NCBI GenBank assembly: GCA_023150875.1
Contig: JAKLKC010000060.1
Coordinates: 1 to 37,545 of the forward strand
Reading direction: 5' to 3'
Source: Myxococcota bacterium
GTDB taxonomy: Bacteria; Myxococcota_A; UBA796; UBA9615; JAKLKC01
Length of the DNA: 37,545 bases
How positions within the stretch are numbered: position 1 is the stretch's first letter; each line of letters opens with the position of its first letter. Below, one piece after another: positions 1 to 37,545 of this stretch. The translations under genes and the position numbers were made by a program. Under the pieces are notes generated by a model. It was not told the DNA's origin and searched no databases. It saw nothing but the letters and a program-made list of their open reading frames with translations.

Positions 1-73
1 CCGCCCTACGTTCCGGATCGGGTGGGCCTGGGAACGGAGAAACTGGGGAGGAACCTTCGGAACGTGGTACTAG
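1..73 (+). repeat. Right end of a palindromic intergenic repeat (partial copy)
   Basis: Positions 1-73 match 18914-18986 at 72 of 73 bases; the one difference is a/g at position 40. The copy ends in GTACTAG at 67-73, as the full copy does. Only the right part is inside the window; its left part would lie before base 1. It sits 26 bases beyond the stop codon of the GH31 gene, so it again occupies the end of a gene. Confidence 0.85.
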
Positions 74-99
74 CCCGGAACCGCCCCCCGCCGCCGGCC

Positions 100-2670
100 C
101 TACTCCAGCAGCCAGACGTCCCAGCGCACCCGCCGCCCCACCTTCGACGCGAGGGTCAGTCCCCCCGCCTGTACGCCCCCGTCCGGGGCGGAGATCCGCA
201 GGCGGCGGCCCGGGGGCAGGGCCTCGTCCAGGTAGCAGCCCGCGCAGGTCGCCAGCTCCTCCTCCGAGGCGGCCGGGGACAGGGAGGGGGCGGAGGCGTC
301 GCCGTCCAGGCGGGCGGAGAGGAGGCCCCCGTCCCACAGGGTGAAGGACGCCTCGGGGTGCCGGGGGGAGAGCGCGACCACCACGTCGTAGACGTCCGCC
401 ACGTCCGCCGGGCCCACGACGTCGGGGTTGGACTCCTCCGCCAGGGTGTCGATGGCGGGGTCCAGCAGGGGGACCAGGTGCCCCGCCCGGAGCAGCAGCG
501 GCAGCTTGTCCAGGGGCGCGTCCAGGGTCACCGTCGTACCCCCGGTCACCGGGGCGGCGTCGGACCAGTCCAGGTAGTCCCCCTCGGGGAGGGTCACCGT
601 CTTGGTGGTGGCCCCCCTCTCCACCACCGGGGCCACGAACAGGGCGGGCCCGAGGTAGTAGGCGTCGTCGGTCCCCGAGAGGTCCGGGCGGTCCGGGTGC
701 TCGAAGAAGACGTGCCGCACGATGGGGGCGCCGGTGGCGTGGGCCTCGTGGGAGAGGGAGTACAGGTAGGGGAAGAGGCGCGTGTGCAGGCGCGCGTAGG
801 TCTTCCAGGCCCGCTGGCCCTCCTCGGAGTCGAAGATGTCCGCCTTGTCCGCCGAGTCCTCGGCGAAGGTGCAGGCGCTCTGGTCCATCATGTTGGGGGT
901 CGCGGCGCCCTGCTGGATCCACCGCGCCAGCAGCTCGCCGTCGGCGGCGTCGGCGCCGTCCGAGAAGCAGTGGAACCCGCTGATGTCCCCGCCCCAGTTG
1001 GGGGCGCCCGACACGCCGAGGTTCACCGCCGCCCGCACCATGCTGGGCAGCCCGTCGGAGTCCTCGAAGGAGGCGGCGGGATCCCCCGACCACACCATGG
1101 GCGCCCACTGGGAGGAGCCGGTGAAGCCGCTCCGCACGAAGGCCAGCCACTTCCCCGCCAGCGGCCCCGCCTCCATCGCCTCGTGGGCGGCCTGGTGGTA
1201 CAGCACCGGGAAGAGGTTGTGCAGCTCCTCCCCGCTGATCCCCGACGCCGAGACCACGTCCGGCGACACGTACTCTCCGAAGTCCTGCATCCAGCCGCGG
1301 TAGCCCAGGTCCACCGCCCACGAGAGCATCGACTGCCACCACGCCTTCGCCTCGGGAGAGGTGAAGTCCACCGTCAGGATCACCGTGCCCGAGCCGGAGA
1401 TCAGCCAGGAGCGGGACGCCTCCCCGGTGGCGTCCAGGAGGAAGTGGCCCTCCTCCAGCCCCTCCTCCACCAGGTCCCGCAGCACGTTGTCGTCCTCGTC
1501 CCCCAGGTAGGGGTTGTAGTACCCGCACACGTAGGCCCCCAGGCCCTCGGCGTAGGCGGTCCAGGCGGCGAGGTCCGCCTCGATGCCGACGTGGGAGCCG
1601 GCGGGCAGGAAGTGGACGGCATCGTCCACGGCGGTGATGGCCAGGTCCAGGTCCCGCATCGCCTGGACCTCGTGGACCCCCAGCTCCTCGGAGCCCCTGC
1701 CGATCCGGCGCCGGGGGCCGAAGGCCCACTCCGGCGGGAGCATCGGGCGGCCGGTCCGGGCGGTGAAGGCGTCCACCAGGTGGTAGGGCCAGGGCCGCGG
1801 ATCCCCCTCCCAGGGGAGGTACACCTCGAAGGCGAGATCGGGGCCGATGTGCCAGGCCCGGAAGGCGTCGGGCTTCTCCGTGGCGAGGTTGAACTCCGAG
1901 CGCCAGGTGGAGTCCAGCCAGAAGGCGTAGCCCAGGGTGGAGACGAAGAAGGGCACGGGGTAGTAGGTCATCGACTCCCCGTTGGGCAGGGGGTTGGCGG
2001 GCCCCGAGGGGTCCCCCTCGCCGGTGCCCACGCCCCCCTCCTCGGCCCAGTTGTACACGTCGAGCCCCCTGAAATCGGTGCGGGTGTAGCGCTCCCCGAG
2101 GCCCAGGAAGCCCTCGTCCCCGGGGGAGGCGAAGGCGGCGGCGAAGGCCCGGGGCTCGAAGCCCTCGGCGGCGGCCTCCACCCGCAGCGTGGCGTGTTCC
2201 TGGACGCGGTGGACCACCCGGATCGCCGGGGCGGAGGGGTCCGCCTCCCCGTCCTCCCCCACCGCCGCGGCCGGCACCAGCCGCAGCTCCACGCGGTCCG
2301 CGGACGCGCTCGCCTCCACCGCCACCCAGGAGTCCAGCCAGGGATCGAGGTAGGGCTCGAACGAGAACCACCCCGGCGAGCCCACCACCCCCCAGTCCAC
2401 CGATCCGGTGGTCATGGCGAGGGGGCCGTAGCCGTCGCCGCCTCCCCCCGGCGCCGTGCCCAGCACCGTGCGGCCCGCGGAGTCCCGCACCGTCCAGCCG
2501 TAGGGCGCCGTGCCCACCACCACCTCGAACCCGGGGCCCGCGAGGGTGTAGGACTCCCGCACACCCTCGTCCGGGACCGGGGGATCCGGCGTCCCGTCGT
2601 CGCACCCGGGGGAGGGGGCCAGGAGGGCGAGGGCGGCGAGGGAGAGGATCGGGCATCTCTTGGGGATCAA
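100..2670 (-). CDS. Glycoside hydrolase family 31 lipoprotein
   Basis: This 856-residue protein is an exported alpha-glycosidase of family GH31. A lipoprotein signal (basic start, Leu/Ala core, cysteine in PSPGCDDG) is followed by a mutarotase-like beta domain and then the catalytic barrel. The GH31 nucleophile motif GWMQDFGEY places Asp463, and VWSGDPAASF places the acid/base Asp530. The 67-residue gap and the WMxDFGEY form match what is known of sulfoquinovosidase-type members, but I could not confirm the sulfonate-binding residues, so substrate specificity is open. The start is TTG at 2670, overlapping the upstream stop as TTGA, with GGAG eight bases before it. This implies translational coupling to the upstream glycosidase. 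The operon also carries a ceramidase-like gene, so a glycolipid substrate is possible. Confidence 0.88.
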   Translation of the reverse strand: MIPKRCPILSLAALALLAPSPGCDDGTPDPPVPDEGVRESYTLAGPGFEVVVGTAPYGWTVRDSAGRTVLGTAPGGGGDGYGPLAMTTGSVDWGVVGSPGWFSFEPYLDPWLDSWVAVEASASADRVELRLVPAAAVGEDGEADPSAPAIRVVHRVQEHATLRVEAAAEGFEPRAFAAAFASPGDEGFLGLGERYTRTDFRGLDVYNWAEEGGVGTGEGDPSGPANPLPNGESMTYYPVPFFVSTLGYAFWLDSTWRSEFNLATEKPDAFRAWHIGPDLAFEVYLPWEGDPRPWPYHLVDAFTARTGRPMLPPEWAFGPRRRIGRGSEELGVHEVQAMRDLDLAITAVDDAVHFLPAGSHVGIEADLAAWTAYAEGLGAYVCGYYNPYLGDEDDNVLRDLVEEGLEEGHFLLDATGEASRSWLISGSGTVILTVDFTSPEAKAWWQSMLSWAVDLGYRGWMQDFGEYVSPDVVSASGISGEELHNLFPVLYHQAAHEAMEAGPLAGKWLAFVRSGFTGSSQWAPMVWSGDPAASFEDSDGLPSMVRAAVNLGVSGAPNWGGDISGFHCFSDGADAADGELLARWIQQGAATPNMMDQSACTFAEDSADKADIFDSEEGQRAWKTYARLHTRLFPYLYSLSHEAHATGAPIVRHVFFEHPDRPDLSGTDDAYYLGPALFVAPVVERGATTKTVTLPEGDYLDWSDAAPVTGGTTVTLDAPLDKLPLLLRAGHLVPLLDPAIDTLAEESNPDVVGPADVADVYDVVVALSPRHPEASFTLWDGGLLSARLDGDASAPSLSPAASEEELATCAGCYLDEALPPGRRLRISAPDGGVQAGGLTLASKVGRRVRWDVWLLE

Positions 2671-4172
2671 GGGGACAACTCCGGGACCGAGAGCAGCGCG
2701 GACCACCCGGGGTGCGCCTCGGCCATGCGCTCCGTCAGGACCTCGTAGGGCCGGTCCCCCACGTCCACGACCCCCCAGTTGTTGTCTTCGCCGTCGAAAC
2801 GCCCCTCGGCGGGGTCGTCCACCCAGCGATACCAGTGGGCGCCGACGATCCAGGGCGCGGCGAAGGCGTCCCGCAGCGCCGCCTCGAAGGCGTCGGCGCG
2901 GTCCTCCTGGGTGGCGAGGGTGGGGTACTGGGGAGGCCAGGAGTTGGGGAGTCCCGAGTCCGCGGCCCGGAACCCGTACTCCGTCACCATCACCGGCAGC
3001 CCGGTGAGGTCCGCGAGGGCCGCGAAGCCGCCCGCCGGGTCCAGGGCGCCGGACATCTGTTGGGCCAGCTCGGCGATGCCGTCGACGTAGGAGTAGGCGT
3101 TCACGCTGATCGCGTCCACGTGCCGCGCCGCCGCCCGGTGCACCTCGGCCCGGGTCATCACCGCCACGTCCCGGTTGCCCAGCACCAGGTGGTGGGGATC
3201 GGCCTCCCGCACCGCCGCCACGGCCACCGAGAAGTACCGCTCCGCGGCGACCTCCAGGAAGGCGGTGGTCAGCGCCGCCTCCGCCTCCGAGCTGCCGGCG
3301 TCCAGGGGGTCCCACGCGGCGGGATCGGTCTCGGCCAGCAGGTCCGCCTCCGCGGCATACTCCCGGCCCAGGAAGGCCGAGACGCCGCCGATGCCTCCCA
3401 GGCCGTCCAGGATCACGGCCACGGCCGCCGCCTTCCCCGGTGCTTCGGCCGGGAAGGCGAGGTACTCCTGGAGCAGCGTCGCGGCCCCCCGCCAGTCCGG
3501 CCCCCACTTGACCTCGTTGTCGAGGAACCACCCCACCACCCGAGGCTCCTGGGTGTAGGGGGCGACCTTCTCGGCGACGAGCCCCCGGACGGCGTCCTCC
3601 CACGCCGGGTCGAAGTAGTCCGCGACCTCGCCGGTCTGCCAGTCGTCGCCGGCCAGGCCCAGCTCGCGGGTGAAGGGCAGACGCGGGGCGGCGAGGCCCA
3701 CGTCGCTCCAGCCGCCCACGGTGTTGAACCCCCAGGAGCGCAGACGCTCCACGGCGGCGTCGGCCCAGGCGTCGTCGTCGGCGTAGAGGGCGGCCACGGT
3801 CTCGGCGTACTCCCGCCTCCCCGTGTCCTGCCCGGCGTCCCCGTCGGGGTGGAGCGTGTTGATCCCCGCGGACCAGAAGGGATGGCCGTCGGGGGTGACG
3901 AACCACCACCGGCCGCAGAACCGCTGGACCCGGAACCAGCCCGTCGCCCCGAGGGAGGCCCGGGAGTCGCCGCCGTAGGCGTCGAGGACGGGCTCGCCGG
4001 CTGCGGGGACGCACGGGACCGGGGATCCCGCCGGGGCCAGCGCCGTCTCGACGGGCCCGCCGGCGTCGTCGTCCGCGGGCGCTACGCCGTCGTCGGATGG
4101 AGGCGCGGCTCCGCCGGGCGGGGCGGGGCCGCAGGCGGCCAGGGCCAGGGCGAGGGGGGCGGCGGGACGCAA
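2667..4172 (-). CDS. Agarase-like clan GH-A glycoside hydrolase lipoprotein
   Basis: About 501 residues, exported. The N terminus has a short hydrophobic run ending in the lipobox LAAC, then a low-complexity Asp/Pro linker. The block FCGRWWFVTPDGHPFWSAGINT is typical of beta-agarase-like and related clan GH-A enzymes. The expected acid/base Glu lies in WFLDNEVKWG (Glu220) and the nucleophile Glu in VMVTEYGFRA (Glu398), so the enzyme looks intact. The start is uncertain: TTG at 4172 lies ten bases after the upstream stop with AGGGG ahead of it but gives a very short signal; ATG at 4235 gives a longer basic n-region but overlaps the upstream gene by about 50 bases. It is the middle gene of a three-gene secreted hydrolase operon. 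The substrate is not evident. Confidence 0.8.
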   Translation of the reverse strand: MRPAAPLALALAACGPAPPGGAAPPSDDGVAPADDDAGGPVETALAPAGSPVPCVPAAGEPVLDAYGGDSRASLGATGWFRVQRFCGRWWFVTPDGHPFWSAGINTLHPDGDAGQDTGRREYAETVAALYADDDAWADAAVERLRSWGFNTVGGWSDVGLAAPRLPFTRELGLAGDDWQTGEVADYFDPAWEDAVRGLVAEKVAPYTQEPRVVGWFLDNEVKWGPDWRGAATLLQEYLAFPAEAPGKAAAVAVILDGLGGIGGVSAFLGREYAAEADLLAETDPAAWDPLDAGSSEAEAALTTAFLEVAAERYFSVAVAAVREADPHHLVLGNRDVAVMTRAEVHRAAARHVDAISVNAYSYVDGIAELAQQMSGALDPAGGFAALADLTGLPVMVTEYGFRAADSGLPNSWPPQYPTLATQEDRADAFEAALRDAFAAPWIVGAHWYRWVDDPAEGRFDGEDNNWGVVDVGDRPYEVLTERMAEAHPGWSALLSVPELSP

Positions 4173-4182
4173 CCTCGGTCCC

Positions 4183-6174
4183 CTACTCGGCCCGGACCTC
4201 GAAGGGGTCGCTGAACGCCTCGACGGTGCCACCATCCCCGTCGGGGACCTCCACCCGGAAGCGGAAGGTCCCGCCGGCCAGGGGGGTGTCCAGGCCGGGG
4301 GCGTGGCGGGCCAGGGCGAGGCTGAAGCGCCAGGCGAAGCGCCGGGGCGAGGGGTAGTCGACGTCGGCGTAGCCGGGCTCGGGGGCGAGGTCCACGAACC
4401 AGGCGTAGGAGTCGGAGTCCAGGGGCTCGCCGTTCCCGAGGAGCACGTCGGCGAAGGCCCCGTCCTCCCGCTGGAGGAAGGCCCGGGGAGCCCCCCACCA
4501 GGGATCGGCGCCGTTCACCTCGAAGGTGGCGATGTCCGCGGGGCCGTAGGACGCCGCGGGGGCCTCGGCGATGGTGCCGACCTCCGTCGCCTCCTCGGGC
4601 ACCCAGGGCTCGCCGCCGGTGAGGTCGTACAGGGGCGCGGGCGCGGGCTGGGCGAAGGGGAGCTCCGCCCCCTCCTTCCACGCGGCGAAGGACTGGACCA
4701 GCCGCTCCAACATGTACTCCCCCTGCCTGGGCCCCCACATCGAGCCCGACGCCTCGTACCCCCCGTGCCACCAGTCCTCCTCCTCGAGCTGGTAGCCCAT
4801 GTAGTCGTTGGCGTAGCCGAAGAACACCACGTCGTCCGCGGCCCCGGACGCCTGCTGGAGGGTGGCGATGGCCTTCTCGGCGAGGCCGGTGGTGCACTCG
4901 CCGCCCCAGGTGACGAAGTCCAGGCTCCCCACCCGCCCCACGGTGAACATCGACTGGAGGGGGCCGGGGGAGGTCTCGGGGAAGGGGATGCAGCGGTGGT
5001 CCAGGTCCTCGATGTTCGTCACCTCGTCGCAGGTGGCGTCGGGGGAGTCGCAGTAGACGCCGCCCCACTCGTAGGGGAACTCCTCCTCGCCGTAGCCGAT
5101 CTCGGCCCGGGAGATGGGGTAGCGGAAGCTCCGCCCGGCGATCTCGGGCTCGGCGGTGGTGGTGATCCCCGAGAGGGCCGGGCCCAGGGCGTCGGCGACG
5201 AAGGCGCCCAGCCGGTCCATGCGCTCGTAGTCCGAGGGCACCGGGGAGAGGGGGCCCTCCGGGGTCCGCTCGGGGTCGCCGGGGGACATGTCGCCGGCCC
5301 AGGAGTTCAGGAGCATGACCCGGACGGGGTGGTCGAAGGACTGCTCGACCTTCTCCTCGATCCCCCCCGAGGCGTCCTGGCTCAGGGTGAGGTCCGACAC
5401 CCCCAGCACGGTGCCGTGGATGGCGTACACCAGGGCCAGGTCGGTGATCCGTCCCTCCCGGGACACCGCCAGCATGGGCATGGCGTCGTTGACGTAGTCC
5501 AGGCCGTCCTCGCACCGCCGGTCCTCGTGGGCGCCCGCCAGGTCCACGACGGTGGTGCCCAGCTCGGCGGGGGCGAGGTCGTCGAAGGCGGCGACGATGG
5601 CCCCCGCGATCTCGTCCACCAGCCTCTCGTAGAACGCGGTGAAGAAGCGGTCGGTGATGACCTCGTAGAGGGCCCCCTGGATGAAGCGCCCCGGGCCGGA
5701 GTGGGTGTGGGTCGCCCCGATCACCAGCGCGTCGTCCAGGTCGCGGCCGGTCCGGGCCAGGACCTCCGCCACCACCGCCCCCCGCAGCTCCTCCCGGACG
5801 GCGACCATGTCCAGGCGCACCAGCACCAGCTCGAAGCCCGCCCCGCGGGAGAGGGCCAGGACCTTGATCCCCGGGTGGCCGTGGATCCGGGTGGTACCGG
5901 GGAAGCTCACCGCGTAGGGGGTCGGGCTCGGCCCCTGCCCGATCCCATTGAAGCCGGCGGTGCCGATCCCGAGGGGGGCGGGAAGCCGGGCCTCGGCGGA
6001 GCCGGCCATGAAGGGGCCGGGCTCCGGGGGCGGCGTGGTGTCGTCGTCCCCGGTGGCGTCGTCGTCGGACACGGTGTCGTCGTCGGCGGGATCCCCCTCG
6101 CCGCACCCCGCGAGGGCCAGCGCGGGGACGAGGAGGGCGAGGGCGAGGCGAAGGGGAGCGGCGGCTGGCGGCAT
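4183..6174 (-). CDS. Neutral/alkaline ceramidase-like lipoprotein
   Basis: This 663-residue protein resembles neutral ceramidases, which hydrolyse the amide bond of N-acyl-sphingosines. A signal peptide ends in the lipobox ALAGC, followed by an Asp-rich spacer (DDDTVSDDDATGDDD). The zinc-site motif IGATHTHSGPG (His156, His158) and the nucleophile block AGDMSPGD (Ser297; family form GDVSPN) are both present, and the length suits the family. ATG at 6174 is chosen because it directly precedes the signal peptide; the open frame upstream is not protein-like. It is the first gene of the operon with two glycosidases and faces dusB divergently. The C-terminal part ends in a beta domain (FRFRVEVPDGDGG). 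Ceramidase activity is inferred from motifs; other N-acyl amides are possible substrates. Confidence 0.82.
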   Translation of the reverse strand: MPPAAAPLRLALALLVPALALAGCGEGDPADDDTVSDDDATGDDDTTPPPEPGPFMAGSAEARLPAPLGIGTAGFNGIGQGPSPTPYAVSFPGTTRIHGHPGIKVLALSRGAGFELVLVRLDMVAVREELRGAVVAEVLARTGRDLDDALVIGATHTHSGPGRFIQGALYEVITDRFFTAFYERLVDEIAGAIVAAFDDLAPAELGTTVVDLAGAHEDRRCEDGLDYVNDAMPMLAVSREGRITDLALVYAIHGTVLGVSDLTLSQDASGGIEEKVEQSFDHPVRVMLLNSWAGDMSPGDPERTPEGPLSPVPSDYERMDRLGAFVADALGPALSGITTTAEPEIAGRSFRYPISRAEIGYGEEEFPYEWGGVYCDSPDATCDEVTNIEDLDHRCIPFPETSPGPLQSMFTVGRVGSLDFVTWGGECTTGLAEKAIATLQQASGAADDVVFFGYANDYMGYQLEEEDWWHGGYEASGSMWGPRQGEYMLERLVQSFAAWKEGAELPFAQPAPAPLYDLTGGEPWVPEEATEVGTIAEAPAASYGPADIATFEVNGADPWWGAPRAFLQREDGAFADVLLGNGEPLDSDSYAWFVDLAPEPGYADVDYPSPRRFAWRFSLALARHAPGLDTPLAGGTFRFRVEVPDGDGGTVEAFSDPFEVRAE

Positions 6175-6297
6175 CGGGGGATCCCAGGTGGCGGGGTGCC
6201 CGAGGTTAGCAGCCCCGGGGGGACGCGGTCGAGGGGGGGACCCCGGGCGGTCCCCTCCGGACGGGGCTCGCCCCTCCCGCTTCCGCGCCCCCCAGGG

Positions 6298-6327
6298 TTG
6301 ACACCGGCCCTCTACCGGCCCTACTTC
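6298..6327 (+). promoter_or_regulatory. Sigma-70-like promoter of dusB
   Basis: A perfect -35 TTGACA lies at 6298-6303, then 18 bases, then TACTTC at 6322-6327 as a weak -10. Transcription would start near 6334, about 30 bases before the GTG start of dusB. The rest of the divergent gap (6175-6297) is GC-rich with no other clear signal. Confidence 0.5.
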
Positions 6328-6365
6328 GTGCCCGGGCACGCCCCGGGGCGGCCCGTGAGGAGACG

Positions 6366-7436
6366 GTGACCCTCCAGTTCGGATCCCTGCGGGTCGAGGC
6401 CCCCGCGGTCCTCGCGCCCATGGCCGGCATCACCGACCTGAGCTTCCGGCTGCTGTGCCGGGAGCAGGGGGCGGGGCTCGCCTACACCGAGCTGGTGTCG
6501 GCGGAGGGGCTGCTGCGGGGGGGAAGGCAGACGGCGGCCCTTCTCCGCACCGAGGCCCGGGAGCGCCCGATGGGGGTCCAGCTCTTCGGCTCCGATCCCG
6601 ACCGCCTCGCCGAGGCCGCCGCGATGGTCGAGGACCTCGTCCCCTGCGACCTCGTGGACCTCAACATGGGCTGCCCCGTCCCCAAGGTGGTCTCCCGGGG
6701 CGCGGGCGCCGCGCTGATGCGCCGGCCGGACCTGGTCTTCCGCCTCGTCGAGAAGGTGGTGGCGGCGGTGCGCCTGCCCGTCACCGCCAAGATCCGCTCG
6801 GGGTGGACCGAGACGGAGATCAACGCCCCCGAGGTCGCCCGGGCCATCGCCGCCGGAGGCGGCGCCTGCGTCGCGGTGCACGCCCGCACCCGCGCCCAGC
6901 GCCACGAGGGGACGCCCGACTGGGACCTGCTGGCGGAGATCGCCGCCGGCGTGCCCATCCCCGTGATCGGCAACGGGGGGATCCTCGACGCCGAGGACGC
7001 CCTTCGCATGAAGCGCGAGACGGGGGTGGCGGCGGTGATGGTCGGGAGGGGAGCGATCGGCAACCCCTGGATCTTCCGGCAGATCGGGGAGCTGTGGCGG
7101 GGCGCCGCCCCCACCGAGCCCACCGCCCGGGAGCGGGTGGAGACGGCGATGCGCCACCTGGCCATGGCCGTCCAGGGCTTCGCCGCCGCCGGCCACAAGG
7201 ACGCCCGGCGGAGGGCGTGCGGGTTCATCCGGGGTCACCTCGTGCAGTACGTGGCGGGGTTCCGGGGCGCGGGCGAGTTCCGCCGGGCCCTGAACGACCT
7301 CTGCACGCCCGAGGAGGTGGAGGCCGCGCTGCTGCGGGTCTTCCCCGAGGGGGACGCGGTGCCCCGGCGGCTGACCGAGGCGCTCCCCCGCTCCTCCGAC
7401 GTGGACGGCGCCTCGCCCCCCGCGCCGTCCACCTGA
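6366..7436 (+). CDS. dusB: tRNA-dihydrouridine synthase (DusB type)
   Basis: This 356-residue cytoplasmic flavoenzyme reduces specific uridines in the D-loop of tRNA to dihydrouridine using NAD(P)H. The FMN-barrel start LAPMAGITD, the catalytic cysteine in NMGCPVPKV (Cys103), KIRSGW, the H-x-R-T-R-x-Q motif (VHARTRAQ) and the phosphate-binding GNGGI and GRGAIGNPW are all present in family order. The length is normal for DusB. GTG at 6366 follows AGGAG at short spacing. The last 20 residues are Ser/Pro-rich and probably disordered. The gene stands alone behind its own promoter and is followed by another separately promoted gene. Confidence 0.95.
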   Translation: MTLQFGSLRVEAPAVLAPMAGITDLSFRLLCREQGAGLAYTELVSAEGLLRGGRQTAALLRTEARERPMGVQLFGSDPDRLAEAAAMVEDLVPCDLVDLNMGCPVPKVVSRGAGAALMRRPDLVFRLVEKVVAAVRLPVTAKIRSGWTETEINAPEVARAIAAGGGACVAVHARTRAQRHEGTPDWDLLAEIAAGVPIPVIGNGGILDAEDALRMKRETGVAAVMVGRGAIGNPWIFRQIGELWRGAAPTEPTARERVETAMRHLAMAVQGFAAAGHKDARRRACGFIRGHLVQYVAGFRGAGEFRRALNDLCTPEEVEAALLRVFPEGDAVPRRLTEALPRSSDVDGASPPAPST

Positions 7437-7499
7437 ACGGCCCCAGGGGGCGCCCCCGGGGACTCGGACGAGGGAGTGAAGGGCGGTCCGCGGTGTTTC

Positions 7500-7508
7500 T
7501 GGTACAAT
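7500..7508 (+). promoter_or_regulatory. Extended -10 promoter of the secreted protein gene
   Basis: TGG followed by TACAAT at 7503-7508 forms an extended -10 element (five of six bases match TATAAT). No good -35 is seen at 17 bases, as is common for extended -10 promoters. The leader to ATG 7590 would be about 75 bases. The element lies in the 153-base gap after dusB. Confidence 0.45.
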
Positions 7509-7589
7509 TCCCGGCGCGCCCAGCCTGCCCGGCGCCGCGCCCTGGACGCCCGGCGGGCGGCGCGGCCCCCGCGGCACCCGGAGGAATGG

Positions 7590-8465
7590 ATGGTCCGCAC
7601 GCTCTCCCTCACCGGCACCCTCACCCTGTCCCTCTGCCTCGGCCTGGCCCTGCCGGTGGGGGCGTCCGCCGCGGGGGCGGCGCCCGCGACCCACGGGGCG
7701 AAGTCCGATTCCAAGGACGAGGGCAAGAAGGCCGAGAAGACCGAGGACAAGAAGGACGACAAGAAGGACGAGCCCGAGGCCGCGCCGGAGGCCGCCGGAG
7801 GCGGTGACGAGGGATCGTCCGAGGAGGGCGAGGAGGCCCCCGACGACATCGGCTCCGAAGAGGCCGGCGGCTCCATGCCCGGGCGCGTGGGGGGCGGCGG
7901 GTCCTCGGACATCGTCGGCGGCACGGATCTGCCGCCCACCCTCGGCGAGCCCAACGTGGCCGGGACCCCCCGGGTGAAGATCACCCTGCGGGACGGCACG
8001 GTGCACGAGGGCAAGCTCACCCACGTCTTCAAGGGATCGGACAAGTGGAACGCCGATCCCCAGGCCGACCCGAAGTTCACCATCAACGTGGACGTGAACG
8101 AGCTCCAGCTCGAGTGGCAGAACGTGAAGACGGTGACCGGCCGCGACGCCGACCCCTCCAGCGACATCGACTGCTGGTCGAACCAGGACGCGGTCCCGCT
8201 GGAGTACGAGTGCACCCTCGCCCAGCCGACCTTCGTCAAGATGAAGAAGACCCACCAGTACCAGGGCGACTACAAGATGGTCGACCGGGAGCCCTTCACC
8301 TTCGTGCTCGACGGCAACGCCGAGAAGAGGGCGATGCTCTACCTCTACAAGATCCCCATGAAGGTCGCGGACGACGGCACGCCGGAGTCCGAGGCGCTGG
8401 CCCGCCTCCAGGTGGCGCTGAAGGCCGTCAACCTGAAGGGGATCCGGACCATCGCCTTCGAGTGA
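7590..8465 (+). CDS. Secreted protein of unknown function with charged linker
   Basis: A 291-residue protein I do not recognise. ATG at 7590 follows GGAGG with five-base spacing, and this start is at once followed by a signal peptide (MVRTLSLTGTLTLSLCLGLALPVGASAAG). Residues of about 35-75 are a Lys/Asp/Glu-rich, probably disordered linker, then a Gly/Ser stretch, then a folded C-terminal part of about 170 residues rich in beta-prone segments (PRVKITLRDGTVHEGKL, FTINVDVNELQLEW). Two cysteines (DIDCW, YECTL) 15 residues apart could form a disulfide. No membrane segment follows the signal, so a periplasmic or secreted location is likely. It has its own promoter and is followed by the small-RNA region on the opposite strand. 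Confidence 0.8.
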   Translation: MVRTLSLTGTLTLSLCLGLALPVGASAAGAAPATHGAKSDSKDEGKKAEKTEDKKDDKKDEPEAAPEAAGGGDEGSSEEGEEAPDDIGSEEAGGSMPGRVGGGGSSDIVGGTDLPPTLGEPNVAGTPRVKITLRDGTVHEGKLTHVFKGSDKWNADPQADPKFTINVDVNELQLEWQNVKTVTGRDADPSSDIDCWSNQDAVPLEYECTLAQPTFVKMKKTHQYQGDYKMVDREPFTFVLDGNAEKRAMLYLYKIPMKVADDGTPESEALARLQVALKAVNLKGIRTIAFE

Positions 8466-8594
8466 TCCCCCCGCCGGCCCCCGCCACGCCCGCCCCCCGC
8501 CTCCCCCTCTCGCTCCCCCCGCCCCTCGCCACCCCATCGCCCCAGGGCCGACCTGCGGCCGCGGCTCCCCTCCGCCTTCCGGAGCCCCCGGGGG

Positions 8595-8632
8595 AAAAAA
8601 AAGAGCCGGCACCGTTCATCGGTGCCGGCTCT
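8595..8632 (-). terminator. Intrinsic terminator, minus strand
   Basis: A perfect 13-bp stem (8602-8614 with 8620-8632) and a 5-base loop are followed, reading leftward, by a run of eight U (plus-strand A at 8595-8602). On the plus strand no U run follows, so it does not serve the upstream plus-strand gene. Its core GCCGGCACC is shared with the hairpin at 8768-8796. Confidence 0.85.
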
Positions 8633-8637
8633 CAAGG

Positions 8638-8709
8638 GTCCCGGTCCACGGGCGGATGAGGGGGAGGGGGGGCCGCCATCACCATGGGTATGGCGTGTGG
8701 ACCGGGAAC
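8638..8709 (-). repeat. Structured direct repeat, unit B (promoter-distal)
   Basis: This 72-bp copy matches 8803-8873 except for one extra base and one substitution. Its ends form a perfect 10-bp inverted repeat. The duplication period is about 165 bp and also includes the following hairpin, so hairpin plus unit were duplicated as a block. Confidence 0.9.
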
Positions 8710-8767
8710 GCGCGTCCTTCAGCCGTCCTCTGGGCCCTGACGGGGGCCGGCGGGGCGGCGGATATGC

Positions 8768-8796
8768 GGCCGGCACCCCTTGTCAGGGTGCCGGCC
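8768..8796 (-). other. Internal hairpin between the two repeat units
   Basis: An 11-bp perfect stem (8768-8778 with 8786-8796) and a 7-base loop. The core GCCGGCACC is the same as in the terminator at 8602-8632, but no U run follows, so it looks like a terminator that lost its U tract, or a processing or stability hairpin. Confidence 0.7.
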
Positions 8797-8802
8797 AGAA
8801 AC

Positions 8803-8873
8803 GTCCCGGTCCACGGGCGGATGAGGGGGAGGGGGGGCCGCCATCACCAGGGTGTGGCGTGTGGACCGGGAAC
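8803..8873 (-). repeat. Structured direct repeat, unit A (promoter-proximal)
   Basis: This 71-bp copy begins about 26 nt after the predicted transcription start. Outer stem, bulged inner hairpin and C-rich strand are as in unit B. The inner hairpin uses CAC/GTG where unit B uses TACC/GGTG, so pairing is kept although the sequence differs. Confidence 0.9.
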
Positions 8874-8909
8874 AGTCGAGAGTCTCATCAGCGAACGTCC
8901 CTCCCTTAG

Positions 8910-8925
8910 AGCAACGGCCATGCCA
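8910..8925 (-). promoter_or_regulatory. Sigma-54 promoter of the small RNA
   Basis: Read on the minus strand, 8925-8910 is TGGCATGGCCGTTGCT, an essentially full match to the RpoN consensus TGGCAYR-N4-TTGCW, with exact GG-N10-GC spacing. The predicted start is near 8899. Sigma-54 promoters need an enhancer-binding ATPase, so the RNA should be condition-dependent. Confidence 0.75.
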
Positions 8926-9068
8926 GCGGACGGGGACGCGCGGTTCACTGCGTGTAAATGCTTGGATCTGCTTGGTTAATTGCCTCGGGCTCCCATCCGG
9001 GACCCCGCCCGGGGGGCCCTCCTCGCCGAGGTTCGGGGGGCCGGCGTGGGCTCGGCGCGGCCCGAGTG

Positions 9069-9106
9069 TTTCAAAGTGGGATGGTCGCGGACCTTTCAAC
9101 TTGAAA
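9069..9106. promoter_or_regulatory. Candidate enhancer sites upstream of the sigma-54 promoter
   Basis: TTTCAA at 9069-9074 and the perfect palindrome TTTCAACTTGAAA at 9094-9106 share a half-site. They lie about 170 and 195-207 bases upstream of the predicted small-RNA start, a usual distance for enhancer-binding proteins. They also lie just after the stop of the VWA gene. Function is inferred from position and symmetry only. Confidence 0.35.
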
Positions 9107-9136
9107 CGGCGCGGTCCTGGGACCGAAGGGGCGGGC

Positions 9137-11800
9137 TCAGGTGGTGAGGCGGCGGTAGATCCGGGGGAGCTTCTCGGGGAGGGACTCGACCCGGTCGATC
9201 ACCGCGTAGCGGACGTCGCCGTACATGGAGGCGAGGTAGTCCTCCCCCCGGCGGTCGACGGTGATGCAGAAGGGGTGGACCCGGCGGGCCATGGCCTCCC
9301 GCAGGGCCATGCGGGTGTCCTCCTGGGCGTAGCGTTCGTTGTAGTGGTCGCAGCCGCAGTCCAGGGGACGGCCGTCGGAGAGGAGCACCAGCAGGCGCAC
9401 CCGGGCCTCCTCCCGGGCCAGGAGGTGGGTGGCGTGGCGGATGGCCGCTCCGTCGCGGTTCTCCCGCTGGTGGCCCATCCCGCCGATCCGCGCCCGCACG
9501 TCGGGGTTGTAGGGCTCCCCGAAGGACTTGTAGACCTCGAAGGTGACGTGGGCCCGTCCCCGGCCCGAGAAGCCGTAGATCGCGTACCGGTCACCGAGGG
9601 CTTCCAGGGCCTCGCAGAGCAGGATCAGGCTCTGCTTCTGGACCTCGATGACGGTGCGGCCCCCCCGGCCCACGCTCTCCTTGGTCGACGCCGAGAGGTC
9701 GACGAGGAAGGCGACGGCGACGTCCCGCTCGGGCCGGAGGCGGCGCAGGTAGAAGCGCCCGTCGGGGGAGTGGCCCGCGCGGCTCTCGACGACGCCCGCC
9801 ACCAGGGCGTCCAGGTCGAGCTCGTCCCCCTCGAGCCAGCCGCGGCTCTGGCCTCGCTGCTGGGCCCGGATCATCTGGAACTGCCTCCGCAGCCGCGACA
9901 CCAAGGGGCGGTGCTCCTTCAGGGTCTCCAGCGCGAACTCCGGGGAGCGGCCCTCGGCGCGGCGCTCCCGCACCGTGGCCCAGGTGGGGCGGTAGTCGCC
10001 GATCCCCCGGTCCCACTCCCAGTAGCGATGCACCCGGGCGGACTCGGGCTCGATGGCCTGGGGGCTGCCCGCGGCGTCGGACGGGCCGGCTCCCTCCCGG
10101 GGGGGCGGCTCCGCGGCGCCGCCGCTCCTCCGGCCGTCGCGGAACTGCTCCAGCAGGGCGCGCTCGACGCCGGTGTCGGCGTTCTCGGGGTCGGAGCGCA
10201 GGGCCCGCAGGACCTCCGAGAGGGGCACCTCGACGCCACGGTCGGCGAGGGATCGCTGGATCCCCAGCGCCCTGCCCCGTTCGGCGGCTTCCACGACCCG
10301 CCCGAGGTCCAGGGCGATCATCCCCTGGTGGGGCAGCGGCGCGGCCCCCGGCGCGGCGGTCTCCGGTGCCGCTCCGGCCGGGCGGGGCCGCCCCGGTCCC
10401 GGAGCCCCCTTCCCCCCTCCCCTCTCCCCGCCGGGATCCCCCTCCTTCGGGAGCCACATCGCCGCGCGGGACGCCGCGGGGTGCCGGGCCTCGGCCGGGA
10501 GGCGCTCCAGCAGGCGGTAGGCGTGGGCCGCGGCGGTGCCCGCGTCCTCCACCCTCGCCCCCGGCCTCCGCAGCGTGACGGCGGCCTGGTAGACCACCCG
10601 CGACGCCGCGGGCACCTCGGCCGCGGGGAGGCCCGCGTCGTCGAACCACACCAGGCGGGCGAGGACCTCCAGCGCCCGCTCCCGGGGGCACATCCGGCGG
10701 GGATCGGGGCGGCGGGGACGCTCGGCCTCCAGCAGGGAGTCCATCTCGCGGGAGAGCCCCGGGTAGGCGGAGCGGACCAGGTGGTCCACCCGGGCGTCCT
10801 CCAGCACCATGAAGACCCGGGCGATGAGATCGGGATCGGGGAAGCTCCTCAGGAAGGCGCGGAGGCCGTCGGCGGGCACGGCGGGGTCCCAGGAGCCCGG
10901 GCGGGGCGCCTCCACACCGTCGGGCAGGCGGAGGCGGCGGGGATCCAGCCCGAAGGTCCCGAACTCGATGTGCCCCGCCTCGTGGGCGGTGGCCAGCTTG
11001 TAGAGGCGGAAGTTCGCCTCGTCGTCGGGGAAGCGCATCAGCCGGGGCGCGAGGTAGATGTGGGCGCCGTCGGTGAGGGAGAGGGTCCAGGGATCCGGCA
11101 GGACTTCCCCGGGCAGGGTGTCCATGGAGCGGACGCGCACCCCCGAGCCGCAGTGGGCCTCGGCGTAGAGCTGCAGCGTGCGGGCGACCCGCTCCAGCGG
11201 CAGGCCCGCCCGCAGCACCTCCCAAAGCGCCCTCCCCTCCTGGGACTCCCGCAGCAGGAAGGACCGGACCTTCACGTGCCCCATCGGCAGGAGCCCCATG
11301 CCCTGCTCGACGAAGCCCCGTAGGGCGCCGGGGGAGAGCTCGTCCAGCAGCTCGGGCAGGGCCTCGGCGAAGGGCAGCGCCACCTCGGGGCAGGCCGCGG
11401 CCACACCGCCCAGGACGCCCACGAGGCGGATCCGCGCCTCGGGATCCGGCACCCCGAGCAGTATCCCCGGCAGGCGCTCCGCCAGGAGGCGAGCCGAGAC
11501 GGGGTCCTGGCGGGCGAGACGGGCCAGCATGTCCCCGAGCCGCGGGAGCATGGCCGGGGGGCCCCGCCGGGCCAGGGGACCGAGGTGGGGGGCCAGGGCG
11601 GAGGCGGTCACCCAGTCGGCGTCGGCGACCGCCCGCACGGCCTCCCGGGCCGCGCGGAACTGCTCGTCGGGCAGCTCCCCCCGGAGCTGGGCGACGGAGG
11701 CCGACGCCCGGGCCAGGGCGCGGGCCTGATCGTAGGGGTGGGCGTGGAACTCCCCCTGGCCGTCGAAGACCAGCCCCTCCAGCCCTTGGGGCCGAAGCAT
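9137..11800 (-). CDS. CbbO/NorD-like VWA-domain protein
   Basis: An 887-residue cytoplasmic protein. Its C-terminal VWA domain has a metal-ion-dependent adhesion site, FLVDLSAST (Asp701-Ser705), and later LLVLLSDGRPLD. The middle carries TAHEAGHIEFGTFG (HExxH-type at 273-277), then an Ala/Pro/Gly-rich linker (about 440-560). This arrangement matches NorD/CbbO-type proteins, the adaptor partners of MoxR-family AAA+ ATPases that remodel or activate enzymes such as Rubisco or nitric oxide reductase. A CbbQ/NorQ-type ATPase lies at 20980-21861 on the same strand rather than next door. No Rubisco or nitric oxide reductase gene is in the window, so the client is unknown. ATG at 11800 follows AGGGGG at six bases. 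The small-RNA promoter lies downstream. Confidence 0.82.
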   Translation of the reverse strand: MLRPQGLEGLVFDGQGEFHAHPYDQARALARASASVAQLRGELPDEQFRAAREAVRAVADADWVTASALAPHLGPLARRGPPAMLPRLGDMLARLARQDPVSARLLAERLPGILLGVPDPEARIRLVGVLGGVAAACPEVALPFAEALPELLDELSPGALRGFVEQGMGLLPMGHVKVRSFLLRESQEGRALWEVLRAGLPLERVARTLQLYAEAHCGSGVRVRSMDTLPGEVLPDPWTLSLTDGAHIYLAPRLMRFPDDEANFRLYKLATAHEAGHIEFGTFGLDPRRLRLPDGVEAPRPGSWDPAVPADGLRAFLRSFPDPDLIARVFMVLEDARVDHLVRSAYPGLSREMDSLLEAERPRRPDPRRMCPRERALEVLARLVWFDDAGLPAAEVPAASRVVYQAAVTLRRPGARVEDAGTAAAHAYRLLERLPAEARHPAASRAAMWLPKEGDPGGERGGGKGAPGPGRPRPAGAAPETAAPGAAPLPHQGMIALDLGRVVEAAERGRALGIQRSLADRGVEVPLSEVLRALRSDPENADTGVERALLEQFRDGRRSGGAAEPPPREGAGPSDAAGSPQAIEPESARVHRYWEWDRGIGDYRPTWATVRERRAEGRSPEFALETLKEHRPLVSRLRRQFQMIRAQQRGQSRGWLEGDELDLDALVAGVVESRAGHSPDGRFYLRRLRPERDVAVAFLVDLSASTKESVGRGGRTVIEVQKQSLILLCEALEALGDRYAIYGFSGRGRAHVTFEVYKSFGEPYNPDVRARIGGMGHQRENRDGAAIRHATHLLAREEARVRLLVLLSDGRPLDCGCDHYNERYAQEDTRMALREAMARRVHPFCITVDRRGEDYLASMYGDVRYAVIDRVESLPEKLPRIYRRLTT

Positions 11801-11974
11801 GGCGAGCCCCCTGAGGACCCGCGCGGCCCGTCCCCCCCGCCGCCTCGTCTCGCCTCCCGCCAAGGGACCTCCGGCGCCACGCCTTCCCGCGCCACCGCCG
11901 AATATATCCAGGCCCGGGAGCGGCGGCGAGGCGCGTGGCCTCCGGAGAGGGCGCTGCCAGATGCGTGCCCCCTG

Positions 11975-12022
11975 CCCGTGCCCGAGCCCGTGCCCCAGCC
12001 CGTGCCCCAGCCCGTGCCCGGG
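11975..12022. repeat. Tandem repeat, four 12-bp units
   Basis: Four units of CCCGTGCCC(C/G)AG type lie end to end; the last ends GGG. A 19-base stretch, CGTGCCCGAGCCCGTGCCC at 11977-11995, recurs exactly at 20814-20832, in another intergenic region, so this is a dispersed repeat family rather than chance. Confidence 0.8.
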
Positions 12023-12106
12023 CAAGGACACGAGATGAGGAGGTACCTCGTCTCTCCGGAGTGTCGCCCGGTGACACCCCAGCTCCTGCCCGCTCCCCGA
12101 GAAGGG

Positions 12107-12115
12107 TGCTACCCT
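12107..12115 (+). promoter_or_regulatory. Possible extended -10 promoter of sbcDC
   Basis: TGC followed by TACCCT (12110-12115). The same TACCCT hexamer follows a -35-like TTGCGA before the aldehyde dehydrogenase gene. The -35 here is poor, so this is only a candidate. Confidence 0.3.
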
Positions 12116-12173
12116 CCGTCGGGCTCCAGGCCGCCGGCCGGGGCACGGGCGGGACTCGCGCCCCTGGGAGCCG

Positions 12174-13427
12174 ATGCGGATCCTCCACACCTCCGATTGG
12201 CACTTGGGCCACACCCTCCACGACTTCCCCCGGGAGGAGGAGCACCGGCTCTTCCTGGACTGGCTCCTGGAACTGGTGGGTGAGAGGGACGTGGACTTCC
12301 TGATCGTGGCCGGGGACGTCTTCGACACCGCCAACCCCCCCGCCACGGCCCAGAGGGCGTTCTTCCGCTTCGCCGCCGAGCTGCACCGCCGCCACCCCGG
12401 CGTCCGCTCGGTGGTGGTGGGGGGGAACCACGACTCCGCCGCCCGCCTGGACGCGCCGTCGGAGGTCCTCCTGGGCTGCGGCGTCTCCGTCGTCGGGGGC
12501 CTCCCCCGGCTGCCCGGCGGCGGCATCGACGTCCATCGCCTCCTCGTCCCCCTCACCGACCGGGGCGGGCGGGAGCGGGGGGTGGTCGCCGCGGTGCCCT
12601 TCCTGCGGGCGGCGGACCTGCCCTCGGGGCCGGACGGCGGGGACGATCCCCTGGTCTCCGGCGTGCGGCGGGTCTACGGGCAGGCCCTGGACGCCGCCCG
12701 GGCCCGCATGCCCCGGGACGGAGCGCTGGTGGCCACCGGCCACTGCTACATGGTGGGGACCACCGTGTCGGAGCTGAGCGAGAGACGGGTCCTGGGGGGC
12801 AACCAGCACGCGCTCCCCGCGGACGTCTTCCCCGGGGACGTGACCTACGCCGCCCTGGGCCACCTGCACCTCGCCCAGCGGGTGGGGGGCCGGGAGGCGG
12901 TGCGCTACAGCGGCTCCCCCATCCCCCTCGCCCTGGACGAGGCCGACTACCCGCACCAAGTCTGCGTCGTGGAGCTGGACGGCCCCCGCCTCGCCGGGGT
13001 GGAGGCGGTGGCGGTACCCCGCGCCGTGGACATCGTGCGGGTCCCCGGGAGGGGGCACCTGCCCGTGGAGGAGGCCCTGGAGCGGCTCCGGGGGCTGGCG
13101 GCGGCGGACCCCGCGGTCCCCGAGGGGCGGCGCCCCTGGCTCGAGGTGAAGGTGAGGCTCGCCGCCCCCGAGCCCGCGCTCCGGCGCCGGGTGGAGGAGG
13201 CGCTGGCGGGCCGGGCGCCGCGCCTGGTGCGCCTGGCGGTGGAGCTGGCGGGGACCGGGAGGGCCCTCGGGGACGTGGCGGGCCTGGCGGGCCTCCACGG
13301 CCTGGACCCCGCGCGGGTCTTCGCGCTGCGTTACGCGCGATCCCACCCCGGGGAGCCGCCCGCCGAGCTGATGGCCGCGTTCCACGAGCTGGTGGAGGCC
13401 GTCCAGGCCGGCGCGGGGGGTGCGTGA
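12174..13427 (+). CDS. sbcD: Exonuclease SbcD (Mre11-type nuclease subunit)
   Basis: This 417-residue protein is the metallo-phosphoesterase subunit of the SbcCD complex, which cleaves DNA hairpins and protein-blocked double-strand ends. The metal-site motifs are in order: MRILHTSDWHLGHTL, FLIVAGDVFDTANP, VVVGGNHDSAARL, VATGHCYM and YAALGHLHLAQ, followed by YSGSPIPL. The length is typical. ATG at 12174 follows GGGAG. The stop overlaps the sbcC start as GTGA, so the two subunits are translationally coupled. Its activity would limit long DNA palindromes, which are notable in this window. Confidence 0.95.
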   Translation: MRILHTSDWHLGHTLHDFPREEEHRLFLDWLLELVGERDVDFLIVAGDVFDTANPPATAQRAFFRFAAELHRRHPGVRSVVVGGNHDSAARLDAPSEVLLGCGVSVVGGLPRLPGGGIDVHRLLVPLTDRGGRERGVVAAVPFLRAADLPSGPDGGDDPLVSGVRRVYGQALDAARARMPRDGALVATGHCYMVGTTVSELSERRVLGGNQHALPADVFPGDVTYAALGHLHLAQRVGGREAVRYSGSPIPLALDEADYPHQVCVVELDGPRLAGVEAVAVPRAVDIVRVPGRGHLPVEEALERLRGLAAADPAVPEGRRPWLEVKVRLAAPEPALRRRVEEALAGRAPRLVRLAVELAGTGRALGDVAGLAGLHGLDPARVFALRYARSHPGEPPAELMAAFHELVEAVQAGAGGA

Positions 13428-16400
13428 GGGTCCTCGCCGTCCGCGGGTGCAACCTGGCCAGCCTGGACGGGCGCTTCGACGTGCCCCTGGACCGTCCCCC
13501 CCTGGCCGGTGCCGGCCTCTTCGCCATCACCGGGCCGACGGGGGCGGGCAAGAGCACCCTGCTGGACGCCCTGTGCCTCGCCCTGTTCAACCGCACCCCC
13601 CGCCTGAACCACCGGGGCGGCGTGCCCGTGGGGCGCGAGGACGATGGCCCGCAGCGGATCTCCAGCAACGACGCCCGGTCCGTGCTCCGGAGGGGGGCGG
13701 CGGAGGGGTGGGCCGAGGTGGAGTTCGTGGGGCGGACGGGGGCGCGGCACCGGGCCCGCTGGGCGGTGCGGCGGGCGCGGGGGCGGGTCGACGGGACCCT
13801 CCAGGGGGAGTCGGTCGAGCTGTTCGACCTGGATCCGGAGCGCCCCGTAGGGGGAACGAAGACGGAGGTCCTGGCGGCGATCCAGGACCGCCTCGGGCTG
13901 ACCTTCGATCAGTTCCGGCGCTCGGTGCTGCTGGCCCAGGGGGACTTCGCCGCCTTCCTGAGGGCGGACGCCGGGGACCGCGCCGACCTGCTGGAGCAGA
14001 TGACCGGCACGGAGATCTACGGGGAGCTTTCCGCCGCCGCCTTCGAGAGGGCGAGGCGGGAGACCGACGCGCTGGACGCGCTGCGGGGCCAGCTCGCCTC
14101 CCTCCCCCTGCTGCCGGACGCCGCGCGGGAGGCCCTCCTGGCCGAGACCGGCGAGGCCACCCGCGCCCGGCACGCCGCCCGGGACGCGAAGGGGCGCGCC
14201 GAGGCGGCGCTGGAGTGGCACCGGGAGAAGGTCCGGCGCGGGGCGAGCCTCCGGGAGGCCGAGGGCGAGCTGGAGCGGGCCGAGGAGGCGGCGCGGCACG
14301 CCGCCCCCTTGCAGGCCGAACTGGAGGAGGTCCTGGGAGCGCGGGGGCTCGCGGGCGCGGTGGGCGCGTCGGACCGGGCCGAGGCCGGCGAGGAGGCCGC
14401 CCGGCGGGAGCTGGCGCTCCGGACCGGGGAGCGGAGCAGGGCCGAGGAGGCGATGGCGGGGGCCGTCGCCGGCCTCGCCGCCGCCGGGGACGCGCTGGGG
14501 CGGGCCAAGGCCCTCCGGGAGGCCCAGCGGCCCGAGGTGGAGGAGGCCCGGCGCCTGGACGCCCGGGTGGAGGAGGCGGGGAGGCGGGCCGAGGAGGCGG
14601 CGAGGGAGGCCGGCGAGGCGGTCGCCAGGGCGCGGGAGGCCCGGGGGGAAGCGGACGGACTCGCGGCGCGCCGGAAGGGGGCGGAGGACGCGGCGAGGCA
14701 GGCCCGGGAGTGGCTGCTGGAGCGCCCCCAGGTCGCCCCCGTGGCCGCGAGCTGGGTGTTGTGGAGCGCCGAGCTGGAACGCTACGTCGAGGCCCACGGG
14801 GCGGCGGCGGGGGCGATGGAGGCGAGGGGCGCGGCCCTGGACCGCCACGAGGCGGCGGTGGCGGCCTTGGGGAGGGCCCGGGAGGGGCTGGGGGCGGCGA
14901 AGGCGGCCCTGGACGCCGCCGAGGGGGAGGAGGCGAGGTGGGCGGGGGCGGAGCCCGACGAGCGCTCCGCCGCGGCCCGGCTCCGGGGGGAGAGGGACGC
15001 CCTGGAGGGCTTCCGACGGCGCCTGGAGGCCCTGGAGCGGGCGGCGCGGGAGGCCAGGGAGATCGCCGGTGAGGAGGAGGCCGCGGTCCGGGAAGCGACG
15101 GGGGCGGACACCGCCGCCCGGGGGGCGGAGGCGAGGGCGGGGGAGGCGGCCGGGGCGCTGGGGGCGGTGCGCCGGGACCTGGAGGAGGCGGAGCGGCTCT
15201 ACGAGCAGGCCCGCACCGCCCTGGCCCTGGCGACGGAGCGGGGGAGGCTCCGGGACGGCGAGCCCTGCCCCCTGTGCGGAGGGAGCGAGCATCCGTACGC
15301 CCACCTGGAGATCCCGCTCGCGGAGCTGGGAGCGGGGGTCCGGGCCCGCTACGAGGCGCTGCGGCGAGAGGAGGCGGAGCGCGTCGCCGGGGAGGGCCGG
15401 AGCCGGGCCGAGGCGGCGGCGGCGAAGGAGGCGGCGGTCCAGGCCGGCCGGCGCCTGGAGGCGGTGCGGCGCCGGGGGGCGGTGGCGGCGGACCGCTGGC
15501 TGGAGGCCCGCGCCGGGCTGGAGGAGCCGGGCCTCCCCGTGGACGGCGGGGATCCGGGGGCGGTGGGCGCCGTCGCCGAGAGGACCCGGGAGGTCGCGGC
15601 GCGACTCCGGGAGCTGAGGGCGGCGGAGGCGGAGGCGGAGGCGAGGGCGGAGGCGGCCCGCCGCGCCCGGGAGGCCACCGCGGCCCGGCGGCGGGAGTGG
15701 CTGGCGGCGGACGAGGGGCTGCGGAGGTCCGAGGCCGAGGCGAGGGAGGCCGCGACGGGGCTCTCCGAGGTCGAGCGGAGGCTGGGGGAGGCCCAGCTCG
15801 CCCAGGGCCGGCTCGAACGGGCCCTGGAGCCCGCCTTCGGGACCCGGCCGGACTGGCTGGACCGGCTGCGGGCCGATCCCCGGGGGTACGCCGGGGCGTG
15901 CGCGCGGGCGGTGGAGGAGTGGCGCCGGAAGGAGGCCGCGAGGGACGCCGCCGAGACCCAGGCGGCCGGACTCGGCCAGGAGGCGGAGAGGGCGGAGGCC
16001 CTGGCGGCGGAGCGGGAGGGCGAGGCGGGACGGAGGGAGGAGGTCCGGATCGCCGCCGCGGGGGAGCGGGACGAGTGGGGGGCCCGGCGGGGGGCCCTCC
16101 TGGGGGGCCGGCCCACCGCCCGGGTGGAGGCCGAGGCGGAGGCAGCGGTGGAGGCCGCCGAGGGGAAGGCGGAGGAGGCCGCCGGAGCCCACGCCGCCGC
16201 GGCGGCGGCCCTGGAGGCGGCCCGCGCCCGGGAGGAGGCCGCGGGCCGGGCCGCCGAGGACGCCCGGACCACCCGGGACGAGGCGGCCCGCGCCCTCGCC
16301 GCCGCCCTGGACGAGAGGGGGCTGGACCTCGCCCGGCTGCGGGAGCTGCTCTCCCGGGACGAGGCCTGGATCCGGGACCGGCGGGCGGAGCTGGAGGCGG

Positions 16401-17161
16401 GGGCCCACGCCCGGGAGAGGGCGCGGGCGGTGAGGGACGAGCGGCGGGCCCACCTCGCCGCCCACGAGGCCGCGCCCCACCCCACCCTCGCGGCGCCGGA
16501 GGCCGAGGAGGCCGCGGCGGCGGCTTCAGTGGCCCTGGAGGCCGCGGAGGCGGGCCTCGCGCACCTCGCCGGCCGGGTCGCCGTCGACGACGAGGCCCGG
16601 CGCCGCGCCGGCGAGGTCCGCCCGCGGATCGACGCCCAGGGGCGGATCGCCGACGTGTGGAAGGCCCTGTCCGACCTCATCGGCTCCCGGGACGGCAAGA
16701 AGTTCCGGGTCTTCGCCCAGAGCCTGACCCTGGACCTGCTCCTCGCCGACGCCAACGCCCACCTGGGCGAGCTCGCCCGGCGCTATCGCCTGGAGCGGGT
16801 CCCCGGGCACGACCTGGACCTCCAGGTCGTCGACGGCGACATGGCCGACGAGGTGCGGAGCATCAACAGCCTGTCCGGCGGCGAGTCCTTCCTGGTCTCC
16901 CTCGCCCTGGCCCTGGGCCTCTCCTCCCTCTCCTCCCGCGCCGCCTCCATCGAGTCGATGTTCATCGACGAGGGCTTCGGCACCCTCGATCCCCGCACCC
17001 TGGAGATCGCCCTCGCCGCCCTGGACTCCCTCCAGGCGGGGGGGCGCCAGATCGGGCTGATCTCCCACGTGGCGGGCATGGCGGAGCGGATCGGGGTGCA
17101 GGTGCAGGTGGTCCCCCAGGGGAGCGGGCGGAGCGCGGTGCGGGTGGTGGCCTGGGCTTGA
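13424..17161 (+). CDS. sbcC: Exonuclease SbcC (Rad50-type SMC ATPase subunit)
   Basis: This 1245-residue protein is the ATPase and coiled-coil subunit of SbcCD. The Walker A loop [11 protein letters not shown] is at 37-45. A long Ala/Glu/Arg-rich coiled coil is interrupted by the zinc-hook motif CPLCGG (615-618), close to the middle. The C-terminal ATPase half has the signature [15 protein letters not shown] and Walker [12 protein letters not shown]. The Q-loop region [10 protein letters not shown] is also intact. GTG at 13424 overlaps the sbcD stop by four bases. The coil is very low-complexity (GAGGCG-type codons), which makes long antisense open frames across it; these are shadows. Confidence 0.95.
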
Positions 17162-17519
17162 TCCCCCGCCCGGGCGGCCGATGAGGTCCGGGGGGACGGC
17201 CACCCCGCGGAGCGGCGGTCCCCGCGCCCACCGCCGCCCCCGCCCGGCGCGGACTCGGACGAAACCGGCCGCCGGACTCGACGCGGGGGGAAAGAGGGAC
17301 TATGGTGCGCTCGGCGTCGTCGAGCGGACCCCGCATCCACAAGGTCCATCGCGACACCACGGCCCGAGCCCGATCGCCGGCCGCTGCCCTCGGCAACCCG
17401 CCGCGGAGCAGCCCGCGAGCTCCGTCCCCGTCCCCATCCTCCCTCGGCGCGCCCGTCCGGCGCCCGCCGCCGAGACATCGTCACCGACCCGACCGGGCGG
17501 TGCGGAAACCTACGGATCC
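17162..17519 (+). other. 358-bp gap before the DEAD-box helicase; long leader
   Basis: No gene is seen. A candidate promoter at 17278-17306 would leave an untranslated leader of about 205 bases before the helicase start. Long leaders are known for cold-regulated DEAD-box helicase genes in other bacteria. I see no clear terminator after sbcC. Confidence 0.45.
17278..17306 (+). promoter_or_regulatory. Candidate sigma-70 promoter of the helicase gene
   Basis: TCGACG at 17278-17283 (four of six to the -35), 17 bases, then TATGGT at 17301-17306 (four of six to the -10). The predicted start is near 17313. Confidence 0.4.
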
Positions 17520-18779
17520 ATGAACTTCACCGACCTCGGCCTCGCCGAGCCCCTCCTCCGCGCCCTGGCGGCGGAGGGCTACGAGGCCCCCACGCCCATC
17601 CAGGTCCAGGCGATCCCGCCGGCCCTGGCCGGCCGCGACGTCCTCGGCTGCGCCCAGACCGGCACCGGCAAGACCGCCGCGTTCGCCCTCCCCATCCTCC
17701 AGCGCCTCGCCGCCGCGCCCCCGCCTCCCGGCCGCGTCCGCCCCATCCGCACCCTGGTGCTCACCCCCACCCGGGAGCTGGCCTCCCAGATCGGCGAGAG
17801 CTTCGCCACCTACGGCCGCTTCCTCCCCCTGCGCCACACGGTGATCTTCGGGGGCGTCGGGCAGGGAGCCCAGGAGAAGGCCCTGGCCACCGGCCCCGAC
17901 GTGCTGGTCGCCACCCCCGGCCGCCTCCTGGACCTGTCGGGCCAGGGCAAGCTCTCCCTGCGGGACGTCTCGGTCCTGGTGCTGGACGAGGCCGACCGGA
18001 TGCTGGACATGGGCTTCGTCCACGCGGTGCGGCGGGTGATCGCCCTGGTCCCCAAGAAGCGCCAGACCCTCTTCTTCTCGGCGACCATGCCCGCCGACAT
18101 CCTGGACCTCGCCGGGAAGATCCTCGTGGACCCCGTGAAGGTGGCGGTGACGCCGGTGGCGTCCACCGCGGAGCGGATCCGCCAGAGCGTCTACCACGTC
18201 GAGAAGTCCCGGAAGCGCGCCCTGCTCCAGAGCGTGCTCGGAGATCCCGCCATCGAGAGGGCCATCGTGTTCACCCGCACCAAGCACGGCGCCAACCGCG
18301 TCGCCGAGCACCTGGAGCGGGCCCGGATCGGCGCCGCGGCCATCCACGGCAACAAGTCCCAGGGGGCCCGGGAGCGGGCGCTGGAGGGCTTCCGGAGCGG
18401 CGCCACCCGGATCCTCGTCGCCACCGACATCGCCGCCCGGGGGATCGACGTGGAGGGGATCACCCACGTCATCAACTTCGAGCTGCCCGACGTCGCCGAG
18501 AGCTACGTGCACCGGATCGGCCGCACCGCCCGGGCGGGGGCCTCCGGCGTCGCCCTGTCCTTCTGCGACGCCGAGGAGCGCCCCATGCTGGCCTCCATCG
18601 AGAGGCTGATCCGCGCCCGGATCCCGGTGATCCGCGCGGACCACGCCCTCTCCGCCGCCGCCCTCGCCCCCCCCGACGGGCCGGATCCCCGGGATGCCAT
18701 GCACCGCCGTCCGCAGCGGACCGGCGGCGGTCCCCCCCCGCGCGGGCGGCGCCGTCCCTCCCCCGACCGCGCGGCCTAG
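17520..18779 (+). CDS. rhlE: DEAD-box RNA helicase, RhlE type
   Basis: A 419-residue ATP-dependent RNA helicase with a full motif set: Q motif [10 protein letters not shown], Walker A AQTGTGKT (45-52), [19 protein letters not shown] in [42 protein letters not shown] and [11 protein letters not shown] basic, Pro/Gly/Arg-rich tail of about 40 residues follows, as in RhlE proteins that act in ribosome assembly or RNA decay. ATG at 17520 is the first residue of the conserved domain; the ribosome-binding site is weak. The TAG stop at 18777-18779 is part of the terminal CTAG of a palindromic repeat, so the natural C terminus may have been altered by that insertion. Confidence 0.93.
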
Positions 18780-18986
18780 TACGTCGTTCCAGAGGTAGTT
18801 CCCCAGTTTCTGAGTCCGCCTTCCAGCTCATCGGCGTCGCGGTCCCGCGAACGGGAGGCCCCGTAGGGCGGGGGCTTGTCCCCCGCCGAAGCCCCGCGGC
18901 GGGGGACAAGCCCCCGCCCTACGTTCCGGATCGGGTGGGCCTGGGAACGGAGGAACTGGGGAGGAACCTTCGGAACGTGGTACTAG
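18776..18986. repeat. 211-bp palindromic repeat element, MITE/REP-like
   Basis: The ends are imperfect inverted repeats of about 42 bases: CTAGTAC...GTTCC...AGGT...TCCCCAGTT from the left and the same from the right strand. Inside is a perfect 25-bp inverted repeat (18863-18887 with 18898-18922) with a 10-base loop, rich in G and C runs. The right 73 bases recur at 1-73 with one mismatch. It encodes no protein. CTAG at both ends supplies the TAG stop of the helicase gene and of the converging reductase gene. The form suits a non-autonomous mobile element or bidirectional terminator. Confidence 0.85.
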
Positions 18987-19933
18987 CGCCGGTCCGGCAG
19001 CGCCCCCGCGAGCCGGCGGAGGGCGGAGATCTCCAGCCCCCGGGACCTCCCCTCCTCCTCCCACGCCCGGAGCGCCTCCCGGGTCTGGTCCCCGACCTTC
19101 CCGAAGTGGTAGCTCAGGTAGAGGGGCAGGTCGAAGGGGGCCGCGGCGGTGGCCGCCCGCAGCGCCAGGCGGAACGCCCACCCCCGGGCGAGGAGGGGGA
19201 GGAGTCCCGGGGAGGCGCCGTGGTAGAGGCCCGCGACGGCGAGGGCCTCCCGGGCCGCGGCGGCGGCGGCCTCGGGGGCATCGCCCCGCCGGAACGCGGC
19301 GGGGTCCCAGCCGGCGACCTCCAGCCCCGCGACGAAGCACAGCAGCACCGCCGAGCCCAGCGCCGACGTCCGGGTGGCGTCGGCGTCGCGCCGGGCCGGG
19401 CACCCCCCCCGCCTCAGGGCCCCCACCACCGCGTCCACCGCCGCCGGTGGCCCGCTGAACCGGGAGGGGGACAGGGGGGGAAACCAGCAACGGATCCCAG
19501 GCGGATCAAGCAGCTCCCCCGGAAGGGGTGCCTGCCAGGCGACGATGCCGATCATTCCCGAGACCAACCTCTCCTCCGGGACCAGCTCCAGGAGCCGCCG
19601 CCGGTCGCGCAGGCCGGGCTGGAGCATGACGACGGTGGCGCCGGGGGCCGCGGCGAGCAGGGGGGGCAGCCAGCCGCCGGCCAGGGCGGGGGACGAGACG
19701 CAGAGCCACACCTGGTCCCACCTCTCCGCCGCCACCTCCTCGGGGGCGGTGATCAGCCCGTACTCCTCGAACCGCTCCGGGCGCCCCCCCCGTGCGGGGT
19801 ACCGCACGAAGCCCCGCCGCGCGTCCCCCAGGTACTTGGGCTTGACGTAGAACGCCACGTCCCAGCCCGCCGCCTGGAGGTGGCGCCCGTACACCTGCCC
19901 CACCGCCCCGGCGCCCACCAGCAACGCGCGCAT
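18983..19933 (-). CDS. Ketopantoate reductase (ApbA/PanE)-like protein
   Basis: A 316-residue cytoplasmic protein with an N-terminal Rossmann motif MRALLVGAGAVGQVYGRHL (GxGxxG at 7-12), followed by the ketopantoate-reductase layout: VWLCVSS, VVMLQPG and the SGMIGIVAW strand. In true PanE enzymes the first segment binds NADPH and 2-dehydropantoate is reduced to pantoate. The C-terminal helical domain here is divergent and the catalytic Lys/Asn/Glu set is not clear, so another substrate is possible. ATG at 19933 follows GAGGG with five-base spacing. The TAG stop lies inside the terminal CTAG of the palindromic repeat, so the C terminus may have been trimmed. Confidence 0.75.
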   Translation of the reverse strand: MRALLVGAGAVGQVYGRHLQAAGWDVAFYVKPKYLGDARRGFVRYPARGGRPERFEEYGLITAPEEVAAERWDQVWLCVSSPALAGGWLPPLLAAAPGATVVMLQPGLRDRRRLLELVPEERLVSGMIGIVAWQAPLPGELLDPPGIRCWFPPLSPSRFSGPPAAVDAVVGALRRGGCPARRDADATRTSALGSAVLLCFVAGLEVAGWDPAAFRRGDAPEAAAAAAREALAVAGLYHGASPGLLPLLARGWAFRLALRAATAAAPFDLPLYLSYHFGKVGDQTREALRAWEEEGRSRGLEISALRRLAGALPDRR

Positions 19934-20053
19934 CGTGTCCCTCAGTGCCGGTCGCCACGCCTGGGCACGCGAGCGTTCTACCGCAGTTCCGCACGGAACC
20001 GCCACGCGAGTCTCAGGACGGGGCCACCAAGACCATGAACGCCTCCGTCATCG

Positions 20054-20332
20054 TCACCGCCGGTTCTGATACACCGTCGAACGATGCCCGACTCGGACGA
20101 CCAGCACCTCCAGTACCTGCTCCCGCACGCGATAGATCACGCGGTATATACCGACGCGCATGCGGTGGAAGCCCGTCCAGTCCGAGTGCATGGGCGTGCT
20201 GTGGGGCGGGAAGGGATCGATCTCGAGATCGAGGATCTCGGCGAGGATTTCCCGCCGGCCACGCTCGGGGAGCGCCCGGAGCTGCCGGCGGGCCTCGTCG
20301 GTGACCCTGACCTCGTACAGGGGGCGCCCCAC
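20054..20332 (-). CDS. RelE/ParE-family toxin
   Basis: A 92-residue basic protein with the RelE/ParE fold pattern: YEVRVTDEARRQLRALPERGRREI at the N terminus and YRVIYRVREQVLEVLVVRVGHRSTVY at the C terminus, the conserved R-x-x-Y-R strand and final beta hairpin. ParE members poison gyrase and RelE members cut mRNA on the ribosome; the sequence does not settle which. GTG at 20332 starts three bases after the antitoxin stop, so the two are translated together. No ribosome-binding site of its own is strong, as expected for a coupled toxin. Confidence 0.85.
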   Translation of the reverse strand: MGRPLYEVRVTDEARRQLRALPERGRREILAEILDLEIDPFPPHSTPMHSDWTGFHRMRVGIYRVIYRVREQVLEVLVVRVGHRSTVYQNRR

Positions 20333-20335
20333 TGC

Positions 20336-20623
20336 TCAACGGTGACGAGCCCGACGCTTGGGAACGGGCCAGCCCTCTTCCCGGCACACATCCCTGAAGG
20401 GGCGGGGCTCCCGGTCACCCTGGAGCTGGATAGCGTGTTCTGCCGCGCGCACGTCCTCCTCGTCCTCGGCCCGTTCCAGGGACTCTACGTCCGCGGCCGG
20501 GACGATGTAGGCGACGACCTTCCCTCGACGGGTGATGGGGACGCGGGCTCCCCTCTCCAGGACCTCGTCGAGACCACTGCCGACGCCCTGCAGACGGGCC
20601 TTGGAGATGGGGATGGCGGTCAT
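20336..20623 (-). CDS. Phd/YefM-family antitoxin
   Basis: A 95-residue protein with the Phd/YefM N-terminal DNA-binding fold: MTAIPISKARLQGVGSGLDEVLERGARVPITRRGKVVAYIVPAADVESLE. The charged C-terminal part (EDEEDVRAAEHAI...RPFRDVCREEGWP) is the expected toxin-neutralising tail. Such antitoxins bind the toxin and repress their own promoter. ATG at 20623 follows GGAGG. It precedes the toxin gene in the usual antitoxin-first order. Confidence 0.85.
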   Translation of the reverse strand: MTAIPISKARLQGVGSGLDEVLERGARVPITRRGKVVAYIVPAADVESLERAEDEEDVRAAEHAIQLQGDREPRPFRDVCREEGWPVPKRRARHR

Positions 20624-20650
20624 GGCACCTCCACGCGACCGGTCTTCTAC

Positions 20651-20679
20651 AGGATAGTGGCCGGGACAGGGCGGGTCCA
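20651..20679 (-). promoter_or_regulatory. Candidate promoter of the toxin-antitoxin operon
   Basis: On the minus strand TGGACC (20679-20674) and TATCCT (20656-20651) are 17 bases apart, each four of six to consensus. The predicted start near 20644 is about 20 bases before the antitoxin ATG. Confidence 0.4.
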
Positions 20680-20812
20680 CCCGGACGTGGAGGCAGTCCC
20701 CCCCGCCCGCGCGTAGCGACCGGACGGGCCGGGCGGCCGACGGATCGCTCCCGGGCCGCGGGTCGGTCGACGGGCCGCTAACCATCCTCAGGCAATCCAC
20801 CGAACGTTCCTT

Positions 20813-20919
20813 GCGTGCCCGAGCCCGTGCCCGATCCGCGGTGGGCACGGGCGCCGTGATCGGATGCCCCCGCCGGGCACGGGCGCGGGCACCGGCCTTC
20901 GGCCTGGGCTCGGGCACGC
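20813..20919. repeat. Palindromic GC-rich element sharing a 19-mer with 11977-11995
   Basis: A 13-bp perfect inverted repeat (20813-20825 with 20907-20919) encloses a nested 9-bp perfect hairpin CCCGTGCCC/GGGCACGGG (20824-20832 with 20843-20851). The 19-mer at 20814-20832 also occurs in the tandem array upstream of sbcD. It is non-coding, so a dispersed structured repeat. Confidence 0.75.
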
Positions 20920-20979
20920 GGGAACGCGGCACGGATCCGCTCCGAGGCCGTCCCCCACCCGCTCATAGCCTGAGGCGGG

Positions 20980-21861
20980 CTAGCCGAAGAAGTCGTGCAC
21001 CACCTCGTTCATGGAGCGGTGGAGCTCGGGGTCGTCGGTCAAGGGCAGGACCAGGGCCGAGAGGCAGGCGTCCCGGGCGGGGAGGCCGCGGCTCATCAGC
21101 TTGGCGGCGTAGATCAGCAGCCGTGTGGACACCCCCTCGTCCAGGCCATGGTTCCGCAAGTTGCGGATCTTGTGGCCGATCCGCACCAGCTTGCGGGAGG
21201 TGGGGGCGTCGACTCCCCCCTCGTGGGCCACGATCTCCGCCTCCATCGTCTCGGCGGGGTACTCGAACTCCAGGGTGGCGAAGCGCTGGCGCGTCGACTG
21301 CTTGAGGTCCTTGACCACGCTCTGGTAGCCCGGGTTGTAGCTGATCACCAGCATGAACTCCGGGGGAGCGTGGACCAGCGCGCCCTTCTTCTCGATGGGC
21401 AGGATCCGGCGGTCGTCGGTCAGGGGGTGGATCACCACCACCGTGTCCTTGCGCGCCTCCACCACCTCGTCCAGGTAGCAGATCGCCCCCTCCCGCACCG
21501 CCGTGGTCAGGGGTCCGTCGATCCACACCGTCTCGTCGTCCCGCAGCAGGTACCGGCCCACCAGGTCCGACGCGGTGAGGTCCTCGTGGCAGGCGACGGT
21601 GACCAGGGGCCGGGACAGGCGCCAGGCCATGTACTCCACGAAGCGGGTCTTGCCGCAGCCCGTCGGCCCCTTGAGCATCACCGGCAGGCGCTCCCGCCAG
21701 GCCAGCTCGAAGAGCTGCACCTCCGTCGCGTGGGCGCGGTAGTAGGGCTCGGACCGCGGGCGGTACACGGGGGTGCCCTTGCCGTCGCTCCCGGTGTCGT
21801 CCACGGCCTCACCCCCTCCCGGTCGCTTGCGGCCCGCGGGCCTCCTGGGCGGAGTGCTCAT
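20980..21861 (-). CDS. CbbQ/NorQ-type MoxR AAA+ ATPase
   Basis: A 293-residue AAA+ ATPase. The Walker A loop GPTGCGKT is at 65-72, Walker B AICYLDEV at about 126-133, sensor 1 ISYNPGYQ at about 173-180, and the arginine-rich [11 protein letters not shown] at 189-199 is in the position of the arginine finger. The form [16 protein letters not shown] and NPGYQS.KDLK.STRQRF is typical of CbbQ/NirQ/NorQ proteins, motors that pair with a VWA adaptor (CbbO/NorD). The likely partner is at 9137-11800. ATG at 21861 overlaps the stop of the upstream HAD gene as ATGA, so the two are one operon. The N-terminal 35 residues are a disordered basic/Gly stretch. Confidence 0.9.
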
Positions 21862-22730
21862 CGTTCGGCCCCTCCTCCCTCCCCCCGCGCCTCGGGTGCG
21901 TCGTCGGGCGCCGGCTGGGCCACGCCGCCCGCCCCGCGCACCGCCTCCGCCAGCCCCGCGTCTCCCCGGTCCAGGAGCACCGCCCGCCCCGCCGCGGCGA
22001 AGAGGGCCAGGTCGTTCCAGCCGTCCCCCACCGCGAGATCGGGACCTCCGGCCACCGCCCTCAGCGCCTCGACCTTGCCCGGACCCACCATGGGCCGCAG
22101 GACCCGGTCCGTCAACCGCTGCCCCCGGGGCCCCGGCTCAAGCTCCACCTCCTGCCCCAGCACGCCCGTCACGGGCAGCGCCAGGGCCCGCGCCGCGGCC
22201 TCCACCACCCAACGGGCGCTGGCGGTCACCACGTAGGTGCGCCACCCCCTCGCCGCCAGGGCGCCGACCAGGGCGAAGACCCCCCACCGGGGCTCGATCC
22301 CCTGGCGCACCGTCCTCCCTCCCAACGCCCGGCGTCCCCGGGGCCTCGCCGCCTCCAGGGCGAGCACGGCCCGGGAGATCTCCCCCACCTCGCCGGGGGT
22401 CCAGCCGGCCAGGACCTGGGTACACCAGGGGTAGGCGACGGAGAGCCCCTCGTCCCGGAGCAGCCGCTCGTAGGTGCCGATCCAGAACCCGGCGGGATCG
22501 GCGCCCGGGGGCGTCGGGCCGCCCAGAACGCCGGCATCGGCGTCGGGTCCGGGAATCCGACCCGTCTCGGCGAGGTGGAAGAGCACGGCGTCGCCGATGT
22601 CTCCGCGGATGCAGGTGTCGTCGAAGTCGAAGGCGGCCACCCCCGGCGGTCCCTCCAGCAGCTCCGCCAGCGCCGCCCGGGCTTCCCCGGTCCAGAAGGG
22701 GGACAGCGCCCCCGCGTCCCTGCGCGTCAC
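21858..22730 (-). CDS. HAD-superfamily phosphatase, phosphoserine-phosphatase-like
   Basis: A 290-residue cytoplasmic hydrolase. Motif [10 protein letters not shown] has the nucleophile Asp35 and acid/base Asp37; motif [13 protein letters not shown], a Lys region (GPGKVEAL) and motif [15 protein letters not shown] follow in the HAD order. A helical cap of about 120 residues lies between motifs I and II, as in SerB/PSPase-type members. The substrate is unknown. GTG at 22730 follows GGAGG with six-base spacing; upstream the frame continues but through a less GC-rich non-coding patch. It overlaps the CbbQ-type ATPase start by four bases, which suggests a shared job. Confidence 0.82.
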
Positions 22731-22969
22731 CTTCGGCCTCCGTCCACGAGGAGAATCCTCTGGTATTTCGACGAGTTGGGGTGGATCGCCACGAAGCCCG
22801 GCCCCTCTCCGGCCGCGCCCCGCCGGAGCGGCCGCCCCGGACAGGGGACCCCCGCCCGAGGAGCCCCCTCCCCCGGCGCTCCCGCGGGCGGAGAGTGGGG
22901 ACGATAACACGCCCGCTCCGATGCCCCATCCCCCCCGCGCCGCCGTCCCCTCGTGTACGATGGACGCCG

Positions 22970-25240
22970 ATGTGCTCCCGCGGTCCGGCTCTGTGGAGAT
23001 GGGCCGAGCGGCGCCTGCTCGGCCTGCTCGGCCTACTCGCGATCGCCGTGGCGTGGGGGGGCTGCGCGGTCCGCGAGCCCGAGGTCGCGCCGGGCGTGCG
23101 CCTGGTCGATCTGCTGGCCGTCGCGTCCCAGGACCCCCGGATCGCCGACTCGGTGGGGGTGGCCACGGTGGAGTCCGTCGCCCAGCGCAGCCTCGTGGGG
23201 CGCGGGGTGGCCGCCCACGCCGTCCGGGTGAAGGTCCCCGAGGGGGCGTGGCTGGACTTCCAGTTCGGCCTCGCCCGGCGGGACTGGGCCAGGGCGATCA
23301 CTTCGGTGGAGTTCTCGGTCGTGGTCGAGGGAGGCCAGGGGGAGGTCACGCCGCTGTGGAGCTCGGTGATCCGGCCCCACCTCCCCGTTGGCCGGGACTG
23401 GCAGAGTCGCCGGCTCTCCCTCGCCGCCTTCTCCGGGCGCGAGGTGACCCTCCGCCTCGCCACCCGGGTCCTGCCCGACGGGGCACCTCCGGGGGCGCCG
23501 GGTTCCGAAGAGGTCGAGGGCTTCCCCGCCTGGGGGAGGCCGCGGGTCGTGGCCGGCCACGCCACCGCTCCCCCCGAGCGCCCCGACGTGCTGCTGGTGC
23601 TGATCAACAACCTGCGCCCCGACCACACCGCCCTGGAGGACGAGGCGCACCGGGCCACCACGCCGGCCCTGGCCGAGCTCGCGCAGCGGGGCACTACCTT
23701 CACCCAGGCCTACGCCCAGTCGCCCTGGACGCCCGCCAGCGCGATGTCCCTCGTCACGTCCCTCTACCCCAGCATCACCGGCACCATCCGCAACGACTGG
23801 CTCCTCCCCGCCCAGGTCCCCACGGTGGGCGAGGTCATGGCCCAGGCGGGCTACGACACGTTCGCCTTCCTGGGCTCCCCGGACCTCAGCCAGGTCACCG
23901 ACCTGCTCCGGGGCTTCGACTACCAGCGGGTGGAGAACGACCCCGTCATCCTGGCCCGGTCCGCCCTGGAGGCGCTGGCCGCCCCCCGGGCCCGGCCGAT
24001 GCTGATGCTGCTCCAGCTCAACCCCCACGGATTCCCCTACCCCCTCGATCCCCACGTCAGCGCCCGCTTCGGCTGGAACGACGACGTCCCCCAGCCGGAC
24101 CCGTCCCCCTGGCCCGCGGGCCCCCCCTCCAAGGAGGCGGTGGAGTACTCCCGCCAGGGCTACGTCACCCAGATGGCCGCCGCGGACCACCTGCTGGGGC
24201 TGGCCATGGACCGCCTGGAGGAGTCCGGCGGGGCGACCCGGACCCTGGTGGTGGTCACCTCCCCCACCGGCGAGGCGTTCGGGGAGCACGGCACCTGGGG
24301 GCACGGCGACGGCTTCCACCGCGAGGTGCTGCACGTCCCCCTGGTGATGCGGCTCCCGGGCACGGTCCCCGCCGGCGCCCGCTACGACGAGGTGGTCGAG
24401 CTCCTGGACGTCGTGCCGACGGCGCTGTCGGCGGTGGGTGTGCCCCGCCCCGGCACCATGCAGGGCCGGGACCTCTCCGACCTGTTCACCGGCGGGACCC
24501 CGGACCCGGCGAGGGTCGCCATCGCCGAGGCCCCGGCGGGGGGCCCGAGGGTCCGGGCCCTGCTCACCGCCTCCCGGCTCTTCGTGGACGACCTGGACTC
24601 CGGCCGGGCGCGCCTCTACGACCGGAGGAAGGACCCCGCCGAGAGGGACGACCTGCTCGCCCGCGGCGATCCCGCGGCGGCCGCCCTCGTCCCGGTGCTC
24701 CGGGAGCAGGCCCGGGAGCACCGGGCCGGGCGTGGCACCGGCGGCCGGTACGTGCTGCATGTCGACGTCCGGCCCACCCCCGGGGTCGCCACGCGGGTCG
24801 TCGCCTCCGGCCCGGCCCTGGTGGGGCTGCTCCGGGACGATCCGCCCCTCCCCGGAGGAGCGATCCGGGTGGCCGACGGGGGCGGAGTGGACCTGCTCCT
24901 CCCCGAAGGGGGGGCGGTCCACCGGCTCGCCTTCCTGTGCCGGGACGACGGCCAGCCGGCCCAGGTCCACCTGTCCGACGACAGGGGGCCGTTGCCCACC
25001 GCCTCCGTGCGGATCGGGGCGGGGGAGGCGCGCCCGCAGGGGGAGCCGCCCATCGTGGTGGACGGCCTCGGGGGAGCCTTCGGGGTCACGGGGGAGCCCG
25101 CGCCCCTTCCCGAGGAGGTGAGCGCGCGGATCTGGGCCGCGGCCCCGGCCGGCGGCGCCGAGCTGGGCCCCGGCCGGCGGGAACGGACCGAGGAGCGCCT
25201 GCGCGCCCTGGGCTACCTGGCCGGCTCGCCCCCTCCCTGA
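22970..25240 (+). CDS. Sulfatase-fold lipoprotein lacking catalytic residues
   Basis: A 756-residue exported protein with a likely lipobox (WGGC, Cys32). The alkaline-phosphatase/sulfatase fold is clear from DVLLVLINNLRPDHT, AYAQSPWTPASAMSLVTSLYP, GEAFGEHGTWGHGDGFHREVLHVPLVMRLPG and RALGYLAG. But the usual metal ligands are gone: the VDTLRAD-type motif reads INNLRPD (Asn213, Asn214), and the SDHGE-type motif reads SPTGE (Pro432, Thr433). The nucleophile site is Thr254-Pro-Ala-Ser, without Cys or Ser at the formylglycine position. An N-terminal beta domain of about 180 residues and a C-terminal beta region are extra. It probably binds rather than cleaves. ATG at 22970 precedes the signal; no good ribosome-binding site is visible. 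The end overlaps the converging acyltransferase gene by 28 bases. Confidence 0.82.
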   Translation: MCSRGPALWRWAERRLLGLLGLLAIAVAWGGCAVREPEVAPGVRLVDLLAVASQDPRIADSVGVATVESVAQRSLVGRGVAAHAVRVKVPEGAWLDFQFGLARRDWARAITSVEFSVVVEGGQGEVTPLWSSVIRPHLPVGRDWQSRRLSLAAFSGREVTLRLATRVLPDGAPPGAPGSEEVEGFPAWGRPRVVAGHATAPPERPDVLLVLINNLRPDHTALEDEAHRATTPALAELAQRGTTFTQAYAQSPWTPASAMSLVTSLYPSITGTIRNDWLLPAQVPTVGEVMAQAGYDTFAFLGSPDLSQVTDLLRGFDYQRVENDPVILARSALEALAAPRARPMLMLLQLNPHGFPYPLDPHVSARFGWNDDVPQPDPSPWPAGPPSKEAVEYSRQGYVTQMAAADHLLGLAMDRLEESGGATRTLVVVTSPTGEAFGEHGTWGHGDGFHREVLHVPLVMRLPGTVPAGARYDEVVELLDVVPTALSAVGVPRPGTMQGRDLSDLFTGGTPDPARVAIAEAPAGGPRVRALLTASRLFVDDLDSGRARLYDRRKDPAERDDLLARGDPAAAALVPVLREQAREHRAGRGTGGRYVLHVDVRPTPGVATRVVASGPALVGLLRDDPPLPGGAIRVADGGGVDLLLPEGGAVHRLAFLCRDDGQPAQVHLSDDRGPLPTASVRIGAGEARPQGEPPIVVDGLGGAFGVTGEPAPLPEEVSARIWAAAPAGGAELGPGRRERTEERLRALGYLAGSPPP

Positions 25241-26091
25241 GGATCCCTGCCCCTCCTCCCCGGTCGCGCCGTTACCGGCCGCCACCGCCGGTGCATCCAG
25301 AGCCACTGCTCGGGGTGGGCCCGCACCGCGGCCTCCACCCGGGCGTGGACCGCGAGGGTGAGGGCGGCGATCCGCTCCCGGGCCTCCCCCTGCCGGGGGG
25401 GCTCGAACGGGCCCTCGACCTCCACCTGGTGGACGCCGTCCGGCCGGCGCCAGGTGAGGGCGGTGAACACCGGGGCGCCCGCCGAGAGGGCCAGCGAGGC
25501 CGGGACCGTGGAGATCCCCGCGGGCCGGCCCAGGAAGTGACCGGGGACGTGGTGGCGGGACGGGGGTCTCTGGTCGATGGCGAAGCCCACGGCCCGACCA
25601 CCGGCGAGGGCGCGGCGGGCGGCGGTCACCGAGCCCCGCTCCACCAGCGCGTCGGCGCCCAGGCGTCGCCGCACCGCGGCCACCAGCGCCCGGGAAAGAG
25701 CCCCCCGGGGCGGCCGGATCACCAGGGAGGCCGGCACCCCCTCCAGGCGGGCGACGGCGCCCAGGACCTCCCAGTTCCCGAGGTGGGCCGTCACCACCAC
25801 CACCCCCTCCCCCGCCCGGGCCCGGGCCAGCAGGGGCTCCACCCCCCGCACCGCGATCCGCCTGCGCAGGGCCGCGTCCGTCGCCCCCCACAGCGCGGGC
25901 AGCTCCAGCGCCAGGAGGGCGAGGTGGCGGGCCACGGCCCGCGCCCGGCGGGCGGCGTCGCGGCGGTCCCTGGCCATCCCCGTGGCCAGCAGGGCCTCCA
26001 CCGCCACGCGGCGGCGCACCGGCAGCACCACCGCCCAAAGCCAGGCCAGGGCGCCTGCGGCGATCCCGGCCAGGCGGGCCCGGGCCCTCAC
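25213..26091 (-). CDS. Lipid A acyltransferase, LpxL/HtrB type
   Basis: A 292-residue membrane-associated enzyme that adds a secondary acyl chain to Kdo-lipid A or a related acceptor. A hydrophobic N-terminal segment (LAGIAAGALAWLWAVVLPV) is followed by the family motif TAHLGNWEVLG with His103 and Glu108 as the HX4E/D pair, and by the downstream RPPRG and IDQRPP segments. GTG at 26091 overlaps the lpxK stop as GTGA. It is the third gene of the waaA-lpxK operon, which supports a lipid A role. The end overlaps the converging sulfatase-fold gene by 28 bases. Confidence 0.85.
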   Translation of the reverse strand: MRARARLAGIAAGALAWLWAVVLPVRRRVAVEALLATGMARDRRDAARRARAVARHLALLALELPALWGATDAALRRRIAVRGVEPLLARARAGEGVVVVTAHLGNWEVLGAVARLEGVPASLVIRPPRGALSRALVAAVRRRLGADALVERGSVTAARRALAGGRAVGFAIDQRPPSRHHVPGHFLGRPAGISTVPASLALSAGAPVFTALTWRRPDGVHQVEVEGPFEPPRQGEARERIAALTLAVHARVEAAVRAHPEQWLWMHRRWRPVTARPGRRGRDPQGGGEPAR

Positions 26092-27170
26092 GGCAGGGAC
26101 GCCCGGAGCCCGTCCGCCCCCCGCCGCACGTCCAGGTCGATCCCCACCACCCACAGCGGGAAGGGGGGCTCCCAGGACGCGGGGAGGCGCATGGCGTCTT
26201 TCTCGCTGGTGACGGCGACGTCGGCGTCCCAGCGGTCGAACCACTTCTCCAGCTCCGCCACGTCCCGGGCCGCGAAGGGGTGGTGGTCCCGGTGGGCCAG
26301 GTGCTTGACGAGGTCGCAGCCGAGGCCGGCGGTGACGGTGGCGGCGAAGCCGCCGGGATCCCCGAGGCCGCTCAGGGCGACCGCCCGCCGACCCACCAGG
26401 GCCCGGGGATCCGCCTCCTCCCCCGAGGGCCAGCGCCGGAGCGCCGCCGGCCGCCGCTCCGCGAGGGCCCACGGGCCCCGCCAGTCCAGCAGGTTCAGCA
26501 TCCGGTAGGCGTGGGCGAGGTCCAGCCGGTCCACCTCGTCCACCACCACCACCACGGCGCCGGCCCGCTGGAGGGCCTCGGGGCCCTCCCGCAGCGCCCC
26601 GGGTCGCAGCCGCAGCGCGCCGGGCTCCCTCACCGCGGGCAGCATCACCAGGTCCAGGTCCCGCGCCGCGGCCCCATGCTGGAACCCGTCGTCCAGGATC
26701 AGCAGGTCGACGCCGGGGTCGGCAGCCCGGACCCGCCGGGCCGATGCCTCCCGATCGGGGTGGACCCCCACGCACACCCCCGGGAGGCGGGCCGCCAGCA
26801 TCGGGCCCTCGTCGCCCCGGGCCCCGCTCCACGCCGACGCGGGCCTCTCCTCCCCCGTCTCCAGGTCCCGCACCGGGGCGGACCAGGGCGGACCGCCCCC
26901 CGCCTCCGCCCGCAGGACCGCCGGCCCCGCCGGCGAGACGCCGCCGTAGCCCCGCAGCAGGACGGCGGGGCGCCGGCCCCGGGCGAGGGCCGCCTCCGCC
27001 AGCCACGCCGCCATGGGGGTCTTGGCCGATCCGCCGAAGTGCAGGTTCCCCACCGCCACGGTGGGGAGGCCGAGGGAACGGGCCTCGCCGGGAGACACCC
27101 GCCCCCGGACCGACGCCCCCCACCGGTAGGGCGCCGAGAGGAGCGCCCGGGCCCCCAGCCGGCCCCTCAC
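26088..27170 (-). CDS. lpxK: Tetraacyldisaccharide 4'-kinase
   Basis: A 360-residue inner-membrane kinase that phosphorylates the 4' position of the lipid A disaccharide. The P-loop GNLHFGGSAKTPMAAWL (41-52) is the LpxK form with Ser-Ala in place of the usual Thr-Gly. LILDDGFQHGAAARDLDLVMLPA is the conserved LDDGxQH block. RAVALSGLGDPGGF and the final VTSEKDAMRL also match the family. GTG at 27170 overlaps the waaA stop as GTGA and its own stop overlaps the acyltransferase start, so three lipid A genes are tightly coupled. Confidence 0.93.
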   Translation of the reverse strand: MRGRLGARALLSAPYRWGASVRGRVSPGEARSLGLPTVAVGNLHFGGSAKTPMAAWLAEAALARGRRPAVLLRGYGGVSPAGPAVLRAEAGGGPPWSAPVRDLETGEERPASAWSGARGDEGPMLAARLPGVCVGVHPDREASARRVRAADPGVDLLILDDGFQHGAAARDLDLVMLPAVREPGALRLRPGALREGPEALQRAGAVVVVVDEVDRLDLAHAYRMLNLLDWRGPWALAERRPAALRRWPSGEEADPRALVGRRAVALSGLGDPGGFAATVTAGLGCDLVKHLAHRDHHPFAARDVAELEKWFDRWDADVAVTSEKDAMRLPASWEPPFPLWVVGIDLDVRRGADGLRASLP

Positions 27171-28363
27171 TCCAGCACCCCCACGCCCCTCAGGGCCTCC
27201 ACCGTCCTCCGGCGGCCGTCGAAGCCGTCGAGGACGGCGCGGGCGGCCCAGGCCGGTGCGGGGCCGGCGTCGAGGATCGCGCCGACCGCCTCCGCCGCCG
27301 CCGCGGGCCCCGCCGCGGGGAAGGCCACGCCCTGGGACGCCAGCGCCTCGGCGACGTCCTCCTGGCCCTCCACCCGGGGCCCGTGGACGAGCCTCAGCCC
27401 CGAAGCGGCCGCCTCCATCAGGTCGTGGCTGGCCTTCCCGGCGAAGCCTCCCCCCACGAGGCCCACCTCACCCTCGGCGTACGCGGCGGCGAGCCAGCCC
27501 AGGGTGTCGATCTCCAGGTCCGCCCCGTCGGGGAGGGCCCCTTCCCCCGCGCGGGTGAGGCGGATCGCGCCCCCCGCCCGGTATCCCCCGCCGGGGTGCC
27601 GGGGCGCGATCACCGCGATGGCCCGGGGATCCCTCCGCCGGAGCGCCCCCGCCGCCGCCCGCACCACCGCCTCCTCCCCCGGGTGGACCGATCCCGCCAC
27701 CAGGGCGGGGCGACCCCGGAGCAGCTCCCGGAGCCTCGCCCGTCGCGGATCCTCCACGGGGGGCGGCTCCGCCCTCTTGAGGCGCCCCGCGACCACCACC
27801 CGCTCCGGCGCGACCCCGGCCCGGACCAGCCGGGCGGCGTCCTCGCCCGAGGCGGCGGCGAAGAGGCGGATCCCCCCGAGGATCGAACGCGCCAGGGGAG
27901 GCGCCAGGGACCAGCGCCAGGCGCTCCGGGCGGACATCCTCGCCCCCGCCACCGCCACCGGCACCCTCGCCTCGCGGCACGCCCCGAGCATGTTGGGCCA
28001 GATCTCCGACTCCACCAGCACCAGCGCCCGGGGCTGCACCCCGGCGACGAAGGCGGCGAGGGGGCCGGGCAGGTCCAGGGGAAGGGGGGCCCGGACGTCG
28101 CCGACCCCGTCGCGCCGGGCCCGCTCCAGCCCTTCGGGGGTCCCGCAGGTGAGCAGGACCGGCACACCGGGGAGCGCATCGATCAGGCCGCGGGCGGCGC
28201 CCACCTCGCCCACCGAGGCGGCGTGGACCCACACGGGGCGGGTCCCGGCGGGCATGGGAGGAGGGCGGGCGTCCCCGCGGAAGGCCACCACCCGACGGGC
28301 CCGGGGAGAGCAGGCGGAGGCCACGGGCAGCGCGCCCCGGAGGAGGAGGGTCCAGACGTGCAC
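27167..28363 (-). CDS. waaA: 3-deoxy-D-manno-octulosonic acid transferase
   Basis: A 398-residue inner-membrane glycosyltransferase (KdtA) that transfers Kdo from CMP-Kdo to lipid IVA. The family segments are present: VWVHAASVGEVGAARGLI, LVLVESEIWPNMLGACREARVPV, ASARSAWRW-type loop, GLKR-like VVVAGRLKRAEPP, and the C-terminal GGGFAGKASHDLMEAAASGL nucleotide-binding block. GTG at 28363 is used but its ribosome-binding site is weak. The stop overlaps the lpxK start. It is divergent from the aldehyde dehydrogenase gene. Confidence 0.92.
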   Translation of the reverse strand: MHVWTLLLRGALPVASACSPRARRVVAFRGDARPPPMPAGTRPVWVHAASVGEVGAARGLIDALPGVPVLLTCGTPEGLERARRDGVGDVRAPLPLDLPGPLAAFVAGVQPRALVLVESEIWPNMLGACREARVPVAVAGARMSARSAWRWSLAPPLARSILGGIRLFAAASGEDAARLVRAGVAPERVVVAGRLKRAEPPPVEDPRRARLRELLRGRPALVAGSVHPGEEAVVRAAAGALRRRDPRAIAVIAPRHPGGGYRAGGAIRLTRAGEGALPDGADLEIDTLGWLAAAYAEGEVGLVGGGFAGKASHDLMEAAASGLRLVHGPRVEGQEDVAEALASQGVAFPAAGPAAAAEAVGAILDAGPAPAWAARAVLDGFDGRRRTVEALRGVGVLE

Positions 28364-28482
28364 GGGGCAAGGATGTTGACCAAACGCCGCCGTTTCGCAA
28401 CCCGGCGACGCCAGACTGGCCGTCCCGCTGGCGCCGCGTCGGGAACGGGCGCGGTCCCCCGGGGACTCCGACGGACTCCACG

Positions 28483-28511
28483 TTGCGACGGCGGAGCCGA
28501 TCAGTTACCCT
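28483..28511 (+). promoter_or_regulatory. Candidate promoter of the aldehyde dehydrogenase-like gene
   Basis: TTGCGA at 28483-28488, 17 bases, TACCCT at 28506-28511. The predicted start near 28518 precedes GGGGAGG at 28541-28547. If right, it excludes the in-frame ATG at 28373 as the start. Confidence 0.4.
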
Positions 28512-28609
28512 GCGCGCCCTTTCGCGCCGACCGAGCTCCTGGGGAGGCCCGGACCACGCCGTCATCGCCACCGATCGCCCGCCGGGGGGACTACCTCGGC
28601 GGCAGCTTC

Positions 28610-30190
28610 GTGACCCCCGAGCGGACGAGCGGCCGCTTCGTGCGCCGCTCGCCCGAGGACCGCTTCCACGACCTCGGCACCTGGACCTGCTCGACCTCCA
28701 GCGTCGACGAGGCCGTGGCGGGGGCCAGGTCCACGGGGGCCGTCTGGGGGGCGACGCCGGTGGCCGCACGCGTCCGCGCACTCCGAGCCGTCCCTGACGC
28801 GCTCGACGAGGTCGCCGCCCGCTTCGCGTCGCTGATCTCCGCCGAGGTGGGCAAGCCGGCCTGGGAGGCCCGGGCCGAGGTCCAGGCGACCCTGCGGCAG
28901 GTGGACCTGCTGCTGGCCGGGGCGGAGCGCCTGCTGGCCGCCGAGGGGGGCGGCGACGCCCCGGGGACGGCGGTACGGGCCCCCGTCGGCGTGGTGGCCG
29001 TGCTCGCCCCCTTCCCCTACCCCGCCTTCATCCCCGCGACCCAGGTGGTCTCGGCGCTCCTCGCCGGCAACACCGTCGTGCTCAAGCCGTCGAGCCTCGC
29101 GCCGGGGTGCGGGCAGCTCCTGGCCGAGGTCGTCGGCCGCGCCCGTATCCCCCGGGGAGCCTTCGGGATGGTCCAGGGGCCCCGGGACCCCATCGGGGCC
29201 GCCCTGCTCCACCACGCCGGCATCGACCGGGTGGTGGTCTCGGGCCGGCCCTCCACCGCCCGCGCCCTGGCCGGGATCCCCGGGGGTCGCCTGGTCCTGC
29301 GGGCCTCGGCCCGCTCCACTTCCGCCGTCCTCGCCGACGCCCCCGTGGAGCGGGCGGCGTTCGAGGTGGCGTTGGGGGCCTTCCTGGCCAGCGGCCAGCG
29401 GTGCAACGGCACCGCGAGGGTGTGCGTGAGCGAGGAGATCGCCGGCGCCTTCCTGCCCGCGCTGTACGCGGTCGCCTCGGGGCTCCGCACCGTGGTCGAT
29501 GTCCCGGAGGAGCGCCGGGACGAGGCGTTCCTCGGCCCCCTGGCCCACGAGGGCGACCTGCACGCCTGCATCGCGTGGCTCGACGCGGTTCGGACGGCGG
29601 GGCTGCCCCTGCCGGTCGAGGGGGGCTTCCGCCTCTCCCCCAGGGGGGGCAACCACTTCGCGCCCGCGGTCTACGAGGCGTCCCCGGGCGGCGTCCCCGG
29701 GACCGACGGCTCGGTGCTGGACCTGGTGGGACCGGTCCTGGAGGTGGTGGTGGTCCCCCGGGACGAGGACGCCGTGGCGGGGGCCGCCAGCGCCACCTCC
29801 CTGTCGGCCTCGGTGTTCACCGCCGACCGCGAGCGCTTCGAGGGGGCCCGCCGGGCCCTCCCCCAGGGCGTCGTCAACTGGAACCGGGCCACCGTGGTCG
29901 CCTCCGGTCGCCTGCCCGCCTCGGGTCCCGCCGCCTGGGCGGCCCCAGGCGAGGGTCACCTGGACCTGGTGCGGGTCCTCTCCCGGGTGCAGGCGGCCAT
30001 GGAGGGCCCGGTGGGCGCGCCCAGCGAGGCGGAGTTCCCGCCGGGCGTCGACTGGCGCCCCTCCTCGGCCCGCTCCGCCCCGGGCGCCCGAGCCGCGGCC
30101 ACGGGGGGACCGGACAGCTCCGCCGAGCGGGCCGCCCTGGTGGTCGCCCGGGGTCAGCGCGCCCGGGCCTCGTTCAGCGACCAGTCGTAG
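28610..30190 (+). CDS. Aldehyde dehydrogenase-like protein (AstD-like), divergent
   Basis: About 526 residues from GTG 28610. The closest recognisable family is succinylglutamic-semialdehyde dehydrogenase: VAVLAPFPYPAFIPATQVVSALLAGNTVVLKPSSLAP, FGMVQGPRDPIG, FLASGQRCNGTARV (Cys265) and GVVNWNRAT. The active-site Cys is kept. The general-base Glu region, EMGGNNP in AstD, reads RASARSTSAV with no Glu, and the E-x-F-G-P motif reads LDLVGPVLE. So normal NAD-dependent dehydrogenation is doubtful. The start is uncertain: protein-like sequence (GDYLGGSF) extends upstream of 28610 with GGGGAGG at 28541-28547 but no standard start codon; ATG 28373 is the next in-frame one. The C-terminal 45 residues are low-complexity. 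Confidence 0.72.
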   Translation: MTPERTSGRFVRRSPEDRFHDLGTWTCSTSSVDEAVAGARSTGAVWGATPVAARVRALRAVPDALDEVAARFASLISAEVGKPAWEARAEVQATLRQVDLLLAGAERLLAAEGGGDAPGTAVRAPVGVVAVLAPFPYPAFIPATQVVSALLAGNTVVLKPSSLAPGCGQLLAEVVGRARIPRGAFGMVQGPRDPIGAALLHHAGIDRVVVSGRPSTARALAGIPGGRLVLRASARSTSAVLADAPVERAAFEVALGAFLASGQRCNGTARVCVSEEIAGAFLPALYAVASGLRTVVDVPEERRDEAFLGPLAHEGDLHACIAWLDAVRTAGLPLPVEGGFRLSPRGGNHFAPAVYEASPGGVPGTDGSVLDLVGPVLEVVVVPRDEDAVAGAASATSLSASVFTADRERFEGARRALPQGVVNWNRATVVASGRLPASGPAAWAAPGEGHLDLVRVLSRVQAAMEGPVGAPSEAEFPPGVDWRPSSARSAPGARAAATGGPDSSAERAALVVARGQRARASFSDQS

Positions 30191-30999
30191 GGCACGTAGT
30201 CCACCGTCAGGCCGGGCCTCATCAGGGCCCGGCGGAGCCCCTCGTCCCCGTGGCGGTGGAGGAGGCGCAGGGCGACGGCCTCGCCGGGGGGGTGCTCGTC
30301 GAAGGGGGGTCCCGGGACGGACATCAGGGCGAAGTCCGCGGCGTACCAGAGGAAGATCGACGAGAGCCCCACGCGCCCCTCCCCGTCGGGTCCGGGGTTT
30401 CGGGCGCGATCGGCCAGGAAGACCGCCTCCTGGTGGGCGAGCTGGGCTTCCAGGACCTCGCCTCGATACGCCTCGGGGCGCAGCACCGGGCAGGACTCCG
30501 ACGCGCAGTTCAGGGCGAAGTGGATCCGCGGATCCACCGGTGGGGCGTGGCGGATCCGCGCCTCCAGGGCGTGGAGGGTGGTGCGCTCCCGGGCGACGGG
30601 GATCCGGCGCAGGCGCCACTCCCACGGCCGATCCCTCAGGCTCCGGAAGGGGAGGTTCCGGCACACCGCCCGCACCGTCCACGCGTTGTACGCGTCGATC
30701 CGGAACGCCTGGACCGCGGCTGCGTCCTGGGCGGCGACGTCCGCGGCCGAGGCGAAGGCTGCGAGGGCCCCCTCCAGGCGCGGATCGGCGCAGGCCCCGG
30801 CGTAGGCCACCCGGCCGTCGGCGCCGATGTGGGCGGCCACGAAGCGGTCCCAGAGGTCGATGGCGGTCCCCACCGTGGAGGCGGCGCCCGGAAGGGGCCC
30901 GTGGGGACGGACCAGGACCAGGAGGATCCCCGCCGCGCCCGACGCCAGGAGGGCGGCCGCGGACAGGGCGAGGCGGAGCCCCCGGCGGCGGGTCTTCAC
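30154..30999 (-). CDS. DUF547-family membrane-anchored protein
   Basis: A 281-residue protein with one N-terminal hydrophobic segment (LALSAAALLASGAAGILLVLV), either a signal anchor or signal peptide. The DUF547 core is visible as AFRIDAYNAWTVRAV, DPRIHFALNCASESCPVLRPEAY and LSSIFLWYAADF, with two conserved cysteines in NCASESC. The family has no settled function. GTG at 30999 overlaps the upstream lipoprotein stop as GTGA, making it the last gene of a DoxX-lipoprotein-DUF547 operon. Its end overlaps the converging aldehyde dehydrogenase-like gene by 37 bases. Confidence 0.82.
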   Translation of the reverse strand: MKTRRRGLRLALSAAALLASGAAGILLVLVRPHGPLPGAASTVGTAIDLWDRFVAAHIGADGRVAYAGACADPRLEGALAAFASAADVAAQDAAAVQAFRIDAYNAWTVRAVCRNLPFRSLRDRPWEWRLRRIPVARERTTLHALEARIRHAPPVDPRIHFALNCASESCPVLRPEAYRGEVLEAQLAHQEAVFLADRARNPGPDGEGRVGLSSIFLWYAADFALMSVPGPPFDEHPPGEAVALRLLHRHGDEGLRRALMRPGLTVDYVPYDWSLNEARAR

Positions 31000-32351
31000 C
31001 CCCCCGCTCCGGCGGCCGGGGCGGCATCATCCTCCGGCTCCCCCGCCGGGGCGGCCTCACCCTCCGGCCCCGCCGGGGCAGGAGTCGGGGACGGCTCGGG
31101 GACCGGAGCGGCCGCGGGCGGAGGCTCCGGACAGCCCCTCTCCACCTCCTCCGCCCCCGGGGCCCGGACCACCCGGACGGCGACCGCGTCCCCCGCCCTG
31201 GAGATCCCCGCCACCAGCGGCACCCCCGCCGCCCAGGATGGGCCGGTGGGCCGGAAGGTCACGTCGCTCCCCCCGCCGGGCCGGGGGGCGACCACCACGC
31301 GCCCCGCCAGCAGGCCCGGCTCCGCCCCGATCCGCGCCACGAACCGGGACTCCCGGGGACCGGGCAGCGCGTAGCGCAGGTCGGGCAGCGCGGGGTTGAA
31401 GGCCAGGTCCAACACCGGCTCCCCCGACAGCGACGAGAGCTGGACCCGTCGAAGCTCCAGGGCGTCCCGGCCCTCCGCGGGGACCCTCTCCCACTCCCAT
31501 CCCTCCCACCCCGCCGGGCCGTCCCGGGAGGTGATCGCCTTCCCGCCGAGGGTGGAGCGGAGGTAGGCGCGGTCGGTGCCCCCCGGCACGCGGACGACGA
31601 CCCGGTCCTCCTCGCCCGCCACGGTGTGGGAGCCGGCGCGGATCCCGGCGTGTTGGCGAGCCCCCCGGGCGCCCGCGGAGCCCAGCTCCGCCACCGGCGC
31701 CAGGGGGACGTCGGCTCCGTCCAGGGCGAGGCGGGCCTCCGCCGGGACGAGGGACTCCACCCGCAGGACCTCCGGCCCCTCGGGCCCGGTCACCGGCCGG
31801 TTGCGGCCCGAGCCGACGGGCAGGTGCCCCCCCGCCTCGGCCCGGAGCGAGGCCCGGCGCCCGTCGGGCAGGCGGAACCGGGCCGTCAGGGTGGCCCCAC
31901 CTCCCCCCGGGGCGTCCTCGATCTCCGCCTCCAGCTCCGCGTCCCAGCGCCGCCCCGGGGGCGCCCCGGACACGCCTCCCTCTCCCCGGCCCCCGCCGAT
32001 CCAACGCCGCCCGCAGGGTTCGGTCACCTCCACCCGGAAGGTCCCCCGCTCCGCCGCCGCGCCGCCCCCCTCCGCCACGACCTCCAGGGCGCGGACCCGG
32101 GGATCGCCGCTGGGCTGGACGCTCCAGACCTCGACCTCCCGGGAGGCGAAGGGGAGGATGGGGAGGATGGGCGGCGCCTCCATCCGCTCCAGGCCCGCGT
32201 AGGAGATCCCCGAGGGGACCGGCTCGCCGAGCCACCGCTCCGAGTCCACGACCCGCCCCCGGGGCAGGCCGGGCAGGCACCCGGAGGCGGCGACGGCGAG
32301 GGCCACCCACGGGGCGGCGGCGAGGCGGCGCCCCCGGCCGCCGCGGGTCAC
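30996..32351 (-). CDS. Lipoprotein of unknown function
   Basis: A 451-residue protein I do not recognise. The N terminus is a lipoprotein signal (VTRGGRGRRLAAAPWVALAVAASGC, Cys25). The body is beta-rich with many short strands (FRVEVTEPCGRRW, LTARFRLPDGRRASLRAE, EWERVPAEGRDALELRRVQLSSLSG) and no obvious catalytic motif. The last 50 residues are Pro/Ala/Glu-rich and probably disordered. GTG at 32351 overlaps the DoxX stop, and its own stop overlaps the DUF547 start, so its levels are tied to both. A surface or periplasmic binding role is possible but not shown. Confidence 0.75.
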   Translation of the reverse strand: MTRGGRGRRLAAAPWVALAVAASGCLPGLPRGRVVDSERWLGEPVPSGISYAGLERMEAPPILPILPFASREVEVWSVQPSGDPRVRALEVVAEGGGAAAERGTFRVEVTEPCGRRWIGGGRGEGGVSGAPPGRRWDAELEAEIEDAPGGGGATLTARFRLPDGRRASLRAEAGGHLPVGSGRNRPVTGPEGPEVLRVESLVPAEARLALDGADVPLAPVAELGSAGARGARQHAGIRAGSHTVAGEEDRVVVRVPGGTDRAYLRSTLGGKAITSRDGPAGWEGWEWERVPAEGRDALELRRVQLSSLSGEPVLDLAFNPALPDLRYALPGPRESRFVARIGAEPGLLAGRVVVAPRPGGGSDVTFRPTGPSWAAGVPLVAGISRAGDAVAVRVVRAPGAEEVERGCPEPPPAAAPVPEPSPTPAPAGPEGEAAPAGEPEDDAAPAAGAGG

Positions 32352-32761
32352 TTCCGCCCCCGCACGGCCTGGTCCAGGGACACCGGCCCCGGCCCCGAGA
32401 GCAGGATCGACACCGCCACCAGCATCAGCGTGAGCGGGTACTCGAACCCGCCATCGCGGCTCCAGTAGCCCCGGTCCCAGTGGACGTGGAACACGGCGAC
32501 CCCCATGGTGACGGCCACGAACAGGGCCGCCGGGCGGGTGAACAGCCCGAAGAGGAGCAGGGCGCCGCCGAACAGCTCCGAGAAGGCCGCCGCCGGCCCG
32601 AGCGCCTCGGGGAAGGGGATCCCGTGGGCCTCCACGGAGCGGATGAAGCCCTTGAGGTCCAGGGCCTTGCCGTAGCCGTGGGCGACCATGCAGGTCCCCA
32701 CGGCGAGGCGAGCGACGAGCGGCGCGCCGCCTTCGAGACGCCGCGCAAGAGAGTCCAGCAT
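32348..32761 (-). CDS. DoxX-family membrane protein
   Basis: A 137-residue integral membrane protein with the DoxX layout: a first helix with VARLAVGTCMVAHGYGKALDLKGF, then FSELFGGALLLFGLFTRPAAL, FVAVTMGVAVFHVHWD and a last helix LTLMLVAVSILLSG. DoxX proteins are small four-helix proteins linked in other bacteria to quinone or thiol redox systems; a specific role cannot be read here. ATG at 32761 follows GGAG. It leads the operon with the unknown lipoprotein and the DUF547 protein. No strong promoter was seen in the 195-base gap upstream (32762-32956). Confidence 0.88.
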   Translation of the reverse strand: MLDSLARRLEGGAPLVARLAVGTCMVAHGYGKALDLKGFIRSVEAHGIPFPEALGPAAAFSELFGGALLLFGLFTRPAALFVAVTMGVAVFHVHWDRGYWSRDGGFEYPLTLMLVAVSILLSGPGPVSLDQAVRGRK

Positions 32762-32956
32762 GGATAGAGACTCCGCACCCCCCGGGGCCGAAGGTTAGCG
32801 GCTCGCCGGCGCAAGGGCCAGGGCCCGGAGCGAGGCCCTTGCGGAGCGGGAGGCGCGACACCAGCGTTCTGGTTGGAGGCGTCGCATCCGCCTCGAGCCG
32901 AACCCGGCGCCGGCCATCCCTCCGGGGGTGGCCGGCTGCTGGCCGGCCCCGCGGCC

Positions 32957-33859
32957 TCAGCCCCCCGCGCTCCGGGACCACCAGCGGCCGCCGTCCAGCA
33001 CCAGCCGGCTCGGTCCCCCGATGGGCTCGTCGGACGGGTAGAGCGGATCCCCCGGGAGCAGCAGCGTCCACACCCCGTCCAGCGCGACGAAGCGGGGGCG
33101 GACCGTGCGGCGGGGGCGGCGGCGCGCCAGGTCCAGCACCTCGGCGACCGTGGCGCAGCCGGCGACGTCCTCCAGGTTCCGGAGGGTGGGGGGCGGCAGC
33201 ACCAGCCCCCCCTCGGAGTGAAGGCGGAGCGCCTCGGCGGGGGCGAGCCAGGTGGAGTCCACGGTCTCCGCGGCGTCGTGGGCCGCCGCCTGGTCCCGGG
33301 GGACCTCCGCCACCAGGAACACGGTGTCGAACCGCTTCGCCTCCACCTCCGGCGTGACCCAGCGGGACAGCATCTCAAGCCGATCAAGGGCGAGCTGGAG
33401 ACCGACCCCGGCGAGCCACCCCGCGAAGTCGAAGGGCGCTTCCCGGGTGGCCGCCGCCGCGAGGGCCCTGCCCTGGCCCAGGACGGCGGGATCGGGGGTG
33501 ACGTCCCTCCCGTCCGCGTCGGTGGCCAGAAGCACCCCCGCCTCCTCGAAGGACTCCCGGGCGCCGGCCACCAGGAGACCCAGGGCGATCTCCGGTTCCA
33601 GGGCTCCGCCCAGCCGCTGCCGGGCCTGCTCGGGGGAGGGGCCGCGGCAACGGGCCCGCATCGCCGGGGAGGCGTCGGCGCGGTCCAGGGCACCGCCGGG
33701 GAAGACGTAGGCGCCGGGCATGAAGGTGGCCCGATCGCTCCGCCGGACCATCAGCACTTCGCAGGGCCGGCCCCCGGGGGGCTGGCGCAGGAGGAGCACG
33801 GTGGCGGCGGGCCGGGGCTCGGCGGGCGCCCCGGGCGGGACGGGGATCGGCATGGGCAT
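32957..33859 (-). CDS. Nudix hydrolase, NUDT19-like
   Basis: A 300-residue cytoplasmic protein. The Nudix box is split, as in the NUDT19 / acyl-CoA diphosphatase group: MPGAYVFPGGALDRAD near the front, a helical insert of about 35 residues, then GARESFEEAGVLL (RExxEExG) that binds the metal. The later LEMLSRWVTPEVEAKRFDTVFLVAEVP and VDSTWLAPAEALRLH also fit that group. The likely reaction is cleavage of CoA or acyl-CoA diphosphate, but the substrate is not proven. ATG at 33859 follows GGAG at close spacing; ATG 33853 is an alternative. It is a single gene, divergent from bolA. Confidence 0.87.
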   Translation of the reverse strand: MPMPIPVPPGAPAEPRPAATVLLLRQPPGGRPCEVLMVRRSDRATFMPGAYVFPGGALDRADASPAMRARCRGPSPEQARQRLGGALEPEIALGLLVAGARESFEEAGVLLATDADGRDVTPDPAVLGQGRALAAAATREAPFDFAGWLAGVGLQLALDRLEMLSRWVTPEVEAKRFDTVFLVAEVPRDQAAAHDAAETVDSTWLAPAEALRLHSEGGLVLPPPTLRNLEDVAGCATVAEVLDLARRRPRRTVRPRFVALDGVWTLLLPGDPLYPSDEPIGGPSRLVLDGGRWWSRSAGG

Positions 33860-33900
33860 GGACTCCGTGCGGCCGGTTGCCCCCTCGTCTCCCGCCCGCC

Positions 33901-33929
33901 CCTCCCGCCGGTGCGGGAGGCCCTATACT
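33901..33929 (+). promoter_or_regulatory. Candidate promoter and operator of the bolA-like gene
   Basis: TATACT at 33924-33929 matches five of six of the -10. A 7-bp perfect inverted repeat (CCTCCCG 33901-33907 with CGGGAGG 33914-33920) covers the -35 position, where no -35 sequence is recognisable, so control by a bound regulator is possible. Confidence 0.35.
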
Positions 33930-33970
33930 CTCACGTCTCGCGGGACGGCCCCGCCATGGAGTCACGACGG

Positions 33971-34216
33971 ATGAAGGCGAGCGAGGTGAAGGCGATGATC
34001 GAAGCGGGCCTCCCGGGGGCCCAGGTGGAGGCCGTGGACACGACGGGGACGGGGGACCATTTCGAGGCGAGGGTGGTCTGGGACGGCTTCGAGGGGAAGT
34101 CGCTGGTGGAGCGCCACCAGGCGGTCTACCGTTGCCTGGGGGCGGCGATGGCCGGGCCCATCCACGCCCTGACCCTCAAGACGCTGACCCCGGCCGAGGG
34201 CGCCGGCCGCCGCTGA
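33971..34216 (+). CDS. ibaG: BolA-family protein, IbaG type
   Basis: An 81-residue protein matching the short BolA/IbaG group: MKASEVKAMIEAGLPGAQVEAVD, then GTGDHFEARVVWDGFEGKSLVERHQAVYRCLGAAM and PIHALTLKTLTPAE. The conserved His in VERHQ and IHAL fits binding to an Fe-S monothiol glutaredoxin. These proteins act in iron-sulfur cluster handling. ATG at 33971 is preferred because family members begin just before this helix and GGAG lies nine bases upstream; ATG 33956 is the alternative. Confidence 0.9.
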   Translation: MKASEVKAMIEAGLPGAQVEAVDTTGTGDHFEARVVWDGFEGKSLVERHQAVYRCLGAAMAGPIHALTLKTLTPAEGAGRR

Positions 34217-34236
34217 GCGGCCCCTGCCCTCCACGT

Positions 34237-34902
34237 TCAGACGCCGCCCTCCCGGTCCCCGATCTCGGCCTCCCCGGAGCGGCTCCGGGGCGGCGGCTCC
34301 CCCTGGCCCGCCATCCAGGCGCGGACGCGGGGGAGGATCGACGCCTCCCAGCGGGGATCCAGCCGATCCTCCAGGAAGCGCCCGTAGATCGCGCCCACCA
34401 CCGCCATGGCCTCCTCGAAGAGGAACATGCGGTCGTAGACCATGGGCTCGACGTCCCCCTTCTTGACGGTCTGGGGGACCTTGAGGCCCGAGACGTCCAG
34501 GGTCTCGCCCCGGAGCGACAGGGTGTACTCGCGATCGGCCAGGCGGAGCCCCAGCCGGGCCTCCTCGGGGACCTTGCCCGCCCGCAGCGCCGCCCGCGCC
34601 TCTTCGGTGGACGACGGCGCGCCTCCCTTGAAGCTGGCGGTCTGGGGATCCTCGCCCCGGCCCCGCATCACCAGGCGGTCGTCGACCCAGAAGTCCACCG
34701 CCCCGAAGGTCGGCAGCTCGATCCGACCGAAGTCCCGGTCCACCCGGTACCAGATCCAGGCCAGGAACTCCCGCCCCAGGAAGCGGTTCGACGGGTGCTC
34801 GTCGGGTTCGAGGTCGAAGCCCTCCCCCTGCTCCTCCGGGGGCTCCCCCTCGTAGAAGGGGTCGTCCTCCGCCTCCTCGGGACCCTCCACGAAGCCGCTC
34901 AT
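34237..34902 (-). CDS. RdgC-like protein, C-terminal half on its own gene
   Basis: A 221-residue cytoplasmic protein. It starts with an acidic Glu/Pro stretch, then NRFLGREFLAWIWYRVDRDFG, a strand-rich core (VDFWVDDRLVMRG, ARLGLRLADREYTLSLRGETLDVSGLKVP) and a helical end (MFLFEEAMAVVGAIYGRFLEDRL). The FLGREFLxWxWxR block is, as I recall, typical of the C-terminal part of RdgC-type proteins in this bacterial group. ATG at 34902 overlaps the stop of the N-terminal half gene as ATGA. So the two halves of what is one protein elsewhere appear coupled here. The last 25 residues are disordered. Confidence 0.65.
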   Translation of the reverse strand: MSGFVEGPEEAEDDPFYEGEPPEEQGEGFDLEPDEHPSNRFLGREFLAWIWYRVDRDFGRIELPTFGAVDFWVDDRLVMRGRGEDPQTASFKGGAPSSTEEARAALRAGKVPEEARLGLRLADREYTLSLRGETLDVSGLKVPQTVKKGDVEPMVYDRMFLFEEAMAVVGAIYGRFLEDRLDPRWEASILPRVRAWMAGQGEPPPRSRSGEAEIGDREGGV

Positions 34903-35555
34903 GCGTCCTCCTCGGGGCTCGCCAGGAGCGCGTCCCCGGCGGGAAAGAGCATCGACGTCCCCGCCCCGTCGAAGGCCCGCAGCCTCTCGTCCCGGTCCGG
35001 AGCGAGCTGGAGCCCGAGCCGCACAGGCCCAAGGGGGCGCAGGTGCACCTGGAAGGTGCGGGAGAAGAGCTTGCGGAACCGGTCGTTGGTCTTCTCCGAC
35101 AGCGAGAAGAACAGCACCTCGTTCCGAACGATGTCCCACATCACCTCGATGGAGGACACCGTGGGGAGCTGGCGCGGCAGCAGGTGGAGCTCCAGGCGGT
35201 CCCGCAGCTCCTTCTTCACCGCCGCGGGCACCCGCTCGCGCCCGCTCTGCTGCATCCACTTGCGGTACTCGTTGTCCAGCAGCGCGTTGAACAGGCGGGC
35301 GGGGAGCTTCTTGACGTCGGTCCGCAGCGCGAACGCGAAGTACTGGGAGTACATGCACTTGTCGAGGGTGAACTCGGTGTCGGTCAGGTTGTGGGCCGAC
35401 ACCCAGCCCGAAACCTCGCCCTTCTTGGCGGCGGAGAGGGGCTCCTGGAACGCCTGCTCCTGGAGGCGCTGGAGGTAGCGGTCCCGGGACGCCTCCACGT
35501 CCGCGGCCAGCACCAGGTAGCGGCGGCAGGTGAACGAGCCCTTGAGCAGTCCCAC
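34899..35555 (-). CDS. RdgC-like protein, N-terminal half on its own gene
   Basis: A 218-residue protein beginning MGLLKGSFTCRRYLV, then GWVSAHNL, LPARLFNALLDNEYRKWMQQSGRERVPAAVKKELRDRLELHLLPRQLP and VSSIEVMWDIVRNEVLFFSLSEKTNDRFRKLFSRTF. This follows the N-terminal domain of RdgC, a ring-forming DNA-binding protein that limits RecA-driven recombination; the block K/R-x5-L-LPR-x5-S matches the E. coli form LLPRAFSRFSQTMMWID. GTG at 35555 has GAGGGG before it. It lies seven bases after the rhodanese-like stop and overlaps the C-terminal half gene by ATGA. Confidence 0.75.
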   Translation of the reverse strand: MGLLKGSFTCRRYLVLAADVEASRDRYLQRLQEQAFQEPLSAAKKGEVSGWVSAHNLTDTEFTLDKCMYSQYFAFALRTDVKKLPARLFNALLDNEYRKWMQQSGRERVPAAVKKELRDRLELHLLPRQLPTVSSIEVMWDIVRNEVLFFSLSEKTNDRFRKLFSRTFQVHLRPLGPVRLGLQLAPDRDERLRAFDGAGTSMLFPAGDALLASPEEDA

Positions 35556-35562
35556 GGGCCCC

Positions 35563-36267
35563 TCAGCGGTCGCCGGGGACGAGGGCCCCCGGCCACCGGG
35601 CGATGCCCCCGTCCAGTACCAGCACCGGCGCGTAGCCGAGGTTCCGCAGGAAGTTGGCCGCGCCCGCGGCGGCGCCGTCTCCGCCGTCGATCAGCACCAG
35701 GGCCTTGTCCCGGGCCAGGGCGTCCCGCCCCCGCTCCAGGTCCCCGAAGGGGACGGAGAGGGCCCCGTAGACGTGCCCCGCCGCGAACGCCGACGCGGAC
35801 CGAAGGTCGACGATCTGGACGGGCCCCTCCCCCGCCTGGAGGCGCCGGAGCAGCTCGGGTCCGGCCACCGAGACCTCGCCGGCCCAGGGGTGGGCGGGGG
35901 AGGGTGGAGCGGGGGCCGGGACCGGCGTCATCGCCGCGGCCGGGGGCCGCGCCGTGGGGCGCTTGAACACCGCCAGCATCCCGCCGTCGGGCACCGAGAT
36001 CGTCTCCACCAGCTCCCAGCCCGCGGCGCCGGCGGCGTTCAGGCGGATCTCGAGCTGGGGAGCGCCCAGGAACTGGGCGGGGCCCACCACGGGCTGCTTC
36101 GTCACCCACTCGACCCTCTCGACGCGGTACTCCCAGCGGAGGGGATCGGCCGCGGCGGCGGGACGGGGCGCCGCTCCCAGGGCCAGGCCCAGGGCGAGGG
36201 CCAGCGCCGCGGGGAGGCGCGGCCGGCGCGGGCACGCGCCGGAGCGGGGGGACGGATCCGAGGCCAT
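35563..36267 (-). CDS. Secreted DUF4177-rhodanese fusion without catalytic cysteine
   Basis: A 234-residue exported protein with a signal peptide (LPAALALALGLALGAAPRPAAA). A DUF4177-like domain follows (WEYRVERVEWVT...LNAAGAAGWELVETI...MLAVFKRP), then a Pro/Ala linker and a rhodanese domain (VQIVDLRSASAFAAGHVYGALSVPFGDL, VLDGGIARWPGAL). The active-site loop, normally starting with Cys, reads LIDGGDGAAAG, so sulfur transfer is unlikely and a binding role is more probable. ATG at 36267 is chosen over 36276 because GAGGG is then about nine bases away. It is the first gene of the operon with the RdgC-like halves, behind a strong promoter. Confidence 0.8.
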   Translation of the reverse strand: MASDPSPRSGACPRRPRLPAALALALGLALGAAPRPAAAADPLRWEYRVERVEWVTKQPVVGPAQFLGAPQLEIRLNAAGAAGWELVETISVPDGGMLAVFKRPTARPPAAAMTPVPAPAPPSPAHPWAGEVSVAGPELLRRLQAGEGPVQIVDLRSASAFAAGHVYGALSVPFGDLERGRDALARDKALVLIDGGDGAAAGAANFLRNLGYAPVLVLDGGIARWPGALVPGDR

Positions 36268-36365
36268 ACGAAGCATCCCTCGTGGACGAGCGGGGGGCGG
36301 GCGGGCCATCCCGGAACGGCGCCCGCACCGGAGGAGCCGCTCCGGACGAACGCACCCGCGCGGGG

Positions 36366-36378
36366 GGTTTGCCAAACC
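36366..36378. promoter_or_regulatory. Palindrome GGTTTGCCAAACC, candidate operator
   Basis: A perfect 13-base palindrome (6 + 1 + 6) lies about 6-18 bases after the predicted start of the minus-strand promoter, a classical repressor position. The regulator is unknown. Confidence 0.45.
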
Positions 36379-36388
36379 GGAAGGGGGC

Positions 36389-36400
36389 CCACTATAGTGG
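36389..36400. promoter_or_regulatory. Palindrome CCACTATAGTGG giving -10 hexamers on both strands
   Basis: This perfect 12-base palindrome contains TATAGT in both directions. On the minus strand it is the -10 of the rhodanese operon. On the plus strand (36393-36398) it could be a -10 for the FHA gene, but the plus-strand -35 is poor. Confidence 0.5.
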
Positions 36401-36420
36401 CCGACGTCCTCGGGTGTCAA
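36391..36420 (-). promoter_or_regulatory. Strong sigma-70 promoter of the rhodanese-RdgC operon
   Basis: On the minus strand a perfect TTGACA (36420-36415), 18 bases, then TATAGT (36396-36391, five of six). The predicted start is near 36384, giving a leader of about 117 bases. Confidence 0.65.
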
Positions 36421-36595
36421 AGCAGCCGGGCCCCCGTCCGCACGGGCGGCGAACGCCCGGCCCGCGGAGCCGCCGCGAGGGCCGAGGGGCGGCGCCCGGG
36501 CCGGTCCCCCGACACACTCCACCCCCCCTGGCACGGGCGGGTGGTCGCCGCCCGTCGCCCCGGCATGCCGGCGCGGGCCGCGGGAGCCGGTCGCG

Positions 36596-37545
36596 GTGCA
36601 GCAGAAGCTCGTCATCCCGCGCTTCGAGGTCATCAGGGACGGTCGCGTCGTGCAGTCGTTCCCCATGACCCGGCGCGCGCTGGTCATCGGGTCCGCCGAG
36701 ACCGCCCACGTCCGCCTCCGCCTCCCCGGCGTCGCCCCGGAGCACGTCTCCGTCGAGGTGGTGGGGGGGAGCTTCATCGAGGCGACGAACCTCGCCGGGG
36801 ATCCCGACGTCCGCGTGGACGGGCGCCCGCTCCGCCGCGAGCGCCTCCAGGCCGGATCGGTCCTCCAGGTCGCGGGGATCGGGCTCCGTCTCGTCTACGC
36901 GGCCCCGGACGCCGCGGGCGCCGCCTCGGGAGCGCCCTCCCCCGCCGCGTCCGGCGCCGCGTCCGGGTCCTTCGCTTCGTCCTCTCAGCCCCTCCCCAGC
37001 CTGACCGCGGTGGCGAGGGTGGCGGTCGCGCCCGCCGCCGCGCCCGCCGCGGCCCCCACCTCCCTGACGCCCGCGGCCGCCCCAGCCCCGACGCCCGCGG
37101 CCACCCCGGCGCCTCCGCGGCCCGCGCCCACGCCCTCGCCCCCGCCCACGAGGCCCGCGCCCACGCCCCCGCGGCCTGAACCTACGACCGCGCCGGCGCC
37201 TCCGCGCCCCGCGCCGGCACCGGCCATGCCGGTCCTCCTGATCCAGCCCCCCGGCGGCGCCCCCAAGCGGGTGCCGATGGTGCCGGGCCGGTTCGTCGTC
37301 GGGAGCGCGGGGGGCGCCATCGTCCTCCGCCTTCCCGGGGTCGCCGGCCGCCACGCCGAGCTGGTGGTGGGCCCCAGCGGCGAGGTGTCGGTGCGGGACC
37401 TGGGCTCGGGATCGCCGACCCTGGTGAACGAACGTCCCATCCAGGAGGCCGCCCTCGCCCCGGGAGACCGACTCCAGGTGGGCAGCGTGCTCCTGGCGGT
37501 GGAGGGTACCGCCGCCGCCACCGCGCCGCCGCCACCGGCCGCCCG
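36596..37545 (+). CDS. Two-FHA-domain protein (cut by window end)
   Basis: At least 316 residues; the frame runs off the window. GTG at 36596 follows GGGAG at nine bases. The first FHA-type domain spans about residues 5-100 (ALVIGSAETAHVRLRLPGVAPEHVSVEV, LQAGSVLQVAGIGLRLVY). A 100-residue Pro/Ala/Thr linker follows. A second FHA-type domain starts at about residue 215 (GRFVVGSAGGAIVLRLPGVAGRHAELVV, SVRDLGSGSPTLVNERPI, LAPGDRLQVGSVLLAVE). FHA domains bind phosphothreonine peptides, which points to Ser/Thr kinase signalling. The N residue of the peptide-binding site is present in the second domain (VNERPI). What follows is unknown. Confidence 0.85.
   Translation, partial: MQQKLVIPRFEVIRDGRVVQSFPMTRRALVIGSAETAHVRLRLPGVAPEHVSVEVVGGSFIEATNLAGDPDVRVDGRPLRRERLQAGSVLQVAGIGLRLVYAAPDAAGAASGAPSPAASGAASGSFASSSQPLPSLTAVARVAVAPAAAPAAAPTSLTPAAAPAPTPAATPAPPRPAPTPSPPPTRPAPTPPRPEPTTAPAPPRPAPAPAMPVLLIQPPGGAPKRVPMVPGRFVVGSAGGAIVLRLPGVAGRHAELVVGPSGEVSVRDLGSGSPTLVNERPIQEAALAPGDRLQVGSVLLAVEGTAAATAPPPPAA

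Follow-up and report, generated by a model that had tools for sequence, protein, structure and literature searches.

A predicted sigma-54-dependent, order-specific family of structured RNAs with repeated C-rich loops in Myxococcota

The window, by which we mean the whole 37.5-kb stretch of DNA analysed here, carries on its minus strand, between positions 8925 and 8595, a compact succession of elements: a sigma-54 promoter, a predicted transcription start, a first structured unit, a GC hairpin, a second unit and an intrinsic terminator (Table 1). Upstream, the nearest gene is on the minus strand; its stop lies at 9137, and its product matches a CobT-like VWA protein marginally. On the other side, a plus-strand gene of unknown family runs towards the element and ends at 8465. 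Because of this placement the element appears to be a free-standing intergenic transcript. There is no gene downstream of the array on the same strand. About 9 kb from the VWA-like gene (9137-11728, minus strand) lies a gene for a CbbQ/MoxR-type AAA ATPase (20980-21861, minus strand), and the two proteins are possibly the halves of a MoxR-VWA pair. The G+C content of the units is approximately 75%. The plus strand opposite both C-rich loops (8656-8672 and 8821-8837) reads GGATGAGGGGGAGGGGGGG, a strand that might adopt G-quadruplex-like structures in the DNA.

Table 1. Features of the array and of its upstream region
Feature	Position	Strand	Basis
Sigma-54 (-24/-12) promoter TGGCATGGCCGTTGCT	8910..8925	-	exact TGGCAN6TTGCT match (GG-N10-GC)
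Transcription start, predicted	near 8899	-	from sigma-54 promoter position
Unit 1, three-way junction with 11-bp outer stem	8804..8871	-	fold z -3.3; compensatory changes in relatives
C-rich loop (seed) of unit 1, CCCCCCCUCCCCCUCAU	8821..8837	-	identical in the genome's three copies; unpaired in predicted folds
Terminator-like hairpin without U-run, 3' of unit 1	8768..8796	-	stem sequence resembles third-copy terminator stem
Unit 2, three-way junction with 11-bp outer stem	8639..8707	-	fold z -3.9
C-rich loop (seed) of unit 2, same as unit 1 seed	8656..8672	-	repeat comparison and folding
Intrinsic terminator, 13-bp perfect stem and U8	8595..8632	-	sequence
Dyad TTTCAAGTTGAAA, 180 bp upstream of promoter; candidate site of an enhancer-binding protein	9094..9106	-	sister-array comparison
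Second half-site TGAAAC, 148 bp upstream of promoter	9068..9073	-	counterparts in G004, G002, G003

The two units are duplicates: one repeated block spans 50 nt (98%) and another 24 nt (96%). Folded alone, each adopts a perfect outer stem that encloses two elements, a small hairpin and the 5-bp stem of the 17-nt loop, giving a three-way junction with a predicted energy of about -34 kcal/mol, and for neither unit was any shuffled sequence equally stable. For the full transcript, an alternative fold in which the units pair arm to arm lies approximately 6 kcal/mol below the local folding and is the global minimum; the C-rich loops are single-stranded in both predicted solutions. A first-pass annotation of this locus had described two duplicated units exposing C-rich tracts, followed by a 13-bp intrinsic terminator with eight U, and these elements were all recovered; the closing stem that it gave to each unit is perfect, as it stated, but is 11 rather than 10 bp long. 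Absent from that description were the hairpin without a U-run behind unit 1, the 5-bp loop stem and second small hairpin of each unit, the upstream dyads, the third copy, the khpA linkage and the wider family that are reported below.

The sigma-54 promoter, first proposed on the basis of a GG-N10-GC motif, matches TGGCAN6TTGCT exactly, a pattern that occurs once in the window and in none of 100 shuffles, and RpoN is encoded in the genome. It recurs at homologous arrays in five sister genomes (TGGCACACCGCGTGCA, TGGCACGACCGGTGCA, TGGCACACATTGTGCA, TGGCACGGATGGTGCT and TGGCACGGCTCGTGCG), with GG-N10-GC in all five. As in the window, TTTCA/TGAAA dyads or half-sites are found about 110-180 bp upstream of the promoter in each of these sister arrays. 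Counted from the T of TGG, they lie at -180 (TTTCAAGTTGAAA) and -148 (TGAAAC) in the window, at -173 (TTTCATAATGAAA) and -149 (TGAAAC) in G004, at -178 and -142 (both dyads) in G002, at -180 and -165 (dyads) and -144 (half-site) in G003, at -111 (dyad) and -137 (TGAAACGTTTCA) in G006, and at -168 (TGAAACACGTTTCA) in G001. A single TTCAN3TGAA is found in the 37.5-kb window, and 255 kb of khpA loci from other orders also contain just one. An enhancer-binding protein probably uses the TTTCA-N3-TGAAA dyad.

The genome of the window (6.92 Mb in 180 contigs) contains one further copy, on contig C114 (locus L002, approximately 1482 to 1550), with a core of 36 nt identical to the window units. The outer stem of this third copy (AUUCCUUGCCCG/CGGGCAAGGAAU) has a different sequence with the pairing kept: four of its 11 pairs are changed on both sides, one is changed on one side, and none is broken. 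The copy possesses its own terminator with a U-run. No sigma-54-like site was detected there by pattern search, and in place of that motif a sigma-70-like TTGACT-17-TATCAT was read by eye (L002:1430-1465); the two loci of this genome may be under different control.

A covariance model built from the units and searched in related genomes had been recommended in the first-pass annotation. Such a model, constructed from the three copies of the window genome (R1), gave only weak matches outside that genome, of which two, in G004 and G006 of the same order, are multi-unit arrays (loops CCCUCCCCCUCA and CCUCCUCCCCCUCA). Of the six other genomes in the order, five (G001, G002, G003, G004 and G006) carry homologous arrays, the most diverged being that of G002; the sixth, G005, has a completeness of 79% and gave no match to khpA. 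The sister arrays comprise two or three C-rich units with the shared loop CCYCCYCCYCUCA, and in local folds of all five the C-rich seeds are approximately 75-100% unpaired. Since unit 3 is nearer to a simple hairpin in G001, G004 and G006, modules of more than one kind occur together in the arrays. A refined model (R2) recovered G003, a genome found by synteny and left out of the building of the model, with an E-value of 3.7e-4 in its genome and, at E-values up to 0.001, matched only genomes of the same order among 379 genomes of the phylum, although the E-values of both models are rough. No convincing R2 match was obtained outside the order in these 379 genomes; weak matches of the two models at L058, L059 and L062-L065 were judged from their alignments to be chance, as were those in G080, G292 and G360 from the number expected over 379 genomes. 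A BLASTN search with the whole element against 57 relatives produced no match outside the window genome, because only the short loops are conserved. A strict core pattern (TGANGG..), run over the class, the phylum and about 85,000 genomes (257 billion bases), returned a single, unrelated match outside the window genome; this pattern was too strict, as the homologues retain only CCYCCYCCYCUCA. As judged by sequence comparison, the window array and its relatives form a conserved, order-specific family of structured RNAs. The predicted 5' ends in G002, G003 and G006 have in common GTCTTTGA, located just 3' of the sigma-54 promoter (L078, L081 and L083), a possible conserved 5' element that was not seen in the window copy.

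The structure itself was derived from folding the copies of the window genome alone, and seven units from four genomes were then aligned to the model. In this alignment, which was fitted to the structure and is hence biased towards it, 94% of cells pair and double-sided changes occur in 11 of the 21 pairs (26 cells). The observed level of double compensatory changes was reached in none of 500 shuffles, and sliding the partners by 1-3 columns lowered pairing to 29-45%. The substitution pattern indicates that the structure is under selection. The first-pass annotation had named homologues with disrupted stems and promoter as evidence against its proposal; in the relatives the stems are compensated, and the promoter is kept in the five sister genomes. 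The structured RNA, the sigma-54 control and the repeated identical C-rich seeds that it postulated are supported by this comparison of genomes.

A gene for a khpA-type KH-domain protein lies divergently next to the arrays of all five sister genomes, G004 and G006 included, and next to the third copy, while the window copy itself does not adjoin khpA; the shared layout of promoter and upstream sites ties the window array to the khpA-linked ones. The block reads, in order, hut, array, khpA, ECF sigma factor and anti-sigma factor. The third copy lies upstream of an ECF sigma gene. By tblastn, the ECF and anti-sigma genes adjoin khpA in the five sister genomes and in the window genome, the anti-sigma gene (zf-HC2-type) being 3' of the khpA-linked ECF gene in six loci of the order (L002, L077, L078 and L081-L083). 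Genes for hutH and/or hutU are close to the khpA block in the window genome and in the sister genomes except G006, where the contig ends; in five genomes (L077 and L080-L083) these histidine-degradation genes lie on the flank of the array/khpA block. These hut neighbours might hint at a nitrogen-related signal. KhpA matches were found in 64 of the 71 genomes of the class, with a closer paralog in about 42 of these; the linked KhpA is a second paralog, and a more distant KhpA is also encoded in the window genome. The flanks of 40 further khpA loci were read, and among the 37 from other orders (L084-L120) none has an array with promoter and dyad, whereas 33 have an ECF gene within approximately 1.3 kb; this strongly conserved second khpA paralog adjoins an ECF sigma gene in all six loci of the order as well. 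Going by this distribution, the khpA-ECF linkage is older than the array.

The first-pass annotation had recognised no known RNA family at the locus, and likewise no Rfam match above threshold was found in the window or in the five loci tested. In the alphaproteobacterial sRNA NfeR1/alpha-r14, three hairpins whose stems differ all carry the same CCUCCUCCC loop motif, and the RNA silences ntrB at its ribosome-binding site (PMC10746234). The arrays resemble it in having several hairpins, up to three modules, that present an identical unpaired anti-Shine-Dalgarno loop (CCYCCYCCYCUCA here) on different stems, followed by an intrinsic terminator, but they differ in their sigma-54 promoter and enhancer-like sites, absent from the nfeR1 promoter, and in their three-way-junction units and khpA linkage; the corresponding model (RF02344, ar14) scores 18 bits in G006 (L061) against a gathering score of 58.8, and is not listed for the window or L002. 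CcaF1 is co-transcribed with CcsR1-4, tandem C-rich stress RNAs of the CIN1 locus, and a genetic link between tandem C-rich RNAs and a small RNA-binding protein is common to both systems (PMC10253847). In that system, however, the protein is of the DUF1127 type and the promoter is an RpoH promoter, whereas here a KH-domain protein is encoded divergently and the promoter is of the sigma-54 type; the CcsR/cuckoo model (RF02791) reaches 15.3 bits in the window, in antisense, and 13.2 bits in L002, with a gathering score of 65.3. The likeness of the low-complexity seed to those of alpha-r14 and CcsR may represent convergence. Qrr, GlmY/GlmZ and CrcZ are sigma-54-dependent sRNAs that constitute the output of enhancer-binding-protein circuits, and CrcZ also repeats a short protein-binding motif. 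An sRNA driven by an enhancer-binding protein is the predicted point of similarity with the arrays, but Rfam scans gave no match to these families.

The explanation that we favour, with a probability of roughly 60%, is a trans-acting sRNA that is induced through sigma-54 and an enhancer and whose loops block ribosome-binding sites. Starting from the conserved structured RNA, the conserved promoter, the upstream sites and the khpA synteny, we infer that an enhancer-binding protein acting on the sigma-54 promoter would give rise to an sRNA of approximately 300 nt, which would display two 17-nt C-rich anti-Shine-Dalgarno seeds on stable three-way junctions. When the activator signal is present, the seeds would most likely block the translation of several mRNAs by pairing with their G-rich ribosome-binding sites, with the units as redundant seed carriers and the linked KhpA as a plausible partner for stability or annealing. 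It is by analogy with NfeR1/alpha-r14 that a role of the seeds as anti-Shine-Dalgarno elements is considered most likely. Perfect 10-nt seed complements ahead of an ATG number 22, compared to 7 for a reversed control, with most of the sites inside longer reading frames; strong complementarity of the seeds to the starts of the neighbouring khpA and ECF genes was not found. These target results count against the favoured explanation, as does the missing sigma-54 motif of the khpA-linked third copy.

CrcZ and RsmZ are RNAs that titrate their proteins. By comparison, the repeated C-rich loops could act as a decoy for a single-stranded C-rich RNA binder, most obviously the linked KhpA paralog, an option that we regard as unlikely. 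Identical loops repeated on variable stems are what such a decoy would show, with CrcZ as a comparable case (PMC4063720), and the divergent khpA linkage, conserved across the order and involving a second paralog beside the more distant KhpA of the genome, points the same way; however, the other orders of the class keep khpA, mostly together with its ECF neighbour, without any array, and the loops match Shine-Dalgarno complements exactly. We tentatively raise the idea of a self-contained post-transcriptional module, in which a khpA paralog dedicated to this role and an anti-Shine-Dalgarno RNA with several seeds, induced through sigma-54, co-evolved, KhpA being either a specific chaperone or a titrated target of the C-rich seeds. 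If this is true, the khpA/array module would be a chaperone-sRNA pair apart from Hfq and ProQ, parallel to CcaF1-CcsR.

That the array is a divergent member of the myxobacterial Pxr family (RF01812) is improbable, even though this model provides the best, if weak, Rfam match in the window, where one unit scores 27.0 bits in an end-to-end match and the other 17.7 bits, and a near-best one for the third copy (28.3 bits). A divergent member of that family would be expected to carry a Pxr-like SL1 with a C7 loop, a sigma-54 promoter and tandem copies; a predicted sigma-54 promoter with an upstream enhancer region, a C7 loop, a terminator and, in Cystobacter, tandem paralogues are indeed Pxr features (PMC5568312, PMC5684412), and the sigma-54 promoter, a C7 loop and tandem copies are shared by the window array. 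The scores nevertheless remain far under the gathering score of 80, and the units fold as three-way junctions rather than in the SL1-SL3 architecture with the C7 loop on a long SL1, the Pxr-like hairpin contributing only about -4 to -8 kcal/mol, compared to -34 for the junction. In addition, the homologues retain the junction and lose the Pxr core, and a pattern made to fit the Pxr core as well matches no other genome of the phylum. Neither of the two-component genes pxrR and pxrK is immediately upstream of the window array, where the VWA-like gene is found, and khpA takes this place in the relatives; the lineage pattern also differs. Further Rfam Pxr matches near 25 bits, in the same genome and its relatives, were dismissed as chance, one of them being a tRNA locus and control genomes giving such scores too. 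By the tests made, the RNA resembles Pxr, NfeR1 and CcsR in part of its predicted working and is a member of none of them, while a compensated structure, a sigma-54 promoter and TTTCA/TGAAA sites, as would be required of a new family, are all present at the window array.

Since none of the three seeds in G001 lies in a frame that opens with ATG or GTG, it is very unlikely that the C-rich tract encodes a poly-proline leader peptide before an attenuating terminator, as the short PPPPHPP frame in all three copies of the window genome and the location of the third copy upstream of an ECF sigma gene could suggest; moreover, the other arrays vary in their starts and flanking residues, the core shows no third-position differences among three copies whose stems have diverged, and no same-strand gene follows the window array. 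Functionless inverted repeats and C-runs, which a G+C content of approximately 75% would make common, are hardly a credible source of compensatory changes, synteny, promoter and upstream sites in six genomes, or of a strict core with one match in 257 billion bases outside the window genome.

The arrays appear to represent a new, previously uncatalogued RNA family in one bacterial order, conserved in its promoter, its upstream sites, its structure and its gene neighbourhood. With another sigma factor in control and another kind of RNA-binding protein as neighbour, they would repeat a design seen in the multi-loop anti-Shine-Dalgarno RNAs of alphaproteobacteria, and this suggests that the combination of repeated C-rich loops with a linked small RNA-binding protein is a solution that recurs. 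The family also makes it possible to test concretely whether KhpA proteins of bacteria act for particular sRNAs.

Follow-up and report, generated by a model that had tools for sequence, protein, structure and literature searches.

Tandem three-way-junction units with a constant C-rich loop suggest a new sRNA family in an uncultured lineage of Myxococcota

The stretch of DNA analyzed here, a contig of 37,545 nucleotides from a Myxococcota bacterium (in the following "the window"), carries two near-identical units. In a sequence-only reading these had been taken for RNA units whose differences would be suggestive of selection on the fold after a recent duplication. This raises the question of whether the units belong to a structured RNA at all and, if so, what kind of RNA this might be. 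Comparison of the two units confirmed that a substitution and a 1-nt indel within the small inner hairpin are all that distinguishes them, and placed the units on the minus strand with a start-to-start spacing of 165 nt. There are only three copies of the unit in the genome, whereby the third one lies on another contig. The features are as follows:

8911..8925, minus strand: sigma54-type promoter TGGCATggccgTTGC (GG-N10-GC), from a pattern match; predicted transcription start at ~8900
8803..8873, minus strand: upstream unit (unit 2), 71 nt, three-way junction, from fold, z-score, and covariation with the other copies; P1 8871-8861 with 8814-8804, P2 8859-8855 with 8849-8845, P3 8842-8838 with 8820-8816, C-rich loop 8837-8821
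8767..8797, minus strand: GC-rich hairpin 3' of unit 2, from fold and local alignment; not scored as a terminator
8638..8709, minus strand: downstream unit (unit 1), 72 nt, same architecture as unit 2, from fold, z-score, pair probabilities, and covariation; P1 8707-8697 with 8649-8639, P2 8695-8690 with 8685-8680 (one extra apical U-A pair), P3 8677-8673 with 8655-8651, C-rich loop 8672-8656
8593..8633, minus strand: intrinsic terminator, 14-bp stem and T run, from the terminator scan
G000:C114:54304-54368 (= L002 1484-1548): third copy, between a promoter-like site and a strong terminator

Each unit consists of an 11-bp outer stem P1, a small hairpin P2, and a stem P3 that closes a 17-nt loop CCCCCCCUCCCCCUCAU. 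The minus-strand fold energies amount to -33.5 kcal/mol for the upstream and -34.8 kcal/mol for the downstream unit (z -3.49 and -3.66 compared to shuffles), whereas the plus-strand folds of both units are weaker (z -2.77 and -2.97). An RNA encoded on the plus strand was rejected because of this weaker fold and because neither a promoter nor a terminator was scored on that strand. The terminator scan of the region scored a single terminator, located on the minus strand at 8633-8601, compared to 0.3 in shuffled sequences. The hairpin at 8767-8797 is related to the terminator stem 3' of unit 1 but has no T run, as if it were a decayed terminator, and is probably read through by the polymerase. 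In a fold of positions 8593-8900 (minus strand) as a single RNA, pairing between the two units is preferred, joining the 3' arm of unit 2 to the 5' arm of unit 1; this modeled result could be an artefact of folding or possibly reflect a switch between alternative structures.

The two differences between the units had been interpreted as a compensatory change, in which a C-G pair of a CAC/GUG hairpin becomes a U-G pair of a UACC/GGUG hairpin. This interpretation did not hold, since the respective pairing has a probability of only 0.12 in the upstream and 0.04-0.09 in the downstream unit. The favored P2 stem is CGCCA/UGGUG, which is the same in both units and reaches probabilities of 0.72-0.85 (upstream) and 0.88-0.91 (downstream). 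The C>U change and the additional A sit at the tip of this hairpin, where together they create one extra apical U-A pair in the unit at 8638-8709 (probability 0.75). Because both differences merely add this apical pair to an otherwise identical P2 stem, no pair is compensated between the two window copies. The proposed 165-bp duplication also proved too long: local alignment yielded similarity over the unit and the next hairpin, that is ~106 nt, and the remaining period is unrelated.

The general claim of selection on the RNA fold, on the other hand, was borne out by the third copy and by copies from other genomes. The third copy is preceded by a sigma70-like promoter (TTGACT-17-TATCAT) and followed by the strong terminator. 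Its outer stem P1 shows two-sided changes at four of 11 pairs and a one-sided change at one further pair. All 21 structure pairs are kept in all three own copies, compared to 49.2% or less if the partners are slid against each other. As a separate observation, a 36-nt core is identical in the three own copies, which are distributed over two contigs, while the outer stem and the flanks differ; between genomes this core is much less alike, so that either gene conversion or a strong constraint might act within this one genome.

In order to find relatives, a covariance model of the three own copies (R1) was run over 71 genomes of the class. Its matches are mostly chance, as 37 of the 71 genomes gave matches at E up to 1, but tandem matches occurred in G006 and G004, which belong to the same order. 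In G004 the array adjoins a gene pair encoding an ECF sigma factor and a zf-HC2 protein. The ECF sigma protein from the locus of the third copy, used as an anchor, matched in 67 of the 71 class genomes and led to the same location in G001, G002, and G003; for G001 and G003, which gave no match in the R1 class search, the anchor was the means of locating the array. The R1 matches in G059 (a GC-rich repeat), in G062, and at G006:C606 (apparently coding DNA without an array) were judged to be chance, although they ranked beside true ones. Altogether, 40 sigma loci were fetched, five from order relatives and 35 others. C-rich hairpins adjoin the sigma gene in all five order relatives with a sigma match, with three hairpins each in G001, G004, and G006, two in G003, and two simple ones in G002. 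In the relatives, CCUCCUCCUCA is found in the final hairpin of the array. In the sixth order relative, G005 (79% complete), neither a sigma match nor a model match was found. A scan of the 35 loci outside the order for the C-rich motif yielded nine scattered matches in seven loci, none of them in a tandem array. The hairpin 3' of the array in G006 recurs in nearly identical form at the end of the contig (L030 1630-1764), which may be genuine or due to the assembly.

For the covariation analysis, ten three-way-junction units from five genomes were segmented by each unit's own fold, the cuts were checked against the DNA, and the units were aligned. Within this alignment 159 of 170 pair cells are paired (93.5%; cutting by the unit's own fold favors such percentages, and related units are not independent), compared to a mean of 66.7% in shuffled alignments, and none of 500 shuffles reached this value. 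The covariation score of 0.739 (0.200 shuffled) was likewise reached by none of 500 shuffles. Sliding the partners by 1-3 columns left at most 46.6% paired. Two-sided changes occur at 12 of the 17 pairs. By helix, 75 of 80 cells are paired in P1, 40 of 40 in P2, and 44 of 50 in P3; the P1 arms fit their own partner in 67 of 72 cases, compared to a mean of 36.9 when the 3' arms were dealt among the nine units with distinct arms. The inner hairpin thus pairs in every cell although two of its four P2 pairs change on both sides, and no case of variation without pairing was found. The loop core CUCCCCCUCA is invariant in all ten units. P1 and P2 constitute a scaffold that is largely free in sequence but kept in shape, while the C-rich loop is constant. 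Overall, these data strongly support that selection keeps the RNA fold of the units.

A second model (R2) was built from the ten units and recovered them at E up to 0.0012, as it must by construction. Beyond these, R2 found nothing below E 0.065 in the 71 class genomes and one weak extra match, in G079 (E 0.0077), in 377 genomes of the phylum; its strict filters may lose weak members, and the simple hairpins of G002 are absent from its results. The R2 matches outside the order (class E >= 0.065 and G079) were judged from their sequence alone to be chance, and two alphaproteobacterial matches from a pattern scan of named genomes were rejected, as they lie in apparently coding DNA. The RNA family was thus seen in one order only.

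Sigma54 promoters follow the consensus GG-N10-GC. The site at 8911-8925, which was noticed by eye before the counting, is the only strict sigma54-type match in the window when both strands are scanned. A sigma54-type site is located ahead of the first hairpin in six of the seven arrays, namely in the window and in the five relatives, and is absent at the third copy. The strict pattern TGGCA[CT]N6TGC is present in all five order loci and has two matches in the 35 other loci; the background from these other loci and the window is 5.8e-6 per base, which corresponds to ~0.0009 expected matches per 150-nt upstream stretch. The rpoN gene was identified in six of the seven order genomes, the exception being G006 (73% complete). 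A search for Hfq gave no hit in any of the seven order genomes, while the same search was positive in five of 14 control genomes. On the array strand, a T-run terminator was scored in only four of the seven arrays. It was also observed that the first bases of the predicted transcripts in L110-L114, just after the sigma54-type site, share a CTTT-containing stretch (e.g., GTCTTTGA), which precedes the first C-rich unit and is in some loci accompanied by a small hairpin.

The C-rich loop contains CCUCC, which is the anti-Shine-Dalgarno core, and appears closer to a pairing strand than to a ligand pocket. The units are best read as modules of a predicted new sRNA family with anti-Shine-Dalgarno-like loops. 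We consider it fairly probable (about 0.62) that they form a trans-acting sRNA of ~305 nt, which extends from a sigma54 promoter to a terminator and whose loops block translation starts without Hfq. According to this model, the minus strand would be transcribed from the sigma54 promoter (~8900) to the intrinsic terminator (~8593), and the RNA would carry two three-way-junction modules, whereby P1 and P2 would serve as the scaffold and P3 would hold open the long C-rich loop with its invariant core. By complementarity, the loop would match G-rich mRNA sites of the Shine-Dalgarno type, and with its repeated copies the RNA could block the translation starts of several mRNAs, again without Hfq. 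Several results speak against this model. For 16 translation starts of neighbors and other genes, the pairing with the loop was no better than background. Perfect 10-nt complements of the loop are not enriched in the genome (45, compared to 83 for the reversed pattern). By raw count, nine of 40 inspected 10-nt complement sites are followed within 2-16 nt by a start codon that opens a frame of at least 60 codons, and no target emerged from these sites. The preferred pairing between units in the fold of the whole transcript, the T-run terminators scored in only four of seven arrays, the sigma70-like instead of sigma54-type site at the third copy, and the restriction of the family to one order likewise count against the model.

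A different role would be that of a protein decoy, with the C-rich loops of the tandem units sequestering an RNA-binding protein in the way that CsrB-type RNAs sequester CsrA. The protein that suggests itself is KhpA, which has a KH domain and binds RNA, and whose gene adjoins the ECF sigma gene in 27 of the 41 loci examined across the class. Array and khpA are organized back to back (divergently) in G001, G002, G003, G004, and G006 as well as at the own third copy, and such an arrangement would suit a decoy, as would the tandem copies with their unvarying loop on variable scaffolds, the order genomes in which no Hfq was found (0/7), and the 16 translation starts and 40 complement sites among which no mRNA target was found. 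Some KH domains, moreover, bind C-rich strands. However, khpA is located next to the sigma gene also in 21 of the 35 loci outside the order, which have no array, and for this reason the link between khpA and the array may be an inherited accident. Furthermore, the window locus lies elsewhere and has no khpA, and a paper on C-rich binding by KhpA was not found in the open-licence literature. On balance, a decoy function seems unlikely. Rather improbable is also a more specific arrangement, in which the array would act as C-rich decoy or partner of the neighboring KhpA in a lineage whose genomes gave no Hfq match; RNA and RNA chaperone would then form a sigma54-controlled, divergently encoded pair, and the three-way junctions would hold up identical protein-binding loops. 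Regarding gene orientation, khpA and the sigma gene are co-directional in the five relatives; they diverge in the own genome, as they do at 20 of the 21 khpA loci outside the order; owing to this difference, the khpA-array segment seems to have been flipped in the relatives' lineage.

Tandem structured modules in front of a terminator could also present a cis-acting leader or riboswitch, whereby tandem aptamers and the terminator would control a downstream gene. The third copy, which precedes the ECF sigma gene in the same orientation (a second gene, with a weak anti-sigma score, accompanies the latter), would agree with this. In the window, however, where the neighbors with Pfam matches are Dus and SbcD, the next gene past the terminator runs in the opposite direction (7476-8465, plus strand). 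On the far side of the array, hutU or hutH is found in G002, G003, G004, and the own genome; in the three relatives this gene ends towards the array, which accordingly points at its 3' end, and there is no same-strand gene directly after the terminator. Taken together with the loop, which looks more like a pairing strand than a ligand pocket, this makes a leader very improbable. Finally, the units might be due to chance foldability or constitute a plain repeat element of a GC-rich genome without RNA function. While the high GC content and the many weak model matches elsewhere that are chance (37 of 71 genomes, E up to 1) would allow for this, the two-sided covariation, the same location beside khpA and the ECF sigma gene in five relatives, the promoter-like and terminator-like flanks, and the low number of three copies in the genome speak against it, so that it is scarcely credible.

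The reading as a trans-acting sRNA adds a sharply defined, covariation-supported sRNA family for an uncultured lineage, at loci where Rfam finds nothing: no family reached its gathering score in the window or in six loci, and nothing on this sRNA family was found in the open-licence literature. The presence of khpA beside arrays in genomes where Hfq was not found also offers a direct starting point for asking whether some protein, and which one, assists sRNAs when Hfq is missing.

On this reading, the RNA would work like ar14/NfeR1, CcsR1-4, and Pxr but be a member of none of these families. Pxr from Myxococcus xanthus (RF01812) is reported to have a sigma54 promoter and an essential first stem-loop, with tandem paralogs in Cystobacter and a host without an Hfq homolog (PMC5684412, PMC5568312). 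Its Rfam consensus has a C-rich first stem-loop, and a sigma54-type site is located ahead of six of the seven arrays here as well, as judged by sequence. In contrast to Pxr, which lies beside pxrR/pxrK, the neighbors here are khpA, ECF sigma, anti-sigma, hutU, and hutH (in the window Dus and SbcD), and the Pxr model has no three-way junction. With the RF01812 model, whose cut-off is 80 bits, the own copies stay below the gathering score at 27.0, 17.7, and 28.3 bits, and none of 282 phylum genomes has a match over the cut-off.

CcsR1-4 from Rhodobacter sphaeroides (RF02791) are reported to be tandem homologous sRNAs, co-transcribed with ccaF1, the gene of the small RNA-binding protein CcaF1, and linked to alternative sigma factors; they are processed from the ccaF1 3' UTR and bind Hfq (PMC8307010). 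The RNA studied here shares the tandem copies and the link to an RNA-binding-protein gene and an alternative sigma factor. CcsR has the conserved CCUCCUCCC motif (Rfam name). The differences are own promoter-like sites, khpA instead of ccaF1, and that no Hfq was found; the RF02791 model scored 13.2 bits in L002 compared to 65.3 needed and thus stayed below the gathering score.

In ar14/NfeR1 from Sinorhizobium meliloti (RF02344), three hairpins are reported to present an ultraconserved unpaired C-rich anti-Shine-Dalgarno motif on highly variable stems; mRNAs are silenced through these C-rich loops, and the sRNA has LsrB as its activator and NtrC as its repressor (PMC10746234). The RF02344 model reached 18.0 bits on the G006 array (L113), below the gathering cut-off of 58.8; neither the window nor the third copy is among its listed matches. 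Unlike ar14, whose motif is CCUCCUCCC, the loops here carry CUCCCCCUCA or CCUCCUCCUCA and belong to three-way junctions with a sigma54-type site and khpA/ECF neighbors. The plan resembles that of ar14 in its several hairpins (two in the window, two to three in the relatives), each of which displays a recurring C-rich motif unpaired on a variable stem. By analogy, one constant C-rich loop on freely changing tandem scaffolds, as in ar14 and CcsR of the alphaproteobacteria, suggests convergence.
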